Shown piece after piece: positions 1 through 64,000 of a DNA stretch of 64,000 nucleotides. Positions within the stretch are counted from its first letter, which is position 1, and the number at the start of each line of letters is the position of its first letter. The position numbers were made by a program, and so were the translations under genes. Location of the stretch: contig JAFDZW010000001.1 in the NCBI GenBank assembly GCA_018266755.1, forward strand, positions 273,635 to 337,634, in the 5' to 3' direction. This DNA comes from Bacteroidota bacterium. Lineage in GTDB: Bacteria; Bacteroidota; Ignavibacteria; Palsa-1295. The notes beneath the pieces were generated by a model. It worked only from the letters and a program-made list of their open reading frames with translations. It made no database searches and was not told where the DNA came from.

Positions 1-873
1 TACCGGCAATCGAAGATTGTTGGCGGCGTGTACTCACAGATCGGCAACGAAGCGACAAGCGTCGGAACCGCGATGGCCCTCGGCGAAGGTGATATCATCT
101 TCCCGATGCACCGCGATAGCGGGGCCCACTTTGTTCGTGGTATGACTCCGCAGGAAATGGCGATCAACTTCCTCTTCCGAACAGGAGCGATGACCCGCGG
201 CACGGACGGTACGGGACATTTCGCAGCACCAGAGCGCGGCATTTACGGCAACGTCTCGCATCTCGGCGCGATGGTACCAGTGGCCGCAGGTGCAGCACTC
301 GCGCAGAAAATGAAGAAGAACGATCGTGTCGTGCTCAATTACATCGGTGACGGTGGCGCGTCGGTTGGTGAGGTGCACGAAGGACTGATGATGGCCTCGA
401 CGATGGACTTGCCGTTCATTCTGGTGATCGAGAATAATCAATACGCTTACTCGACCCCCGTGAAGGTGCAGTCGAGGAATCCGAGATATTCAGATAGGGC
501 GATCGGCTACGGCATTCCTGGCGAAACTGTGGATGGCACTGATCTCGAAGCGGTGTTCGATGTCACGAGCCGCGCCGTCGAGCACGCACGAGCAGGGAAG
601 GGCCCAACGCTCATCGAATCTGTGACCATGCGCATGCGCGGCCACGCCGAACACGATGCGGCCGAATACGTCCCGAAGGAACAGCTCGAAGAGTGGAAAA
701 AGAAAGACCCGATGACGAAGACACTAGCGCTGATGATTTCGCGAGGGATCGCGGACTCAGAGATTGTGACACTTGAAGTGAGCTGCAAATCCGAGATCGA
801 AGAGGCGGTAGCATACGCCAATACTTTACCTCCGCCCGATCCTGAAGAAGCGTTGAAGGGCGTATTTGTCTGA
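1..873 (+). CDS. 2-oxo acid dehydrogenase E1 component, alpha subunit (5' partial)
   Basis: Thiamine-diphosphate-dependent E1 alpha subunit of a pyruvate or branched-chain 2-oxo acid dehydrogenase complex, which decarboxylates the 2-oxo acid and passes the acyl group to E2. The frame is open from base 1, so the N-terminus lies outside the window; 290 residues are visible. The thiamine-diphosphate motif is clear: GDGGASVGEVHEG, followed about 25 residues later by ENNQYAYST. The HRDSGAHFVRG and RGTDGTGHF segments are typical of the family. The stop codon is TGA at 871-873. The E1 beta and E2 genes are not downstream, so any partners must lie upstream or elsewhere. Substrate preference cannot be decided from this fragment. 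Confidence 0.9.
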   Translation, partial: YRQSKIVGGVYSQIGNEATSVGTAMALGEGDIIFPMHRDSGAHFVRGMTPQEMAINFLFRTGAMTRGTDGTGHFAAPERGIYGNVSHLGAMVPVAAGAALAQKMKKNDRVVLNYIGDGGASVGEVHEGLMMASTMDLPFILVIENNQYAYSTPVKVQSRNPRYSDRAIGYGIPGETVDGTDLEAVFDVTSRAVEHARAGKGPTLIESVTMRMRGHAEHDAAEYVPKEQLEEWKKKDPMTKTLALMISRGIADSEIVTLEVSCKSEIEEAVAYANTLPPPDPEEALKGVFV

Positions 874-891
874 GACGCCGGTCTAGTACGT

Positions 892-1005
892 GTCATTGCG
901 AGAAGTCCGCGTGCGGACGACGAAGCAATCTAGAATCTGCGAGTGTAGTCCCCGTCCTTAGGAGTTTAGATTGCTTCGTTGCGCTTCGCGCTTCCTCGCA
1001 ATGAC
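892..1005. repeat. Dispersed palindromic repeat, family A, copy 1
   Basis: Inverted repeat with outer arms GTCATTGCGAG and CTCGCAATGAC and inner GAAGCAATCTAGA / TAGATTGCTTC segments. The same arms recur at 4512-4622. It lies between two convergent genes and does not enter either one. It could act as a transcription barrier, but it has no T-tract. Confidence 0.8.
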
Positions 1006-1015
1006 ATTCATTAGG

Positions 1016-1957
1016 TTACCCCACCTTCAACTCCGCCGTCAATATTTCCCGCAACGATCTCAATCCCGCATTCCACCCTGCCAACTCTTCCGCCTGCCAC
1101 AACGATTGTTCTTCGGACGTGCCGAGTGTCTTGCTGATCGCATAGACTGCACCGAAGACGTCCCCGGACCCGGTGGTATTCTCAATCGGCTTTGTGCTTG
1201 GCGTCTTGTTCCAGATCTTCGTTGCACCAAAGTCGAATGCCGTTGCTCCTCGCTCTGCGCGGGTGATGATCACCGTCTTCGGTGAGCCGTGCTGAGCGTT
1301 GAGCGCTCGTATTTCGGTCAGCAACTCCATTTCGCTCGTCGTATCGGGCACGCCGAACCAATCGGATTCCATCTCGTTGAGTTGCGCCGAATCGACGTTT
1401 GTCATCCATTCTCTCCACGACGCAACGCCACGCGGAATGCGCGGCACTGCAGGGTCTTTCGACAACGGCCCAAGCACCAGTGCATGTATGTCGAGATGAA
1501 TGTATGCCTGGGTATTTGCGCGAATGTACTTGAGGGTCTCGACGGAGATATCGAAGCCCGAGATCATGTTGACAAAGAGTCCGTCGAGCGACGCAAGCAT
1601 GTCCGCCGGCAAATGCTCTGGCTTCAACTCCGGCAAGATGCTTGCGCAGAATTCGGATCGGGAATTGTCCTCGTGGTACCGGAGCTTGACACGATTACTC
1701 AGCGCATCGTAGGTGCGCGGTGCAGCTGAAAAGTCAAAATGCGTCAGCTCACTCATGAACTCCTGCAGGTACTCAGCATCAGGAATCGAGACGAACGTCA
1801 GCGGGACGATCTGTACATCAAGTTTCGATTCTCGAATGATGCGTTCCGCCGCCGCCCACGAGTAGAGTACTCCGCCAAGTTGCCGCTCGAGCAGTTGTCC
1901 GTTCGGCGCAATGATCTCGTCAATGCACGGCGCCCCGATGATACCGATTCGTTTCAT
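1016..1957 (-). CDS. PfkB-family carbohydrate (or nucleoside) kinase
   Basis: Ribokinase/PfkB-fold kinase, expected to phosphorylate a sugar or nucleoside with ATP in the cytoplasm. The N-terminus KRIGIIGAPCIDEI is the usual first strand, GGVLYSWAAAERI is the substrate-side glycine motif, and ENTTGSGDVFGA carries the catalytic aspartate and anion hole (normally GAGD, here GSGD). I chose ATG 1957 because the family fold starts at once. An upstream ATG at 2026 would run the gene into the divergent arsR operator palindrome. The protein is 313 residues. Its gene is divergent from the arsenic operon, and nothing links it to arsenic. The substrate is not evident. Confidence 0.8.
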   Translation of the reverse strand: MKRIGIIGAPCIDEIIAPNGQLLERQLGGVLYSWAAAERIIRESKLDVQIVPLTFVSIPDAEYLQEFMSELTHFDFSAAPRTYDALSNRVKLRYHEDNSRSEFCASILPELKPEHLPADMLASLDGLFVNMISGFDISVETLKYIRANTQAYIHLDIHALVLGPLSKDPAVPRIPRGVASWREWMTNVDSAQLNEMESDWFGVPDTTSEMELLTEIRALNAQHGSPKTVIITRAERGATAFDFGATKIWNKTPSTKPIENTTGSGDVFGAVYAISKTLGTSEEQSLWQAEELAGWNAGLRSLREILTAELKVG

Positions 1958-2024
1958 GAGGTCAGCCAACAGCCGCCACTTCGGCTTCGTTGCGAGAAGA
2001 GATTTCTGTGCAGTGAAACTATTC

Positions 2025-2040
2025 ATCGTAATATTACGAT
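2025..2040. promoter_or_regulatory. Perfect 16-bp palindrome, probable ArsR operator
   Basis: ATCGTAATATTACGAT is a perfect palindrome 9 bp upstream of the arsR start codon, between divergent genes. ArsR/SmtB repressors bind AT-rich dyads in their own promoters and release on metalloid binding. Assignment as the operator is inferred from position and symmetry. Confidence 0.65.
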
Positions 2041-2049
2041 ATATGCTGT

Positions 2050-2382
2050 ATGGGAGCGAGTAAGACAAGTGAATTCACCGACGCGGACAACCGCGTAGCC
2101 CGATATGCGAAAGCGCTCGGTCATCCGGCGCGCGTGGCGATCCTTCGGCTGCTCGTCTCTCGGCAGGCATGCATCTGCGGGGATATCGTAGACGAACTAC
2201 CGATCTCGCAGAGCACGGTATCACAGCATCTCAAAGAGCTCAAAGATGCCGGGCTGATCAAAGGCGATATCGAAGGGGTCAGGGTCTGTTACTGCATCAA
2301 CGAATCGGCATGGGCCGAAGCGAAGGCACTGCTTTCGGAGTTCTTCGAGGCCTTCGTTGAGACAAGCGGTGCATGCTGCTAA
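2050..2382 (+). CDS. arsR: ArsR-family metalloid-responsive transcriptional repressor
   Basis: Winged-helix repressor of the downstream arsenic genes, expected to leave DNA when As(III) or Sb(III) binds. Residues about 20-95 form the HTH domain; the recognition segment is [23 protein letters not shown] pair just before the recognition helix (QACICGDIV) resembles the vicinal-cysteine inducer site of classical ArsR proteins, and the protein ends in ACC, offering two more thiols. It is 110 residues, normal for the family. It is the first gene of arsR-arsM-arsC-channel and lies 9 bp from a perfect palindrome. Function is strongly supported by the operon. Confidence 0.93.
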
Positions 2383-2421
2383 GAAGTAGATTTGAAATTG
2401 ATGTCATCAGGAGAAGAGAGT

Positions 2422-3261
2422 ATGGAAACATCAGAAGCCTTGAAAGATCTGGTTCGTGAGAAGTATGCAGAGATAGCCTTGCAGGACAAGGAGACGAACC
2501 AGTCCTCCTGCTGTGGCGCAGGCGGTTGCTCGACAGAAGTATATAACATCATGAGCGAGGACTACACCTCGCTTGCCGGTTATAACGCCGACGCCGATCT
2601 CGGTCTTGGCTGCGGAATCCCGACGCAGTTCGCACGTATAAAACAGGGTGACACGGTCGTCGATCTTGGCTCCGGTGCAGGAAATGATTGTTTTGTCGCT
2701 CGCGCGCTTGCGGGGGAGAACGGCCGAGTCGTCGGAATCGACTTTACCCCGGCGATGATCACGAAAGCCCGCGAGAACGCAGAGAAGCTCGGCTTCTGGA
2801 ATGTCGAATTCCGCAAAGGCGACATTGAACATATTCCGCTGACGGCGAACGTCGCCGATGTAGTCCTCAGCAACTGTGTGCTTAATCTCGTGCCCAACAA
2901 AGATGGCGTCTTCAAGGAGATCCATCGCATTCTCAAACCTGGCGGACATTTCAGCATCTCGGATGTCGTGCTCTCGGGTGAGCTTCCCGATGCTCTGCGC
3001 ACCGATGCTGAGATGTATGCCGGTTGCGTCGCCGGAGCGATCCAGATGGATGAGTATCTGCGTCTGATCACCGCGAACGGCTTTACGAACATCACGATCC
3101 AGAAGGACAAACCGATTATCATTCCGAACGATATTTTGTCCAAGCACTTGAGTCCCGAAGAGATTGCCTCGTTCGGCGGCGAAACGGCAAGCATTCGAAG
3201 CATCACCGTATATGCCCAGAAGCCCGAAGGCGCTTGCTGCGTAGGTTCCTGTTGCAATTAA
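2422..3261 (+). CDS. arsM: Arsenite S-adenosylmethionine methyltransferase
   Basis: Methylates As(III) using S-adenosylmethionine, giving methylated and partly volatile arsenicals. The SAM-binding core is VVDLGSGAGNDCFVARAL followed by GIDFTPAMI. Conserved-type cysteines are present: CC near the N-terminus (QSSCCGAGGC), GLGCGIPTQ, SNCVLNLVP and YAGCVAGAIQ, matching the arsenic-binding cysteines of known ArsM enzymes. A Cys-rich tail (ACCVGSCCN) may help bind metalloid. ATG 2422 is chosen because AGGAG at 2409-2413 sits 8 nt upstream; ATG 2401 and TTG 2392 are alternatives. Second gene of the ars operon, 39 nt after arsR. Confidence 0.93.
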   Translation: METSEALKDLVREKYAEIALQDKETNQSSCCGAGGCSTEVYNIMSEDYTSLAGYNADADLGLGCGIPTQFARIKQGDTVVDLGSGAGNDCFVARALAGENGRVVGIDFTPAMITKARENAEKLGFWNVEFRKGDIEHIPLTANVADVVLSNCVLNLVPNKDGVFKEIHRILKPGGHFSISDVVLSGELPDALRTDAEMYAGCVAGAIQMDEYLRLITANGFTNITIQKDKPIIIPNDILSKHLSPEEIASFGGETASIRSITVYAQKPEGACCVGSCCN

Positions 3262-3289
3262 CGATCTAAATATTCATTCCACCCACTCC

Positions 3290-3769
3290 ATGACGACCAA
3301 GAAACGAATTCTATTTCTGTGCACCGGTAACTCATGCCGTAGTCAAATGGCGGAAGGTCTGATGAACAAACTCGCCGGTGACCGATTCGAAGCATATAGC
3401 GCAGGTTCAAACCCGGCAGGATATGTCCATCCGATGGCCATCGAGACGATGCGCCACATGGGGGTTGACATTTCACGCAACGTATCGAAATCGCTCGACC
3501 AATATCTCGGCGATCCGTGGAATATCATCATCACCGTTTGCGATAATGCGCGAGAAGCCTGCCCGACATTTCCCGGGCGTCCGATCTCCGCGCACTGGGG
3601 CTTCGAAGATCCTGCTCACTTCGAAGGGACGGAAGAAGCGAAACAGCGGTTCTTCCGGCAGGTAGCGACAGATATCGAACGAAGGATTCGGTTATTTCTC
3701 GCGCTGCCCGAATCGGCAATGAACGAGTTCGAGTACGCACAGGCAGTGCGAAACATCGGACTTCAGTAG
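3290..3769 (+). CDS. arsC: Arsenate reductase, thioredoxin-coupled type
   Basis: Reduces arsenate to arsenite, giving the substrate for ArsM and for export. The fold is the low-molecular-weight tyrosine-phosphatase type: the P-loop CTGNSCRSQMAEG holds catalytic Cys11, and the resolving pair Cys84/Cys91 lies in TVCDNAREACP, as in the thioredoxin-linked Staphylococcus pI258 enzyme. The protein is 159 residues, somewhat longer than pI258 ArsC because of a C-terminal extension. Third gene of the operon, 28 nt after arsM. Confidence 0.94.
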   Translation: MTTKKRILFLCTGNSCRSQMAEGLMNKLAGDRFEAYSAGSNPAGYVHPMAIETMRHMGVDISRNVSKSLDQYLGDPWNIIITVCDNAREACPTFPGRPISAHWGFEDPAHFEGTEEAKQRFFRQVATDIERRIRLFLALPESAMNEFEYAQAVRNIGLQ

Positions 3770-3810
3770 CTCTTTCTCTCTGTCCCTGTCGAGAATCTAC
3801 CACCCGGACA

Positions 3811-4491
3811 ATGCAGCATATTCGCACTTCTCTTGCCGAGATCGTCGGCACGTTCATTCTTGTCGTGATCGGTACCGGCTCGATGATGCTCAATGAAATT
3901 ACGAGCGGGGAAGTGACGCACATTGGCGTGTGTGCCGCATGGGGACTTGCGGTCTATCTTGCGATCTGGTTTGCCGAGCGAATCGGGAAGGGACATTTTA
4001 ATCCGGCCGTCACGATCACGGTAGCGATCAAGGAGAAGATGCCAGTCAGTGAAGCTGGGCTCCGGATTGCCGCGCAGACGATCGGTGCGGTTGTGGCGAG
4101 TAGTGTGCTTCGGGACTATTGCCCGACAATCAAGACACTCGGGCAGACGCTTCCGAACCTGCCGATCGTGTCGGTCTTTCTCATCGAGGTCGTCATCTCG
4201 TTCGCCTTGATGGTCGTCATCGAATATACCGTTGCGAAGAAATTCACACTCAATACGGCTGCACTTGCGATCGCCGTGTATGTATTTATTGCGGCGATTA
4301 TCACAGGACCGTATACCGGCTGTTCGATGAATCCGGCGCGCTCATTGGGCCCGGCATTGATCGGCGGCGGGATGGAGTGGATGTGGCTCTATACGCTTGC
4401 TCCGATAGTCGGCATGTTGCTCACACTGCCGGTACTGAAGCGAACGACATTGTTAGAATCTGCGGTGAAGGCGGATATGAAAGTGCTGTGA
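3811..4491 (+). CDS. Aquaporin/aquaglyceroporin-family channel, probable arsenite channel
   Basis: Major intrinsic protein of 226 residues with six predicted membrane helices. Both half-helix NPA motifs are present: HFNPAVT (NPA at 64-66) and GCSMNPARSLG (NPA at 174-176), with the selectivity-filter arginine directly after the second. It is the last gene of arsR-arsM-arsC-channel, and no ArsB or Acr3 pump is visible. In Sinorhizobium meliloti the channel AqpS in an ars operon lets arsenite formed by ArsC flow out down its gradient. The same job is inferred here from context; plain water or glycerol transport cannot be excluded. Confidence 0.85.
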   Translation: MQHIRTSLAEIVGTFILVVIGTGSMMLNEITSGEVTHIGVCAAWGLAVYLAIWFAERIGKGHFNPAVTITVAIKEKMPVSEAGLRIAAQTIGAVVASSVLRDYCPTIKTLGQTLPNLPIVSVFLIEVVISFALMVVIEYTVAKKFTLNTAALAIAVYVFIAAIITGPYTGCSMNPARSLGPALIGGGMEWMWLYTLAPIVGMLLTLPVLKRTTLLESAVKADMKVL

Positions 4492-4511
4492 GTCCGAGGA
4501 TGTTCACTTTT

Positions 4512-4622
4512 ATTGCGAGGAAGCGCGCAACGCGACGAAGCAATCTAAAATAGTAACGTTCGCGACCGCGCCTAAACATTTCAGATTGCTTCGTCGTCCG
4601 CAAGCGGACTACTCGCAATGAC
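4512..4622. repeat. Dispersed palindromic repeat, family A, copy 2
   Basis: Same arms as 892-1005: ATTGCGAGGAAGCGC, GACGAAGCAATCT, then AGATTGCTTCGTC and ACTCGCAATGAC. It fills the gap between the convergent ars operon and the DUF486 gene. Confidence 0.8.
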
Positions 4623-4646
4623 ACGTAATGCTGTTTCGAACCGGAT

Positions 4647-4988
4647 CTATTTGAACGCAAACGCAAACACCACAGCCCCAAGGACGAGCACAAAGCTCAC
4701 GACATAATTCCATTTGATCGGTTCGCCGAGATAGGTGAACGAGAAGATGAGGAATGCCGTAAGCGAGAATACTTCGGCGACGATCTTGAGTTGCGTTGCC
4801 GTGAAGTTACCCGATTCATATCCCAGCCTGTTTGCGGGGACCTGAAAACAATATTCGAAGAATGCGATCGCCCAGCTTGCAAGGACCACGAGCCAAAGCG
4901 GCTTGCTCGTAAACTTGAGATGTCCGTACCAGGCAATGGTCATAAACGCATTCGAAATGGCGAGAAGAATGATCGGAAGAAAGCGCAT
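4647..4988 (-). CDS. DUF486-family small membrane protein (DMT superfamily)
   Basis: 113-residue integral membrane protein with about four hydrophobic helices. The sequence closely fits the DUF486 pattern: NAFMTIAWYGHLKF near the start, SWAIAFFEYCFQVPANR in the middle, and a final GAVVFAFAFK helix. DUF486 proteins are small relatives of the drug/metabolite transporter fold and probably act as dimers. No substrate is known, and the neighbours give no clue. Confidence 0.85.
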   Translation of the reverse strand: MRFLPIILLAISNAFMTIAWYGHLKFTSKPLWLVVLASWAIAFFEYCFQVPANRLGYESGNFTATQLKIVAEVFSLTAFLIFSFTYLGEPIKWNYVVSFVLVLGAVVFAFAFK

Positions 4989-5047
4989 TGGGTGGTGATT
5001 CGTCTATGGGGTGAGTAAACGGTTGTATGCTGGGGCAGTTCCTGCGG

Positions 5048-5127
5048 AGTAGTCAGTAGCCAGTAGCCAGGAAATACAATGACACTGCTCTTACCTGACT
5101 ACTGACTACTGACTACTGACTACTGGC
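5048..5127. repeat. Inverted pair of heptamer tandem arrays (empty element)
   Basis: The left arm is built from CAGTAGT/CAGTAGC-type heptamers (5048-5071). The right arm repeats the complementary GACTACT heptamer about four times (5094-5127). Only about 22 bp separate the arms, so the whole can fold into one long hairpin. The architecture resembles the arms around the four-helix-bundle gene at 56625-57164, but no gene lies inside. Confidence 0.75.
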
Positions 5128-5182
5128 CGCCCCCACACTTTCCGTTGACAAAATCCTACCACCCTTTGTTGTACGTGACAAT

Positions 5183-6556
5183 ATGAAGCATACCATTCGT
5201 ATCGCATCCGGGCAGGGGTTTTGGGGTGATCTGCCCAGCGCGCCGATCGATCAGGTTCGCCGCGCATCCAAGGATTCCCCGATCGATTATATGATGATGG
5301 ATTACCTCGCCGAGGTAACGATGTCCATCATGCAAAAACAAAAACTTCGCGATCCGAACGCGGGGTATGCGAAGGATCTTGTCGAGGTTATCGATACGAT
5401 CCTGCCGGATATTGCCAAGAAGGGGATCAAGGTCATTACCAATGGTGGTGGCGTAAATCCCGAAGCATGCCGCGACGCGATCTTTGCCGCTGCACGCAAG
5501 CGCGGCATCAAGATCAAGGTCGGCATCGTTCTTGGCGATAATATTCTCGACTCACTCGACCATCTCCTCTCGGCAGGTCACGACCTGAAGAATATGGAGA
5601 CGGGTGAGAAGCTCAAAGGAGTCCGGAAGCAAGTTCTGAGCGCGAACGTGTACTTCGGTGCGATGCCGATTGTCGAAGCGTTGCGCAAAGGTGCGCAGAT
5701 CGTAATCACCGGGCGCACGACCGATACCGGACTCACGCTCGCCCCAATGATCCATGAGTTCGGTTGGAGCCCTGAGGATTGGGACAAGATCGCAGCAGGT
5801 ACCGTTGCCGGACACATCCTCGAATGCGGTGCACAATCGTCGGGCGGTAATTTCAGCGCCGACTGGAAGTCGGTCAAAGATTTTGCGAATATCGGTTTTC
5901 CGATTGCCGAAGCCTACGAGAACGGCGACTTCGTAATCACGAAACATCCGGGGACAGGCGGCAAAGTGTCGCGTCAGACGGTCGCCGAGCAGTTGCTCTA
6001 TGAGATCGGCGATCCGAGGGAGTATATCACCCCAGACTGTGTTGCTGATTTTACGTCGATCCAACTTCGCGATCTCGGCAAGGACCGTGTGCTTGTCCAT
6101 AGCATCAAAGGAAAGCCGGCGACGGACTTTTATAAAGTGTCGATGTCCTATAACGACGGTTTCTCGGCATCGGGTACGCTGACATACACCTGGCCCGACG
6201 CGATGGACAAGGCGAAGGTTGCCGACAAAATTTTACGTGCGCGCCTCGAGAAGGCCGGTTGTACATTCGATGAGATGCGCACGGAATTCCTTGGTTATAA
6301 CTCCTGTCACGGACCCTTGACACCGACATCCGAAGCGGATGTAGAAGAAGTGGTCGTGAAGTTCGGCGTTCGCGGACATGACAAACGCTCGATCGTCGAG
6401 TTCGGCAAGAATCTGGCTCCGCTCATCCTGACCGGCCCGCCATCGGTCACAGGATTTGCCGGTGGTCGCCCGAAGCCGAGCGATGTCGTCGCCTACTGGC
6501 CGGCGCTGCTGAAGAAGACGGCAGTAATGCCGAGAGTCATCGTTGAAGAAGCATAA
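5183..6556 (+). CDS. AtuA-family protein (DUF1446, acyclic terpene utilisation type)
   Basis: 457-residue cytoplasmic protein of the DUF1446/AtuA family. Hallmarks are IRIASGQGFWGD at the start, DYLAEVTMSIM, the glycine-rich VITNGGGVNPEACRDAI and ITGRTTDTGLTLAPM. AtuA is named from acyclic terpene degradation in Pseudomonas, but most homologues outside that cluster have unknown substrates. Here it is followed 7 nt later by the small domain that is often fused to the AtuA C-terminus, so the two probably form one complex. No other terpene genes are nearby, so terpene use should not be assumed. Confidence 0.85.
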   Translation: MKHTIRIASGQGFWGDLPSAPIDQVRRASKDSPIDYMMMDYLAEVTMSIMQKQKLRDPNAGYAKDLVEVIDTILPDIAKKGIKVITNGGGVNPEACRDAIFAAARKRGIKIKVGIVLGDNILDSLDHLLSAGHDLKNMETGEKLKGVRKQVLSANVYFGAMPIVEALRKGAQIVITGRTTDTGLTLAPMIHEFGWSPEDWDKIAAGTVAGHILECGAQSSGGNFSADWKSVKDFANIGFPIAEAYENGDFVITKHPGTGGKVSRQTVAEQLLYEIGDPREYITPDCVADFTSIQLRDLGKDRVLVHSIKGKPATDFYKVSMSYNDGFSASGTLTYTWPDAMDKAKVADKILRARLEKAGCTFDEMRTEFLGYNSCHGPLTPTSEADVEEVVVKFGVRGHDKRSIVEFGKNLAPLILTGPPSVTGFAGGRPKPSDVVAYWPALLKKTAVMPRVIVEEA

Positions 6557-6563
6557 GCAAAGT

Positions 6564-6947
6564 ATGAAAGTCCAACTACTCCAGATCTGCCACGCCCGTA
6601 GCGGCGATAAAGGCGATGCGGCAAATGTCGGGTTGATCGCTCGTGAAGAGCGGTTCTATCCGCTGATCAAGTCGAAGGTGACTGCCGCTGTGGTCAAGAA
6701 GCACTTCAAAGGCATTTGCCTTGGAGCGGTCGATCGGTACGAGCTTCCGAACCTTTGGGCGCTGAACTTCCTCCTGCACAACACTCTCGGCGGTGGCGGT
6801 ACGGTGAGCTTGAAGCACGATGCGCAAGGGAAGACACTTGCTGCGGCGATGCTTCGCCTCGAGATCGACGTCCCGCCTGCGCTTCTGAAGGCTCCGAAGG
6901 CGAAACCTTCGGCCGCGAAGCGTGTTGCTAAGAAAAAGGGGAAATGA
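6564..6947 (+). CDS. AtuA-related small domain protein
   Basis: 127 residues, starting VQLLQICHARSGDKGDAANV after the initiator Met and Lys, the signature of the small domain found at the C-terminus of, or next to, AtuA/DUF1446 proteins. The protein ends in a Lys/Ala-rich basic tail (about the last 25 residues) outside the domain. ATG 6564 is preferred over TTG 6543, which overlaps the atuA stop. It is translationally linked to the preceding gene and is its likely partner. Confidence 0.8.
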   Translation: MKVQLLQICHARSGDKGDAANVGLIAREERFYPLIKSKVTAAVVKKHFKGICLGAVDRYELPNLWALNFLLHNTLGGGGTVSLKHDAQGKTLAAAMLRLEIDVPPALLKAPKAKPSAAKRVAKKKGK

Positions 6948-7858
6948 GACAACGCTCATTCATCATCATTCTTACGGTCGGCGTCCTCGGGTGGTTTGGC
7001 TGCGGCAAATCGTCGGATTCGACGTCATCGAATGGCACCACGGGCGGCCAGAAACATGGTCAGGGTGTCTTTCTGAATGCGACACATTTGCATGCGCCGC
7101 GCAGTGGTGAACACTACGTTCTCTGGTTCAAATACAATGGCGACACAGGCTGGCGCTCGGTCGATACGATCTCGTTCAGTTATTATCTGCTTGGCGACCA
7201 GATGACCAACACGAGTATACTCGATTCCTCCAGAACGCTCGGCGATCTTTCGGAAGCGGTGATCTCGCTCGAACGTACTATTGGGACGGAACCGACGACG
7301 ATTGTTCTCCGCGGTACGTTTAGCGGCACCGACACGATGCGTGCTTCGCTCGATGCATCTGCGATCGGCGACTTCTCGGGCATGGCTGCTAATTTAGTGT
7401 TTACCTCCACATTGCCCGACCCGACAGCCTATACCAAAGAGTTTTACCTCACGTCGTACGACGGCGCAAAGTATCTGCCGTCGCTGAGTGCATTGCCTGC
7501 GCTGACGAGCCCGTGGAAGTACGGACTCTGGGCGGTCGATTCGAACTACTCGCCCGACCAACTAATCTATTATGGAATGTTCACCCAGGCATCGGGACAC
7601 GATAGCTATCCGGTGGGTGATAACCTCGCATTCCCGGGCGGCGACGGACGTCATGCGATGAACGTTCCGACCGGAAGTATCATCGTTACGCTGGAGCCAG
7701 ATTTATACGGGAATGACGTCGGTAAACTCGGTCCGACGCAGATGACACTCTTACGCTTCGATCGGACGAGGAAGATCGTTCGCGATTCGAATTTTGTGAT
7801 GTCGAATGTGTCGGCGACAACAATGCCGACGGTGAATATTCGGGTCTTCAACTACTGA
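6944..7858 (+). CDS. Lipoprotein of unknown function
   Basis: 304 residues. The N-terminus MRQRSFIIILTVGVLGWFGCGKSS is a lipoprotein signal with the lipobox cysteine at residue 20, followed by a Ser/Thr/Gly-rich linker. The rest is rich in beta-type segments with no motif I recognise. The start overlaps the preceding stop by 4 bp, so it may be cotranscribed with the AtuA pair. The 3' end overlaps the convergent aspartokinase gene by 11 bp. Confidence 0.7.
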   Translation: MRQRSFIIILTVGVLGWFGCGKSSDSTSSNGTTGGQKHGQGVFLNATHLHAPRSGEHYVLWFKYNGDTGWRSVDTISFSYYLLGDQMTNTSILDSSRTLGDLSEAVISLERTIGTEPTTIVLRGTFSGTDTMRASLDASAIGDFSGMAANLVFTSTLPDPTAYTKEFYLTSYDGAKYLPSLSALPALTSPWKYGLWAVDSNYSPDQLIYYGMFTQASGHDSYPVGDNLAFPGGDGRHAMNVPTGSIIVTLEPDLYGNDVGKLGPTQMTLLRFDRTRKIVRDSNFVMSNVSATTMPTVNIRVFNY

Positions 7859-9227
7859 AGAATTCTTTGTGGATCCGGCGGACGGTTTGTTCGAGGTCCT
7901 GGTCGGCAACAACAACTGAGATCGCATTCTGTGCCCCGCCGTAGGAGATCATCTCGCAATTCATTTTCTTGACAGCGCCGAAGAGCCGCGCGGCAACGCC
8001 TGCCGAATGTTCCAGGCCATGCCCGACCAGCGTGATCAGTGCGCGTTTCTGGTCGATTTCGGTCAAGGCAATGGAAGCCAGCGCCGTTGAGATTGCCTGC
8101 GCTTCGGCTGCGGTGTCAAGCACGAGCATCGTGTTGTCAAACGAAATGCTCGTGGCAAGCGGGATGACCTTCAGATCGTTGAGTGCATCGAAGACAAGCG
8201 GCAGGGTTGCAGAGGTTGGGACCAAATCACCGGAGCGTACCTGCAAGAGTGTGACGCCGCGTTTGATCGCGATACCCGTAATTGCCTCGGCTTCGGCTGT
8301 TGAAAGCACGATCGTCGTTCCGACACGATCAGGCTCTTTCGACGAGAGTACTCGCACCGGAATTCCAGATTCGACGGCGGGTCCGATCGTTTCAGGGTGC
8401 AATACTTTTGCACCATAGAACGCCATTGTCGATGCATCGGTAAAGTTCACGATTTCCTGAGCGTATGCTTCGGGTACGATGCGCGGATCGCACGTATAAA
8501 TACCGGCAACATCGGTCCAGATTTGTATCTCTTTTGCTGCAACGGCTACGCCCATGATCGACGCGGAGAAATCCGAACCGCCGCGACCGATCGTCGTCGT
8601 CTCGCCACGTTTGTTCGCGCCGATAAAGCCTTGCGTCACACAGACGCCGCCCGATGACATTTTCTTCGCGAGCGGTTTCATCCGCTTTGCGATCTCTGTA
8701 GTTTGAGGGCGGGCGGCGGTGAAGGCAGAGTCGGTCAGAAAGAATTCTCGGGCGTCGCAGAACTGGACGGGGATATTCCGGTGGCCGAGATGTTCGCCGT
8801 AGGCTTGTGCAAAAATTGTGGTAGAAGCGCGTTCGCCGGCGCTGACGAGTTTGTCCTTCATCTTCGGCGTGAGTTCTCCGAGGAGCTCGATGCCGCGGAC
8901 GAGCGTACGAAGTTCGCGCCAGATGAACCGAAGCTGTAATGCTGCTTCCTGTTCACCACGAGTGGAAAGATCGAGGTCGTGAAGAATCGTGAAGTGGCGC
9001 TCGTCAAGCTCAGAAATTACCTTGTGCGCCTCGTCGAATTTCTTCAGCAAGGCAAGCTCGCCGATACGGATAAGTGCGTTCGTCACTCCGGCGCATGCCG
9101 AGAGCACAACCAGCGGACGGATGTTCCGCTTGATGCCATGCTTCGAAACAATATCCATCACGCGGCGCATCGCGGCCGCATCCTGCACCGAGGTGCCACC
9201 GAATTTCTGGACGACGATACTTCCCAT
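7848..9227 (-). CDS. lysC: Aspartokinase, monofunctional
   Basis: Phosphorylates aspartate in the first step of lysine, methionine and threonine synthesis. The start VVQKFGGTSVQD carries the catalytic lysine and glycine loop. KLVSAGERASTTIF, TIGRGGSDFSAS and IWTDVAGIYTCDPR are the standard substrate and nucleotide motifs. The C-terminal third (from about residue 315) has tandem ACT-type segments for feedback control. At 459 residues it resembles the lysine-sensitive LysC class rather than the short alpha/beta class. There is no homoserine dehydrogenase fusion. The start lies 1 nt after the upstream substrate-binding-protein stop. Confidence 0.93.
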   Translation of the reverse strand: MGSIVVQKFGGTSVQDAAAMRRVMDIVSKHGIKRNIRPLVVLSACAGVTNALIRIGELALLKKFDEAHKVISELDERHFTILHDLDLSTRGEQEAALQLRFIWRELRTLVRGIELLGELTPKMKDKLVSAGERASTTIFAQAYGEHLGHRNIPVQFCDAREFFLTDSAFTAARPQTTEIAKRMKPLAKKMSSGGVCVTQGFIGANKRGETTTIGRGGSDFSASIMGVAVAAKEIQIWTDVAGIYTCDPRIVPEAYAQEIVNFTDASTMAFYGAKVLHPETIGPAVESGIPVRVLSSKEPDRVGTTIVLSTAEAEAITGIAIKRGVTLLQVRSGDLVPTSATLPLVFDALNDLKVIPLATSISFDNTMLVLDTAAEAQAISTALASIALTEIDQKRALITLVGHGLEHSAGVAARLFGAVKKMNCEMISYGGAQNAISVVVADQDLEQTVRRIHKEFFSS

Positions 9228-9228
9228 C

Positions 9229-10959
9229 TTACTTATCCAACCACACGTACATCAAGTCGATTCTGTTCATCGGGTCGAGCGGATTGTCGCGGACCCAAGC
9301 CTGCAACAAGCGATAGTGTTCCTGGTAGAAGAGCGGAATACACGGCGCTTCGTACGCAGCGGCATTCTCGGCCTCTGCATATAGCTTCAGGCGTTTCGTG
9401 TCGTCGGTTGTCTGCAGAGCTTCGGCGAATGGCTTATTAAAGGCCTCGCTGTTCCACCGGGTACTATTGGGATAGCTTTTCATCGTCGCACTCGGCGGGA
9501 CGAGGCGGCCATAGACGAGATTCAGGAAATTCTCGATCTCGGGATAATCGGCGTACCAGCGAGTGACCCATACATCGAGCTTGCCGTCCTCCGATTCGTC
9601 GAGCAACTGCCCGCTCTGCATGACCTGCAACTCTACCGCAGCGCCCAGGTTTACCTTCCACATTTCCTGAATCGCCTGTGCAATCTGCATCTGGCTCGGT
9701 TCGTTGTACACCGCAAGTTTAATCGTGAGCGGCTTTCCATCCCCATATCCAGCGGCCTTCAGCCAGTAGTGGGCGCTGTCGGAATTGAACGCGATGCCAT
9801 GTACCTCCGAAATCGGGTAGCTGGAGAATGCCGGCGGGACGATGAAGTTGTGCGCAGCGCTGTGCGGCATGTTCTTCAGGACATACTTCACGATTCGTTC
9901 GCGATCGACGGCAAAACTCATCGCGCGGCGCAAGGCCATGTTCGAGTATTGCGGGCTCGTGCACAAGATGTCGATGAAGAACGAGTTCATCGCGGTGACG
10001 TGCTGAAGCTGGTAGCCTTTCTTCGTGTACTCTGCTGTCAGCGTCTTGTCCGGTGTGACGATCTGTTGAAACGACTCGGTCGGGAGCGTGATGTCCTCGT
10101 CTTGTGTGCCTCGGTCGAAATTCGCGAAGAGCGTCTTGTCGTCTTTGATCATCGTGAAACGGACTTCGTCGAGCAATGGGAGCTGATTACCTGCGGAGTC
10201 CTTCTGCCAGTAATGCGGATTGCGCTTAAGCAGAATTTCCTCGTCCGGCTTCCATGAGACGAACACGAAGGCGCCGGTGCCGACAGGATGCTGGAAGAGA
10301 TCCTTGCCGTATTTCTCGACAGCTTCGCGTGCAATGATGAAGCCAAAACTCGTCGTCAAGTGCTCGAGGAACGGCGCGAACGGGCGGACGAGATGCACGA
10401 CGAATGTCGAATCGTTCGTTGCCTCGAAGCCGCTGACACCGGTAATGTTCTTGCCGAGCTTCGCGAGCGAGTCACGGTTGAAGTAATCGTCTGCGCCTTC
10501 GACAATTCCTTGAAAGATCCAATAGCCGCTCGTGAGCGTCTTGGGGTCGCAGACACGTTCGAGCGAATACTTTGCATCGGCAGCCGTAAACTTGCGGCCT
10601 TTGCCGTTCGGGAAGCAGGGATCGTCGTGAAAGTACGCGTCGGTGCGAAGATGGAAGGTATAGGTCTTGGCGTCGGCAGAAATCTCCCAGCTCTTGGCGA
10701 GCTCCGGTTCGACGAGCAGCGTTGCGCTGTTATCGACGAGATGGTCGTAGATGTTCGTCGCGATGTCGTCCTCGACCTTGGAGTTCATACGCACCGGGTC
10801 GAGACTCGACGGATTGCCGCGGATCTCGTTAATAGTGTATCGGCCACCGTACTTCTTCCCGCCGGCTGCAGGGCGCATCGAAGCACCGCTTTCTTTTTTG
10901 CACGATACGAACACGGTTGCGATGGCAACGATCGCGATCGCAGTCAGTAACGATTTCAT
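9229..10959 (-). CDS. ABC-transporter substrate-binding lipoprotein (peptide/SBP_bac_5 family)
   Basis: Captures oligopeptides or related solutes in the periplasm for an ABC importer. Residues 1-20 form a lipoprotein signal ending in VFVSC. The mature part contains SLDPVRMNSKVEDDIATNIYD and SFAVDRERIVKYVLK, typical of the DppA/OppA family; 576 residues is normal. ATG 10959 is chosen because the signal peptide begins there. The frame stays open upstream only because it reads through tRNA-Phe. No permease or ATPase genes are adjacent, so its transporter must be encoded elsewhere. It is followed at 1 nt by lysC. Confidence 0.88.
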   Translation of the reverse strand: MKSLLTAIAIVAIATVFVSCKKESGASMRPAAGGKKYGGRYTINEIRGNPSSLDPVRMNSKVEDDIATNIYDHLVDNSATLLVEPELAKSWEISADAKTYTFHLRTDAYFHDDPCFPNGKGRKFTAADAKYSLERVCDPKTLTSGYWIFQGIVEGADDYFNRDSLAKLGKNITGVSGFEATNDSTFVVHLVRPFAPFLEHLTTSFGFIIAREAVEKYGKDLFQHPVGTGAFVFVSWKPDEEILLKRNPHYWQKDSAGNQLPLLDEVRFTMIKDDKTLFANFDRGTQDEDITLPTESFQQIVTPDKTLTAEYTKKGYQLQHVTAMNSFFIDILCTSPQYSNMALRRAMSFAVDRERIVKYVLKNMPHSAAHNFIVPPAFSSYPISEVHGIAFNSDSAHYWLKAAGYGDGKPLTIKLAVYNEPSQMQIAQAIQEMWKVNLGAAVELQVMQSGQLLDESEDGKLDVWVTRWYADYPEIENFLNLVYGRLVPPSATMKSYPNSTRWNSEAFNKPFAEALQTTDDTKRLKLYAEAENAAAYEAPCIPLFYQEHYRLLQAWVRDNPLDPMNRIDLMYVWLDK

Positions 10960-11036
10960 AGACGATGAACTGGAGAAAAACATCCGCCTTGTAACGACAT
11001 CCAGCCGGGAAACATTACGGGTGGGCCTCACACGCG

Positions 11037-11059
11037 AATGCCTCGCAGTGCGAGGCATT
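11037..11059 (-). terminator. Perfect hairpin downstream of tRNA-Phe
   Basis: AATGCCTCGC and GCGAGGCATT form a 10-bp stem with a 3-nt loop, 40 nt past the tRNA 3' end on the same strand. No T-run follows, so termination is only possible; it could also be a processing or pausing structure. Confidence 0.45.
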
Positions 11060-11099
11060 CTGTAATCAACTACAAGTATAATCTCACCAGCAAACTGTG

Positions 11100-11172
11100 T
11101 GGTCAGGGAGGGAATCGAACCCCCGACACAAGGATTTTCAGTCCTTTGCTCTACCGACTGAGCTACCTGACC
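11100..11172 (-). tRNA. tRNA-Phe (GAA)
   Basis: The minus strand folds as a full cloverleaf. The acceptor stem is GGTCAGG/CCTGACC with discriminator A, the D-arm contains GCTCAGTCGGTAGAGC, the anticodon loop is CTGAAAA (anticodon GAA), and the T-arm contains GGTTCGATTCC. The 3' CCA is not encoded. 73 nt. Confidence 0.95.
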
Positions 11173-11527
11173 GACCAAAAGCGAGCACACACAACACCCA
11201 ATGGCGGCAGGGGAGTTTCAGAAATCAGCACGGGCACGCTTCCATCGAACAAGGGATGCGCAACACAATTGTCCAAATGGGGGGTGTATCCCTTCCTGAG
11301 AGGTACTACCGATGCCTATTCCGAACAGTACAAACTGGATTGGATTACCACAGACCGAACGAGGTCTTACCTTCCCCGGTTTCTCGTCCTCCCGTGGCAT
11401 GTTTGAACAAAACCGTGTTCAAAGTAACACTTTTGCCTAGTTGTGTGTCTTATCAGGGGGCAAGAAACCGCCTCTGGAGTGTGTCATGTGTAGTATCGCG
11501 TATTTTTGTGTGTAGCAACACACGCGA
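11173..11527. other. Intergenic region between tRNA-Phe and marR
   Basis: 355 bp without a convincing gene; short frames here overlap the tRNA. It holds the tRNA-Phe promoter on the minus strand and the marR promoter on the plus strand. Visible signals are an inverted repeat TTTGAAC/GTTCAAA (11402-11408 and 11417-11423), a TATTTTTG box at 11501-11508 matching the Bacteroidota TAnnTTTG element but without a well-placed TTTG, and a dyad next to the marR start. Confidence 0.6.
11508..11523 (+). promoter_or_regulatory. Dyad just upstream of marR, possible autoregulatory site
   Basis: GTGTGT and ACACAC are separated by AGCA and end 4 bp before the marR ATG, overlapping the end of a TATTTTTG box. 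MarR proteins usually repress their own promoters through such dyads. Position and symmetry are the only evidence. Confidence 0.4.
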
Positions 11528-11998
11528 ATGGGACGAGCTTTAGAAAAATGGATGAAACAGACGTCGCCAATGTCTCCGGCGGCGTCGGCAATGCTGAACC
11601 TGATCGTCGCATCGAGCCGGGTCGAGGAAGGAATGGAGAAGATCCTCGAATCCTACGGGATCACGCGACGGCAGTATAATGTACTGCGAATTCTTCGCGG
11701 AGTCTATCCGAACGGGCATCCGCGTTCCGAGGTCAGTGCCCGTATGGTCGATCGCGCACCGGACGTTACCCGGTTGATCGATAGGCTCGTGCATCTTGGC
11801 TTCGTCGAACGTGTGCGCGGCACGACGGATAAGCGCGAGTCAATTGCCAAACTCACATCGAAAGGCGCCGAGGTGATGCACGTGCTCGATCCTCTGGTCG
11901 CGGATTACATCGAGCATATTTTCGGCGGCCTCTTTACTAAGGAAGAATGTCTGACGCTCTCTGTGCTGTGCGAACGCACGTACGAGGACGAAGTCTGA
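11528..11998 (+). CDS. MarR-family transcriptional regulator
   Basis: 156-residue winged-helix regulator. The alpha1 dimer helix is followed by YGITRRQYNVLRILRG, the recognition region RSEVSARMVDRAPDVTRLIDRL and the wing VERVRGTTDKRESIAKLT with the conserved basic DKR. A related MarR subgroup in Bacteroidota often occurs with YceI genes. A YceI gene with a palindromic promoter lies 2 kb downstream here, so it may be a target. The ligand is unknown. Confidence 0.88.
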   Translation: MGRALEKWMKQTSPMSPAASAMLNLIVASSRVEEGMEKILESYGITRRQYNVLRILRGVYPNGHPRSEVSARMVDRAPDVTRLIDRLVHLGFVERVRGTTDKRESIAKLTSKGAEVMHVLDPLVADYIEHIFGGLFTKEECLTLSVLCERTYEDEV

Positions 11999-12013
11999 GA
12001 GTACGCCGTCGTA

Positions 12014-12745
12014 TCATTGGTTTCTGAGCGCGTATAGTTGCTCAGCAATCTGCGGCATCGCAACTCCTGCAGTCTCCCGCACAGAACGATCGGCATAGCG
12101 AGAGAAGTCCGTCGATTCCGGGTTTACTTCGATCACGTATTTCCCGAGCCGAATCGCGAGAAAGGGGAGCGACGCTGCGGGATAGACGATCGTCGAGGTC
12201 CCGACCGAAAGGAAGAGGTCGCATTCACGGGTCGCTGCTTCTGCTGCATCCCAGACGTCTGCCGGAAGTTCTTCGCCAAACCAAACCACGCCCGGCCTAA
12301 TTAATCCGCCACATTCCGGACACTGCGGCACATGTTGCTCGTCAGGTGCTATCTCATACGGACGTCCGCATTCGAGGCATCGGTGCGCTATGAGCGATCC
12401 GTGAAGTTCGTGTACATGTGTCGAGCCGGCAGCGCGATGCAGTCCGTCAACATTTTGGGTTACGACATCTACGCGCGGGATGAATTGTTCGAGGTCGGCA
12501 ATCGCCCGATGCCCGGCGTTCGGCGTTGCCGACTCCACCACATGCCTGCGATATTGATACCATTGCCAGACGCGCTCGGGGTTTGCCATGAATGCATCGA
12601 TATTCGCAAGCTCTTCGGGCTTGAACTGTGCCCATATGCCATCGGGTGCGCGAAAGGTAGCGATACCGGACTCGGCAGAAATTCCAGCGCCGGTAAACAC
12701 AACAATGCGATCGGCGTGTGCGAGATGGCCGGGTAGATCGATCAT
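12014..12745 (-). CDS. cobB: Sir2-family NAD-dependent deacylase (SIRT5/CobB class III)
   Basis: Removes acyl groups from lysine using NAD+. GAGISAESGIATFR binds NAD, TQNVDGLH holds the conserved NVD, and HELHGSL carries the catalytic histidine. Four zinc cysteines lie in CLEC and CPEC pairs. The segment VWQWYQYRR matches the Tyr-x-x-Arg of SIRT5 that binds the carboxylate of succinyl- or malonyl-lysine, so desuccinylation is likely besides deacetylation. 243 residues. It overlaps the upstream membrane-protein gene by 4 bp, which suggests one transcript. Confidence 0.9.
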   Translation of the reverse strand: MIDLPGHLAHADRIVVFTGAGISAESGIATFRAPDGIWAQFKPEELANIDAFMANPERVWQWYQYRRHVVESATPNAGHRAIADLEQFIPRVDVVTQNVDGLHRAAGSTHVHELHGSLIAHRCLECGRPYEIAPDEQHVPQCPECGGLIRPGVVWFGEELPADVWDAAEAATRECDLFLSVGTSTIVYPAASLPFLAIRLGKYVIEVNPESTDFSRYADRSVRETAGVAMPQIAEQLYALRNQ

Positions 12746-13230
12746 GGTGTCGGGGAGGGAACGAGCGTTGCGATGACCTCTTTCAACTCGTCAGGTTTCA
12801 TAGTCCCGATCAAGAGTGGTTTGCCGCCTTTGAAGTGAAGCTGAAGTCCCCACTTCCCGCGGGCGTTATAGCACCAGCCTTCCTTCTTGCCCGCATACTT
12901 GATCCCCCAGCCGCCGTATTCTCCGAGCGGGTCGTACTGTCGGACGAATGCCTTCTCAATATCACCGATCGGGATGACCTTCCACTTCCATTTGAATGGC
13001 CGAAACCGGATGCGAATCTCGTCGGAGGTTATGACGGTCTCGAGCAGGGAAAGCACGAGGAGCGACGGCGCGATCAGAGCGAACCCCAGCACACCAAGTA
13101 CAGCGACCCACGGGACGATACCGCCGACGGCCAACCCAAGCACGATGACGATCGGCTCAATGCCAAGTAAGAACCACCACCGCGAAAAGTGTTGGCGTTC
13201 CGAAAACAAGATTGCGGTGTAGGGTATCAT
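12742..13230 (-). CDS. Membrane protein with PH-like cytoplasmic domain, unknown function
   Basis: 162 residues. Two hydrophobic helices (about 18-40 and 42-65) are followed by a beta-rich soluble part beginning VITSDEIRIRFRPF and containing IPIGDIEKAFVRQYDP and GGWGIKYAGKKEGWCYNARG. This arrangement resembles small bacterial membrane-anchored PH-like proteins. The stop overlaps the sirtuin start (ATGA), so they are probably coexpressed. No function is assigned. Confidence 0.7.
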   Translation of the reverse strand: MIPYTAILFSERQHFSRWWFLLGIEPIVIVLGLAVGGIVPWVAVLGVLGFALIAPSLLVLSLLETVITSDEIRIRFRPFKWKWKVIPIGDIEKAFVRQYDPLGEYGGWGIKYAGKKEGWCYNARGKWGLQLHFKGGKPLLIGTMKPDELKEVIATLVPSPTP

Positions 13231-13370
13231 GGAATTTCCATAACAACCGCCACCGCAATTTGTTCTTGTTCTGAGTACAGACGTCAGATCCTGTTCATCA
13301 TTGTGCGCTGCCTATCCATCGTTCTGACATCTGACTGCAGGTAGTGGCTTCGTTTGAACACTGTAAGAGG

Positions 13371-13456
13371 CGTCATTCTCTGCGAAGCTACGAATCTCGT
13401 TTCGCCGAGCCACACTACGTTTCATCGAGAGATTCTTCGCGTTGCTCAGAATGACA
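13371..13456. repeat. Dispersed palindromic repeat, family B, diverged copy
   Basis: Arms GTCATTCTCTGCGAAG and GAGATTCTTCGCGTTGCTCAGAATGAC with a GTTTCATCGAG core, as in the better copies at 54991-55074 and 61810-61893. It lies in the 287-bp gap between yceI and the membrane-protein gene; nothing else is seen there. Confidence 0.75.
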
Positions 13457-13517
13457 ATGCGCCAGACTGAGTCACGATTCGACTTCATGTCCTCCAACCT
13501 CACCCTGCCTGAGTTTG

Positions 13518-14066
13518 TTACGCCTCGACGAGTTCGGCGACTTCCTGCTTGACGAGTTCAGCGTTGATATGGAGCTTCACTTCGTCGCTAACGACTACGC
13601 CGCCAGCCTCGGTGATCCCGTTCCACTGCAGGCCGAAATCCATGCGATTGAGTTTGCCGGCGATCTCGAAGCCTGCAACGGTGGTGCCGCCGAAGCCTGA
13701 AACCTGTCCGTTGTAGGTTGCCGTGAGCGCGATCTCTTTGGTCGTGCCGCGGATCGTAATATCGCCGGTGACGAGGTATTCGCCTTCGCCCTTGCGTTGA
13801 ATCTTCTTCGAGACAAAGGTCAGCTTCGGGTGGTTGGCCGCATCGAAGAAGTCCGCGCTTTTGAGGTGTCCGTCGCGCATCTCGTTCTTGGTGTCGATGC
13901 TATCGACATCCGCTTCGAATGCGATGGTCGCGTCCGAAAAATCGGGTGCATCGGCATTGATAGAGCCGGAAAAGCTCTTGAACCATCCCGTAACGGTGGA
14001 AACGACGAGGTGACGTACTTTGAATGTTACCTCGGTGTGTGCTTGATCAAGTGTCCAGGTTGCCAT
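13518..14066 (-). CDS. YceI-family lipid-binding-like protein
   Basis: 182-residue lipocalin-like YceI beta-barrel: WTLDQAHTEVTFKVRHLVVSTV, DADVDSIDT-like and DGHLKSADFFDAANHPKLTF are the family landmarks. The fold binds polyisoprenoid or amphiphilic molecules. There is no signal peptide (it starts MATWTLDQ), so it is probably cytoplasmic, unlike periplasmic E. coli YceI. The promoter region carries a 12-bp palindrome, and a MarR gene lies 2 kb away. Confidence 0.9.
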   Translation of the reverse strand: MATWTLDQAHTEVTFKVRHLVVSTVTGWFKSFSGSINADAPDFSDATIAFEADVDSIDTKNEMRDGHLKSADFFDAANHPKLTFVSKKIQRKGEGEYLVTGDITIRGTTKEIALTATYNGQVSGFGGTTVAGFEIAGKLNRMDFGLQWNGITEAGGVVVSDEVKLHINAELVKQEVAELVEA

Positions 14067-14112
14067 AAGTAATTGCCTTTCAATGAGTAATCAAAATATG
14101 TATCTACAATCA

Positions 14113-14124
14113 ATGTATATACAT
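14113..14124. promoter_or_regulatory. 12-bp palindrome in the yceI promoter region
   Basis: ATGTATATACAT is a perfect palindrome, with a further ATGTAT 15 bp nearer the gene. On the yceI strand it overlaps the position expected for the -7 box after a TTTTG at about 14138-14142. A MarR-type operator is plausible. Confidence 0.45.
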
Positions 14125-14230
14125 ACGTTTTTACATTCAAAATTGTTTCACTGAAGATGTAATAATTGCCCCGAGTGGGCATTAGTCCTTTATATATTGG
14201 TGTTATACGACACGAATATCTCAGTTATCT

Positions 14231-17200
14231 ATGATACTACGTCGTTTGATCACTGCTGTGTTCATCGCTGCGTTGTTTGCCCAATCCACGCTCGCCGGTG
14301 ATCTTCGCCATCTCTTACCCAGACCGAAAGCCTGTTTCGATCGGGGTACAAATTTTATCGTGAATGAGTATTCGCCGATCGTCGTTGCCGACGACGCCAA
14401 CGAAGCGACGCTGCGTGCGGCCAATTTCCTTCAACAACGGTTCTTTCTCCTTCTCGGAAAGACCGTACCCGTCATTCGTGCATCGCAATACGATGGGCCG
14501 CGTGGGATATTTATCGGTGTAGCCAATACATGGCCGGCGCTCGGCACGATGATGCATACACGCATCCCCGACGGAGAAGATTTTTCAAAGCCGCAGAGCT
14601 ACATCCTCGATATCGACGAGGCCACAATCATGCTGCAAGCGTCCGATACGCTCGGCTTGTTTTATGGCTGCGTCACGATCGCACAATTGACCAACGTCAA
14701 GTTCGGTACAGCCACGACTGTCGGCTCGCATGTGTACGATTATCCCGATTATCCCGACCGTTGGGTGTTCTCGACTCATAATCTGCTGGTCAATGGTAAC
14801 GTCCAGACACTTCGGGCGATCGCCGACACGATGGCAATGTATAAGCTCAACGGGATCCAGCAGTCGGACTTTAAATATTCTGTTCTCCAATTACTGGGAC
14901 CTTCATATTTCGCGAACATCGATTCGCTGCTTGCGACGAGTCGCAAGGACAATATCGATATTATCCCCGGTGTTGTCGGGCTTGGCTGGTCGGAAGGGAT
15001 TCTCTATAACGATCCGAACCTTGCCGAAGGATTGCATGCGGTGTCGAAATATATCATCGAAGCAGATACCGGAAGGCTGATCCCGGACCCACGAGTGACA
15101 ATCCCGAACGGAGGGTTCGAGCAGGTTGACGGTACCGGGAAGAAGTTCACAGGCTGGACGTTTTACGATGGCGTAAACGATCCCTCGACGGTGGACGTCA
15201 CGACATCGCACAGTGGTTCGCGCAGTGCGCGGTGCTCGAATTTTACGCTGAATAATCCGAACGGGAATGCGCGCTTCAATCTGAAAGTCGATTGCGATTC
15301 CAACGGGTACTACGTGATGTCGTTCTGGTATAAGACCGATGCGAATTATTCCGGCGGTTTTGTGCAGTTACTTGCCACGGGCGTCAATGACGGACGGACG
15401 CTAACCTCGACCTCGCTTGCATTGCAGCCGAGCATGGACTGGACACGCGCGGAAGTCACTATTAACACGCTTGGCAACACCTCGATCAATTTGTACTGTG
15501 GTGTGTGGGGCGGCAGCAGCGGGACGATTTGGTATGACGACTTCCAGATCAAACCCGGAGGACTCTGCAATGTGCTTCGCCGACCGGGTACCCCGATCAA
15601 AGTGACCAACGTCCATACAGGCGTTACCTATGTGGAAGATGTCGATTTCGCGCACATCACCGATCCTTCGATCGCGACCTCCAACGGCTCGTATTTCCCG
15701 TGGCATACGCCGCCAACGTTTCGTCGTTTGACGAACGGCATTTTGCATAACGGCGATACTGTCCTGATCTCCTACTACCATCCCTATGCAGCCGTGAGCG
15801 ATAACTCGGGTAATGGCAGCGTGATGGCATGTGTATCGGAGGATACTCTCTATAAGATCCTTCGCGACCAGGTGACACGTGTGAATAATCTCTATCACGG
15901 CAGCACATTCATGATGGGGCACGATGAGATCCGCAACCTCGATCATGACGCTGCGTGTATCAATCGCGGATTGAGCCCGGCAACATTGCTCGCGGATAAT
16001 GTCACGAAGTGCCACGACCTCATCCGTTCGATCTCACCGAACGCCGATATCTGTGTCTGGAGCGATATGTTCGACTCATTGCACAATGCGACGAACAACT
16101 ATTATCTCGTCAATGGCGATTTGCGCGGCGATTGGTTGAACATTCCGAAGGATCTGACGATCATGAATTGGAACGGCAGCGATAAAGACCGGTCGCTTCG
16201 GTTCTTCTCAAACCTGGGAATGAAACAGATCGCTTCGGCATACTACGATGTCGGCGATCTGACGTCGATCCTTGCATGGCGCAGAGCGATGGATTCGATT
16301 CCCGGGGTGCGCGGGATGATGTACACGACATGGCAAAACGATTACCGCTTTATGGTGCCGTACTCATTTTATGCATGGGGAGCGGGACCGTCGATCATTC
16401 ATGTGCCACTCGACTCGAGCCGTCTGCATGGTGTGTCGATCGATGTCGATGCCGAGGTACACAGCGATCCGTACGATATTGCCGATAACGTTCAGTCCGT
16501 CGAGCTTGAGATCTACGATCTGAACGGGACGTTTTTGAAACAGGTCGATCTCGGGATACTCTCCGGTGCAAAGTGGCATGCAACGGCAACGAATTTGTAT
16601 CCGAACGGATATGAATATAAGATCGTCGCGACGAACCGTCAGAGGTTGACACGGAGCACTCCGATGTATCGGATCGAACCGTTGAATTTCGTGCCGGTTG
16701 CTGGAACGTTGACAAGCCCGGACACGCTCAACTTCGGCGATGTCCCACTCGATAAGCCGGCAACAAAATCATTGTTGGTGACGAACTCGCCGCCGAGCGG
16801 TATGACGGTTGTGATGGATTCCGGTGTGCTTGCTGCCGGAACTGCTCCGTTTACACTCAACGGCTTTTTCCCGACACTATTCCTTGGCGGTGCGGTCAAA
16901 CCGTTGAGCATCACATTCGCGCCAACGGCGATCGGGAATTTCAGCGCGAAGGTTCGCCTCTATTATTCACGAGGTGCCATGCGCGAAGCAGTGCTGGTCG
17001 CACATGCGGTGCAGTCGACCTCCGTACCGATGACTCATGAAGACGAACTCAGCGTGAGTGTGGTCCCGAACCCGTTCACGTCGCAGGCGCTCTTAACGAT
17101 CCGCAATGCTTCGCCGTCGGTGAAGGTAACACTTACCGATATACTGGGCCGTGTAACACCTCTGCCCGCGAGCGAACAGATTCTGCTCGATGCAACGGCG

Positions 17201-17284
17201 CTCGGCTTGTCGAAGGGTACCTATGTGTTGCGTGTCGAAGACGGTGCGACGGTGATCACCCGGAATATTATCAATCTGAAATAA
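14231..17284 (+). CDS. Secreted GH20-like glycoside hydrolase with T9SS sorting tail
   Basis: 1017 residues. A signal peptide (1-22, ending STLAG) is followed by a GH20b-type beta/alpha domain (about 25-175). A TIM-barrel-like region starts at about 176 and is interrupted at about 290-440 by a beta-sandwich resembling a carbohydrate-binding module (NGGFE start, WYDDFQI end). The barrel resumes with MMGHDEIRN, where Asp565-Glu566 match the catalytic Asp-Glu of hexosaminidases. Then come an NFGDVPLDKPATKSL-type beta-sandwich (about 830-935) and a C-terminal T9SS type A domain (SVVPNPFTSQALLTI to the end). Likely exported to the cell surface to cleave amino-sugar glycans; the exact substrate is uncertain. 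Confidence 0.8.
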   Translation: MILRRLITAVFIAALFAQSTLAGDLRHLLPRPKACFDRGTNFIVNEYSPIVVADDANEATLRAANFLQQRFFLLLGKTVPVIRASQYDGPRGIFIGVANTWPALGTMMHTRIPDGEDFSKPQSYILDIDEATIMLQASDTLGLFYGCVTIAQLTNVKFGTATTVGSHVYDYPDYPDRWVFSTHNLLVNGNVQTLRAIADTMAMYKLNGIQQSDFKYSVLQLLGPSYFANIDSLLATSRKDNIDIIPGVVGLGWSEGILYNDPNLAEGLHAVSKYIIEADTGRLIPDPRVTIPNGGFEQVDGTGKKFTGWTFYDGVNDPSTVDVTTSHSGSRSARCSNFTLNNPNGNARFNLKVDCDSNGYYVMSFWYKTDANYSGGFVQLLATGVNDGRTLTSTSLALQPSMDWTRAEVTINTLGNTSINLYCGVWGGSSGTIWYDDFQIKPGGLCNVLRRPGTPIKVTNVHTGVTYVEDVDFAHITDPSIATSNGSYFPWHTPPTFRRLTNGILHNGDTVLISYYHPYAAVSDNSGNGSVMACVSEDTLYKILRDQVTRVNNLYHGSTFMMGHDEIRNLDHDAACINRGLSPATLLADNVTKCHDLIRSISPNADICVWSDMFDSLHNATNNYYLVNGDLRGDWLNIPKDLTIMNWNGSDKDRSLRFFSNLGMKQIASAYYDVGDLTSILAWRRAMDSIPGVRGMMYTTWQNDYRFMVPYSFYAWGAGPSIIHVPLDSSRLHGVSIDVDAEVHSDPYDIADNVQSVELEIYDLNGTFLKQVDLGILSGAKWHATATNLYPNGYEYKIVATNRQRLTRSTPMYRIEPLNFVPVAGTLTSPDTLNFGDVPLDKPATKSLLVTNSPPSGMTVVMDSGVLAAGTAPFTLNGFFPTLFLGGAVKPLSITFAPTAIGNFSAKVRLYYSRGAMREAVLVAHAVQSTSVPMTHEDELSVSVVPNPFTSQALLTIRNASPSVKVTLTDILGRVTPLPASEQILLDATALGLSKGTYVLRVEDGATVITRNIINLK

Positions 17285-17289
17285 GCCCG

Positions 17290-17880
17290 CTGCTGGATTC
17301 GAGTACCGATATCCTCCCATTTCCTGTCCTCGAGACCGAACGGTTGATCCTGCGCGAGTGGGAAGAGCGCGATGCGCGCGATTTATATGAGATGTGGCGG
17401 CACGAACAGGTGCTGCAATATACTGGCGTACCACGTGTCGACAGTATTGATTCCGCCCAGCAATTGATCCAGAATTTTCGTTCGCGATTCCGTGAGCATC
17501 GGTCCGGTCTTGTCTGGGCGATTGCCAGTCGATCCGATGGTCGAGTGATCGGGGAGAGCAGTATTTTCCGTTTGCAGGAAGAGCACCGAAAGGCGGAGAT
17601 CGGCTGTACGTTCGGTCCGAGCGGGTGGGGCCGTGGCTACGCGCGCGAAGCGCTTACGGCTGTCGTCAAGTATCTTTTCAACGATTTACCGTTCTTCCGA
17701 TTGAACCGACTTGTCGCAGAAACCGACCCACGAAATGCATCGGCGATTCGATTACTCGAGTCGCTCGGCTTTCGGCAAGAGGCCCTTCTGCACGATTACT
17801 ATTTCGAGCGAGGCCAATTCGTGGATCAGTACATCTATACGTTGCTGCGGCGAGAACAAAACACACCTGTTGGGCAGTGA
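17290..17880 (+). CDS. GNAT-family N-acetyltransferase (RimJ/RimL type)
   Basis: Acetyl-CoA-dependent acetyltransferase. Its N-terminus LETERLILREWEERDARDL is the standard first strand and helix. FGPSGWGRGYAREAL is the acetyl-CoA pyrophosphate loop, and NASAIRLLESLGFR is the last helix. The first conventional start codon, TTG 17344, lies inside the conserved LETERL segment. Translation therefore probably begins upstream, with CTG 17290 the best candidate, 6 nt after the preceding stop. The stop codon lies in a 12-bp hairpin. The substrate could be a ribosomal protein N-terminus or a small amine. Confidence 0.8.
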   Translation: MLDSSTDILPFPVLETERLILREWEERDARDLYEMWRHEQVLQYTGVPRVDSIDSAQQLIQNFRSRFREHRSGLVWAIASRSDGRVIGESSIFRLQEEHRKAEIGCTFGPSGWGRGYAREALTAVVKYLFNDLPFFRLNRLVAETDPRNASAIRLLESLGFRQEALLHDYYFERGQFVDQYIYTLLRREQNTPVGQ

Positions 17881-17900
17881 GCCCTAGCCTCACTGCCCAA
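17870..17900. terminator. Strong hairpin at the end of the GNAT gene
   Basis: TTGGGCAGTGAG (17870-17881) and CTCACTGCCCAA (17889-17900) form a perfect 12-bp stem with a 7-nt loop. It includes the GNAT stop codon and sits between convergent genes. A T-run is lacking on both sides, so it is a possible bidirectional terminator. Confidence 0.55.
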
Positions 17901-17927
17901 TGACCGCGCATTGCGATCGAACAGGTA

Positions 17928-18221
17928 CTACTGTTTTCCGCCCTGCCCCTTGCGCTGACCCTGACCTTGCCCTTGACCGCGTCGTTTCGCGCCTGAACCT
18001 TGCGTGGCTCGGTTCGCTTTCTGCCGGGCCTCGCGTGACTTCACGTTCTGCTCGTGATAGACGCCCGTCGAATCACGCTTACGAAGCTGCTTGCGTTGTT
18101 GGATCTGCGTTTTGAGCTGAGTTCCTTTCCCCGTACCCTGACCTTGCCCGCCCTGCGGTTGGGCCACGATTACCGAAGCGGAGAACATCAGCGCACACAG
18201 CGCCATGGAAATCGATTTCAT
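17928..18221 (-). CDS. Small secreted Gln/Gly/Lys-rich protein
   Basis: 97 residues. A signal peptide (MKSISMALCALMFSASVIVAQ) precedes a low-complexity, strongly basic mature protein with GQGQG repeats at both ends and a charged middle (QQRKQLRKRDS). No family is recognised. The composition suggests an extended, nucleic-acid- or polysaccharide-binding or structural peptide, but this is speculation. It is a single gene, convergent with the GNAT gene. Confidence 0.6.
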   Translation of the reverse strand: MKSISMALCALMFSASVIVAQPQGGQGQGTGKGTQLKTQIQQRKQLRKRDSTGVYHEQNVKSREARQKANRATQGSGAKRRGQGQGQGQRKGQGGKQ

Positions 18222-18314
18222 TGCGATACCTTTCCCGGTTGTAGTTCGATCGGGGGAATCGAACCGGTGAATTACACTCGTGAGATGCAGCGCAGACCTA
18301 AAAGATTCAACCGG

Positions 18315-19136
18315 TCAATGCTGGGGAGTTTCTATATACCTGCTTCCGTCGAACTCGAAGAGTCGGTTCGAAGAGGTCAGGCTGTCACCGACGGCGACCG
18401 GTACACTCAATGTCTGCATCGTATTCGAGAACTTGATCTTGAACCGTTCGCGGCCCAACTTCTCGCTATAGTTTTTGAAGTAGTCGTATCGAAGCTCGAT
18501 CGAATGCGCGGCGCCGCCGGTTGTTTGGAACAGTCGGGCGCCTTTCCGGAGCGATCCTTCCGAGATCGTGTACGCATCGAGCCGCTGTGCGACCTGGTTT
18601 GCGGTGAACTGCGAATTGACGAACGGAATATAATACGTCTCTCCTTGCTTCGTCGTGACCGTGTAGATCGTGTCATACCAATCGGGCGCATAACCCGTTG
18701 TCCCGGTCGGGCGCAGATCGGCCACCTTCACGCCACTCGACGTGCGATACTCGAAGAGCATAACGATCTGCGGTTGCTCGCCGCCGGTTTTCGTGTCCCA
18801 CGCCCACGTCCTCAGCTTCTTATCGGCCGACGTCGTCAGCCAAAGATTCTCCGGTGTCGCGATCGGGGCATCGATCGATTCCGGGATCAGCGGCAGCGTT
18901 TGTAGCAAATATCGGCGCACGTCCTCGCTCGCTTCGCGCAGCGAATCGGCGTATGCGGCCGACTTCTCAGGATCGACGCGGAATTGACGTCCGAGCCGGT
19001 AACATTCGTTGATGCGATCGAACGAACGCGCCAATGTCGATTCGAGACTCTGGAGCGATTGCCCCGAACTCGGACGTGTTAACGCCAGTAACAGCAGCAC
19101 AGCGGATAATCTTCGGGCAGTCGAACGGACTCTCAT
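18315..19136 (-). CDS. Secreted protein of unknown function
   Basis: 273 residues. The N-terminus has a twin-Arg and hydrophobic signal ending RPSSGQ; ATG 19136 is preferred to the ATG 9 nt upstream. An alpha-helical first half (SLESTLARSFDRINECYRLG) is followed by a beta-rich part. I recognise no family. It lies directly downstream of the T9SS esterase gene (14 nt), so the two may form a transcription unit. Confidence 0.6.
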   Translation of the reverse strand: MRVRSTARRLSAVLLLLALTRPSSGQSLQSLESTLARSFDRINECYRLGRQFRVDPEKSAAYADSLREASEDVRRYLLQTLPLIPESIDAPIATPENLWLTTSADKKLRTWAWDTKTGGEQPQIVMLFEYRTSSGVKVADLRPTGTTGYAPDWYDTIYTVTTKQGETYYIPFVNSQFTANQVAQRLDAYTISEGSLRKGARLFQTTGGAAHSIELRYDYFKNYSEKLGRERFKIKFSNTMQTLSVPVAVGDSLTSSNRLFEFDGSRYIETPQH

Positions 19137-19149
19137 ACAGTACAATAGA

Positions 19150-21507
19150 TCAGTGCGTGACTATCAAACGTCGCTCGATGACGTATCCGTTCGATTCAAG
19201 ACGGCACACGAGGCTGGAGGTTGGCAGCGAACGCGTGTCGAGATCGAGCGTGTAGCGGCCCGCTTCGCGCGTCTCATCGACGGGTCTCAGAAGTTCTCTG
19301 CCGGTTTCGTCATAAACGCTAAGTCGCACGCGTGCTCGCTCGCCAAGCTCGAATGAGAGCAGCGAGTGATCGGATGCCGGATTGGGAATCACGGAAAGAT
19401 CCGTCCCGGATGTCGTCGCCTCCCCAACTCGTAACACGTATGTGATCGGTACACCCCAGAAGCAGAATGCACCGAGGCCGTTGTTGTTGCGAAGCCATGG
19501 GCCTTCGTAAGTGATCGTTGTGTTGTTATAGTATGTATCCGGCAGATATGCAATCGTCCGAGCATTCGTCGAATGCTTGAGCTTCAAAAGTATGGTGTCG
19601 CCATGCGCGGTGACTTCGCTAACAAGCGACGTATCGGTGCCGACGTAGAAATAGTCTTTGATAGACGCTCGCAGCGTATCGAACATGCTATCGGCGGGCA
19701 CATTCATACCGCTGCCACCGGTGTTGAATAGTAGCGTGATCGAAGTGTGCGTCTCGTCGGTATATCGTGCGGATAGAATATCGGGCGAGTTGATGCCAAT
19801 GGTGTCGGTGCTGTGATAGAGATCGCGCTCGACGAGTGCGAAAAGCTGGTCGCCGAGCATGTGATAGCCGTTGACCGCCTTGATAAAGTGGCAACCGTCA
19901 TGATCCGGCAGGCCCATCGTTGTGTGTGTCACGACATCGAGGTAATATCTCGAGAGCGAGCGCAACAGGTCGCGCAACTCGCTGCTGTTGCCCGGAGCGG
20001 CGCAGCCCGGACGAACCTGCACGACGTAGAACTTCTTCACTGCAGGATAGTCGATACGCCAGGAGTTCGAAAGCTTCTTGAAGTTGTCGAAGTAATTCGT
20101 GATCGAGTTCGATTCACCCTGATACCAGAATAGCGCTTTGGCTTTGTTTACAAGTCCGGCCTTTCTCACTCGGTAGAGCATCGAACCATAGATCGTGCTA
20201 AGATCCGTCGGATTGTTTGCATTCGGCAAATGCTGTTCGATCGCCGTGCCACCGACGCTGCCGGTGATGAGCGCTGTCGGCAGGTGCATGCGCTCGGCGT
20301 AGTCGCGCTGGATCTCGAGCCCAAACGCGCCGACGTTCGATCCGCCGCCCGTGCCGTACCCGACTGAGAGCGACCACGCGGTATCGGCTTTCGATGATGA
20401 GAAGTTGCCGCCGAACGTGCGGCAGTATTCGTTCGTGTACGTATCGAGACCGAAGATGGAGTTCGACTGGCCGTCAATGAGAATTGCTTCGCCGCAGACC
20501 ACACTGTCAACTTGTCGAAGCACGGAATCCTTGTCCGAACCTTTGGCGCCGATCGTGAACGAATACTCTGAGAGCTCTGCGTGAATGCGAGCGTTAAGCG
20601 CGAACGGCTTGCCCGATGTAAGCGGCACGCTTGAATATGAGTACGTGACACCGTTCTTTTTCGCGCGCAGATACACCGAATCGAAACCGATTGCACGTAG
20701 TGTCCCTTTGACGCCAACGGTCGCAGAGTCATCCTCATCACGCGCGTAGAAACCGAGGCGTTTCGGTACCTCGCTGAATGTCGTGTCCGGCGGCTGCGGG
20801 CCGGTGATGCCATATTTCTTGAAGAGCGTGTCTTCGAGCTGTCTGCGTTCGATATCGGAGACGAAGCGAGGATAGATCAACACCTCCGCAATATCGCCCG
20901 ACATGAAGTTACCGCGCTGATAGCATCCGAGATAGATCGTGCTGTCGGTGTTCGTCCCGACCAGACTCGAATCGCCATCCTGACCGTTGACGTACCATCC
21001 TGCGTTTTGCGTACTCTGGCGAAAGCGCCCGATCACGACGGCAGGCGATGCGCTCAGAGGCGCTGAGGAGACCGCTTGTGTATTGAAGTTGCCGTGCAGG
21101 AAGCGAATGCTTGTTGCGCCACCGAAGTAGGTTGCATGCGTCGTGCCCGAGACGATGTTGTTCGTCACGCCGAAGTTCGTGATGCGCATCACCATTACGA
21201 CGGTATAGTCCTGGCTCACAGGGAAGAGATGCGGCCCTTCGAGATAGCTGCCGCTCGGCAAGAACGTGATTACCGGATGGCCGTTGATGTTTGCGGCGCC
21301 AACGTACGGTCGGCTCGCGGTGTCCGGCGCAACGAACGCGACGCCGTTCTTGCTCGCATCGGACCATTGTGTCAGGCGTCCACCGGTCGAAGTCGTCTCC
21401 GCCCCCGCATCGAGCCGCAACAAAGCACCCGATGGATACTGCGCCGCGGCAACTCCCGCGAGCGCACACACGACCACCAACACAACCCAAGTGAAAGACT
21501 TTCGCAT
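19150..21507 (-). CDS. Secreted sialate O-acetylesterase-like protein with LamG-type domain and T9SS tail
   Basis: 785 residues. After a signal peptide (ending GVAAAQ), residues about 25-245 form a concanavalin-A/LamG-like domain (FMSGDIAEVLIYPR). The central part is an SGNH/SASA-type esterase: ILIDGQSNS carries the nucleophile serine, LFWYQGESN the block-III motif, and LPDHDGCHF the catalytic Asp-His. The C-terminal 80 residues are a T9SS type A sorting domain (SVIPNPASDHSLLSFEL). It probably removes acetyl groups from surface or environmental glycans and may work with the GH20-like enzyme. ATG 21507 starts the signal peptide. Confidence 0.8.
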   Translation of the reverse strand: MRKSFTWVVLVVVCALAGVAAAQYPSGALLRLDAGAETTSTGGRLTQWSDASKNGVAFVAPDTASRPYVGAANINGHPVITFLPSGSYLEGPHLFPVSQDYTVVMVMRITNFGVTNNIVSGTTHATYFGGATSIRFLHGNFNTQAVSSAPLSASPAVVIGRFRQSTQNAGWYVNGQDGDSSLVGTNTDSTIYLGCYQRGNFMSGDIAEVLIYPRFVSDIERRQLEDTLFKKYGITGPQPPDTTFSEVPKRLGFYARDEDDSATVGVKGTLRAIGFDSVYLRAKKNGVTYSYSSVPLTSGKPFALNARIHAELSEYSFTIGAKGSDKDSVLRQVDSVVCGEAILIDGQSNSIFGLDTYTNEYCRTFGGNFSSSKADTAWSLSVGYGTGGGSNVGAFGLEIQRDYAERMHLPTALITGSVGGTAIEQHLPNANNPTDLSTIYGSMLYRVRKAGLVNKAKALFWYQGESNSITNYFDNFKKLSNSWRIDYPAVKKFYVVQVRPGCAAPGNSSELRDLLRSLSRYYLDVVTHTTMGLPDHDGCHFIKAVNGYHMLGDQLFALVERDLYHSTDTIGINSPDILSARYTDETHTSITLLFNTGGSGMNVPADSMFDTLRASIKDYFYVGTDTSLVSEVTAHGDTILLKLKHSTNARTIAYLPDTYYNNTTITYEGPWLRNNNGLGAFCFWGVPITYVLRVGEATTSGTDLSVIPNPASDHSLLSFELGERARVRLSVYDETGRELLRPVDETREAGRYTLDLDTRSLPTSSLVCRLESNGYVIERRLIVTH

Positions 21508-21574
21508 AGTAAGACTTCTCCGTGGGAGAATCAACACACGAGGGGAGGGGATTGGTTGAGGGGAGGAGGGACTT

Positions 21575-22327
21575 CTACTGAACTACTTCAAGTGGATAGT
21601 ACTCTTGCTGTTTGGAATAATAGCCTGGCATCTGATCGTACGTGCGACCGTATAGTTTGCGGCCGGTGATATGCTTACGAACGCCTCCCCACTGTTTAAA
21701 AAAGAATGGGACTTTTGCATTCCTACATTGTCGGTGAATTGAAGTGACCCAAGCATTGAGCATTGGCCGGGATTTGGGCCCTGATTCACCGCCGACAATT
21801 ACCCAATGAATGCCATCGAGAGGAAGGTTCTCAAGCGGCCCGATAAGTGGTTCGAGTGACAAAAAACGTGTGGTCGCAGGAACATGCTGTAGATCGGTAA
21901 TGCGGTTTGCCACGCGCTCGTCTTCTACACTCACACCCATCCAAATATTCTCAGTCCATGTAAGGTACTTGGCAACCTTTCGAAGTCGTTCGCTTCGCTT
22001 GGTTAGAATTTGATATGTGTGGTGGGGAGTTTCATTCATCGTTTTGAACACCTGCTGAATGAACTCAAGGGGAATATCCGGATGGAAGAGGTCACTCATC
22101 GAGTTCACAAACACGATGCGTGACTTCTTCCACTTCCGAGGCAGGTCGACAAGATCGTCGTGCAATGTGACAGCAAAGCCATTGCGGTATCGCTCGGACC
22201 CCATGGCTTTCAGTCGCTTGGCCATCCGCTCTGCGTAGCAATGCTTACACCCCTGGCTAATCTTGTCACATCCCGTGACAGGATTCCAGGTGACCTCGGT
22301 CCATTCGATGTGGGAGATTGTTGACAC
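21575..22327 (-). CDS. DUF5131 / phage Gp37-Gp68-family protein
   Basis: 250 residues with GTG start. The N-terminus IEWTEVTWNPVTGC, then SQGCKHCYAERMAKRL, is the cysteine-rich signature of the phage Gp37/Gp68 (DUF5131) family; Cys20, Cys27 and Cys30 suggest an iron-sulfur or radical-SAM-like site. ILTKRSERLRK, NIWMGVSVED and VGGESGPKSRPM are further family motifs. The biochemical role is not established, and the family is common on phages and islands. It is the last gene of a minus-strand run after gyrB, the ATPase and the TOPRIM protein; the 71-nt gap leaves cotranscription uncertain. Confidence 0.85.
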   Translation of the reverse strand: MSTISHIEWTEVTWNPVTGCDKISQGCKHCYAERMAKRLKAMGSERYRNGFAVTLHDDLVDLPRKWKKSRIVFVNSMSDLFHPDIPLEFIQQVFKTMNETPHHTYQILTKRSERLRKVAKYLTWTENIWMGVSVEDERVANRITDLQHVPATTRFLSLEPLIGPLENLPLDGIHWVIVGGESGPKSRPMLNAWVTSIHRQCRNAKVPFFFKQWGGVRKHITGRKLYGRTYDQMPGYYSKQQEYYPLEVVQ

Positions 22328-22398
22328 GATTATGACTTCTTGTAATGACTGTGGAAGGAATCATACATAGAAATTCACGACAGGCGAATGTGTGGGAC

Positions 22399-23073
22399 TC
22401 AGAGGCTCCGAATGAGTCCTAAGAAATGCTGAAAGGACTCGAGGTGATCGGATTGTTGCTGAACTCGACTCTCAAGCGCACCTATGAACGCTTGGCTTAT
22501 TGCCGCTCCGGGGCGCGAGGGGTTGTATGAGCCACCACAGCCATGCATGAGTTCTCGTAGGTACTCTTTGTGAAACTGGTTGTAAGTGAACCGATGGTCA
22601 TAATGGCCGCACTTTTCTGGATCTTCAACAAAGACATTATGGTATGCAAGGTATTCTCGAAGCGGGCTTCCGATAGGAGAGATTGTTCGCAATGAATTAT
22701 TTCCGAGAAGCCAAGTCTCAAAACAACGGTTTTGGATGATGACGTGTAAGCTAGCGTGCAGCAGTTGGACGTCAAGTGCGCTTAGCCTCTTGAATACCTC
22801 TTGCACTCGAGGCGCTACACCTATCTCATCCCCGTCCAAGCATATCACTAGGTCTGTGTATTGGGGTAGTGAATTCAACTCAGAGACAGTATTCTTGAGT
22901 GCAACGTCGAGTATTCTTGGGTATCCACAACCACTGAATATATAGAACGAGTTCTCGGACGCGAGTTGCACCGACGGAACCCTTGAAAGGCCAGGGTTGA
23001 GCTTGTCAATCCAGGTAGGGTAGACCCTCTTCTCACAACTCCTCCCCTCCACCAAAAAGTAAACGTTTCTCAC
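22399..23073 (-). CDS. RloB-like TOPRIM-domain protein, probable nuclease effector
   Basis: 224 residues, GTG start overlapping the ATPase stop (GTGA). The TOPRIM core is clear: VYFLVEG with Glu9 and LVICLDGDEIG with Asp80 and Asp82, the metal-binding residues. The later IIQNRCFETWLLGN matches the FE-x-WLL motif of RloB/AbiLii-type proteins. TOPRIM proteins paired with AAA ATPases act in phage defence (AbiL, PARIS and OLD-like systems). Here the pair is translationally coupled. Nuclease activity and defence are inferred from motifs and context. Confidence 0.75.
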   Translation of the reverse strand: MRNVYFLVEGRSCEKRVYPTWIDKLNPGLSRVPSVQLASENSFYIFSGCGYPRILDVALKNTVSELNSLPQYTDLVICLDGDEIGVAPRVQEVFKRLSALDVQLLHASLHVIIQNRCFETWLLGNNSLRTISPIGSPLREYLAYHNVFVEDPEKCGHYDHRFTYNQFHKEYLRELMHGCGGSYNPSRPGAAISQAFIGALESRVQQQSDHLESFQHFLGLIRSL

Positions 23074-24203
23074 ACTCCGATGCCTTCTGTGAAGGGCTCT
23101 GAATTGAGCAGTTGGAGAAAGGCGTCATGTTTGCTTAGTCCTAGACCTAGATCGCCGGCGTCTCTCACTGAAACAACATGGCCACGTCTGAGGACGACGC
23201 GCCAAGATGGCATTGGTACCTGATTGATAATATAGGGATGGTGGCTGGTAATAATGAACTGGATGTCCTTTCGTTTCGACAGGATCACATTGGTAACGAA
23301 ATCAAGGCAGTTTACTCCCATGCTATTTTCAAACTCATCAATTAGGACTATGCTTCCTGGACTTGCCAAATATAGGTCTGCCAGATTACTTAGCGTACGT
23401 CTCATTCCGGATGAAACATTCTCGCTGCGAATCCAACGGTCGGCTTCCCTAATTTGAAGCAGATATCTTTCGTTATCTTCTCTGTCAAGGTTTTCAACAC
23501 TTGGTTGAACAAACCTCAAATCTTCAACTGTCGGAAAAATTTCCTTAAAAGCACCGAATATAGGAGCGACTTCCTCTGGGAAATAGCGGTATAGCTCGAT
23601 TAGCTTAAACTCGGAGGTATATGGTACCGCTATGATGCTTTGGGCGTCAGCATACGTCGGCTTGTTTGGCCAAGCGCTTGAGTCGGTAAACCAGGGTAAC
23701 TCGGCGCGCGACTGGTCGTGGAGAAACATTTTTTTTAGCCCCCACACCAGCTCGAACAGTTTATCTTCCTCCTCAAATAACGAAATTAGGCTCTCCGAGG
23801 ATGACAGCTTTGGTTCAACTTGCTTATTCTCAAAGAAAACCCCTCCGGGGCCACGTCGGGCGACTTCGGCACCTCCGAGATTAATCGTTTCGCGAAGTAT
23901 CCTTGGTGCATTCTCAGCGGTGGCTTGTCGCTCATACTTTGCGGGCACCTTCAAGACCCCAATATTTTCGAACTCACCCTCCCATACATATCGCTTGTTT
24001 CCACTAGCCTCGAATTCCGCACTCCAAGTCAACCCACTCACGGATGCACCGTGCGCGATTTCATGTAAAGAGAGGATGGCCCTCAGTATCAGGCTCTTGC
24101 CGACTCCGGAAACGCCCACAAGGAGATTAAAATCATCGAAGTAGGTCCGCTCGAGCTTCCACTCAAGCGCTTTGTTCTCGTACTCTAATGATACCAGTCT
24201 CAT
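23070..24203 (-). CDS. AAA-family (AAA_15/21-like) ATPase, partner of the TOPRIM protein
   Basis: 377 residues. Walker A is GVSGVGKS (30-37), the ABC-type signature lies in NVSSGMRRTLSNLADL, Walker B is IVLIDEFENS, and FIITSHHPYIINQ provides the switch histidine. This is the short SMC/ABC-like ATPase type found in RloA/AbiLi-like and OLD-like systems, with no DNA-binding or nuclease domain of its own. The stop codon overlaps the TOPRIM start. It begins 21 bp after the gyrB stop, on the same strand. Base composition is lower in GC than gyrB, which suggests transfer. Confidence 0.8.
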   Translation of the reverse strand: MRLVSLEYENKALEWKLERTYFDDFNLLVGVSGVGKSLILRAILSLHEIAHGASVSGLTWSAEFEASGNKRYVWEGEFENIGVLKVPAKYERQATAENAPRILRETINLGGAEVARRGPGGVFFENKQVEPKLSSSESLISLFEEEDKLFELVWGLKKMFLHDQSRAELPWFTDSSAWPNKPTYADAQSIIAVPYTSEFKLIELYRYFPEEVAPIFGAFKEIFPTVEDLRFVQPSVENLDREDNERYLLQIREADRWIRSENVSSGMRRTLSNLADLYLASPGSIVLIDEFENSMGVNCLDFVTNVILSKRKDIQFIITSHHPYIINQVPMPSWRVVLRRGHVVSVRDAGDLGLGLSKHDAFLQLLNSEPFTEGIGV

Positions 24204-24224
24204 GATTCATTGCGAACGATAGGT

Positions 24225-26261
<2,037 letters not shown>

Positions 26262-26495
26262 TTACGGAATGCAGAAATCCGATGAATGAGAACAAGAAAA
26301 TGGGGGGGAAGGTTTGCGGAAAGGGAGTAAGACCTAACTCAATTCTGCGCTATTAACTGTCGCAGGATTCCCACTCCATTTGCAGTCTATTCGTTGTATC
26401 GCCAGTAGTAGCCGTCGAACCTTTGTATCTTTGATGAGTAGGTATAATCCACCCCTGAATATCTTAGGGTTGTGACGACAATGAGGGCAGTAGAA

Positions 26496-29084
26496 ATGAA
26501 GAAAATCGAGGAAACAAAACTCTGGCTAGCTATGAACGCTGCACCCGAATTGCAGCATGAGCTTTTGTCAATTCGCAGCAACTGTGAGAAAATAGCAGAT
26601 CGTGTCCAAGTTGTGCTTCCGGGGTATACTGACCACAGTGTGCGTCACATGGATGCACTCTGGGGGATTGCAGAAGTTGTCTTCACCGATAAGGAGCTTG
26701 AACGTTTCTCGGCTTCAGAGGTATTCGTACTCGGCGCCTCTTTTTATTTCCATGATCTTGGAATGGCGAGGGCTGCCACAGTCCAGGGCTGTGAGGATCT
26801 ACGTAATAGTGATGCATATCGAGCTCAGAAAAGCCGAGCGATTTCGGTTCTTGGGCTTGCTGAGCGAGAGGCGGACTTTCTTGCCTTGGAAGTGGGCGCT
26901 CGAGATACACATGCTGAATTTGCTGAAAAGTTGTGTAAGGAGGAGTTCCCGGGGTTGGGTCAACATGTGATTGAAAAGGCGGAGATTCGGCGTCATTGGG
27001 CAGATTACATAGCAAAGGTATCAGTGAGTCATCACTGGGGAATGGCAAGAGTTGAGAACGAGTTAGGCAAACGTCAAACGGAAAACAGTACCAGAGGTGA
27101 AGCGGTCAATCTATCATTTCTAGCTTGCGCACTTCGAATTATTGATTATGCTCATATTAACACAGAACGAGCGAACTATCTAGAGCGGGTACTAAGAACA
27201 GGAGTGAGCGGTTCAAGCTTGCTTCACTGGAAAGCCCAAGAGAATATCAGTCCACCGATTCGTGTTGAAAATAGGATTAAATACACCACTTTCCGACCAA
27301 TCGAGGACCAAGATGCTTGGTGGTTATTTTACGAAATGGCGACTGGACTGGACGTCCAAATATCCCTAGTCTCTGAATTCTTATCTAGTACAGTTACAAC
27401 GACGAACAGGTTTTCGTTGGAGGGAGTGTCTAGAGTAAGTACGCCCACAAATTTTGCTTCATTTGTCCAACCCTTCAACTTCGAACCTGTCGATGTCAGG
27501 TTTAAGGCTGATTCGATTGAGTCTGTTGCTCGACTGATAGAAACTGTAGGTGGCAAGACTCTATACGGTGACGATGATCTTGTTCCGTTGCGTGAGTTGA
27601 TCCAGAACGCAAGAGATGCGATAGTGCTAGAATCTCGTCAACGAAGGGCGGGTGACTTGCCGCACATCGACGGGAAGCTCATAATTGGGATGCTTGAGGA
27701 GAGTGGTGCTCGGACATTGATTGTAGAGGATAATGGAGTTGGGATGACGTCTTCTGTTATACGGAATTACCTTCTTGGCATCGCGACCAATTTCTGGGAG
27801 TCTCCTGAATTCTATAATGCATATCCGGACATACAGCGATCAGAATTTAGACCGGCAGGAAAATTTGGGATAGGCTTTCTCTCGATATTTATGGTTGGCA
27901 ATAAAGTTTCTATTGCTACTGAGAAACGAGGTGAGAAACGTTTCGAGATTGAGCTGCACGGATTGGACAAGCGGGGCGCGATGCGGGAGGTCACCCCGAA
28001 GGGTATTAATGGAACGAGAATAACCGTAAAGATCGAGAAGCAGAGCCCGGAGACTTATTCTGAGCTAGGGAAACGAGTTTCGCTTCGTGCCCCAATGCTG
28101 CCATTTGATGTTGAACTGCGAGAGAATGACAAGGTATCAATCCTGCAGAAGGAGTGGTGGAAGCGAATATCTCAGAAGGAACTGTACGACTTTGTTCTGT
28201 CATCCGAACACGAGATACCAAGGCGTAGGACCTCACCCCGAGAGCTTCGAGGAGTATCCGATTTTGATTTCACTGGAGAGTCATCAAAAAAATATGACGA
28301 CATTCCATTGGCAAAACGGTGGCTCGGTGATGCCCCAGAGTATGTCTCAAGTGACCGAAGGATTATTGCCATTCCAGGTTATGGCCGCGTCTTGCTCTGT
28401 TCGAAGGGCATTTCGATACAAACTATTAGGACTCGTGGGGTGGTTGGGCTCGTTGACATGGATGACGTGAAGCTAACCGCATCTCGAAACCAGACCATCG
28501 AGTGGGATTACAGTGCCTTTAACGTTTCCACATTCGCTGAATTGAAGGGTGGAATCGTACGAGCTATTGGAGCATTAGAAAGCGAAGGAATGATCCCTTC
28601 CCGCTCTGAGTTCCTCGTCACCGTTATCAGTGATTATGGCCCTTCTGTATTGTACGAAAGCACACTTCCATGGTTCAACGCCGTGCTTTCACCCGGTGAG
28701 TCTAGGCTGCTGACGACCGAAGGTGCAAAGCAGCTTCTTCTCGACAAATCGGAAGTGATGCTGTCGTATGGCGTTGGTCCGTGGTCCTCTGTTCCGGGGT
28801 GTAGGGCACGATTTCCTGGGGTAGCACCCAATGCTGTTGTTATCCCTGTCAGTAGAAGTGGACAGCCCAGCCTAAGGGGCAGCTATGATGATAAGAATAT
28901 CAGCGGGACTCTTGAATCACACTTTCATAACGAACCATATAGGTCAATGCAGAGGGCCTATTTGCTTAATGCATACCTTGAAGTTATAGCAACTGCCTGG
29001 GGTATGTCAAGCAAGGATTTCTATAACTCAGTTTCAATTCGGCAAGGCTCGGATGAGTTCTATGTCCACTTGTCACGAAGGTAG
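26496..29084 (+). CDS. HD-domain plus Hsp90-type GHKL ATPase protein, candidate defence or stress protein
   Basis: About 862 residues. The N-terminal HD-type metal-dependent phosphohydrolase region has GYTDHSVRHMD (first His), YFHDLG (His-Asp, about 86-87), VSHHWG and a late IIDYAH. It is followed at about 350-600 by an Hsp90/MORC-like ATPase: LRELIQNARDAI (N box), VEDNGVGM (G1) and GKFGIGFLSI (G2). The C-terminal 250 residues are unassigned. ATG 26496 is chosen for GAGG at 26483-26486; ATG 26481 and GTG 26472 are alternatives. HD-GHKL fusions of this kind are reported in bacterial conflict contexts. Codon use is AT-richer than gyrB. It is a single gene, divergent from gyrB. Confidence 0.75.
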   Translation: MKKIEETKLWLAMNAAPELQHELLSIRSNCEKIADRVQVVLPGYTDHSVRHMDALWGIAEVVFTDKELERFSASEVFVLGASFYFHDLGMARAATVQGCEDLRNSDAYRAQKSRAISVLGLAEREADFLALEVGARDTHAEFAEKLCKEEFPGLGQHVIEKAEIRRHWADYIAKVSVSHHWGMARVENELGKRQTENSTRGEAVNLSFLACALRIIDYAHINTERANYLERVLRTGVSGSSLLHWKAQENISPPIRVENRIKYTTFRPIEDQDAWWLFYEMATGLDVQISLVSEFLSSTVTTTNRFSLEGVSRVSTPTNFASFVQPFNFEPVDVRFKADSIESVARLIETVGGKTLYGDDDLVPLRELIQNARDAIVLESRQRRAGDLPHIDGKLIIGMLEESGARTLIVEDNGVGMTSSVIRNYLLGIATNFWESPEFYNAYPDIQRSEFRPAGKFGIGFLSIFMVGNKVSIATEKRGEKRFEIELHGLDKRGAMREVTPKGINGTRITVKIEKQSPETYSELGKRVSLRAPMLPFDVELRENDKVSILQKEWWKRISQKELYDFVLSSEHEIPRRRTSPRELRGVSDFDFTGESSKKYDDIPLAKRWLGDAPEYVSSDRRIIAIPGYGRVLLCSKGISIQTIRTRGVVGLVDMDDVKLTASRNQTIEWDYSAFNVSTFAELKGGIVRAIGALESEGMIPSRSEFLVTVISDYGPSVLYESTLPWFNAVLSPGESRLLTTEGAKQLLLDKSEVMLSYGVGPWSSVPGCRARFPGVAPNAVVIPVSRSGQPSLRGSYDDKNISGTLESHFHNEPYRSMQRAYLLNAYLEVIATAWGMSSKDFYNSVSIRQGSDEFYVHLSRR

Positions 29085-29407
29085 TGAACTCAATCTTACC
29101 ATGTCAATAAGTTCAAATCTTGGGGGAGGGGGGGTAGATCCCGTTCAGAAAAGGTTGGGGGCGCGTTTTCGTTTTACTCTATCAGAGATTGCTCCGTACT
29201 AAGCTGTTTCGACCAAAGCAACTACGATAGTTGGAAGCGCGCAAGTGCCAATTTGCGCGACTTGCCCCTGCAACCTACCCCCCTTTACACTCCTGCTGTC
29301 CCTCGCTGTTGTCTTGCCCATCCACTTTATCTAACAATTACCACCAATATGGCAAGACGACAAGAAGAAGATGTAAATGTCATTGTTTGATACTCCCTCT
29401 CCCATCT
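29085..29407. other. Gene-free stretch after the HD-GHKL gene
   Basis: About 320 bp with a G-run (29124-29135), C-rich tracts and a hairpin CGCGCAA/TTGCGCG (29238-29244 and 29253-29259). No credible gene is seen; it is probably decayed flanking sequence. Confidence 0.5.
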
Positions 29408-29575
29408 CTATTTCGCCAACACTTTCTGTGCTTGCTTCGGCATGGCAGCGACGAGCGTCAATAACGCCAACGCCGGGCCGCTGGGGGAGCGGCGGCCTTG
29501 CTCCCAGTTGCGTAGCGTACCGACGCTGACGTGCATCGTCAGCTTGAAATAGTCGAGCGTATCAGAGTTCAACAC
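29408..29575 (-). pseudogene. Truncated HigA-type XRE antitoxin remnant
   Basis: A 55-codon frame ending in TAG (29408-29410) encodes SVGTLRNWEQGRRSPSGPA, then LLTLVAAMPKQAQKVLAK. This is the second half of the HTH plus C-terminus of HigA-like antitoxins. The first helices are missing, replaced by an unrelated VLNSDTLDYFK lead, and the frame overlaps the end of higA by 14 nt. It is probably the relic of a second toxin-antitoxin locus joined to the intact one. Confidence 0.65.
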
Positions 29576-29855
29576 TCACGTGCAGTTTCCCTCCCAACCC
29601 CTGCTCGACGATTTTGATCAGGGTCGAGAGGCGGATGTCGCTGGCATCGTTCTCAATGCGCGAGATATAGGACTTGTTCGTATTTGCTTTGGCAGCGAGT
29701 TCGCTTTGCGAGAGGTGAAGCTCCTCCCGAGCTTGGCGAATCATCACTCCAAGCTTGAATGCCTCAAAGCCGCGTTCGAAGTCATCGCGCCGCTTGGTGC
29801 CGCGCTTGCCATAGCGCTTATCGAGATGTTCTCCGAGTGTGGTCAGCTTTTTCAT
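29562..29855 (-). CDS. higA: HigA/XRE-type antitoxin
   Basis: 97-residue antitoxin with a basic N-terminal extension and an HTH in the C-terminal half: IRQAREELHLSQSELAAKANTNKSYISRIEN reads as helices 1-4 in overlapping segments. It neutralises the HigB-like toxin and, with it, represses the operon. It is encoded second, overlapping the toxin gene by 38 bp, the order typical of higBA modules. The probable operator is the 20-bp palindrome at 30201-30220. Confidence 0.85.
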   Translation of the reverse strand: MKKLTTLGEHLDKRYGKRGTKRRDDFERGFEAFKLGVMIRQAREELHLSQSELAAKANTNKSYISRIENDASDIRLSTLIKIVEQGLGGKLHVSVEL

Positions 29856-30177
29856 CGCAATATTCCTTTCTGATTCGCAGCGCGCGCTGAATCTCTGAAC
29901 TCGGCGTTTTCCGAGTCTTCTTCTGAAAACCGTTTGCCACGATCACTAACTTCCCTGCATCGAAGAAGCAGAACATCCGATAGATATTGCCGCTCAACTC
30001 GACGCGTATCTCATACAATCCGTCTGTCCCTTCAACGTGCTTCAAGAACTTCTCCGGCACAAGTTCAAGAGACTCGACCAGCCTTAGTACATGGTCGATC
30101 TTCCGACGCACTGTTTCGGACTGCTCCTCAAAGAAGTCCAAGAAGTAGCGTTTGTAGAAGACAATATTCCTGATCAT
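29818..30177 (-). CDS. higB: HigB/RelE-superfamily toxin (PF05973-like)
   Basis: 119-residue RelE-fold toxin, expected to cleave mRNA on the ribosome. GLYEIRVELSGNIYRMFCFFD is split here as GLYEIRVELSG and NIYRMFCFFD, the hallmark beta-strands of phage-derived Gp49/HigB-like toxins. ANGFQKKTRKTPSSEI carries the usual basic KKT...P...EI end. The toxin precedes and overlaps the antitoxin. The last about 20 residues (DEKADHTRRTSR) lie in the overlap and may be dispensable. Confidence 0.85.
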   Translation of the reverse strand: MIRNIVFYKRYFLDFFEEQSETVRRKIDHVLRLVESLELVPEKFLKHVEGTDGLYEIRVELSGNIYRMFCFFDAGKLVIVANGFQKKTRKTPSSEIQRALRIRKEYCDEKADHTRRTSR

Positions 30178-30200
30178 GATGAATCGGTACTAAGCGCTAA

Positions 30201-30220
30201 CGTTGTCTAATTAGACAACG
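30201..30220. promoter_or_regulatory. Perfect 20-bp palindrome, probable HigBA operator
   Basis: CGTTGTCTAA followed by TTAGACAACG is perfectly self-complementary and ends 23 bp before the higB start. Toxin-antitoxin operons of this family are autorepressed at such dyads. It lies alone in the 211-bp gap before arr. Confidence 0.75.
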
Positions 30221-30388
30221 ACGGGACCGAAACAGTTCAGAGACAAAGGTCTGCAGCCACGTTGTAGCAGTACCGGGATATTGCGAACGAATACCCTGTG
30301 AAACCCAACACCCCTCTCCCGCCGTTGTGCGGGCGATTGAGTTAGCCATTGCATTGCCAGATCCTTGCCACAAGCCGAGAGTAACCAG

Positions 30389-30799
30389 ATGAAGAACGAT
30401 AACAACAACGTGTTGGATAATGGGCCGTTTTATCACGGGACGAAAGCCGATCTGAAAGTTGGCGATCTCTTGACCGCGGGGTATCGGTCGAACTACAAAC
30501 CTGAGGTCGTTATGAATCACATCTACTTCACCGCATTGCCGAACGGTGCGGGGCTTGCTGCGGCGTTGGCGCCGGGAGACGCGCCGCAGCGTGTGTATAT
30601 CGTCGAGCCGACCGGCGACTTCGAGAACGATCCGAACGTGACTGACAAGAAATTCCCCGGCAACCCCACCCGCTCCTATCGAAGCTCGGAGCCGTTGCGC
30701 GTCGTGGGCGAGCTAACCGAATGGAATAGACTTACAGAAGAAGAGATCGCCGACTGGCGCGCACGCATCGCGAATATCAAAGGGGATATTATCAACTAG
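30389..30799 (+). CDS. arr: NAD(+)-rifampin ADP-ribosyltransferase
   Basis: Inactivates rifamycins by ADP-ribosylating the ansa chain. At 136 residues it has the full Arr length. FYHGTKADLKVGDLL, then VYIVEPTGDFENDPNVTDKK and FPGNPTRSYRSSEPLRV, are near-exact Arr signatures. ATG 30389 is preferred over the upstream in-frame 30365. It sits beside higBA in the accessory region, consistent with acquisition, although environmental bacteria often carry arr. Confidence 0.92.
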   Translation: MKNDNNNVLDNGPFYHGTKADLKVGDLLTAGYRSNYKPEVVMNHIYFTALPNGAGLAAALAPGDAPQRVYIVEPTGDFENDPNVTDKKFPGNPTRSYRSSEPLRVVGELTEWNRLTEEEIADWRARIANIKGDIIN

Positions 30800-30820
30800 A
30801 CCGCGGACCATCCCATCTGG

Positions 30821-31267
30821 TTACCACCACCCACCAAGCCGAACGCCGGCGCCGAAGACGAGCATCGAGACGCCCAGCAGGGTGATCGTGATGATGTGCG
30901 CGGCGAGGAAGTTCAGGTTGCGTTCTTCGAGGCGGGTGATGAGGCGAATGCGCGCATGCACGGCGATCACCACCGTGACGAGCAGCAGGATGAGCTTCAG
31001 CGCGATCATCGCATGCGGTCCCGGGGCGAAGTCGAAGACGTCGAAGAGATTTTCGGTATAGTTATAGGCCATCCAGATACCGGTCGCGATCTGCAGCAGC
31101 AGGGCAGGGACGCCAATGTGCTCGAAGATCGCCTCGAAGTTCGCGACGATCGTATGGTCGCGTTTCTTGAGCGCCTTCGGCAGGACCATGAGGGCAAGCA
31201 CCAGATGTCCGCCGACCCACACCGATGCGCCGACGAGATGCAGGACGAGTAGTAATTTGAAAAGCAT
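30821..31267 (-). CDS. CopD-family membrane protein
   Basis: 148 residues with four predicted membrane helices. LHLVGASVWVGGHLVLALMV contains the conserved His-Gly-rich first helix of CopD-like proteins, and a second His (FEHIG) and a third (AAHIITI) follow. CopD-type proteins are linked to copper import or to heme/cytochrome-like membrane functions. No copper genes are adjacent, so the role stays open. Confidence 0.75.
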   Translation of the reverse strand: MLFKLLLVLHLVGASVWVGGHLVLALMVLPKALKKRDHTIVANFEAIFEHIGVPALLLQIATGIWMAYNYTENLFDVFDFAPGPHAMIALKLILLLVTVVIAVHARIRLITRLEERNLNFLAAHIITITLLGVSMLVFGAGVRLGGWW

Positions 31268-31390
31268 AGCGTTTGCAGTTTGTGAGCGTGCGCCGACGCT
31301 ACGAAGTTACTCAACCGTGTGGTTTCCGTGTATGATCTATGTCATGCCCCGAGTACGAACGTCCGTCCGACGCCGTGATTGCTTCCGCTG

Positions 31391-31419
31391 TTTGCAACAT
31401 CAATTCCTACGTATCTTTG
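31391..31419 (+). promoter_or_regulatory. Possible Bacteroidota-type promoter
   Basis: TTTG (31391-31394) and TATCTTTG (31412-31419), 17 bp apart, resemble the -33 TTTG and -7 TAnnTTTG elements of Bacteroidota sigma factors, though the spacing is slightly short. It lies 40 bp before the following lipoprotein gene. Confidence 0.4.
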
Positions 31420-31458
31420 TGAAATTGTATTGGGATACAATCATTTCTATTAATCACT

Positions 31459-32454
31459 ATGAGACCATTCTTTCCCCGTGCGATTGCCGCGTTGTTGTGT
31501 GTGTTTTCGTTCGCGTTCGTATCATGCAAAAGCTCGACATCTCCAAATAATGACGGTGGCCAGGGCTGGAGCGGCACGCTCATTTACGATATTCCGTCGG
31601 CAGATGGCGAGATCGGCATCTATGACTTCGCAAATCGGCGCGAGACGGTGGCCTTCTCGAGCGGACGCGGCCCAAGCTGGTCGCCGAGCGGGCTTATACT
31701 CTACGAAGAACCGAGCGACGTGTCGCCGCGTGTGAATTGGAAGATCGCTACCCGAGCGAGAAACGGTACGGCAGAGAACATCCTGCTCGATTCAAAAGCG
31801 TTTAGCCTGAGCGTCTCGAAGTCACCGAAGATGTCGCGAGACGGCAAGACGATCTGCTTCAATTATTGGTATGACAACGTCGGAGGGCCGGACCTCTACA
31901 CCGCAAGCGGTTCGATCTTGATGCAAAGCGACGGCACGCTCATCGGCGGGCTCGACAGCGTCTTCGACGGTTCATGGATGCCCGACGGTTCGATCGTCTT
32001 CTCGGCAACGGTCGACGAACTCGACGGCGAGCGCACGTTTTATCAGGACGGTCTCTACCGGCTCTCGTCCGACTTCTCTCAGTTTACCGCCGTCGGCAGC
32101 GGTCTTGTCAAGCCGAAGCATCCGGCCTGTAGCCCCGATGGAAAGCGAATCGCCTTTGCAATGAACGGACACATCTGGATGATCAACGCCGACGGAAGCG
32201 GGCTGCGACAAGTGACGACCGGATCGAAGGAAGAGTCGCATCCGTGCTGGTCGCCCGATGGGAAGTTTCTGGCATGCATGAGTTTCGGCACATTCGAAGT
32301 ATCGTATTATACCGCCATCGCAGTCGTGCCGACGGATATTTATTCCCCGATCGATATGACGAACGAGTCGCCATATTGGATTCGCGATGCGCAGTATAGC
32401 TCGCAATCGTCCGAGGGTCGCCGCTCGGCCTATACGTCGATCTCCTGGAAATAG
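31459..32454 (+). CDS. TolB-like beta-propeller lipoprotein
   Basis: 331 residues. A lipoprotein signal ends FAFVSC (Cys23), followed by a Ser/Asn-rich linker. The rest contains PD40/TolB-type propeller blades: GPSWSPSG, SPKMSRDGKTICF, HPACSPDGKRIAFAM and SHPCWSPDGKFLACM, including IWMINADGSGLRQVT. Such proteins are usually attached to the inner face of the outer membrane or to the cell surface. There is no Tol-Pal neighbour, so it is not TolB itself. Confidence 0.8.
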   Translation: MRPFFPRAIAALLCVFSFAFVSCKSSTSPNNDGGQGWSGTLIYDIPSADGEIGIYDFANRRETVAFSSGRGPSWSPSGLILYEEPSDVSPRVNWKIATRARNGTAENILLDSKAFSLSVSKSPKMSRDGKTICFNYWYDNVGGPDLYTASGSILMQSDGTLIGGLDSVFDGSWMPDGSIVFSATVDELDGERTFYQDGLYRLSSDFSQFTAVGSGLVKPKHPACSPDGKRIAFAMNGHIWMINADGSGLRQVTTGSKEESHPCWSPDGKFLACMSFGTFEVSYYTAIAVVPTDIYSPIDMTNESPYWIRDAQYSSQSSEGRRSAYTSISWK

Positions 32455-32560
32455 GCGAAGGGCGCTTCGCTGGGTGTCGGTGGTGAATGAAGCAGGGAAG
32501 ACGGCCTTCGTCCGGCAAGTCAGATTCCGCGCGTCGAGTAGTGACACCGTCCTACCCGCC

Positions 32561-32677
32561 GTCATTCTGAGGTCGCCGCGGCGACCGAAGAATCCCTTGA
32601 TGAAACGGAGTGAGTCTGAGCCACAGCAATTTGTTGCGGAGCTCGCACGGAGCGAAGCGTATGTGCGCAGAATGACA
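32561..32677. repeat. Dispersed palindromic repeat, family B, diverged copy
   Basis: GTCATTCTGAGGTCGCCGCG with GAAGAATCCCTTGATGAAAC, and the distal arm GCGCAGAATGAC. The right inner arm is degraded. It occupies most of the 267-bp gap between the lipoprotein and XRE genes. Confidence 0.7.
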
Positions 32678-32721
32678 TCGGTGTAACACCATCCGACACC
32701 GGGCCGCTGCTCACGTCGTAT

Positions 32722-32967
32722 TCATACAGGCTCGGCGACGGACACGAGCGCCTGCACCTGCACCCCGAGCGCCGTGGCGATGCGCGAGAGCGTATCGGCG
32801 CTGACATTCACGCGGCCGCGCTCGAGGTTGCCGACGAAGTTCAGGCTCAGCCGCGACCGCACCGCAAGCTTCTCCTGCGACCACGCCTTCGACTCCCGAA
32901 TCGCCCGAATATTCGACCCAATCGCGCGGCGAAGCGATAGTGCGTCCTGGGATAGGTGTCTTTCCAT
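32722..32967 (-). CDS. Small XRE-family transcriptional regulator
   Basis: 81 residues, almost all HTH: SNIRAIRESKAWSQEKLAVR, then LSLNFVGNLERGRVNVS and ADTLSRIATALGV. Such single-domain Cro/CI regulators commonly control island genes. It faces away from an XRE remnant at 33019-33213 and precedes the SMC-kinase operon region; a regulatory role there is possible but not shown. Confidence 0.8.
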   Translation of the reverse strand: MERHLSQDALSLRRAIGSNIRAIRESKAWSQEKLAVRSRLSLNFVGNLERGRVNVSADTLSRIATALGVQVQALVSVAEPV

Positions 32968-33018
32968 ACGGGAATAATACGGAAAGGGGAAGCGAGTTTT
33001 ATGCGGTGCTACTATTAG

Positions 33019-33213
33019 GTAGTATCAACAATCCTGCTCATCTCTGTTGACGCAAAAAAGCACGCCGAGAAAATGAAGCTACATAGAGCCTACGTAGTTT
33101 TTTTGGAGCGAGGGGAGAGGAATATCTCGGTGGATACGATTGTGGTGATCTCTGAGGCTCTTGGTGTCGCGCCTTGGGTGGTCCTGTTGCCTAAAGTCAG
33201 GAACTGGATGTGA
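33019..33213 (+). pseudogene. XRE HTH remnant
   Basis: Open frame whose middle reads MKLHRAYVVFLERGERNISV, then DTIVVISEALGVAPWVVLL. This is the recognition helix and later part of an XRE domain related to the neighbouring regulator. The first helices are missing, and the frame opens just after a TAG. ATG 33073 would give 46 residues. It is probably a broken copy at the island edge. Confidence 0.55.
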
Positions 33214-33275
33214 GCGACGCATGGATGTATCTTATTAGTATGGAGCGAGCTTGCGCATTCGAGATATGACGACAG

Positions 33276-35237
33276 TCAACCGGAGGACATAATTGTTGGT
33301 ATTAGCACCCGAATTACAGACCTGACAAACGTCTGTTGTAACTCGGGCATAATCAATGACTGGGTTGCAACAAGGAAAAGTGCAGCTAGGTAATCAATCG
33401 CGCCTCCACCATGTGATTCCATGACTCCGACAGCATTATTGCGGGCGGCAACCATGCCACCCAGACAAATACGGGCGTGAGGGGAAGGCCCGAAGACCGC
33501 AGGATATTTTTCTATTAGTGCCGACATATCGTGTCGGGTTATCGATAGGTCGAAGACAAACTGATCAATGTCTGCCTCCTCACAGTATTGCCTTAGTTGC
33601 GAGAACATCAAGGCACACTGCAGACGAACCAAGTCCACGGCAGGGTGGCCTCGTCCACTGGAAGCAAAATCAATTAGATGCATTGACTCTTCGGCACTTA
33701 CTAATATGTTGCGAAGATGGACATCCCCGTGAATAATGCCCCTCTCCCTGTAGGCGGCGAGAATTGCGGTTGCCTTGGTCCGTGCAGCACCGAAGTCGGG
33801 ACCTAGCCTCCAGTTGTATCCCTTTTCCTCCAGATCGTTGATCTGCGAGACACTGGGATTCTCGTAAATCGTGAAGTCGTGGTTCGTTGACGTCCCCTTA
33901 TTTAGCTCGGCAAGGTGTGCACATAGATTTCTCAAACCGCTTTCCAAATTCGCAGTATAAGCAGGACTCAATTCATCCGTTCCCATTGCAGGAAAGATCT
34001 CTTTGTTCCAACATAGTTCTAATACATCCCATAGCATTGGGGCCGGTTGGGAGGTTCGGTCGGCACGGTTGACGAGCTTAAAGTAGAGTACAGCAGAGTC
34101 ACCATGGATGAATAACTCGGGCGTAATTGTTTCGTCCCATCGTTGGATAAATGTGCGGAAACGTTGCGTTTCTCGAAGAAGGGACTCCTTTCGATCTATC
34201 TTAGCCACGTAGTATTTCCCGTCATCATTCGTTTTTACGAGTGCAAGTTTTGCATCGGTACGACCACCGCGGAGAAATCTTGCTTCAACGCTCTTCACCG
34301 TAAACTCCTCGTAGTTTCTCAGACGGGACTCCATCTCGTAAGCGGCTGCTACCAGAAGGTGCGATTGGCCCTGCGTGAGGTCACCAAGAGTAAAATTTAC
34401 ACGTTTGTGGCGATTAAGAATATGTTGAGCATTAAAAATGCTCTCAAGCTCGGACTCTTTGATCTGAGGGCTGTTTTGTAGCGACAGAATTGTTGACGGT
34501 ACGTGGTCCTTCCGTGACTGCGCCGAGCGCACAATTGCCTCGATTTCATGATTTGAAAGGTGGGACGCAGAGACGTCAATGCGGAGCCAAGCGAAGGTGG
34601 AATAGACAGCTAGGTCTCCAATCAGCTTTGTCTGTTCGGCCTTGTTTAGCCCTTTCAGTACTGAGCTGTCGATCAACACAGCTACAATGTCATTGTTGGT
34701 AGAAAGCTGTAGCAATGCAGTTTCGGCGGTCTCAAGGCAGATAGGTACGAAACTAGGATCGAGAATATGGCGATATCTGTTTGCGTTGTGTAGCATAGTG
34801 AGAACTAGGACGGACATCCTCTCTGCCGAGGGATGCTGCAAGTCTTGATCCTTATTTGCCTTGGCTCGAGCACTGGGAGCGGGTGCCTTCACTCCTACCT
34901 GCTTCTTGAATAGCGACCCTCGGATTTCCTCAGACGCTGCCCCTAATATTTCGTTTCGAAGGTGAGACCTCAGCGATGGCGTCCTAGTAGACAAGAGCGT
35001 GAGTTCACTATCATCAAGTGCCAGTTTGTTGAGGACAGCTCTAAAGCGCGTTGCCTGCTTAAATTGGCCAACTCCAGGCGAATCGGCAAGTGCCACTCCA
35101 ATATCATGAGCAAGTTGTACCCGGTCCAGACCATGACTAGCTGGAGTAGTGGTTAGTTTGGATATCCCACTAAGGAAAGTCTGATCTTCTGGGGAACAGA
35201 CTAGTGTGATTCTTGAATCAACTTCCTGCGTACTCAT
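33276..35237 (-). CDS. Receiver-like plus aminoglycoside-phosphotransferase-like kinase protein
   Basis: 653 residues in three parts. About 1-110 is an all-helical module of unknown type. About 140-280 resembles a response-regulator-like (pseudo-receiver) domain (SVLVLTMLHNANRYRHILD, DIVAVLIDSSVLKG). About 310-640 is an APH/choline-kinase-fold domain with Lys346 (YYVAKID), catalytic loop HGDVHLRN (503-510) and metal aspartate in HLIDFASSGRG (Asp523). All key kinase residues are present. The start codon overlaps the stop of the SMC-like ATPase (TAATG), so the two are translationally coupled. I infer an NTP-dependent conflict or signalling system. It is not a plausible antibiotic-resistance gene given its size and partner. 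Confidence 0.7.
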   Translation of the reverse strand: MSTQEVDSRITLVCSPEDQTFLSGISKLTTTPASHGLDRVQLAHDIGVALADSPGVGQFKQATRFRAVLNKLALDDSELTLLSTRTPSLRSHLRNEILGAASEEIRGSLFKKQVGVKAPAPSARAKANKDQDLQHPSAERMSVLVLTMLHNANRYRHILDPSFVPICLETAETALLQLSTNNDIVAVLIDSSVLKGLNKAEQTKLIGDLAVYSTFAWLRIDVSASHLSNHEIEAIVRSAQSRKDHVPSTILSLQNSPQIKESELESIFNAQHILNRHKRVNFTLGDLTQGQSHLLVAAAYEMESRLRNYEEFTVKSVEARFLRGGRTDAKLALVKTNDDGKYYVAKIDRKESLLRETQRFRTFIQRWDETITPELFIHGDSAVLYFKLVNRADRTSQPAPMLWDVLELCWNKEIFPAMGTDELSPAYTANLESGLRNLCAHLAELNKGTSTNHDFTIYENPSVSQINDLEEKGYNWRLGPDFGAARTKATAILAAYRERGIIHGDVHLRNILVSAEESMHLIDFASSGRGHPAVDLVRLQCALMFSQLRQYCEEADIDQFVFDLSITRHDMSALIEKYPAVFGPSPHARICLGGMVAARNNAVGVMESHGGGAIDYLAALFLVATQSLIMPELQQTFVRSVIRVLIPTIMSSG

Positions 35238-37135
35238 TATGCTTCCAACAACTGTTTGTATTTAGCCTCGCGTTTTTGGAATGCATCTATGCCGCCTTCG
35301 AGAAGATCCAGAATGTCAAATTTTCTCTCGTCAACTGATCCGACTTTCGGTGGGTTTGCACGGTGGGGAGTGTCCATACTCATCACTACGATACTCTCGG
35401 CCTCCCCTAATACAGGGATATTTGCATTGTGAGTGACAAAAATGATCTGGCGACTCTCTTTTAGCTGCGTGATTGCGTCAATCAGACGTTCCGTGATGTG
35501 ACGATTGTCGAGATCGTCCTCTGGCTGGTCAAATATCAGCGGGTAGGGTAGTGGTCTCAGTATGAGAGGGAGAATTGCAGTTGCCTTCTGCCCCTTGGAC
35601 AGTGTTTCGATTGGCTTCGCCACTCCATCATCGAACATCACTATCTCAAGCTGGCACAGAGGTGGGGTGACTTCCAGCTCGAAGAGTGATTCGTGGTCCG
35701 ACAAATGTGCGATTACCCTTTGCATCTGCCCAATATCTCGACCAAGCAATTCTGCCATTCCAATGCTGTCTGCCTGCTCTACATAGTCGACTAATTGGAA
35801 TGGTGTGAGAGTGGACGCAATTTGTCTTGCAACTTCGTCGCGAAATTTTATCCTGGAGCCGCTCAGCATGTCAGTTAGGGCAGTTACATATTTTGGTGAC
35901 CCTGTCCCGTAGCGGAGTGTCAATTGTATACGCTGAGCGTGTTCTTCGTTTATCTTCTCCACCTCTTCGAACCTTGTATCAAATATCTTTCCATCGAGCG
36001 ATTCAATTTCCGCCCGCAATTTCTGGCGCTCGAGATTGAGCGTGTCGCGTCTCTTTTCCGCTTCGTCAAGTTTCTTCTGCACAGATGCTAGCAATACTTG
36101 TTGCTTGTTCAACATCTCCTTCCGCTTAAGAAACTCGTTTGCACGTTGTTGCTCCTGTCTCAATCTAAAGTAATTCGCGTTCAAAGATGTAAAACGTTCA
36201 GAAACTCGAGGTACGATTGTTTTGAGGTTATCCTTCTTGAGTATGCCTAGGGTTGAGATCACTGCCGGAATACCGTCAACAAAATCATCAAACGGCTGCT
36301 TAGTTGTTAAGTCTGAAGAAAAGTCCGCGTCGCTCTGAAAACCAGAGTATAGCCGCAGGGCATGTTCAAGTCTGTCTCGCAAGACTCTCACATCTTCAAG
36401 TGTTTCAGACTGAAGCATCGCCAATTCGTTCAGTTCTGCCAACACTCGATTTCTCCGCTCAAATGAAATATTCTCAACCTCAAGCTCGTTGGAGATCGAG
36501 GGTGAATTTTGGTTGAGTTCCTCAAGCTGACGCTGAACGTTAGCCGAAGGCTGAAGCTGTTCCTTTTGAATCGCGATCTCAGAATTCACAGATCGAAGGT
36601 CATTTCCCACCTTCCTTAATTGCCCTGCGAGGTTGTTCCTTCTTAACTGGAGCATGAGGATGTGAGCAGCCTTTGGTCTGTCAATCAAAGCGAGCCTCAA
36701 TCCTTCATCAGCCTGGTCTGCCAATTCTTGGATTTGACCCTGGGAGTATATTTCAACGCAATTTGAAAAATCGTTTGTTTCGAGCTCTCTAATGTCGTCC
36801 TCGAAGATGGTTGCCTCTGAACCAACCTCTCGCTCAATCACAAACCTAGATTCGTCCGTGTCGTCCTGTCGCAGCAACTCGCAATTAACGGTGCCAAAAC
36901 CAAGTGTGTTCTGGATAATCCCCGATTCAATCGTCCTTAGCTTCTCATCAGATCCGTGACGCAAGGCAAATCGGATACTTTCGATCACTGTGGACTTGCA
37001 CGTCCCTCTCGCGCCTATGATACATGTGAGTTTAGGGCTGAACTGTATCTTGCAGTTCTCCAGAAATCCACCTGTCGTCGAAATTGAGCTAAGAGTGTAT
37101 CGCATATTAGAGTCGAGTATGTTGTACGGTAGCAT
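35237..37135 (-). CDS. SMC/RecN-like coiled-coil ATPase
   Basis: 632 residues. The N-terminal ATPase half has a Walker A-like GARGTCKST (41-49), in which the last glycine before Lys is replaced by Cys. Then comes a long coiled coil (about 170-420; QQRANEFLKRKEMLNKQQ, AEKRRDTLNLERQKLRAEI). The C-terminal half has the signature LSKGQKAT, Walker B YPLIFDQPEDDLDN and switch IIFVTHNANIPVLGEAE. This is the single-chain SMC-like type seen in several anti-phage systems. ATG 37135 follows an in-frame GTG at 37138. It is the first gene of a two-gene operon with the APH-like kinase, and AT-richer than the neighbouring housekeeping genes. Confidence 0.82.
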   Translation of the reverse strand: MLPYNILDSNMRYTLSSISTTGGFLENCKIQFSPKLTCIIGARGTCKSTVIESIRFALRHGSDEKLRTIESGIIQNTLGFGTVNCELLRQDDTDESRFVIEREVGSEATIFEDDIRELETNDFSNCVEIYSQGQIQELADQADEGLRLALIDRPKAAHILMLQLRRNNLAGQLRKVGNDLRSVNSEIAIQKEQLQPSANVQRQLEELNQNSPSISNELEVENISFERRNRVLAELNELAMLQSETLEDVRVLRDRLEHALRLYSGFQSDADFSSDLTTKQPFDDFVDGIPAVISTLGILKKDNLKTIVPRVSERFTSLNANYFRLRQEQQRANEFLKRKEMLNKQQVLLASVQKKLDEAEKRRDTLNLERQKLRAEIESLDGKIFDTRFEEVEKINEEHAQRIQLTLRYGTGSPKYVTALTDMLSGSRIKFRDEVARQIASTLTPFQLVDYVEQADSIGMAELLGRDIGQMQRVIAHLSDHESLFELEVTPPLCQLEIVMFDDGVAKPIETLSKGQKATAILPLILRPLPYPLIFDQPEDDLDNRHITERLIDAITQLKESRQIIFVTHNANIPVLGEAESIVVMSMDTPHRANPPKVGSVDERKFDILDLLEGGIDAFQKREAKYKQLLEA

Positions 37136-37376
37136 CACCCGAGGTTAATGTTGAGAGCCGCCGATTGAATTCAAATCCAAACAGCCTATGATTAGTGCCA
37201 TCGTCGAAACGATGCCAATTTGGGAGGCTAATACAATCGTGTCTCTCAGACAACTCTGAGTCTTAGCACTATTCAGGGATCGAAGCTGCCCCCTGCCTCC
37301 CCCGAACTCATCCCCCTCCCACCCCGTTTTCCCATCCCGAAATTGGGCTTAGTTTACCATTTATTTACCACCCACC

Positions 37377-38012
37377 ATGGCAATTCGATTAGGAGATATT
37401 GCGCCGAATTTTACGGCGAACACTACTGAGGGGGAGATGCATTTTCACCAGTGGCTCGGCGATTCGTGGGGGATGCTGTTCTCGCATCCGGCGGACTTCA
37501 CTCCGGTCTGCACGACGGAGCTCGGGATGGCCGCGAAGCTGATGCCGGAATTCGCGAAGCGCAACGTGAAGATCGCCGCGGTCAGCGTCGATGCGATCGA
37601 CGATCACTGCGGCTGGGTGAATGATATTAACGCGTCGCAGGGCACGTCGATGAGCTTCCCGATTATCGCCGACGATTCGCACGTCGTCGCGAACCTTTAC
37701 GACATGATCCACCCGAATGCGAACGCGACGATGACAGTGCGTTCGGTCTTTATCATCGGTCCGGATAAGCGCGTGAAATTAATGATGACCTATCCGTCGT
37801 CAGTCGGGCGCAACTTCCACGAAGTGCTCCGCACGATCGACTCGCTGCAACTCTCGGCGCAATTCCCGGTCGCAACCCCGGCAGATTGGAAGAACGGCGA
37901 CGACGTCATCATCATGACCTCCGTTACGAACGAACAAGCGAAGGCGCAATTCCCGCAGGGTTTCAAAGAGATCACTCCGTATTTGCGCACAACGGCGCAG
38001 CCGAACAAGTAG
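37377..38012 (+). CDS. Peroxiredoxin, 1-Cys Prx6 type
   Basis: Reduces hydrogen peroxide and organic peroxides. It starts RLGDIAPNFTANTTEG, with the peroxidatic motif HPADFTPVCTTELG. It has the long C-terminal Prx6 domain (GRNFHEVLRTIDSLQLS, TPADWKNGDDVII). 211 residues. There is no second conserved resolving cysteine in the usual place, which supports the 1-Cys class. It is a single gene. Confidence 0.93.
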   Translation: MAIRLGDIAPNFTANTTEGEMHFHQWLGDSWGMLFSHPADFTPVCTTELGMAAKLMPEFAKRNVKIAAVSVDAIDDHCGWVNDINASQGTSMSFPIIADDSHVVANLYDMIHPNANATMTVRSVFIIGPDKRVKLMMTYPSSVGRNFHEVLRTIDSLQLSAQFPVATPADWKNGDDVIIMTSVTNEQAKAQFPQGFKEITPYLRTTAQPNK

Positions 38013-38026
38013 GGCACGACCATACG

Positions 38027-38337
38027 GTCGTTCTGAGTATAGCGAAGAATCCCTTTCGGTATGTACGGGAGCTCCGTGCAGACCTGAAGGGATTCTTCGC
38101 GTTGCTCAGAATGACGCAGTGATAAAAGATTCTTCGCGTTGCTCAGAATGATACTGTGATAAGGGGTTCTTCGCGTTGCTCAGAATGACGCCGTGATAAG
38201 GGATTCTTCGCGTTGCTCAGAATGATACTGTGATAAGGGGTTCTTCGCGTTGCTCAGAATGACGCAGTGATAAGGGATTCTTCGCGTTGCTCAGAATGAC
38301 GCAGTGATAAGGGATTCTTCGCGTTGCTCAGGATGAC
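38027..38337. repeat. Family B repeat expanded into a 37-bp x 7 minisatellite
   Basis: A family B element whose right arm (GATTCTTCGCGTTGCTCAGA...) is tandemly copied seven times with a 37-bp period. Units start at 38091, 38128, 38165, 38202, 38239, 38276 and 38313, the last one partial. Two unit variants (GACGCAGTGATAAGGGA and GATACTGTGATAAGGGG) partly alternate. There are no unique spacers, so this is not a CRISPR array. Confidence 0.9.
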
Positions 38338-38340
38338 GTG

Positions 38341-38727
38341 AATCTTATTGACCGGGGTATATAGGTGCCCGTAATATTAAATCTCAACTTTCTTTTGATG
38401 GGCACCTTGTAAGTCCCATACGCTCGCCCTATATTGGAAGGGTGCAATATGAGCACCTACGTTTGACCACATCCTAACCATCTCCGGGCAAGCGTGCAGC
38501 CGGAAATCCTCCTATCGGACAATAGCCAACGGTCCGACCGGTTGCCGCTGCCCCCTCCCTTTTTCTCGGCATGCTGTGGCGAGAAGGCGGGGGAGAGAAT
38601 GTAAAATGTAAGATGTAAAATTGGGGATGCGGATCGGGTTGGCTGGTTGGATTTGGGCGGAGAGGGATAGGTGCCTTTGTGTAAACTTATATCGATGAAT
38701 TATAAAGGGTTAGATATGGCTCGAGGA
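38341..38727. other. Structured intergenic region, possible RNA or decayed element
   Basis: 387 bp without a credible gene. Visible structure: AGGTGCCC/GGGCACCT (38363-38370 and 38400-38407), GGTGC/GCACC (38441-38445 and 38453-38457), TCGGAC/GTCCGA (38515-38520 and 38532-38537), and a long C-rich/G-rich hairpin closing on TTCTCG/CGAGAA (38563-38568 and 38580-38585). The heptamer TAGGTGC or its complement recurs four times, the last near 38669 (one complement copy has one mismatch). Confidence 0.5.
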
Positions 38728-39213
38728 CTATTTTCGATGGCGGCGGCGATGCTTTGGGAGTGGGTCCTTTTGCTGCTCGACGAGCTGGGGTGCGGGTGTT
38801 GTTTGTGTTGGTGCGACCTCGAAATTCTTCGAGTGGATCCAGATGATGAGTGGATCTTTTGACTCAAAACCGAGATCGGTCGGCTTTGTTGCCTTGCGCC
38901 GACTGCCTAATTCATACGAACCGACGAGGAACGGCGTGTTGTGCGCGTGGTCGACGAACCCCATGATCCAAATATGGGCCGTCGCCCGGGCGCTGATGTC
39001 GTTGTCGTTGCTATCGACGATCGTTAATTTGTACGCCCCGGCCGGAACGGGGTCGATTTCGATCGGCCCTTCGGAGACGGGGTAAGTCCAGTGGTGCCAT
39101 CCGCCGATTTGTTGGAGCTTGAAAAAAAATCGGTCGTCGGCACGAGCGAATGCGGCGACAGCGAGGAGTGTGGCAGTCGCAAAAAATGTACGTGTAGCGT
39201 GGCGGATCGTCAT
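38728..39213 (-). CDS. Small secreted protein, paralogue of the next gene
   Basis: 161 residues. A signal peptide (to AAFARA) is followed by a beta-rich domain with PAGAYKLTIVDSNDNDISAR and HIWIMGFVDHAHNTPFLVGS, then a low-complexity Pro/Thr/Gln and basic tail (PKHRRRHRK). The order of motifs matches the neighbouring 39344-39823 protein (TYTVIIVNAEGKDVTGQI...KIQGFVVNSHTSAVDLAVFG), so they are diverged tandem paralogues. Function is unknown. Confidence 0.6.
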   Translation of the reverse strand: MTIRHATRTFFATATLLAVAAFARADDRFFFKLQQIGGWHHWTYPVSEGPIEIDPVPAGAYKLTIVDSNDNDISARATAHIWIMGFVDHAHNTPFLVGSYELGSRRKATKPTDLGFESKDPLIIWIHSKNFEVAPTQTTPAPQLVEQQKDPLPKHRRRHRK

Positions 39214-39343
39214 TCGATGTTGCATGCAACAACAGCTATAGCGGTGAACGTGCCGATGTAGAAATAAAATACGTCACGACCCTGCAGCTGGGGGATGGCT
39301 GCAGGGTCGTGATTGTGTAGTGTACGGGACACTCGGGATACGA

Positions 39344-39823
39344 TTAGCGAATGTTGCCGACGGAGTTCTTCGCGGTCTCGTGCCTTGTCTTGAGCAACGT
39401 GGCGTCGTCGAAATTCGAGATCGTGATCTTCCACGATCCGATCTTCCCGCTGGATTCAAGAACGTGCGGCAGTACGAACTCTTTAGTGCTTGACGCGGCA
39501 GCGACCGGTTGGGGTTCGAAGCCGAAGACGGCAAGATCCACTGCCGAGGTATGCGAGTTGACGACGAAGCCCTGAATCTTTACATCTGCACGGATCTGGC
39601 CGGTGACATCTTTGCCCTCAGCGTTGACGATGATCACCGTGTAGGTGTCAGGGGGTGTATGATCGACCGTCCAGGTGCCATTCTTGCAGGCGACCGACTT
39701 GACAACCGTACCGTGTGCATTCTTGAACTGCAGGTAGTAATCGGCCGAAGCAAAGGCCGAAGTTGTCGTACAGAATGCCGCGATTGCAGCAAGAGCGATG
39801 ACGAATGTTCTGAAGTGTTTCAT
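39344..39823 (-). CDS. Small secreted protein, paralogue of the previous gene
   Basis: 159 residues; ATG 39823 begins a clear signal peptide (KHFRTFVIALAAIAAFC ... SAFASA). The mature part has YYLQFKNAHGTVVKS and the shared IVNAEGKDVTGQIRADVKIQGF region, likely a single beta-sandwich. It is located upstream of its paralogue on the same strand with 130 bp between them. No family is recognised. Confidence 0.6.
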   Translation of the reverse strand: MKHFRTFVIALAAIAAFCTTTSAFASADYYLQFKNAHGTVVKSVACKNGTWTVDHTPPDTYTVIIVNAEGKDVTGQIRADVKIQGFVVNSHTSAVDLAVFGFEPQPVAAASSTKEFVLPHVLESSGKIGSWKITISNFDDATLLKTRHETAKNSVGNIR

Positions 39824-41517
<1,694 letters not shown>

Positions 41518-41531
41518 GAGATCGAGCCTCA

Positions 41532-41649
41532 CATCATTCCGACGACGGGCAAACGTCCGAGGAGGGATCTGAGGTTGCACGGGTCTATGAGCATCCCTAG
41601 AGCTTCTATATCCGCGCGATTCGAGATTCCTCCTTCTGTCGGAATGACA
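41532..41649. repeat. Dispersed palindromic repeat, family C, diverged copy
   Basis: Left arm ATCATTCCGACGACGGGC and right arm GATTCCTCCTTCTGTCGGAATGAC, between the tpl and tryptophanase genes. The right arm ends 20 bp before the tnaA start. Confidence 0.75.
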
Positions 41650-41669
41650 ACCACCAATAGTACGAAGCA

Positions 41670-43049
41670 ATGAAGCACAAGACTATTTTCGAGCCGTTCA
41701 AGATCAAGACCGTCGAGCCGATCCGCGTGACGTCCGAGCACGAACGCGTGGAGCGACTGAGGGAAGCACACTATAACCCCTTCCTGCTGCACAGCGACGA
41801 TGTGCTGATCGACTTCTTGACCGATAGCGGCACGTCGGCCATGAGCAGCGCGCAATGGTCGTCGATGATGTCGGGCGATGAAAGCTACGCGGGCGCGAGA
41901 AGCTGGCTGCGGCTCGAAAAGGAAGTACAGGATCTGACAGGGATGCAATACGTACTACCCACCCATCAGGGGCGTGCTGCGGAACGTATTCTCTATGGGT
42001 ATCTCGGCGGCAAGGGAAAGGTCTTCATCAGCAATACGCACTTCGATACGACTCGCGCGAACATCGAGTTCACCGGCGCAACTGCAATCGATATTACCAT
42101 TCCTGAAGCGAAGGACATCGAGAGCGATTATCCATTCAAGGGCAATATGGATACCTCCGCGCTTGAGGCGCTCGTGAAGAAATACGGCCGCGACAAGATC
42201 GCTGCGGTGATCCTCACCGTCACGAACAACTCCGGCGGCGGCCAGCCGGTGAGCATGGCGAACGCCCGCGAGGTTGCGCGTATCTGCAAGAAGCATAAGC
42301 TGCTCTTCGTGCTCGATTGTTGTCGCATTGCGGAGAATGCCTACTTCATCAAGCACCGCGAGAAAGGATTCGAAAAGCGATCCTATCACCAGATCGCACA
42401 GGAGATGTTCTCGCTGGCCGAAGGTGCGGTGATGAGTGCGAAGAAGGACGCACTCGTGAACATCGGAGGATTTCTTGCGCTCAAGAGCAAGGCCCTTGCC
42501 GATGCATGCACCAATCTACTGATCATCACCGAAGGCTTTGCAACCTATGGAGGTCTTGCCGGACGCGACATGGATGCGATGGCCGTCGGGCTTCGCGAGG
42601 TGTTCAATCCCGATTATTTGCATTATCGCATTCGTTCGACGGCCTACCTCGGCGAGCATATCCGTTCAAAAGGGGTTCCGATCATTTGGCCGGTCGGTGG
42701 TCACGCGGTCTATATCGATGCGAAGGGACTCTATCCGCACATTCCGGTCGATCAGTATCCCGGTCAGGCGCTGGTCTGCGAGCTATATACGAAAGGTGGT
42801 ATACGCTCGGTCGAGATCGGGTCGGTGATGTTCGGCAAGTATAATAAGAACGGCAAACTGATCCCAGCGTCGAAAGAACTCGTGCGACTTGCGATCCCGC
42901 GTCGTGTTTACACTCAGAGCCACATCGATTACGTCATCGAGGTGTTCGATGAGATCGTGGCGACGAAAGACAAAACGAAAGGCTTCCGCATCACGCAAGA
43001 GCCGCCGTTCCTGCGGCACTTTACAGCGCACTTTGCACCGGTGAAGTGA
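41670..43049 (+). CDS. tnaA: Tryptophanase
   Basis: PLP enzyme converting tryptophan to indole, pyruvate and ammonia. 459 residues, about as long as and clearly homologous to the preceding tpl. Tryptophanase features are NPFLLHSDDVLIDFLTDSG, Asp in THFDTTRANIE (where TPL has Thr), RSVEIGSVMFGK in place of RSMERG, and FLRHFTAHF at the end. The PLP lysine lies in [13 protein letters not shown]. The TnaA leader peptide of E. coli is not apparent. Paired with tpl, it would let the cell ferment aromatic amino acids or make indole as a signal. Confidence 0.92.
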   Translation: MKHKTIFEPFKIKTVEPIRVTSEHERVERLREAHYNPFLLHSDDVLIDFLTDSGTSAMSSAQWSSMMSGDESYAGARSWLRLEKEVQDLTGMQYVLPTHQGRAAERILYGYLGGKGKVFISNTHFDTTRANIEFTGATAIDITIPEAKDIESDYPFKGNMDTSALEALVKKYGRDKIAAVILTVTNNSGGGQPVSMANAREVARICKKHKLLFVLDCCRIAENAYFIKHREKGFEKRSYHQIAQEMFSLAEGAVMSAKKDALVNIGGFLALKSKALADACTNLLIITEGFATYGGLAGRDMDAMAVGLREVFNPDYLHYRIRSTAYLGEHIRSKGVPIIWPVGGHAVYIDAKGLYPHIPVDQYPGQALVCELYTKGGIRSVEIGSVMFGKYNKNGKLIPASKELVRLAIPRRVYTQSHIDYVIEVFDEIVATKDKTKGFRITQEPPFLRHFTAHFAPVK

Positions 43050-43153
43050 GTGCCGGGGGGCGGTAATTGCAAGTCGTTCGTTTTGCCAATCAATATTCTT
43101 CGCAGGGCCACCTACCGATTGGCTGTTGCGTCGACTACGTCATTCGTACGCTC

Positions 43154-43819
43154 ATGACACACAAATGTATTCTCCTTACATTGGTTAGTTGTGTACTGCT
43201 CTCGATAGGATGTTCGAGTACCTGGGTTAATTATTCTGAGACAGCAGTAAATATGAAGGACCTACAACCGCTGAAGCCCGGCGATGTCTGGGTCTTTCAG
43301 ACCGTCCGCTATATCAACGGGATACCGTTCGATTCGACCTTAGATACGACGATCGTCTTGGCAAGAACGACGTTCGGAGGAACGCCCGCCTACGCTGCCA
43401 AGCTGGGTTCTTCCGATACGGTTTACAAGTACTACGATTCAAGCGGATCCGAGTTGTGGGGAATGAGAGGTGCGAGTATATACGGGCCTGCGTACAACGA
43501 TCGCATCCTGTGGTATCCGTTACCAAGTGGTGATTCGGTCTCTCTGTTCGATTCCACTCTCTCAACGGATGGGTTGCGTCTCCGTCGGTCAGAGACATAC
43601 AGAGGACTCAGCGTCATCCCCGGACCAGATGGGAGGAGACGACTCTGCTATTGGTTCACTCTCAGATCGTATTTCACTATTGAAGGCGAGTCTGAACAGC
43701 TTGAATCGTCTGAAGATGTGTACGTAGAGCCGTTCGTCGGTACAATCTACGAAGTGGTTTATTACGCCAACGGGAGTATCAATTTTACATCATCGCTCCA
43801 ACGTTACGTTGTGTTCTGA
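43154..43819 (+). CDS. Lipoprotein of unknown function
   Basis: 221 residues. ATG 43154 begins a lipoprotein signal (lipobox LSIGCSS, Cys about 17). The mature part is beta-rich with LQPLKPGDVWVFQT near the start; no family is recognised. Two Arg-rich turns (GLRLRRSET, PDGRRRLCY) stand out. Single gene between tnaA and the VOC protein. Confidence 0.7.
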   Translation: MTHKCILLTLVSCVLLSIGCSSTWVNYSETAVNMKDLQPLKPGDVWVFQTVRYINGIPFDSTLDTTIVLARTTFGGTPAYAAKLGSSDTVYKYYDSSGSELWGMRGASIYGPAYNDRILWYPLPSGDSVSLFDSTLSTDGLRLRRSETYRGLSVIPGPDGRRRLCYWFTLRSYFTIEGESEQLESSEDVYVEPFVGTIYEVVYYANGSINFTSSLQRYVVF

Positions 43820-43861
43820 GTTCTTTGATGCGACTGCAATTTCACCGTATTTTGATAGATC

Positions 43862-44191
43862 ATGAAATACACTCTAAGCCGCTGTATTTGCATCGAAACC
43901 CCCGACCACGAGGCCGCTGCAGAGTTCTACCAACAGGTGCTCGGGCTTGAATTTTCAACGCGAGAAGGGGAGAGCATCGAGTTGAAATCCGATGATAAAC
44001 TGCTTTACTTCGATAAGGCAGACCAGCACCGTACCATCTTCGAGTTCGTCGTGGACGACCTCGACGCCACCCGCGCCGATCTCGAATCGCACGGATGTAC
44101 CGCCATCCGCTGGGAAGGCAGAGGGAAACCATGCTACATGCGCGACCCGTTTGGGAATGTGTTTAATCTGTATCAACCCAACGCCAGTTGA
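43862..44191 (+). CDS. VOC-superfamily (glyoxalase-like) protein
   Basis: 109-residue vicinal-oxygen-chelate domain: RCICIETPDHEAAAEFYQQV, then VLGLEF, and the closing RDPFGNVFNLYQP. The family includes glyoxalases, dioxygenases and resistance proteins. The metal ligands are not all obvious, with Glu in IFEFVVDD and late residues as candidates, so a specific reaction cannot be assigned. The stop overlaps the TTG start of the next gene. Confidence 0.85.
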   Translation: MKYTLSRCICIETPDHEAAAEFYQQVLGLEFSTREGESIELKSDDKLLYFDKADQHRTIFEFVVDDLDATRADLESHGCTAIRWEGRGKPCYMRDPFGNVFNLYQPNAS

Positions 44192-46173
44192 ATCGCTTAG
44201 TATCTCGTCCGCTCTTCGCGTCCGTCATCGTCTTTCTAGTAGCGTTCATCGTGTACCTGCAGACGATGGCGTCGGGGGTGCCGTTCATTGACGGCGGAGA
44301 GCTGGCGACGGCCGTCTCGACGCTCGGCATCTGCCACCCGACAGGGTATCCGCTCTTTACGTTCATCGGATATCTCTTCGCACATCTGCCGATCGCAGCG
44401 CACGTCATTGTGCGCCTCAACATCATGGCGTCGTTCTTCACAGCCCTCGGCGCGGCTTCGATGGTATTTCTGGTGCACGAACTTGCGGGCCATTGGTTCT
44501 CGCTCAAGAGAACAGCGAGTACGCCAAAGCAGAAGGGGAGTCGTCCGGTGGATACGGAGGAGCCGTCGTCGTTGCCGGTGCTCGTCGGCGTTGTCACGGG
44601 GATCGCTGCAGCATTCAGCGGGACATGGTGGGCGCAGTCGAACGGGATCGAGGTCTATCCGTTGCATGTCTTCTTCGTGCCGACGGTATTGACCTTCTTC
44701 TTCCGAATGCTTCGCATCGAAGGTACGGCATTTGGGAAGAATGCGGTGCTCTTTGCACTCACGCTCGGTCTCTCATTCTCGAATCACCTCACGACGATTC
44801 TGCTCGCACCGGCATGCTTGTATATGTACTTCGCGATCGGCGGCTTCTCAGCGCAGAATTTCAAACGGCTCATGCTGCTTGCCGTACCGTTCGTGATCGG
44901 TCTGCTGCCGTATGTATACTTGCCGATCCGCGCAGCCCAATACCCGCTTATGGACTGGGGGCACCCAGGAGACCTAAAACTCTTCCTGAAACAGTTCACG
45001 GGCGGGCAGTATTCGATCTGGATGAACCGGTCCGAAGCCGTCCCAAAGAACTGGGCATACTTCTGGCACGAATTCCCAACCGAGTTCTCGTTGCTCGGCA
45101 TGCTATTGCTCGTCATCGGCTGTTACGCGCTCATCATCAATACCGCGTCGAAGCGACTGCATTTGGCGTCGTTCGTACTCTTGCTGTTCGCAGGATGCTT
45201 AGCGTATTCGATGCGCTACGATATCCACGACATCGCCCAGTATTTTCTGGCGGCATACGTTGCCTGCCTGATCGCCATGGCGTGTGCCGTTGCATTCGTA
45301 CTCGATCTAGTGAAGAAGAGAGGGGCGTCGGCGATCGTAGTGGCTGCGCTGATTCTGGCGCTTGGGATCGGCGGCGCAGAGATCGCAACGAGCTATCACG
45401 AAGTTGACGAAAGCGGTAATCACATGGTGGATGATTACACGATGAATATGCTCAACAATCTTCCGCCGAATGCGATCATCTTCACCACTGCGTGGGATTT
45501 TTGGACGAGCGGCGCATTCTACTACCAACTCGTCGAGAACATACGGCCCGATGTGCTTGTCGTTGACGCAGCGATGCTGCGCGACCGGCCGTGGTATTAT
45601 AGCCACTTGCAGCAGCGCGCGCCGGAAGTAATGCGGCGGGTAAAGCCCGAGATGGACGCATTCCTCGTGCAACTTCGCGCATTCGACCGTGACGAGCCGT
45701 TCGATCAGGTGGCGATCGGGGATCGGTATAAGGAGTTCACCGAAGCGCTCGTCGCCCGCAATCTCGACCGACCGATCTATGCGGCACCGGAGGTCATGCA
45801 GCAACGTGACGGGCTTTTCGCCCCATCGTTCAAGATGATCCCCGCCGGTATCGCGTTGCGGATGTGGCCGCGCGATACGATCTTCGACGTGCCGATGGCG
45901 AAGATCCAGTGGCGTGACGAACACTACCGCGAACGCAGCTACTACACCGATAACACGCGACTGCTGCAAGCGATGGCGTTCGCGATGACGGGACAAGTCT
46001 ATGCCGGCGCCGGAAAGATAGCCGATGCCCGGGCCTGGACCGACCTCGCCCTGCGCCTCAAGCCCGATATGAACGCCGACCTCACCGACTTGCAACCGCG
46101 CGACCGAGACTTCGCCTACACGACCAACGAGCAATTCGAGAAAATTGAGAAGTTGAGAGCGGCGTTGAAGTAG
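44188..46173 (+). CDS. DUF2723-family membrane protein, probable protein O-mannosyltransferase-like enzyme
   Basis: 661 residues, about ten membrane helices in the first 400. The start segment GVPFIDGGELATAVSTLGI, then HPTGYPLFTFIGYLF, is the DUF2723 signature, comparable to the catalytic loop of GT-C glycosyltransferases. WAQSNGIEVYPLH is a second conserved stretch. The C-terminal part is periplasmic. Bacteroidota DUF2723 proteins are linked to protein O-glycosylation. TTG 44188 overlaps the VOC stop and gives the full first helix. Confidence 0.82.
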   Translation: MNRLVSRPLFASVIVFLVAFIVYLQTMASGVPFIDGGELATAVSTLGICHPTGYPLFTFIGYLFAHLPIAAHVIVRLNIMASFFTALGAASMVFLVHELAGHWFSLKRTASTPKQKGSRPVDTEEPSSLPVLVGVVTGIAAAFSGTWWAQSNGIEVYPLHVFFVPTVLTFFFRMLRIEGTAFGKNAVLFALTLGLSFSNHLTTILLAPACLYMYFAIGGFSAQNFKRLMLLAVPFVIGLLPYVYLPIRAAQYPLMDWGHPGDLKLFLKQFTGGQYSIWMNRSEAVPKNWAYFWHEFPTEFSLLGMLLLVIGCYALIINTASKRLHLASFVLLLFAGCLAYSMRYDIHDIAQYFLAAYVACLIAMACAVAFVLDLVKKRGASAIVVAALILALGIGGAEIATSYHEVDESGNHMVDDYTMNMLNNLPPNAIIFTTAWDFWTSGAFYYQLVENIRPDVLVVDAAMLRDRPWYYSHLQQRAPEVMRRVKPEMDAFLVQLRAFDRDEPFDQVAIGDRYKEFTEALVARNLDRPIYAAPEVMQQRDGLFAPSFKMIPAGIALRMWPRDTIFDVPMAKIQWRDEHYRERSYYTDNTRLLQAMAFAMTGQVYAGAGKIADARAWTDLALRLKPDMNADLTDLQPRDRDFAYTTNEQFEKIEKLRAALK

Positions 46174-46210
46174 AATTTAACGGAAGGTCGTAACTGCATG
46201 CTCGCCGCCC

Positions 46211-46325
46211 TCGCGTTGAAACGCGGGGCTAATATCTTTCAGTCTGCTGAAGCAGACGGTTGTGAGACGTCGGAAGGACCGAAGGACAGTAGCCATGGGT
46301 TGTAACCCATGGCGGTCTCGCGGAT
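46211..46325. repeat. Dispersed repeat, family D
   Basis: GCGTTGAAACGCGGGGCTAA, then TCAGTCTGCTGAAGCAGAC, and later GCCATGGGTTGTAACCCATGG, each containing a short palindrome. Repeats of this layout are widespread in genomes of this group; only one copy is in the window. Nothing else is seen in the 236-bp gap. Confidence 0.65.
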
Positions 46326-46409
46326 TATCTCACAACAATTCCGAAACATCACTTCCCCGAACGCCACCCCTCTGATTCGGTGTTGCTCTACTTTACTTTC
46401 TTGCCACGT

Positions 46410-47489
46410 ATGAGCGGAGGTATTACGATCACGCATGACCTGATCCAGGCATTGGATGCGGGCGGTATGGGGACGGCAATCGCCGGGATGGGAGAGCATT
46501 TTATGGATGCGGCAGTTCGCACGGCTGCGGCACTCGCTTCGGCAAAGCTGCCCGAGAAGGCGAATATCCGCTGCATTGTACTTGCAGGGCTCGGCGGCTC
46601 GGCGATCGGTGGCGATCTGGTGCGATCATATTTGCTTGGCTCGCTTCCCGTCCCGTTCGTTGTCAATCGTACGTACCGGTTACCGGAGTTTGTCGGCCCG
46701 AACACGCTCGTGATCGTTTCGAGCTACAGCGGGACGACGGAGGAAACGCTGGCGATGTACGAAGCAGCAAAAGCTCGCGGCGCAATGATCGTGTGTCTCT
46801 CGACCGGCGGCACGGTGAAAGAATGGGCCGCAAGAGACGGTAACACGTTTATTCCGTTGCCGACGGGGTTCCAACCACGTGCAGCGCTCGCACACTCGTT
46901 TGTGCCGGTACTGATGCTGCTCGAACACATCGGACTCTGCGCACCCCAGGCCGGGCATATCAAAGAGACGAGCGATCTGCTGACGTCGCTTGCAGCGAGC
47001 TACGGCACGGCGAATCTTACAGATACGAACGCGGCGCTCACGCTCGGTCGATTGCTCGCACCGAAGATTCCGGTTGTGTATTCCGACAGCGAACTCATCG
47101 ATACGGTGAATCTTCGTTGGCGCGGACAAATTCAAGAGAATGCGAAGCATGTCGCATTCGGTAACATCCTGCCCGAGATGAATCATAATGAGATCAACGG
47201 CTGGGCGCATCCGGTAGGTCGTCAGGACGAATTTGTCGCGATCTTCTTGCGCTCTCCGCAAGACGAGCACGAACGCGTTGCGAAGCGATTCGAGATACTA
47301 CACCAAGTGCTCGTCGGCAAAGGCGTGCATGTAGAGCATATCAACGCCAGCGGCTCGTCGAGCCTGGCGAGAATGTTCAGCCTCATCTCCCTCGGCGATT
47401 GGGTGAGCTACTATATCGCGCTCCTGCTTGGCGAAGACCCAAGCCCCGTGCCGGTGATCCAGTTATTGAAAGCAAAGCTGGCAAGTTGA
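46410..47489 (+). CDS. Bifunctional phosphoglucose/phosphomannose isomerase
   Basis: Interconverts glucose-6-P, fructose-6-P and mannose-6-P. 359 residues with two SIS domains: AGLGGSAIGGDLVRSYL and IVSSYSGTTEETLAMYEAA in the first, and PEMNHNEINGW with the catalytic Glu/His region in the second. This is the PGI/PMI class common in archaea and some bacteria rather than the classical Pgi. ATG 46410 is chosen; 30 nt upstream an in-frame start exists without support. Confidence 0.9.
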   Translation: MSGGITITHDLIQALDAGGMGTAIAGMGEHFMDAAVRTAAALASAKLPEKANIRCIVLAGLGGSAIGGDLVRSYLLGSLPVPFVVNRTYRLPEFVGPNTLVIVSSYSGTTEETLAMYEAAKARGAMIVCLSTGGTVKEWAARDGNTFIPLPTGFQPRAALAHSFVPVLMLLEHIGLCAPQAGHIKETSDLLTSLAASYGTANLTDTNAALTLGRLLAPKIPVVYSDSELIDTVNLRWRGQIQENAKHVAFGNILPEMNHNEINGWAHPVGRQDEFVAIFLRSPQDEHERVAKRFEILHQVLVGKGVHVEHINASGSSSLARMFSLISLGDWVSYYIALLLGEDPSPVPVIQLLKAKLAS

Positions 47490-47496
47490 TACGATT

Positions 47497-47611
47497 GTCA
47501 TTCCGACCGAAGGGAGGAATCTGTGACTACGCGACACCCAGAGCAATGCGAGTGTTTACAGAGTAACGCCATCCCAGATTTCTCACATTCATGTGCGCCA
47601 TTCGGAATGAC
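47497..47611. repeat. Dispersed palindromic repeat, family C, copy 2
   Basis: Left arm GTCATTCCGACCGAAGGGAG and right arm CCATTCGGAATGAC around an ACTACGCGACACCCAG core. It is immediately followed by another family C arm at 47621. Confidence 0.8.
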
Positions 47612-47620
47612 AACCACACT

Positions 47621-48012
47621 GTCATTCCGATCGAAGGGAGGAATCTGGGTAGGTAGTATCTCATGAGGAACGATCGATGCCTGCAAATACTGAATACTTC
47701 GTGTACATTATGGCAAGCCTAAGCAAGCGAACGTATGTAGGTGTCACAGCCGACTTGTTTCGCAGGGTATACGAGCACAAGTTCGGCGAGGAGGAGAGTT
47801 TTACCCATCGTTATCATATAAACAAACTGGTATATTACGAGACATTCAACGATATTCGGGATGCGATCTCGCGCGAGACGCAGATTAAGGACTATCGCAG
47901 AGAGAAGAAGGTGGTGTTGATAGAGGGGATGAACCGGCAGTGGGCCGATCTTGCACATGGGTGGTACCCGAAGGGTTCTGCCTTTACAGATTCCTCCCTT
48001 CGGTCGGAATGA
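47621..48012. repeat. Family C repeat arms enclosing a GIY-YIG gene
   Basis: Left arm GTCATTCCGATCGAAGGGAG (47621-47648) and inverted right arm CTCCCTTCGGTCGGAATGAC (about 47986-48012). The GIY-YIG gene fills the interval and its stop codon is in the right arm. A further half-arm (CTTCTCTCGGAATGACAC) ends at 48123, just before fmt. Confidence 0.75.
47677..48012 (+). CDS. GIY-YIG nuclease-domain protein (small, UPF0213-like)
   Basis: 111 residues. YFVYIMASLSKRTYVGVTAD holds the two strands of the GIY-YIG fold (YIM...YVG), RRVYEHKFG the arginine helix, and RDAISRETQIKDYRREKK the conserved Glu helix. The group includes small stand-alone nucleases of unknown target. The C-terminal residues DSSLRSE and the stop codon come from the family C repeat arm. 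The gene sits entirely between inverted arms of that repeat, so it may be cargo of the element. Confidence 0.85.
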   Translation: MPANTEYFVYIMASLSKRTYVGVTADLFRRVYEHKFGEEESFTHRYHINKLVYYETFNDIRDAISRETQIKDYRREKKVVLIEGMNRQWADLAHGWYPKGSAFTDSSLRSE

Positions 48013-48125
48013 CAATATACTCTAATGAGCAATGAAAATGAAGACCGTGAATCGTGTATTGTACCCTTTGTTGTGCATGAACGATGCATCCTACCCAGAT
48101 CCCACGCTTCTCTCGGAATGACACA

Positions 48126-49082
48126 ATGGTAACAACCGTACCAATCCCCAATCCCCGCGTCGTCTTCTTCGGCACCCCGGAGTTCTCGGCGTTTATCCTC
48201 GAGCATCTCGTGAAGAACGGGGTGAACGTTGTGGCCGTCGTCACGACACCGGAGAAGGAGCAGGGAAGAGGCCTCAAGACACGGCCATCCGTCTTGCAGG
48301 ACAAAGCGATCGAACTTGGCCTGCCCGTGCTGGCACCGACGCTTACGCGCGACCCCGAGTTTATCGATGCGCTGCGCGAGTTCGATGCGGATATCTTTTG
48401 CGTCGTCGCCTACAAGATTTTACCGAAGGACGTATTCACCATGCCGCGGCTTGGCACATTCAACGTGCATACGTCGCTGCTGCCGAAGTATCGCGGTGCC
48501 GCCCCGATGCAGTGGGCACTGATTAACGGCGAGACGGAAACGGGTATCACCACGTTCCTGCTCGATTCGAAGATTGACACCGGAGGCATCCTGCTGCAAG
48601 AGCGCGTCGGCATCACCGAGAACGAAACCCTCGGCGAGTTACACGACGAGTTGATGCACCTCGGCGCGAAGCTCGCTCTCGAGACGATTACCGGTCTCGT
48701 CGCAGGCACCCTCGCGCCTCGACCGCAAGACGATTCGCTCGCTACGCCAGCGCCGAAGATCTTGCCCGAGCACTGCATCATCAAGTTCGATCGTCCCGCC
48801 GAAGCGGTACACAACCAGATTCGAGGACTCTCGCCATTTCCGGGTGCAGTGATGACAATACTTGACGGCGAACGACTGAAAATATTTCTCACCACTGTCG
48901 CTCGCGGAATGAAACCACTTCCTGTCGGCGTGCTTCATGCCGATGCATCGCATAAACATCTCTTCGTCGGCACGGCCACCGATCCGCTCGAAGTGCTCGA
49001 AGTGCAGCGCGAAGGTAAGCGGCGAATGAGTGCCGAAGAATTCTTGCGCGGAATGCGAATTCCACTACCAGTCGTAATTTGA
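48126..49082 (+). CDS. fmt: Methionyl-tRNA formyltransferase
   Basis: Formylates initiator Met-tRNA with 10-formyl-THF. VVFFGTPEFSAFILEHL opens the Rossmann fold, and FNVHTSLLPKYRGAAPMQWA carries the catalytic Asn and His. DSKIDTGGILLQ carries the catalytic Asp. The C-terminal domain ends RRMSAEEFLRGMRI. 318 residues. ATG 48126 is used; the frame continues upstream only through a family C repeat arm. The GDPD gene follows with 2 nt spacing. Confidence 0.95.
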   Translation: MVTTVPIPNPRVVFFGTPEFSAFILEHLVKNGVNVVAVVTTPEKEQGRGLKTRPSVLQDKAIELGLPVLAPTLTRDPEFIDALREFDADIFCVVAYKILPKDVFTMPRLGTFNVHTSLLPKYRGAAPMQWALINGETETGITTFLLDSKIDTGGILLQERVGITENETLGELHDELMHLGAKLALETITGLVAGTLAPRPQDDSLATPAPKILPEHCIIKFDRPAEAVHNQIRGLSPFPGAVMTILDGERLKIFLTTVARGMKPLPVGVLHADASHKHLFVGTATDPLEVLEVQREGKRRMSAEEFLRGMRIPLPVVI

Positions 49083-49084
49083 GT

Positions 49085-49780
49085 ATGCTCATCCCCCTGA
49101 GAGAATATGATTTCGATCGTCTGCCGATGATCTGCGCCCACCGTGGCGATACCTCGCTCGGCGCAGCGGAGAACAGTTTGGAGGCGGTGGGTACGGCGCT
49201 CTCGAGCGGCGCAGAGATGGTGGAAGTCGATATCCAGTTCACGAGCACCGGCGACATCGTTTGCCATCACGACGAGATCGAGCGAGGCGGCGTGTACGAA
49301 CGCTTCGAAGATATTGCGACGCTTGCTGCGGGAAAAATGTATCTCAACATCGAACTCAAGGGCTATGGCGTCATCGACGAAATGCCGTTTATCCCAGGCC
49401 TTCTGCAATTCATTGACAAGATCGGGATGAGCGAACGCACACTGTACTCGTCGTTTCGCCCCGATTACATCAAAGCCCTCTCGCAACGAGCCATCACGAC
49501 GATCATCCATCCGACCGCAGAAATGTCGGGCTATCTCGGCCTACAAGGGATCGAGGAACTGCTCCCCTCCGAGCTGATTCGATTGACAGGCGCGGCAACC
49601 TATGCCTGCTCGCTCGAAGAACTCGAACCTCGCCGGCTCGAGGATATCCGCGACAATTCGATCCATCTTTCCGTCTATACTATCAACACTCAGGCTGAGT
49701 TCGATGCGGCGATGCGCGCCGGCGCGAAAGCAATGGTGACTGATGTGCCACGTCAGCTGGTAAAGATGAGAGCGGCATGA
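49085..49780 (+). CDS. Glycerophosphodiester phosphodiesterase-family protein
   Basis: 231 residues, TIM-barrel GDPD fold without a signal peptide, so cytoplasmic. CAHRGDTSLGAAENSLEAV and MVEVDIQFTSTGDIVCHHD contain the metal ligands and catalytic histidines. The usual LDRTTNG segment after HHD is shortened to EIERGG. YLNIELKGYG and YTINTQAEFDAAMRAGAKAMVTDVP complete the barrel. It hydrolyses glycerophosphodiesters to glycerol-3-phosphate and an alcohol. A TTG at 49079 overlapping fmt is an alternative start. Confidence 0.88.
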   Translation: MLIPLREYDFDRLPMICAHRGDTSLGAAENSLEAVGTALSSGAEMVEVDIQFTSTGDIVCHHDEIERGGVYERFEDIATLAAGKMYLNIELKGYGVIDEMPFIPGLLQFIDKIGMSERTLYSSFRPDYIKALSQRAITTIIHPTAEMSGYLGLQGIEELLPSELIRLTGAATYACSLEELEPRRLEDIRDNSIHLSVYTINTQAEFDAAMRAGAKAMVTDVPRQLVKMRAA

Positions 49781-49818
49781 TAGGGCGCTGATCGTGATGT
49801 ATGATCAAGCGATGTATT

Positions 49819-49934
49819 GTCATTCCGACCGAAGGGAGGAATCTGGGACATCGTTTCGATCGAAGCATAGCGAACGGTTATAGATCGGAACCAGTCCAGA
49901 TTCCTCACATCGCTTCGCTCCGTTCGGAATGACA
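49819..49934. repeat. Dispersed palindromic repeat, family C, copy 4
   Basis: Left arm GTCATTCCGACCGAAGGGAG and right arm TTCCTCACATCGCTTCGCTC with CGTTCGGAATGACAC. It occupies the gap between the GDPD and YyaL genes. Confidence 0.8.
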
Positions 49935-49998
49935 CGGTTCCACTCACTGCGATGAACCCCGTAAGCACACAATCCACCGATTCGTTGTTCACAACCCC

Positions 49999-52053
49999 AT
50001 GCATTCAAACCACCTGATCTCGGAGAAGTCGCCGTACCTCTTACAGCATGCCCACAATCCAGTTGATTGGTATCCGTGGGGACACGAAGCGTTCGAGCGT
50101 GCGAAGACCGAGAATAAGCCCATCTTCCTTTCTGTCGGTTATTCCACGTGCCATTGGTGTCACGTGATGGAGCGCGAAAGCTTCGAGAACGAGGCGATCG
50201 CGAAATATCTCGGCGAACATTTCATCGCGATCAAGGTGGACCGCGAAGAGCGGCCCGATGTTGATGCGATCTACATGTCCGCCACGCAGGCGATGACAGG
50301 AAGCGGCGGGTGGCCGATGACATGCTTCCTGACGCCCGAGCTCAAACCGTTCTTCTGTGGCACATACTTTCCTCCGGTCCCGTCGCACGGCCGGCCAAGC
50401 TTTGGGCAATTGCTCGAGCGCATTGTCGAGCTTTGGCAGACACGTCGCGACGACATCGTCGGCTCGGCAGACGAGCTAACGAAGGCCATTCACGAGATGC
50501 GACTCGAGGCACCGACCACTGCATCGCTCGAACTCGCCGTCGAATCGTGTCTCGATTACTTCAAGCGTTCGTTCGACGAACGCGAAGGCGGCTTCGGTGG
50601 CGCACCGAAGTTTCCGCGTCCGGTGCAGTTCGAGTTTCTGTTTCAGCACTACGCAACGAGCGGCGATCTCGATGCTCGTAACATGGCGCTCTTCACCCTC
50701 AAGAAGATGGCCATGGGCGGAATGAACGATCAGATTGCCGGAGGATTTCATCGCTATTCGGTGGACGCTCGCTGGTTCGCACCGCATTTCGAGAAGATGC
50801 TCTATGATCAGGCGCAGCTCCTTGATTCGTATCTCGATGCCTATCAGATCACGAAGGACGAGTTCTACGCCGATGTCGCTCGCAGTATTGCGGACTTCGT
50901 GCTCTCGGACATGACGCACCCGGGAGGCGCGTTCTACTCGGCGCTCGATGCCGATAGCGAAGGCGTTGAAGGAAAGTACTATGTCTGGACTCTTGACGAG
51001 ATCGAACGCATTGTCGGTAAGTCCGATGCAGATCTCTTCGCCATGCGCTTCGGTGTCACGAGTATCGGCAACTGGGAGAATAAGGAGAACATCCTCTATC
51101 GTGCGGCGACAACGCCTGATGTCGCCAAGCACTTTGGCCTGGAGACCGCTGAAGTCCGCAAACGTCTGGCCGCAAGTGCGCGGTTGTTGCTCGCCGAACG
51201 GAAGAAGAGAATCCCGCCGCATCTCGATGACAAGATCCTCACCTCATGGAACGGCCTGATGATCGGTGCGCTCGCACGCGCTGCCGATGTCCTGCACGAT
51301 GCACTGTACCTTCAGGCAGCCGAGCGAGCTGCTGAGTTCATTTGGTCCGAGCTCGTTGAGAACGTTGGTGGGCAGTTGCTCCACCGCTGGCGTGAGGGTG
51401 AAGCGAGGTTCGAGGGATATCTGGAGAGTTATGCGTATCTCATCAAAGGCGTTCTGCGTCTCTACGAATGTTCGTTCGAATCGAAGTGGCTTGATCGGAC
51501 GATCACTCTACAACAACAGCAGGATGCCATCTTCTTCGATGCAAAGCTTGGCGGATACTTTTCAAGTCGGGAACAGTCGGATCTGATCCTACGGACGAAG
51601 AACGATTACGACGGTGCAGAGCCGAGTGGGAATTCGGTCGCCGTCGAGAACTTGTACCGACTCTGCACGATCACGGCGAAGGCTGAGTACCGGGATCGGG
51701 CTGACCTGACCATCGCCGCGTTCAGCGGCAGGCTTGCACAGTATCCCTACACGATGCCTGCGTTACTCGCCGCTGCAACCTGGCAGTTGCGTCCTGCGGC
51801 CGAGATCGTCGTGAGCGGATCGCTCGATAAGACCGCCTATCGTGCCATGCGCTCGATGTTGGCCACCTACTACCTGCCGCACACCGTCTTGATGTACGCA
51901 ACAGCCGAGAACGAACATCTCGCTGATTTCGCACAGAACCTTGCTGGAAACGACAGGACGTTCACCATCTATTATTGCCACCGTCAGGTTTGTGAATTGC
52001 CGGTACACTCTGCGGTGGAGTTGGAGTCATTGCTGCCGAAACTCGAACAGTAG
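49999..52053 (+). CDS. YyaL/SPATA20-type thioredoxin-domain protein (DUF255)
   Basis: 684 residues. The N-terminal thioredoxin-like domain has the family hallmark [19 protein letters not shown] and [14 protein letters not shown] (a CxxC redox pair), then [10 protein letters not shown]. The rest is an alpha/alpha-barrel resembling N-acylglucosamine epimerases and six-hairpin glycosidases ([32 protein letters not shown]). No catalytic role is firmly known. It is directly followed by mpg with no gap. Confidence 0.93.
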
Positions 52054-52641
52054 ATGCGTTTTTCCCGATCGTTCTTTGAGCGCCCCGCAGAGCTGGTTGC
52101 CCGCGAGTTGCTGGGCGCCAAGCTTCATCGCGTCATTGGGAAGCATCATCTGGTCGGTCGCATCGTCGAGACGGAGGCGTACGATCAGACGGAAGCGGCC
52201 TGCCACGGGTACCGCGGTATCACCGAGCGTACCGCACCGCTCTTCGGGCATGCAGGAATGTCGTACGTGTATTTTACATACGGCATGCACTTCTGCTTCA
52301 ACGTGGTTACCGGCGCGCACGGACATGGTGCGGCGGTGCTCATTCGTGCGCTGGAACCACTGGATGATGTCGAACACATGCGCACGCTGCGTCCGAAAGC
52401 GAAGCACGACCGCGACCTTCTTTCCGGACCCGCAAAACTATGTCAGGCCTTTTCGATCGCACGAAATGAGAATCTGATAGATCTGATCGCCGACGATTCG
52501 TTGTACTTAACGACAGGGCGGCTGCACCAAGGCGAAACCGTGCAGGTGACAACTCGTATCGGTATTACGCAAGCGCGCGAATTGCCGTGGCGCTTCTTCA
52601 TCGCGGAAAGTCCGTTCGTATCCAAAGGCAAGCCGTCGTAG
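52054..52641 (+). CDS. mpg: DNA-3-methyladenine glycosylase (AAG/Mpg family)
   Basis: Base-excision repair enzyme removing alkylated purines. 195 residues. FERPAELVARELLGAKLHR, GRIVETEAYDQTEAACHG with the catalytic Glu, and GMSYVYFTYGMHFCFNVVT with the intercalating Tyr are standard. SGPAKLCQAFSI is the conserved product-side motif. It starts one base after the yyaL-like stop and is probably cotranscribed. Confidence 0.93.
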   Translation: MRFSRSFFERPAELVARELLGAKLHRVIGKHHLVGRIVETEAYDQTEAACHGYRGITERTAPLFGHAGMSYVYFTYGMHFCFNVVTGAHGHGAAVLIRALEPLDDVEHMRTLRPKAKHDRDLLSGPAKLCQAFSIARNENLIDLIADDSLYLTTGRLHQGETVQVTTRIGITQARELPWRFFIAESPFVSKGKPS

Positions 52642-52652
52642 TCTGAACTCGT

Positions 52653-53801
52653 ATGCGGTATAACAGTTTGTATCTTCTCGCACTTTCAATCGTTTTTCTT
52701 ACCGGCTGCGGCAAAACCGCTCCGGCTTCAGCGCAAATGTCGAGCCATCAGTTACCAGCGGAGCGGGCCAAGCTTGCAGCCGAGATCGAAGATCAGGGCG
52801 GCGAGCATGTCCACATGCCGCCGTTGCCGCGCGGATATTCGGCCGATCGATACTATAACGTGAACCCGGCCGATCTCAGCCCTGGGGCACTCAAAGGGAA
52901 GATCGTGCTGCTCGATATTTGGGATTACACCTGCGTCAATTGTATTCGTACACTCCCGTATATCCGCTCGTGGGCCGAAAAGTACAAAGACAAGGGGTTA
53001 GTGATTATCGGCGTGCACTCGCCGGAGTTCGATTTCGAGAAAGCGCCCGAGAACTTGAAGGCAGCGATCGAGAAGTTCAAGCTCGACTATCCGATTGTTG
53101 CGGATAATGAGTACGAGATCTGGACATCGCTTGCCAACAAGTATTGGCCGGCGAAATACATCTTCGACGGAAAAGGCATCTTGCGGGCGACGCATTTCGG
53201 CGAAGGTGAGTACCAGCAATTTGAGGCGTTCATTCAAAAGTTACTCATCGAGCGTGACTCGAACACCGTGCTGCCCGAGCTTTCTGAGCTGGTGCGCAGC
53301 ACCGATAAACCGGGCGCCGTCTGTTACAGGCCGACGCCGGAAACATATGTGGGCTTCGAACGCAATCATCTCGGGAACGCCGAGGAAGCGACTCCGAACA
53401 AGCCCGAGAAATTTGTGACGCCATCGACGCTGCAAGAGGACAGGCTCTATCTCGACGGCTCGTGGGTTGTCAGACGCGAGTTCGCCGCGCCGGCCGGGAT
53501 CGGGACATCGTCGCTCGTGATCAACTACGAGGCGAAGGAAGTCAATCTGGTGATCAAGCCGCAAAGCACTGGGCACCTCCGCGTGCTGGTCGAGCAAGAC
53601 GGGAAACCCATTGCAGCAGCTGATCGCGGCACCGATATTGTTGAAGACGCAGGCAAGACGTACATCGCCGTCGACGAACCGAGGATGTACAATATCGTCA
53701 ACAACTCGAAGTTCGGCCGCGCGGTCTTGCGTCTGTCGAGCGATTCGCCGTCGTTCGGCGCGTATGCGTTCACATTTACCAGCGATTGTAAGCAAGAGTA
53801 G
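52653..53801 (+). CDS. Thioredoxin-family lipoprotein of DipZ type
   Basis: 382 residues. The lipoprotein signal ends FLTGCGK (Cys19). A thioredoxin-like domain follows (about 75-205) with redox motif DYTCVNCIRTLPYIRSW (CVNC) and the cis-Pro region YWPAKYIFD. The C-terminal part (about 260-375) is a beta-sandwich like the DipZ C-terminal domain (YLDGSWVVRREF, VDEPRMYNIV). It lacks the DsbD-type membrane domain, so electrons must come from another protein; a DsbD homologue lies at the end of this window. Confidence 0.85.
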   Translation: MRYNSLYLLALSIVFLTGCGKTAPASAQMSSHQLPAERAKLAAEIEDQGGEHVHMPPLPRGYSADRYYNVNPADLSPGALKGKIVLLDIWDYTCVNCIRTLPYIRSWAEKYKDKGLVIIGVHSPEFDFEKAPENLKAAIEKFKLDYPIVADNEYEIWTSLANKYWPAKYIFDGKGILRATHFGEGEYQQFEAFIQKLLIERDSNTVLPELSELVRSTDKPGAVCYRPTPETYVGFERNHLGNAEEATPNKPEKFVTPSTLQEDRLYLDGSWVVRREFAAPAGIGTSSLVINYEAKEVNLVIKPQSTGHLRVLVEQDGKPIAAADRGTDIVEDAGKTYIAVDEPRMYNIVNNSKFGRAVLRLSSDSPSFGAYAFTFTSDCKQE

Positions 53802-53844
53802 CATCCATTTCGTACCAATTATCTTTCATCGACGAACATCATCT

Positions 53845-54912
53845 ATGCTTCTCAAACTCATTCTAATGCGTTTTGGAATTGTGGTTATTGCAGTGCTGTG
53901 CATGCTCAGTATTGTCGAACCTGCCGGTGCGGCGACACAGGCGCAGTTCGATCAGGTCAAGAAAGCGATCCGGGCCCATGACCTTCGAGCAGTGCAAGCG
54001 TTGACTCGGAGTGAACCGGGTGTTTTGACGTTTCGCGACAGTGTTGGCAACTTCACGCTGCTACATATTGCCTGCATGAACGCCGATGCAAAAATCGTCT
54101 CGTTCCTGCTTACGAAACAGCTCGACCCGAATGCGATCGACCGGATGAACATGACTCCCGCGCATTGGGCGGTGGTTGCACGTTCGGTCGAAACGATGAA
54201 AGCGTTGGCCGATGGCGGCGCCAATTTGCATGCGGGCGACAGCGTCGATTATCTGCTCGACGATGCGATCGGGATGGAGGATGTCAAAATGGTCGAGTAT
54301 CTGCTGAGCAAGGGTTTTTCGCCGAACTTCTATTCGATGCATGTGAACCTGCCGCTCGTTTCGGCAGCGTGGGTTGGCAACACCGAGATCATCAAGCGCC
54401 TTCTCGATGCCGGTGGCAAGATCAACCTACAGGGAAACCAGAGCGAATCGGCGATCTCGACGGCATGCGGCCGCGGGAAGCCCGATGTCGTGAAATTCTT
54501 GCTCGAACATGGAGCCGAACCCAACGGTAATTATCCTCTCGCTGCCGAACCGATGGTGCAAGTGCTGAAGATGGACGATATCGAAAGTTTCAAACTGCTG
54601 CTCGCACACGGGTATGATCTGCACAAACAACGAGAGGTCGCTCCGCTTTGCGCACTCGCTCGGTTTTCCGATAACCCTGCCTTTGGCGACCTCATGCTCT
54701 CTCACCATGCGGATATGAACGTGACCGAGCGCCGCTCGCTCGCGACGCCGATGCAGCTTGCGGTGCGCTACCAGCACCGCAAGGTGATGAAGTGGTTGAT
54801 GGCCCATGGCGCACGCATGGATACAGCAGATCCCGAGACCGACGAACCGGTCACGCTTGCGCTGAAAATGCAGGATATCGAATCGATGCAGATGCTGCAG
54901 TCGAGAAAGTAG
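53845..54912 (+). CDS. Secreted ankyrin-repeat protein
   Basis: 355 residues. The signal peptide runs to VEPAGAA. About eight ankyrin-type repeats follow, for example GNFTLLHIACMNADAKIVSF, MTPAHWAVVARSVETMKALA, VSAAWVGNTEIIKRLLDAGG and PMQLAVRYQHRKVMKWLMAHG. It is a periplasmic protein-interaction scaffold of unknown partner. ATG 53845 is chosen as it begins the signal peptide. Confidence 0.85.
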   Translation: MLLKLILMRFGIVVIAVLCMLSIVEPAGAATQAQFDQVKKAIRAHDLRAVQALTRSEPGVLTFRDSVGNFTLLHIACMNADAKIVSFLLTKQLDPNAIDRMNMTPAHWAVVARSVETMKALADGGANLHAGDSVDYLLDDAIGMEDVKMVEYLLSKGFSPNFYSMHVNLPLVSAAWVGNTEIIKRLLDAGGKINLQGNQSESAISTACGRGKPDVVKFLLEHGAEPNGNYPLAAEPMVQVLKMDDIESFKLLLAHGYDLHKQREVAPLCALARFSDNPAFGDLMLSHHADMNVTERRSLATPMQLAVRYQHRKVMKWLMAHGARMDTADPETDEPVTLALKMQDIESMQMLQSRK

Positions 54913-54990
54913 CTTGCATTATTGAACGGAGTTTTCCCTCGACGGGCGGCCACCAAGCCGCCCGTTGTGTTTGCATCGCTTTCAAACGAC

Positions 54991-55074
54991 GTCATTCTGA
55001 GCGAAGCGAAGAATCCCTATGGCGGAGCCTCACAGGGTTTCATCGAGGGATTCTTCGCCTCGCTCAGAATGACA
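54991..55074. repeat. Dispersed palindromic repeat, family B, well-preserved copy
   Basis: GTCATTCTGAGCGAAGCGAA and TTCTTCGCCTCGCTCAGAAT form near-perfect arms around the GGAGCCTCACAGGGTTTCAT core. It lies between the ankyrin gene and gatB. Confidence 0.85.
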
Positions 55075-55164
55075 ATGTGGATAATGTCGAAACCGAGCCA
55101 CTCTCGATTCGCTCCCGTCCGAACCCTGTAAGTATCCTATCTGTTAGCCATAGCTTACAGAACC

Positions 55165-56631
55165 ATGGATACCGAACTCCTGCAGAAATACGAACCCGTG
55201 ATCGGGCTTGAGGTGCATGCGCAGATGCTGACGAAGTCAAAGGCATTCTGTACGTGCTCGACCGAATTTGGAGCGCCGCCGAACTCACGCACGTGCCCCG
55301 TCTGCCTTGGGCATCCCGGGACATTACCCGTGCTCAACGAAAACCTCGTGCGGTTTATCGTGCGTATGGGGATAGCGACGCATTGCCATATCCGCGAGCA
55401 TTCGATCTTCGCACGCAAGAATTACTTCTACCCCGATCTGCCGAAGGGCTACCAGATCTCGCAGTATGAGACGCCCATCTGTCATGGCGGCTGGATCGAA
55501 GCGGAGCTGCCGGATGGCGCACTCAAGCGTATCGGCATCACCCGAATTCACATGGAGGAGGATTCCGGCAAGTCGATCCACGATTTCGGCAGCGAGACGC
55601 TCGTCGATCTCAATCGCGCGGGCGTGCCGTTGATCGAGATCGTCAGCGAACCGGACATGCGCTCGAGCGACGAAGCGTACGCATATCTCACTGCGATCAA
55701 GGCGATCGTCACGTACCTCGGTATCTGCGACGGGAATATGGAAGAGGGCTCGCTTCGCTGCGATGCGAACGTCTCTGTACGGCTCAAAGGGAGCCCGCAG
55801 TTCGGGCAGAAGACCGAGGTGAAGAATCTGAACTCCTTCCGCAACGTGCAGCGCGCGATCCAATCCGAGATCGAACGGCAGATTGGCTTGCTTGAGGCCG
55901 GGCAGCCTGTCATACACGAGACGATGATGTTCGATGCGAACAAAGGCGTCACACGGGCGATGCGTACGAAGGAAGAAGCGCACGACTACCGCTACTTCCC
56001 GGAGCCGGATCTGCTTCCGGTCACGATCACGAGCGAGTACATCGAAGAGACCCGCACACAAATCCCCGAACTGCAGCGCGAACGCCGAGACCGATTTGTG
56101 CACGAGTATTCGTTGCCGAAATACGACGCCGATGTGCTCACCGTCGATAAAGCGATCGCAGATTTTTTTGAGAATGCCGTGCTTGCGCTCGAGAGTCGCA
56201 ATGCCGAGGACATCAAGGCGATCTCGAACTATACGATGGGCGATGTGATGCGTATGCTCACCGAGCAGAAAAAGAGCATTGCAACGCTCGGCCTGGATCC
56301 GAGGCACTTAGCCGAGCTGATAACGCTGGTGTCGAAGTCCACGATCTCGAATAAAATTGCCAAAGATCTCCTGCCCGAGCTATTGGGGTCGGCGAAGTCG
56401 CCGAAGCAGATCGTCGAGGAGCGAGGGATGGTACAGGTTTCCGACGAAGGCGCACTGCGCGAGGCCATCAAAACCGTGCTCGCAAACAACGGCGATAATC
56501 TTTCGAAGTACAAAGCCGGCAAGGTCGCATTACTTGGCTTCTTCGTCGGTCAGACGATGAAGGCCATGGGCGGCAAAGCAAATCCGACACTGTTGAACGA
56601 ATTAGTGAAGCAAGAGATTGAGAAGTGCTGA
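55165..56631 (+). CDS. gatB: Aspartyl/glutamyl-tRNA amidotransferase subunit B
   Basis: tRNA-binding and kinase subunit of GatCAB, which converts Glu-tRNA(Gln) and Asp-tRNA(Asn) to their amidated forms. 488 residues: YEPVIGLEVHAQMLTKSKAF, the zinc-type CTCSTEFGAPPNSRTCPVC, FYPDLPKGYQISQYE and the C-terminal YqeY-like tail. The last codon and stop (TGC TGA) fall in the first heptamer unit of the repeat that follows, so the native C-terminus has probably been replaced. Confidence 0.96.
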   Translation: MDTELLQKYEPVIGLEVHAQMLTKSKAFCTCSTEFGAPPNSRTCPVCLGHPGTLPVLNENLVRFIVRMGIATHCHIREHSIFARKNYFYPDLPKGYQISQYETPICHGGWIEAELPDGALKRIGITRIHMEEDSGKSIHDFGSETLVDLNRAGVPLIEIVSEPDMRSSDEAYAYLTAIKAIVTYLGICDGNMEEGSLRCDANVSVRLKGSPQFGQKTEVKNLNSFRNVQRAIQSEIERQIGLLEAGQPVIHETMMFDANKGVTRAMRTKEEAHDYRYFPEPDLLPVTITSEYIEETRTQIPELQRERRDRFVHEYSLPKYDADVLTVDKAIADFFENAVLALESRNAEDIKAISNYTMGDVMRMLTEQKKSIATLGLDPRHLAELITLVSKSTISNKIAKDLLPELLGSAKSPKQIVEERGMVQVSDEGALREAIKTVLANNGDNLSKYKAGKVALLGFFVGQTMKAMGGKANPTLLNELVKQEIEKC

Positions 56632-57164
56632 GTGCTGAGTGCTTAGTGCTTAGTGCTTAGTGCTTAGTGCTTAGTATACAGTTCAACCTACATGTAAGGA
56701 GGTCAGCAATGGCAAAGATAGAACGATTTGAGGATCTGATTGCGTGGCAGAAAGCCCGAGTGTTAACGCGCGAAGTGTATCAAGTAACGCGGACCGGCCG
56801 ATTCTCGAAGGACTTTGGGCTTGCAGGACAAATTCAGCGCGCATCTGTTTCTGTAATGTCCAACATTGCCGAAGGATTTGAGCGAGGACGACGAGCTGAG
56901 TTGCATCAGTTTCTATCTATAGCCAAAGGATCGTGCGGCGAGGTCAGAAGTCAATTATATGTAGCGTTGGATGCAGAATATCTTTCTGAGGAGCGGTTTG
57001 CGGAGTTGAAGTCGCTCTGTGAAGAGACCGGAAGGATCATTAACGGATTGCGTTCGAGCATTCAACGCAACCCAAAATCAGGATTTTAGAACTACAACAA
57101 TAACACTCGGCACTCAGCACTTAGCACTTAGCACTCAGCACTTAGCACTTAGCACTCAGCACTT
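56625..57164. repeat. Cassette: heptamer-repeat inverted arms around a four-helix-bundle gene
   Basis: The left arm (56625-56676) repeats GTGCTTA/GTGCTGA heptamers about seven times. The right arm (57104-57164) repeats the inverted forms GCACTTA/GCACTCA about eight times. One complete gene (56709-57089) lies between. The arms could pair into a long stem with the gene in the loop. The empty element at 5048-5127 has the same 7-bp periodicity and inverted layout with a different heptamer. Confidence 0.8.
56709..57089 (+). CDS. Four-helix-bundle protein (23S rRNA intervening-sequence protein family)
   Basis: 126 residues, all helical. FEDLIAWQKARVLTREVYQV, FGLAGQIQRASVSVMSNIAE and GFERGRRAELHQFLSIAKGS are the standard motifs of the IVS/S23 four-helix-bundle family (PF05635), distantly related to DGR Avd proteins. 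A strong Shine-Dalgarno AAGGAGG (56696-56702) sits 6 nt before ATG 56709, unlike most genes here. The family function is unknown. The gene is wholly enclosed by inverted heptamer repeats, which suggests a mobile cassette. Confidence 0.88.
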   Translation: MAKIERFEDLIAWQKARVLTREVYQVTRTGRFSKDFGLAGQIQRASVSVMSNIAEGFERGRRAELHQFLSIAKGSCGEVRSQLYVALDAEYLSEERFAELKSLCEETGRIINGLRSSIQRNPKSGF

Positions 57165-57178
57165 TACCACACCTGTTC

Positions 57179-57952
57179 ATGAGACGCAAATTTGTGTGCG
57201 GTAACTGGAAGATGAACGGCGCAGCGTCCGAAGCGAGCGACATCATCTCCGGTATTGTAGGGCATTGGGATGACTCGTTCAAGTCCGTCGAGATCGGGGT
57301 GTGTCCGCCGTTCACGTCGATTGCAGCGGTACATGGACTGGTAAGCGGCCGGGGCGTGCAGATCGCGATTGGTGCGCAGAACTGTCATCATCAACAGAAA
57401 GGCGCCTTCACCGGCGAGATCTCGCCGCGTATGCTCGTCGAAGCCGGGTGTACATATGTCATTCTCGGCCACAGCGAACGCCGCACACTCTTTGGCGAGA
57501 ACAACGAGTTCATCAACAAGAAGATGATCGCCGCGCTTGCTGCCGGACTCAAACCGATCCTGTGTATCGGTGAGACACTCGAAGAGCGCGAACTGCAACG
57601 AACGTTTGAAGTCTTGCTCGAACAACTCCGTGGTGGACTTCGCGATATCACGCCGATGCAGATGCATCAAGTCACGATCGCATACGAACCCGTGTGGGCA
57701 ATCGGCACGGGGAAGACGGCGACGCCCGAGATCGCGCAGGACGCACATTCGTTCATCCGTCAAGAACTTGGCAAATTATTCGACGATGCCGTTGCCGGTC
57801 GTGTGCAGATTCTCTATGGCGGCAGCATGAACGACAAGAATGCTGCCGATCTGCTCGCGCAGCCCGATATCGACGGCGGACTCATCGGCGGCGCCGCGCT
57901 TGTAGCTGCTTCGTTTGTTTCCATCATCCGCTCTGCGGTTGCCGCCTCATAA
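57179..57952 (+). CDS. tpiA: Triosephosphate isomerase
   Basis: Glycolytic isomerase, 257 residues. The catalytic residues are seen in order: Lys11 in GNWKMNG, His in ILGHSERRTLFGE, Glu in YEPVWAIGTGKTA. The phosphate loop is LYGGSMNDKNA with IDGGLIGGAAL. The start is 15 bp after the heptamer-repeat cassette. It is followed at 13 nt by the HMT-MTHFR gene. Confidence 0.96.
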   Translation: MRRKFVCGNWKMNGAASEASDIISGIVGHWDDSFKSVEIGVCPPFTSIAAVHGLVSGRGVQIAIGAQNCHHQQKGAFTGEISPRMLVEAGCTYVILGHSERRTLFGENNEFINKKMIAALAAGLKPILCIGETLEERELQRTFEVLLEQLRGGLRDITPMQMHQVTIAYEPVWAIGTGKTATPEIAQDAHSFIRQELGKLFDDAVAGRVQILYGGSMNDKNAADLLAQPDIDGGLIGGAALVAASFVSIIRSAVAAS

Positions 57953-57965
57953 GCAATACCCACGC

Positions 57966-59813
57966 GTGAACAGATTTCTCAAGCGACTCGCATCGGCAAC
58001 AACGAATCCGATCGTCACCGACGGTTCGATGGATGTGGCGCTCGCCGCACAAGGTATTGTCGCTACGCCGATCGAGGCGCTGAACATCGCCAAATCGGTT
58101 GCCGTTGAACATGCGCACCGCGAGTTTGCGAAAGCAGGCGCCGAACTGATTTGTTCGAATACCGAACATGCCTCGCCGCTTGCGCTCGAACGCAACGGGT
58201 TGCGCCAAAAAGCGTACGAAATCAATCGTAAAGGGGTGTGGCTCGCACGCAGTGTTGCCGCCGAATCCAATTTGCTTGTTGCCGGCGTTGTCGGTCCGGT
58301 TGGGAAGTATCTTTCTCCGCTCGGCCCTGCAAAGCCGGATGCCGTTCGTGTGTCGTTCGAAGAACAGATCCGTGCACTTGCCGATGGCGGGCCAGACGTA
58401 TTGCTGCTACGTAGCTTTATCGAACTGCGCGAGCTCGAGATTGCAGTGGAAGCGGCGAAGAAGGTGGCACCCGATCTGCCCATCATCGCGCAGAAGACAT
58501 TCCCGGAAGACGGTTCGTTGCTGGCAACGGATTATGCTCGCAAGGTTGCAGAGCGTCTGGTCGAACTCGGCGTGACGGTGATCGGTACGAATGGTACGGT
58601 CGGCCCGCAGCGGATGTTGACGATCGTGAAAGCATTCGCAGTGCCCGAGATCCCGCTCTCGGCACAACCCGATATCGGAATTCCTACACTTGTCGGCGGT
58701 CGAGCGATCTACAATGCGACGGCCGAATATGTAGCATCGAGCGCAAAGCGGCTTCTCGAGGCCGGTGTTTCGATCATTGGCGCGTTCGGCGGAGCTTCGC
58801 CGGATCACATTCGTGAGATCGCGAAAGCAGTCAAGGGTGAACACGTGCAGCCCGTCAAGGTTGAGGTGATCGAAACGAAGCACGAGGCGGTCAACGGCTC
58901 GCACGACGATGGAAAGTTTTCGAACTTCAAGCGCAACATCGGGAAGAAGTTTCTTGCAACGGTCGAGCTCGATATTCCACGAGGTCTCGATATGTCGAGT
59001 GTCCTCGACGGCGCGAAGTATCTGGCCGGAACAGGGATCGATGCAGTGAATATCTCCGACGGCGCGCGTGCGCGTTTGCGAGTGTCGTCGATCATGCTCT
59101 CGCATTTGGTGCAGCAGGAATGCGGCATCGAGGTCATCACCCATCTTGCATGCCGCGACCATAATATGGTCGGCTTACAGAGCGAGCTGCTTGGCGCAGA
59201 ATTACTCGGCGTTCGCAATATTCTTGCCGTTACCGGCGATCCTGCGCAGATCGGGGACTTCCCGTATGCAACGAGCGTCTATGATATCGACGCCATCGGG
59301 CTTATCCGGGCGCTCAGTTCGATGAACGCCGGGCGCGACTTGATGGGGAACCCCGTTATCGGACAGCATCAACACGCTACGCATTTCATGGTCTCGTGCG
59401 GATGCAATCCGGTAGCCGACGATATGGATACCGAGATCGCCCGTCTCGAACAGAAAGTAGCCGAAGGATGTGAAGTGATTTTCACTCAGCCGGTATTCGA
59501 AATGAGCATCCTCGAGAATTTCCTCGATCGCATCAAACCGTTTCGTCAGAAGGCAGCGATCATGCTCGGCATCTTGCCGTTGCGCAGTGTACGTCATGCC
59601 GAGTTTCTGCATTACGAAGTGCCCGGTATGAATATCCCGACCTGGATTCATGACCGGCTCGCGTCGAAACACAACGTCGAAGCACAATCGGCCGAGGGCG
59701 TGGAGATTTGCGTCGAATTCCTCCGGGATGCAAAGCCGCTGATCGACGGAGCATATTTGATGCCGCCGTTTAAGAAGTACGCGATGGCGGTCGAGATCCT
59801 CGATCGTCTGTAA
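57966..59813 (+). CDS. Homocysteine S-methyltransferase-like/methylenetetrahydrofolate reductase fusion
   Basis: 615 residues, GTG start. Residues 1-300 are a homocysteine-methyltransferase-fold domain; about 320-610 is a MetF-type MTHFR (ISDGARARLRVSSI, HLACRDHNMVGLQSELLGAE, LAVTGDPAQIGDFP). The usual zinc cysteines of the first domain are all absent: the GxNCxxGP motif reads GTNGTVGP (Gly210), and GGCCGTTPEHI reads GAFGGASPDHI (Phe274, Gly275). The reductase half looks active. The first half is probably not a zinc-dependent methyltransferase and may be regulatory or bind another partner. Confidence 0.88.
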   Translation: MNRFLKRLASATTNPIVTDGSMDVALAAQGIVATPIEALNIAKSVAVEHAHREFAKAGAELICSNTEHASPLALERNGLRQKAYEINRKGVWLARSVAAESNLLVAGVVGPVGKYLSPLGPAKPDAVRVSFEEQIRALADGGPDVLLLRSFIELRELEIAVEAAKKVAPDLPIIAQKTFPEDGSLLATDYARKVAERLVELGVTVIGTNGTVGPQRMLTIVKAFAVPEIPLSAQPDIGIPTLVGGRAIYNATAEYVASSAKRLLEAGVSIIGAFGGASPDHIREIAKAVKGEHVQPVKVEVIETKHEAVNGSHDDGKFSNFKRNIGKKFLATVELDIPRGLDMSSVLDGAKYLAGTGIDAVNISDGARARLRVSSIMLSHLVQQECGIEVITHLACRDHNMVGLQSELLGAELLGVRNILAVTGDPAQIGDFPYATSVYDIDAIGLIRALSSMNAGRDLMGNPVIGQHQHATHFMVSCGCNPVADDMDTEIARLEQKVAEGCEVIFTQPVFEMSILENFLDRIKPFRQKAAIMLGILPLRSVRHAEFLHYEVPGMNIPTWIHDRLASKHNVEAQSAEGVEICVEFLRDAKPLIDGAYLMPPFKKYAMAVEILDRL

Positions 59814-59819
59814 TCGGAC

Positions 59820-60764
59820 ATGCAGCAGACGCCACGCATCGGGATTGTCCTCGTGCATTTGAATGCATACGCTGACTCTGCGTTGTGTCTGCAGTCGCTC
59901 GAGTCGATGACCTACCCGAACGCGGAGATCATCGTCGTCGATAACGGTTCGACCGACGGTACGGGCTACCGTTTGCGCGAGGAATTTCCTGCCGTCACTC
60001 ATCTTCGCAGCGAAGAGAATCTTGGGTTTACCGGTGGCAACAATATCGGCATCGAATATTCGATGAGCCACGGTTGCGATCATGTACTGCTGCTGAACAA
60101 CGACACAATCATCACACCGGGGTTTCTCGAACCGCTTGTCGAACGACTGCTCTCTCTCGATACCATCGCGGCCGTCAGTGGGAAGATATACTATTATCCG
60201 TCCGCAATGGGTGGGCGTGATAAAATCATATGGTATGCAGGCGCATTCCAAAAGTGGCATACCGGATATCATCATGTCGGTGTCTTCGAAGAGGATCGGG
60301 GCCAGTTCGATACGGCGTGTACGACGGAGTATGCGTCGGGCTGTTTGATGCTCATGAGAGGGGATCTAATCAAGACGCTCGGGGGACTCTCGAAGGAATA
60401 CTTCATTTATTGGGAAGAATCCGATTGGTGTATGCGCGCACGCGAGCGTGGATACTCCTGCTGGTACGAACCCCGGGCGGTGATCTACCATAACTTCAAA
60501 AGCGCACCGCACGGGAAAGAGACGCCGTTTTATATGTATATGCAAACGCGTAACAGCTTTATCTTTGCGCGCAAGCATTTTCATGGGTCGGTATGGCTTC
60601 GCTATATTGCGTTCTATCCGCTCTACCTGCTGAATTTTTATGTGGATCTGCTTCGCTCGAAGAACTTTCGCGGCGCAAAAGCACTTGTGTTCGGCATCAT
60701 CGATTACTTCCGCGGGTATCGCGGAATGCAAGGACTTAAAGAACGCGGATATATCCGCCCATAG
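59820..60764 (+). CDS. Glycosyltransferase family 2 (rhamnosyltransferase-like)
   Basis: 314 residues. GT-A fold: IGIVLVHLNAYADSALCLQS, EIIVVDNGSTDGT, NLGFTGGNNIGIEYS, and LLLNNDTIITPGFLE with the metal-binding NND motif. YFIYWEESDWCMRARERGY is the acceptor-side ED motif of the rhamnosyltransferase-like subfamily. A hydrophobic C-terminal stretch (LRYIAFYPLYLLNFYVDLL) may lie at the membrane. It is followed at 6 nt by a sugar epimerase gene, so the pair probably makes a surface glycan. Confidence 0.9.
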   Translation: MQQTPRIGIVLVHLNAYADSALCLQSLESMTYPNAEIIVVDNGSTDGTGYRLREEFPAVTHLRSEENLGFTGGNNIGIEYSMSHGCDHVLLLNNDTIITPGFLEPLVERLLSLDTIAAVSGKIYYYPSAMGGRDKIIWYAGAFQKWHTGYHHVGVFEEDRGQFDTACTTEYASGCLMLMRGDLIKTLGGLSKEYFIYWEESDWCMRARERGYSCWYEPRAVIYHNFKSAPHGKETPFYMYMQTRNSFIFARKHFHGSVWLRYIAFYPLYLLNFYVDLLRSKNFRGAKALVFGIIDYFRGYRGMQGLKERGYIRP

Positions 60765-60770
60765 AATCTC

Positions 60771-61796
60771 ATGGCGACCAGTTTAGTGACAGGTGCGGCG
60801 GGCTTCATCGGTTCGCATGTTGTTGATGCATTACTTGCCGACGGGCATACCGTCGTTGCGTACGATGACCTTTCGGGCGGCTTTGTCGATAACGTCAACC
60901 CGAAGGCGACGTTCATCGAAGGAAGCGTCGTAGACGATCGCAAGCTCTCGCGCATCTTCAACGAATACAAATTCGACTACGTATTTCATCTCGCCGCATA
61001 CGCCGCAGAAGGGCTCTCGCACTTTATCAAGCGGTTCAACTATACGAATAACGTCATCGGCTCGGTCAACCTCATAAACGAATCGGTTAAGCACGAGGTT
61101 AAGCGCTTCATCTTCACGAGCTCGATCGCGGTCTACGGGAAGAATCAGCTTCCGATGCGCGAGGATCTCGTTCCGCAGCCGGAAGATTCGTACGGCATTG
61201 CGAAGTATTCGGTTGAACTCGATCTGAAAGCGTCGCATGAGATGTTCGGCCTCGATTATGTGATCTTCCGTCCGCATAACGTCTATGGCGAGCGCCAAAA
61301 CACCGGCGATAAGTACCGCAACGTGATCGGTATTTTCATGAATCAGATCCTGCGGGGTGAGCCGCTGACGGTCTTCGGAGACGGCGAGCAGAAGCGTGCA
61401 TTCAGCTACATCGCCGACGTCGCGCCGATCATTGCCAGAAGCGCAACACTCGACGCAGCGAGAAACGAAGTGTATAATGTCGGCGCCGATACAGTGTACA
61501 CCGTCAACCAGCTTGCAACGTCGGTCATGAAAGCGATGGGCTCCGATGCGCCGATCAATTATCTCCCGGCACGCAACGAAGTTGTCGATGCATGGAGCGA
61601 TCACGAAAAGGTGAAGAAGGCGTTCGGCATTGCAAGTGAAGTATCGCTCGACGAGGGGATCGCGCGGATGGCCGAGTGGGTCAAGTCGGTCGGGTCGCGT
61701 TCGACAAAGCCATTCGAAGGCATTGAGATCGAAAAGAACCTGCCGCCGAGCTGGAGAGTCGCCGCTGCGGGGAATTCAGCAATGACCCAGTTTTGA
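60771..61796 (+). CDS. NAD-dependent nucleotide-sugar epimerase/dehydratase
   Basis: Extended short-chain dehydrogenase of 341 residues. SLVTGAAGFIGSHVVDALLA binds NAD, FTSSIAVYGK carries the catalytic Ser/Thr, and SYGIAKYSVELD the Tyr-x-x-x-Lys. RPHNVYGERQN and AFSYIADVAP bind the nucleotide sugar. It most resembles UDP-glucose 4-epimerase-like enzymes. The last residues (AMTQF) may be new: a copy of the GCCGCTGCGGGGAATTC end, followed by TGA in the same frame, lies 167 bp downstream across a family B repeat. Confidence 0.88.
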   Translation: MATSLVTGAAGFIGSHVVDALLADGHTVVAYDDLSGGFVDNVNPKATFIEGSVVDDRKLSRIFNEYKFDYVFHLAAYAAEGLSHFIKRFNYTNNVIGSVNLINESVKHEVKRFIFTSSIAVYGKNQLPMREDLVPQPEDSYGIAKYSVELDLKASHEMFGLDYVIFRPHNVYGERQNTGDKYRNVIGIFMNQILRGEPLTVFGDGEQKRAFSYIADVAPIIARSATLDAARNEVYNVGADTVYTVNQLATSVMKAMGSDAPINYLPARNEVVDAWSDHEKVKKAFGIASEVSLDEGIARMAEWVKSVGSRSTKPFEGIEIEKNLPPSWRVAAAGNSAMTQF

Positions 61797-61809
61797 CTGT
61801 TTTCCAATT

Positions 61810-61893
61810 GTCATTCTGAGCAACGCGAAGAATCCCTTGATGAAACGCTGTGAGGCTCCGCCACAGGGATTCTTCGCTTCGCTCAGAATGACA
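61810..61893. repeat. Dispersed palindromic repeat, family B, flanked by a 17-bp duplication
   Basis: GTCATTCTGAGCAACGCGAA and TTCTTCGCTTCGCTCAGAAT arms around TGATGAAACGCTGTGAGGCT. The 17-bp sequence GCCGCTGCGGGGAATTC occurs at 61761-61777 (end of the epimerase gene) and again at 61928-61944. Confidence 0.85.
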
Positions 61894-62038
61894 GGTAATG
61901 ACAAGTATTTAGACAACTTCAAACTGAGCCGCTGCGGGGAATTCCTGAGTAGAAACTTTTTAGTTGTAGTGTCGTTAATTTAATCGTGGTCGCCCCGGAT
62001 CGCCCGCGGTGGTCGTTATCATCGTACCAAGATTGTCC

Positions 62039-62647
62039 ATGTCCCGTATTTGTCTGTTTGTCATTGTCGCGGTCGTATGTGTTTGTGCCGGTTCCGTCTT
62101 TGCACAGGAGCGCACGACGGGTACACGTACGGAAGTCGATTCGACGACCGGCGTGAAAACGGTACGGAGTTACGTCGAGGAAAAGAAAGTTGAAGATGTA
62201 ACTCCTCGCCACGACATGCTCGTCGTGAATCCGCTGAAGTTTTTCGTGTTCTACAACCTATCGTACTACCATGCATTCAGTGAGCGAATCGCAGGCGGGA
62301 TCGGTTTGCAGACCCCGACGCTTTCGGGAATCAGCGGATTCGGTGCGAATGCAGAACTTCGGTTCTATCCGTCCAAACATGCGCTTCGTGGCTTCTATAT
62401 TGCACCGAACGTGTCCTTCAATTCGCTGAGTTCTACGGATACATATGCCAATAACAGCGTCTCTGCAACGACATTCTCGGTCGGTGTCCTTCTGGGATGG
62501 CAGTGGTTTCCGGGCGACGACTTCGCGATCGGTCTCGGCATAGGGTACGACCGTTATTTTCTCAACGGCAGTACGTCGGGTGTGATGTTCGGATCGTATA
62601 ACGGCGGCGTGCCGGCGTTGCGATTCGATATTGGGTATGCGTGGTAA
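62039..62647 (+). CDS. Outer-membrane beta-barrel protein (DUF3575-like)
   Basis: 202 residues. A signal peptide ends SVFAQ. A charged linker is followed by alternating hydrophobic strands typical of an eight-stranded barrel: MLVVNPLKFFVFYNLSYYHA, GGIGLQTPTLSG, NAELRFYPSKHALRGFYIAP and ALRFDIGYAW ending in an aromatic residue. The RFYPSKHALRGFYIAP motif resembles DUF3575 outer-membrane proteins. Function is unknown. ATG 62039 begins the signal. Confidence 0.78.
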   Translation: MSRICLFVIVAVVCVCAGSVFAQERTTGTRTEVDSTTGVKTVRSYVEEKKVEDVTPRHDMLVVNPLKFFVFYNLSYYHAFSERIAGGIGLQTPTLSGISGFGANAELRFYPSKHALRGFYIAPNVSFNSLSSTDTYANNSVSATTFSVGVLLGWQWFPGDDFAIGLGIGYDRYFLNGSTSGVMFGSYNGGVPALRFDIGYAW

Positions 62648-62659
62648 GAGCGCCTGCGA

Positions 62660-64000
62660 TTACCGCTCGGCTACTTGCTTTTGCGTGCCGTCGGCGTGCG
62701 GCTTGAGGAAGTTTAGGAATGCGGGCAAGTCGCGGGTAAAACCGGGGAAGGTTGCCAGCGGCTTATCGTCCGGCGAGATGATAGCATAATACGGCTGCGC
62801 GATCGTGTTGAAGCGCGCTTCCTCCATGTTGCGGTTCGAATCGTTGAGCGGACTTCCGTCGTCGGCGTACAGACGTGCAAGCACATACTGCTTGAAGAGT
62901 CCCTGCACTTCCTGCTGTTTGAAGATCGTTGCCTCCATCGCGCGGCAGTTTGTGCACTGATAGCCCGTGAAGTCGATGAAGACGTTCTTCCCGGTTCGCT
63001 TCGCTTCCGCAAGTGCTTCGCTATAGCGGGGAAACCAATGTAATTCGTTCGCCGCCAGCGCAGCTCCCGGCCCAATCCCTGCTCGTGCTACGGACACCGT
63101 TCCGTTATCGAGTTGCGGCGGCAAGAAGCCGTCGAGTTCGCCGAGCGGCCTGCCGCCGAGGCCGTTGAAGAGATAGATACCGAACGTCAGAAACATGATC
63201 GCGAAGACGGCGCGGATCGGCCCGATGTGCTGGCTCGGAGTATCGTGAGGCAAGTTGAAGCGTCCGAGCAGATACATCGTCGTGACGACCATGATTGCCA
63301 TCCACGTTGCAAGCACAAAGTCGCGGGTGAAGAAACCCCACTTGTACACGAGATCGACGTTTGCGATGAATTTCATCGCTGCCGCAATCTCCAGGAAGCC
63401 CATCACCACTTTCACACTATTGAGCCAGCCGCCTGATTTCGGCATGGCCTTCATCGCAGACGGGAAGAGTGCGAGCAAGAAGAAGGGAAGTGCAAAGACA
63501 CTGGCAAAGACCAGCATGCCGAGCATCGGCACGAACCATGCCCCGCGCGAGAACGAGACCATTAGCGTTCCGACGAACGGTACGGTGCACGTAAAACTCG
63601 TAAGAGAAAAGACGAAGCCCATCAGGATCACCGAGCCGATCTTGTTGTCGGACGAATGCGCCTTCATGTGCAGCTTCGTCAGCACCGACGACGGAACGCC
63701 AAGCTCGAAGAGGCCGAAGAGGTTGAGCGCAAAGGCGACGAAGATCACGGCGATGAAGACGTTCACCCAGGGGTTCGCCGCAAACTTATTGATGCCCGCA
63801 GGCCCCATCACCAGCGCAAGCAGGAAGCCCAGCGCCACGAACGTGCCGATAATTCCGAGCGCGTAGAAGGATGCGTCTTTGACCGCATGCTTTCGCGAAC
63901 CTTGATTTCGCTTGGTAAAAAAGCTCACGGTGATCGGGATCATCGGAAATACGCAGGGCGTGACGAGCGCGAGCAACCCGAATCCTATGGCTGCAAGAAT
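62660..64000 (-). CDS. dsbD: Thiol:disulfide interchange protein DsbD (5' partial)
   Basis: Transfers electrons from cytoplasmic thioredoxin across the membrane to periplasmic partners. The frame is open to the window edge, so the N-terminal periplasmic domain and first helix are outside. The membrane domain has the redox cysteines in LVTPCVFPMIPITVSFF and SFTCTVPFVGTLMVSF. The C-terminal thioredoxin domain has DFTGYQCTNCRAME (CTNC). The last residues are basic and Gln-rich. It could reduce the DipZ-type lipoprotein at 52653-53801. Confidence 0.92.
   Translation of the reverse strand: MLAAIGFGLLALVTPCVFPMIPITVSFFTKRNQGSRKHAVKDASFYALGIIGTFVALGFLLALVMGPAGINKFAANPWVNVFIAVIFVAFALNLFGLFELGVPSSVLTKLHMKAHSSDNKIGSVILMGFVFSLTSFTCTVPFVGTLMVSFSRGAWFVPMLGMLVFASVFALPFFLLALFPSAMKAMPKSGGWLNSVKVVMGFLEIAAAMKFIANVDLVYKWGFFTRDFVLATWMAIMVVTTMYLLGRFNLPHDTPSQHIGPIRAVFAIMFLTFGIYLFNGLGGRPLGELDGFLPPQLDNGTVSVARAGIGPGAALAANELHWFPRYSEALAEAKRTGKNVFIDFTGYQCTNCRAMEATIFKQQEVQGLFKQYVLARLYADDGSPLNDSNRNMEEARFNTIAQPYYAIISPDDKPLATFPGFTRDLPAFLNFLKPHADGTQKQVAER

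Follow-up and report, generated by a model that had tools for sequence, protein, structure and literature searches.

A translationally coupled ATPase-kinase gene pair in an AT-richer region

Reading of the open reading frames in the window, that is, the whole 64,000-nt stretch of DNA analyzed here, revealed two uninterrupted genes on the minus strand. The first gene of the operon (35237..37105) encodes a putative PHP-less SMC-like ATPase of the TrlF/Ppl type, matched by NF045780, SMC_N, and AAA_21, whereas the second (33276..35237) specifies a 653-aa protein with a predicted receiver fold and a TCAD9/APH kinase domain, whose homologues were recovered from a Rhodothermaceae MAG (L040), Oryzomonas japonica (L048), and a Verrucomicrobia MAG (L051). 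At the junction GCATAATGAGT (35233..35243, minus strand), the stop and start codons share one base in a TAATG motif, which bears out the translationally coupled two-gene operon proposed in an earlier note on this DNA. The ATPase could be initiated at an ATG at position 37105 (622 aa) or, alternatively, at an ATG at 37135 or a GTG at 37138 (632 and 633 aa, respectively). Since the ATPase starts of L040 and L048 align with the ATG at 37105, the window protein is probably 622 aa long. Scans for promoters and terminators around the pair yielded nothing decisive.

The GC content of the pair is 0.482, below that of 99.6% of equal-sized windows and compared with 0.540 for the window as a whole, and its GC3 (0.49-0.51) is clearly below that of housekeeping neighbours (0.64-0.83); the two genes do lie, as had been claimed, in an AT-richer stretch. 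On the other hand, the XRE genes that the same note placed on both flanks were both located downstream of the kinase gene, namely an intact copy (32722-32967) and a decayed XRE-like remnant on the plus strand (about 33057-33210), while a peroxiredoxin gene borders the pair on the ATPase side. Being confined to the kinase side, with one of them decayed, the XRE genes do not flank the cassette and fall outside its conserved part. Three further candidates of low GC3 or toxin-antitoxin type map within 15 kb of the pair: an AbiL/AriA-like ATPase gene with a small partner gene (22399-24203), a gene for a protein joining HD-CE to an HSP90-like ATPase (HD-CE/GHKL; 26472-29084), and an HTH/Gp49 toxin-antitoxin pair (29562-30177). 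This neighbourhood is consistent with a defense island, though native-type genes are intermingled. The AhpC gene was used to look within the family for an empty site; its neighbours differ, and none was identified.

The ATPase resembles the ATPase half of TrlF/Ppl

We then assigned the first gene product to known families. Pfam matches to SMC_N (3.6e-13) and AAA_21 (9e-12) are accompanied by a complete series of motifs, that is, Walker A (GARGTCKST), signature (LSKGQ), Walker B (LIFDQPED), and H-loop (THNAN). The NCBIfam TrlF model NF045780 matched residues 16-628 at 4e-79, but only through TrlF positions 290-944 and with 267 bits, under the curated cut-off of 350. Ppl models also recognized the protein, both in the NCBIfam search (Ppl_antiphage, 1.7e-35) and in PADLOC (Ppl, 1.3e-26). 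Related ATPases scored similarly against TrlF (3.3e-84 for that of O. japonica and 2e-77 for that of L036), and the window protein is 42-43% identical to the ATPases of L040 and L048. Pfam returned no match to a PHP domain in the window ATPase, in line with a TrlF alignment beginning at position 290. These matches identify the window protein as the TrlF/Ppl ATPase half minus the PHP domain. The SMC/RecN-type assignment of the earlier note is thereby refined, the protein being a TrlF/Ppl ATPase half rather than an anonymous SMC/RecN relative.

Matches of LmuB (6e-10) and mad3 (4e-13) to the ATPase, along with a weak match of mad6 to the kinase (4.5e-4), could alternatively denote a Lamassu or MADS variant having a kinase effector. 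We regard such an origin as very improbable, because the LmuB matches are short and motif-level (residues 13-124) as compared with the long TrlF alignment, the mad6 match covers the HGD motif only, and the surroundings yielded no further genes of Lamassu or MADS.

The partner protein carries a predicted pseudo-receiver and an APH-fold kinase

To dissect the second gene product, we combined Pfam searches, conserved residues, profile matches, and AlphaFold models. The C-terminal part (residues about 313-652; 33282..34301, minus strand) is a TCAD9/APH-like kinase domain with Pfam matches to TCAD9 (1.2e-13) and APH (3.8e-11), both over the cut-offs. Within it, K346, E356, H503-G-D505, N510, and D523 are invariant in the window protein and its homologues, so the APH-fold kinase is predicted to be active. 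A full-length AlphaFold model, built from a four-sequence alignment and of modest confidence (mean pLDDT of 60), shows helices throughout the N-terminus, followed by an alpha/beta domain of five strands and, toward the C-terminus, by segments that look kinase-like; its best PDB matches were a response regulator and APH kinases, none of them below E = 0.001. The N-terminal module (residues 1-109; 34911..35237, minus strand) is all-helical in the model, which places seven helices in residues 3-109, and has no family match, yet its length and position are kept in four homologues.

When modeled alone, the middle domain (residues about 141-278; 34404..34817, minus strand) reached a mean pLDDT of 71 and a pTM of 0.66, and its best PDB matches in Foldseek were mostly response-regulator/receiver domains (target TM about 0.6-0.65, probability 1.0). 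Asp190 ends strand 3, the receiver phosphorylation position, and is invariant in four homologues, while the receivers of this two-gene form have neither the acidic pair that should follow strand 1 nor the Lys that should follow strand 5. As modeled, the middle domain is a pseudo-receiver. Together, the predicted structure, the TCAD9 and APH matches, and the invariant catalytic residues agree with the earlier domain reading of a helical N-terminus, a pseudo-receiver, and an intact APH-type kinase.

TCAD9/APH effectors belong to vWA-MoxR conflict systems (PMC7159879, PMC10910872), and TCAD9 scored over the cut-off in the window kinase and most relatives, as would be expected were the kinase part of such a ternary system. 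We give this explanation next to no credence: the TCAD9 match is limited to the kinase part, and neither the ten proteins scanned around the locus nor the annotated neighbours of the related plasmid cassettes described below include a vWA or MoxR match.

The pairing is conserved in other genomes

Single-protein scans of IMG/VR, plasmids, genome contigs, and 149 relative genomes with the window kinase recovered only itself. A search of the phylum uncovered the whole pair with the same TAATG junction in the Rhodothermaceae MAG, and further two-gene kinases came from scanning 84,980 species genomes under the guidance of a profile. In O. japonica, the ATPase and kinase genes abut. In the Verrucomicrobia MAG (L051/L065), the kinase gene and its matching ATPase gene lie close to two different contig ends. 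Both ends bear the 9-bp target duplication ATGGCACTT as well as insertion-sequence ends that are related to each other, and the two genes overlap when joined across the IS target site. As reconstructed from these ends, the Verrucomicrobia pair is divided only by an insertion sequence. All that a Planctomycetota MAG contained of the kinase was a C-terminal fragment, located behind an ORF resembling a transposase, and a search of this MAG for a matching ATPase found none. The Rhodothermaceae, Oryzomonas, and Verrucomicrobia loci thus indicate that every complete two-gene kinase found adjoins its ATPase unless an insertion has separated the two. In the ATPase tree, moreover, the two-gene ATPases form one clade (support 100/100). 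The earlier note had suggested a gene-neighbourhood survey, with homologues that are not co-located as evidence against its reading; what the survey disclosed is a conserved pairing.

A phylum-wide search with TCAD9 produced matches in 80 genomes, mostly generic kinase-motif matches. The kinases of L002-L003, with a STAS-like N-terminus by eye, and the NTPase-linked kinase of L004 were discarded for want of an adjoining TrlF-like ATPase. L005, from a fourth genome, is no more than a 207-aa C-terminal fragment of the three-gene-type kinase amid transposase-like ORFs. No carrier of the family was found in phages or IMG/VR. The family is rare, sporadic, and mobile.

Related plasmid cassettes add a histidine kinase

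A protein search of plasmids with the ATPase delivered 916 records. Six inspected matches annotated as AAA family ATPases begin a conserved three-gene operon in which the ATPase gene is followed by that of a HATPase histidine kinase and then by that of a receiver-APH protein of 476 aa. The reverse search with this last protein identified ten host genera having the full-length gene, and the full three-gene cassette is present in 9 of the 10 plasmid lineages; in the Piscirickettsia plasmids, the ATPase is missing, and the receiver-APH gene is accompanied by a short histidine kinase alone. At the DNA level, the Klebsiella three-gene cassette was not detected in E. coli genomes. The histidine kinase of this form has HisKA-like and HATPase parts, with N and G boxes present and a conserved His in all but the short Piscirickettsia copy, and the three-gene receivers retain the complete catalytic set (acidic pair, Asp, Thr/Ser, and Lys). 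A profile match (probability 98.9, E 1.4e-17) shows that the two forms have homologous kinase domains. Profile comparison of the receiver regions of the two forms aligned nothing, so the receiver assignment in the two-gene protein rests on predicted structure; a comparison of its helical N-terminus with the N-termini of the plasmid histidine kinases was likewise not significant. The window ATPase is 24-28% identical to the three-gene ATPases, and in the ATPase tree the two-gene and three-gene clades are each strongly supported, but support for a sister relation between them is low (46/25).

The plasmid cassettes neighbour VapBC, Fic/VbhA, and HigA genes. This location, the tight translational coupling of the window pair, and the intact catalytic motifs of its kinase would all suit a toxin-antitoxin-like addiction module selected for its upkeep on mobile DNA, with the kinase as a HipA- or PD-T4-6-like growth-arresting toxin that the ATPase restrains. 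However, instead of a small antitoxin the kinase has as its partner a 620-aa ATPase with homology to a family of anti-phage proteins, the three-gene form includes a histidine kinase and receiver of its own, a sign of signal-dependent activation, and the ATPase-free receiver-APH gene of Piscirickettsia speaks against a toxin requiring constant restraint. We therefore consider an addiction module unlikely.

We also inspected plasmid loci of PHP-bearing TrlF proteins. None of the seven contains such a kinase (7/7), one of them coming after brxL and another lying inside a type I restriction operon, whereas HATPase and receiver-APH genes accompany all the inspected PHP-less plasmid relatives. As the PHP-bearing loci are kinase-free and the PHP-less ones kinase-coupled, PHP and kinase look like alternative outputs, that is, interchangeable modules on one ATPase chassis.

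An ATPase of SMC/RecN/Rad50 type, an APH fold, and the two-component parts of the plasmid form could also make up a signalling or repair module outside defense, in which the ATPase would report DNA damage and the kinase would tune metabolism, for instance by phosphorylating a small molecule; APH-fold members often act on such substrates. We find this a rather improbable account, given that the sporadic, rare, low-GC, and mobile spread and the PHP/kinase swap better fit conflict systems than housekeeping, and that PHP-bearing relatives occur in restriction and BREX contexts.

A putative mobile immunity module and its possible mechanism

On balance, we lean toward the pair being a mobile two-gene immunity-type module on a TrlF/Ppl ATPase chassis, in which the ATPase would sense and the kinase would execute. 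We infer this defense role from the homology to Ppl, from low GC and a setting consistent with an island, from mobility, and from the exchange of effectors; since the pair is not modeled in PADLOC, defense is argued by analogy. The SMC-like ATPase would sense the DNA of an invader or some nucleic-acid structure, a role that has been proposed for related immune ATPases of SMC-like type, and its ATP-driven conformational change may release or activate the partner APH-fold kinase. The kinase, in turn, could phosphorylate a host (or phage) protein or a small molecule, an action that would halt growth or phage production.

Control of the kinase may differ between the two forms. In the three-gene form, the cytosolic histidine kinase would phosphorylate the receiver controlling the APH kinase, whereas in the two-gene form the ATPase would gate the kinase directly via the pseudo-receiver and the helical N-terminal module. 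Indeed, because the window form is devoid of the relay and its receiver is reduced to the Asp, the ATPase probably acts directly on the kinase. We infer that the change ran from three genes to two. More tentatively, the pair may belong to a defense class whose single SMC-like ATPase chassis works either with a fused PHP enzyme or with a kinase encoded on its own. On plasmids, a true two-component phosphorelay would gate this kinase, whereas the two-gene form would rely on a pseudo-receiver free of any phosphorelay. If true, this class would connect, in evolution, an immune kinase controlled by a phosphorelay with one controlled directly by the ATPase. The compactness of the pair suits the study of how an SMC-like sensor switches on an effector, and comparison of the two- and three-gene forms offers a way to test how direct coupling replaced a phosphorelay.

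Comparison with known systems

Searches of PADLOC (2023 copy) and NCBIfam retrieved no system matching the two-gene pair, which upholds within these two collections the claim that no named system pairs such proteins. The three-gene plasmid cassette is likewise unnamed in the sources searched. A figure legend of DefensePredictor (PMC13092281) names HATPase and REC among predicted systems, and one predicted system, as far as that legend indicates, may overlap the three-gene form.

Both the three-gene cassette and the window pair have the ATPase gene first and the kinase gene last, tightly packed on the same strand. However, the window pair, like those of L040 and L048, lacks the intervening histidine-kinase gene, for which the 1-base overlap leaves no space; the helical N-terminus of its kinase is longer and the receiver incomplete, and the ATPases fall in separate clades.

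Detocs is a defensive two-component system in which a histidine kinase and receiver proteins control an ATP-cleaving phosphatase effector. Detocs and the three-gene relatives would both drive their effector through a histidine kinase and a receiver domain, but the effector here is an APH-fold kinase, an SMC-like ATPase is added, and the window form is devoid of the histidine kinase; neither a histidine-kinase gene nor a phosphatase domain was found at the window operon. The window kinase shares its Pfam kinase-domain family with the TCAD9/APH effectors of vWA-MoxR systems, yet no vWA, MoxR, or VMAP genes were seen at the locus. Lamassu (LmuA/LmuB) similarly couples an SMC-like ATPase to an effector gene, but the likeness to LmuB is motif-level only and no Lamassu effector model matched the window kinase.

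A further close likeness is to TrlF/Ppl, a fusion of PHP to an SMC-like ATPase, with which the window ATPase is homologous over the whole ATPase part and whose relatives, like the window pair, sit in mobile, defense-linked surroundings. The window ATPase differs in its missing PHP domain, its sub-cut-off score, and the kinase gene coupled to it instead. If the proposed reading is true, the TrlF/Ppl family gains a receiver-controlled kinase output, with output modules that swap on one ATPase chassis.

Receiver-APH kinase and TrlF loci on other replicons

On a Piscirickettsia plasmid (locus L054), a short histidine kinase gene and a receiver-APH gene occupy positions 4434-6410 without the SMC-like ATPase gene, and the kinase is matched by 36 Piscirickettsia records; this locus is apparently a decaying copy. 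Behind the truncated kinase of the Planctomycetota locus L050, ORFs for a putative GHKL-type domain and a putative Mrr-like nuclease, both recognized by eye, lie on the opposite strand (8973-10126). Among the PHP-bearing TrlF relatives of the ATPase, the gene at locus L057 (93-4863), on a Klebsiella grimontii plasmid, is immediately preceded by brxL. At locus L060 (2221-6134), on an IncC plasmid, the PHP-bearing TrlF gene is accompanied by an RNA-binding-domain gene, and both lie inside a type I restriction operon, with its S gene on one side and its R gene on the other.

Other genes in the window

A decayed XRE/HTH-like remnant (ERGERNISVDTIVVISEALGV; about 33057-33210, +) is flanked by the kinase gene on one side and an intact XRE gene (32722-32967) on the other. 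Further away, an Arr rifampin ADP-ribosyltransferase gene (30365-30799, +) adjoins a Gp49/RelE-type toxin and HTH antitoxin pair (29562-30177, −).

The 870-aa product of the gene at 26472-29084 (+; GC3 0.46) combines an HD-CE domain (2e-35) with a GHKL ATPase domain of the HSP90-like type, and PADLOC returned no close match to it; we regard the gene as a candidate conflict or defence gene. Low GC3 values (0.50-0.52) were scored for two overlapping genes at 22399-24203 (−). One codes for an AAA ATPase that matches AriA (4e-18) and AbiLi (3e-16); the 224-aa product of the other matches AbiLii weakly. The two genes likely constitute an AbiL/PARIS-like defence pair.

Follow-up and report, generated by a model that had tools for sequence, protein, structure and literature searches.

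A small GIY-YIG nuclease gene between inverted hairpin-like repeats that resemble CGTC-tagged REPs in a Bacteroidota genome

Ssn proteins of Neisseria (Nature Communications 2025) reportedly belong to the GIY-YIG superfamily and cut single-stranded DNA at specific sites; they are said to modulate DNA uptake and recombination. The general kind of nuclease considered here has reportedly been described already under that name. The repeats around it have their closest described counterparts among the CGTC-tagged REPs, which, according to a 2013 survey, carry a CGTC or TGTC tag, a stem of 8-9 bp that starts with AT and a loop of 4-5 nt, and occur mostly as inverted dimers (PMC3733652). This superfamily includes the dRS3 repeat of Neisseria, and the same survey found no dedicated transposase for it (PMC3733652); dRS3 itself is given as ATTCCC N8 GGGAAT (PMC3898611). 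A literature search returned no paper joining GIY-YIG and dRS3, and none with CGTC or REP among the matches listed; the Ssn paper lay outside the reach of that search.

The window (the whole stretch of DNA that was analysed, 64,000 nucleotides long) contains a locus at which a small GIY-YIG gene lies among short dispersed repeats. The features referred to below are the following, with the strand given where one applies.

47490 to 48126: intergenic interval from the stop of a PGI-like gene to the start of fmt, occupied almost throughout by repeat arms and the nuclease gene
47496 to 47613: REPIN-like pair to the left of the nuclease gene, with a full plus-strand arm at 47496-47523 and a degenerate minus-strand arm ending at 47613
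47620 to 47647, plus strand: left arm of the nuclease cassette, a hairpin of the GA/GA type with the sequence TGTCATTCCGATCGAAGGGAGGAATCTG
47677 to 48012, plus strand: ORF of the GIY-YIG nuclease, 111 aa, with an ATG start (PF01541; AlphaFold mean pLDDT 86.8)
47695 to 47904, plus strand: GIY-YIG catalytic domain, aa 7-76, from the profile match and invariant residues
47887 to 47910, plus strand: motif KDYRREKK, aa 71-78, of the K77 class, a predictor of GA/GA hairpins
47988 to 48015, minus strand: right hairpin arm, source of the stop codon and of the C-terminal residues DSSLRSE
48096 to 48123, minus strand: degenerate half copy of the repeat immediately ahead of fmt
49818 to 49934: solo REPIN-like pair of the nuclease-arm repeat family, gene-less
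54990 to 55074: solo REPIN-like pair of a second family (GAGCGAAGCGA tip), the family flanking the genome's other nuclease
61809 to 61893: solo REPIN-like pair of the second family

An earlier note on this DNA had placed the nuclease gene within opposed arms of a dispersed repeat, and this arrangement is confirmed: the repeat copies at 47620-47647 (plus) and 47988-48015 (minus) face each other around the ORF, and the stretches 47620-47656 and 47978-48014 are 86% complementary. It had also derived the last residues and stop codon from the right arm, and the final codons of the ORF, GAT TCC TCC CTT CGG TCG GAA TGA (DSSLRSE*), are indeed right-arm sequence over seven codons and the stop. A neighbouring plus-strand copy at 47494-47524 is 100% complementary to the right arm (47986-48016) over 31 nt. 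With the pair at 47496-47613 on the left and the half copy at 48096-48123 on the right, nearly all of 47490-48126 therefore consists of repeat and gene. Within the 64-kb window, 4 matches to a 24-mer of the repeat stand against 0 expected, and 17 matches to a degenerate form against 0.02. The whole genome holds 153 copies of one repeat pattern and 244 of a second that partly overlaps the first, the reversed control being 0 for each. Two sub-families are prominent, TTCCGA-CCGAAGG-GAGGAA and TTCTGA-GCGAAGC-GAAGAA, and the one further nuclease homologue of this genome at E<=1e-3, which is 56% identical to the window's, is placed between arms of the second.

Elsewhere in the window, positions 38087-38338 hold about 6.8 head-to-tail copies of a 37-bp unit beside an inverted pair at 38027-38115; each unit carries one second-family arm in the same orientation, an arrangement that differs from the usual inverted dimers. 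Heptamer tandem repeats (AGTGCTT, CACTCAG) are found at 56624-56675 and 57104-57164, and a tRNA gene at 11100-11172 on the minus strand is the sole Rfam match of the window.

The arms of the window consist of 5 bp, a GA/GA step, 2 bp and a 3-nt loop. In a sample of 93 distinct arms, picked by tag and GA positions with pairing not required, four positions are paired in 86, 86, 87 and 84 arms, where shuffled means are 40, 61, 42.5 and 36; each of these positions shows two to four pair types and exceeds every shuffle. Little evidence comes from the inner C-G pair, which is almost invariant and forms in 89 of 93 arms, where shuffles give 82.5, and the two outer bases of the loop are never paired in the 93 arms. 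Predicted DNA folding energies of four arms are no better than those of shuffled sequence. The evidence for a hairpin is covariation only; by covariation, the repeat behaves as a hairpin.

The examined loci contain 149 distinct inverted pairs with a median of 91 bp, which is the inverted-dimer arrangement of the CGTC-tagged REPs. GTCAT is preceded by T in 122 of these 149 pairs and by C in 18, which corresponds to a TGTC or CGTC tag followed by a stem that starts with AT. The arms of the window do not have the stem of 8-9 bp and loop of 4-5 nt that characterize CGTC-tagged REPs, and since their broken stem departs from this rule they are best placed as a relative of these REPs outside families 1-4. 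In these terms the repeats resemble REPs with a CGTC/TGTC tag, the superfamily to which dRS3 belongs.

GIY-YIG is the only profile that passes its cut-off for the ORF product (PF01541, 7e-11), and the product is not an HUH tyrosine transposase of the RAYT/REPtron kind. Y20, G22, R30, H34, E67 and N86 are among the positions invariant in 20 homologues, and R30 and E67 are presumably catalytic, by comparison with GIY-YIG enzymes. The AlphaFold model (mean pLDDT 86.8, about 50 in the C-terminal tail) matches the fold of UPF0213 BH0048 (1zg2) best, followed by Slx1 and, weakly, the UvrC N-domain; 1zg2 is also the best PDB match by sequence, at a weak 3.5e-4. Searches of NCBIfam and PHROGs yielded no specific family for the nuclease, the match to TIGR01453 is weak and below cut-off, and a search of 50,697 phage records gave no match. 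The protein is small, consists of a GIY-YIG domain standing alone and has the catalytic residues conserved, in which it agrees with what is reported of Ssn. Its homologue in N. gonorrhoeae (1e-13, 44.7% identity) has dRS3 arms around it and is, we assume, the protein named Ssn. Membership in the Ssn family of GIY-YIG proteins, reportedly specific for single strands, is most likely for the window gene.

In a first sample of 30 loci, to which the two of the window's genome belong, inverted arms starting TGTCAT stand on either side of many close homologues. A bracketing inverted repeat with a score of at least 14 was found at 40 of 80 named loci from many phyla, against 2 of 400 control intervals, in a sample that is biased because the query that ranked it contained the repeat-derived tail. 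A further sample was drawn with a core-only query from 392 genomes of the phylum, of which 157 had a match at E<=1e-12. From these, 90 loci were examined (30 returned directly as loci and 60 more taken in list order, the window locus among the 90); the genome's own second nuclease, one locus near a contig end and two within stretches already covered were left out. Here a bracketing score of at least 14 was reached at 37 of 90 loci against 10 of 450 controls, nine of these ten controls being due to similar arms nearby. When hairpins were defined without regard to stem letters, outward-tagged hairpins stood on both sides of 40 of the 90 homologues and of 6 of the 450 control intervals, and on at least one side of 63 homologues and 56 controls; by the same definition, 27 of the 90 homologues have no outward-tagged arm. 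Left and right arms have stem letters in common at 17 of the 40 doubly flanked loci, where 6.8 would be expected. Repeat and nuclease co-occur far above chance, in many phyla, and a functional link between them is well supported on comparative grounds. The earlier note had named random placement of homologues relative to such repeats as the contrary outcome; placement is non-random both in these counts (40/90 against 6/450) and in the way that hairpin type tracks nuclease type. Counts of two repeat types come to 22 copies in genome G008 and 104 in G009, both with no nuclease match at E 1e-3, and G031 has 36 repeat copies with weak nuclease matches only.

A few loci and records have features of their own. 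In a genome of the same genus as the window's organism (G001), a nuclease homologue (L053) lies in two frames with internal stops and is apparently decayed; this genome has 26 dRS3-like repeats. On plasmid p1 of Planktothrix agardhii (L259) the nuclease has a type IIL restriction enzyme (MmeI) on one side and drmA, the helicase gene of DISARM, on the other. The plasmid-collection records H10, H11 and H2 (Neisseria gonorrhoeae, Aeromonas caviae), of 2.2 and 4.9 Mb, resemble whole chromosomes.

For a protein tree, 170 of 189 sequences were kept (those with a stop, an X or fewer than 70 aa being dropped), 125 of them with arms and 115 with a label seen at least three times; 11 loci identical to others were removed from both the tree and the motif table. 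Over the 115 arm-bearing nucleases the stem label changes 35 times, against 64-77 times in 300 shuffles, and the alignment columns most informative on the label are 72, 74, 17, 77, 16 and 73. The motif table was based on 190 of 200 candidate proteins, the others being short or containing X. Among these 190 aligned proteins, of which 179 served both for recognising the motif classes and for counting them and 11 plasmid-collection loci were added afterwards as held-out, W or F at position 77 accompanies a perfect stem in 33 of the 33 genes with classifiable arms, G[SNP]R accompanies TGC arms in 18 of 18, and K or R at 77 accompanies GA/GA arms only in 78 of 83 (the exceptions being 2 mixed, 2 perfect and 1 TGC). 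Three proteins, two of them with perfect and one with GA/GA arms, have a gap or another residue at position 77; no arm is present at 47 genes, and 6 have unclassifiable arms only. Nine of the 11 held-out loci have arms, all nine in agreement with their motif class, and two have none; the held-out N. gonorrhoeae homologue, surrounded by dRS3 arms, has the motif KKWNRAWK. Named hosts of the GA/GA class belong to 15 phyla.

Nuclease sub-type and hairpin architecture match in these alignments. For the labels tested (TGC, perfect-stem, TTCGA) there are about 1-2 independent switches each, too few for an independent-pairs test of the motif code to reach significance, and clade inheritance of a linked gene and arm may therefore explain part of the match. 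Of what may be new here beyond Ssn, the motif-to-hairpin code is the most useful. Hairpins of the TGC type (GTCATTGCGAGG...GACGAAGCAATC) also occur at 16 places in the window's genome, for example at G000:C1:20933-20972; both nucleases of this genome are of the K77 class, so that its TGC-type hairpins have no matching nuclease.

Some relatives have sites without the cassette. Of the 11 relatives with a PGI match, 4 have fmt directly after PGI without repeats or nuclease; in the remaining 7, no fmt was found next to PGI, which has other neighbours or lies at a contig end. In Azospirillum lipoferum 4B (L261), sufB and sufC of an iron-sulphur assembly gene cluster are separated by a nuclease gene and the repeat pairs on either side of it, an insertion that is absent from three relatives that are 94.5-95.6% identical. 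No repeat is present at the empty PGI-fmt and sufB-sufC sites, and by these genome comparisons the presence of the cassette is lineage-specific. In Sinorhizobium, C101 has a single two-tagged palindrome at the position of the arm-gene-arm of Ak57, and similar flanks follow. As this palindrome is tagged on both ends, it suggests loss by joining of two arms, with gain as the alternative.

Of 15 pairs of homologous copies that were inspected, 4 (L098/L124, L167/L175, L070/L078 and L210/L216) have an edge of nucleotide homology 0-2 nt from an arm tag. The inner end of the cassette at L002 is found at twelve places in the window's genome, L002 itself counted. Pairs of 90 bp without a gene, L256 and L257 among them, are similar to the gene-bearing L002 at both of its inner ends. 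No target-site duplication beyond shuffles was detected in the 149 inverted pairs. It is plausible that the nuclease spreads the repeats. The predicted role in spreading or maintaining them that was suggested earlier fits the empty sites, the homology that ends at tags and the short versions of the gene-bearing element.

A repeat-derived tail is not generally shared by the homologues. A right arm is present at 51 of the 90 core-query loci, where 45 genes stop before the arm and 6, the window gene included, stop inside it. The tail was considered as a conserved functional feature and rejected, since 6 of 90 genes stop within the arm and the tail is of low confidence in the AlphaFold model. DSSLRSE* does recur in genes from several phyla in the 80-locus set, which was ranked by a tail-containing query. 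In this reading frame the four stem-variable positions of a window-type arm are third positions of codons, so that different arms yield the same peptide, which is regarded as coincidence, and the repeat-made tail is incidental.

The explanation that we favour, and consider moderately probable as a whole, is that the nuclease has the surrounding hairpin repeat as its target and that cuts at opposed arms free or copy the DNA between them. The nuclease would bind the folded single strand of the hairpin, with residues 72-77 contributing to the choice among perfect-stem, GA/GA and TGC hairpins, and would nick it while the DNA is single-stranded during replication, repair or uptake; after cuts at two opposed arms, the stretch between them would be freed or copied. 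A gene-bearing pair would then be an autonomous element and gene-less pairs non-autonomous derivatives, in a manner parallel to that in which RAYT transposases are thought to act for another REP superfamily. In the window's genome the two nucleases occupy two different repeat sub-families. A wider proposal is offered tentatively, as somewhat less than an even prospect: CGTC-type REPs may be the substrate of a GIY-YIG mobile system, an independent parallel to RAYT/REPIN with an autonomous arm-nuclease-arm unit, derivative gene-less pairs and a three-class motif code that chooses the hairpin.

The nuclease could instead be a resident enzyme, for which the repeats are fixed sites for processing single-stranded DNA (for example in uptake or recombination) and which moves neither gene nor repeats. 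The N. gonorrhoeae homologue amid dRS3 repeats and the absence of target-site duplication would suit such an enzyme, whereas empty sites and lineage-specific presence at PGI-fmt and sufB-sufC, together with homology of copies that stops at arm tags, would not; we hold it to be rather unlikely, yet worth keeping in view. Chance landing of the gene in repeat-rich intergenic DNA, with something else spreading the repeats, has on its side that the repeats are clustered and that genomes with repeats but no nuclease match exist. It is quite improbable, given that control intervals of the same loci are seldom bracketed (6/450 against 40/90) and that arm type tracks nuclease type across phyla.

Only a slender chance is allowed to a classical homing endonuclease, which would make a double-strand cut in an empty repeat into which the gene is then copied. 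Both arms are whole hairpins that do not appear to form an interrupted site, no DNA-binding domain lies outside the core of about 90 aa, and the C101 palindrome, which at the position of the arm-gene-arm of Ak57 could be read together with the GIY-YIG fold as a sign of homing, is tag-like at both ends and better explained by deletion between inverted arms than as an untouched target. The earlier likening to a minimal homing system is not supported in its strict sense: the gene appears to be bracketed by two whole sites, not to interrupt one, and no target-site duplication was found. An ordinary UPF0213-like protein unrelated to the repeats would account for UPF0213 BH0048 (1zg2) being the best PDB match by both sequence and fold, but the sequence match is weak (3.5e-4) and the repeat association and motif code speak against it; already disfavoured by the association counts, it is scarcely credible.

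A GIY-YIG mobile system of the kind proposed would supply the dedicated enzyme for CGTC-tagged REPs that is missing from the 2013 survey (PMC3733652). REP-like hairpins are high-copy repeats of many bacterial genomes, and that survey names no dedicated enzyme for the CGTC superfamily (PMC3733652). A matched nuclease in many phyla, with a motif that predicts the hairpin, would make the origin and persistence of the repeats directly testable, and the motif would allow sequence-specific single-strand nucleases to be chosen by sequence alone.

Among known systems, the GIY-YIG intron homing endonucleases have the catalytic fold in common with the window protein, along with the weak TIGR01453 match below cut-off; they differ in that the window gene has no intron or intein and no extra DNA-binding domain, and apparently leaves no recognition site split. 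UPF0213 proteins (PDB 1zg2, 1ywl) share the fold and are distant in sequence. With Ssn, the window nuclease shares a small stand-alone GIY-YIG protein, homology to the Neisseria protein among dRS3 repeats, and a gene adjoined by a repeat with many genomic copies. It differs in its host, in a GA/GA-interrupted stem with K77 where the Neisseria homologue has a perfect stem with W77, in the presence of two paralogues in two repeat sub-families of one genome, and in a C-terminus that overlaps an arm. RAYT/REPIN systems likewise have REP arms flanking a gene, and inverted pairs without a gene at other places of the genome, but with an HUH tyrosine transposase and a GTAG tag in place of GIY-YIG and a TGTC/CGTC tag (PMC3733652). 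The CGTC-tagged REPs share with the window repeats the CGTC/TGTC tag, the AT start of the stem, a short loop, inverted dimers and many copies (PMC3733652, PMC3898611). In the window repeats a GA/GA step interrupts the stem and a loop of 3 nt closes it, and whereas the survey found no dedicated transposase for CGTC-tagged REPs (PMC3733652), the repeats of the window bracket a GIY-YIG gene.
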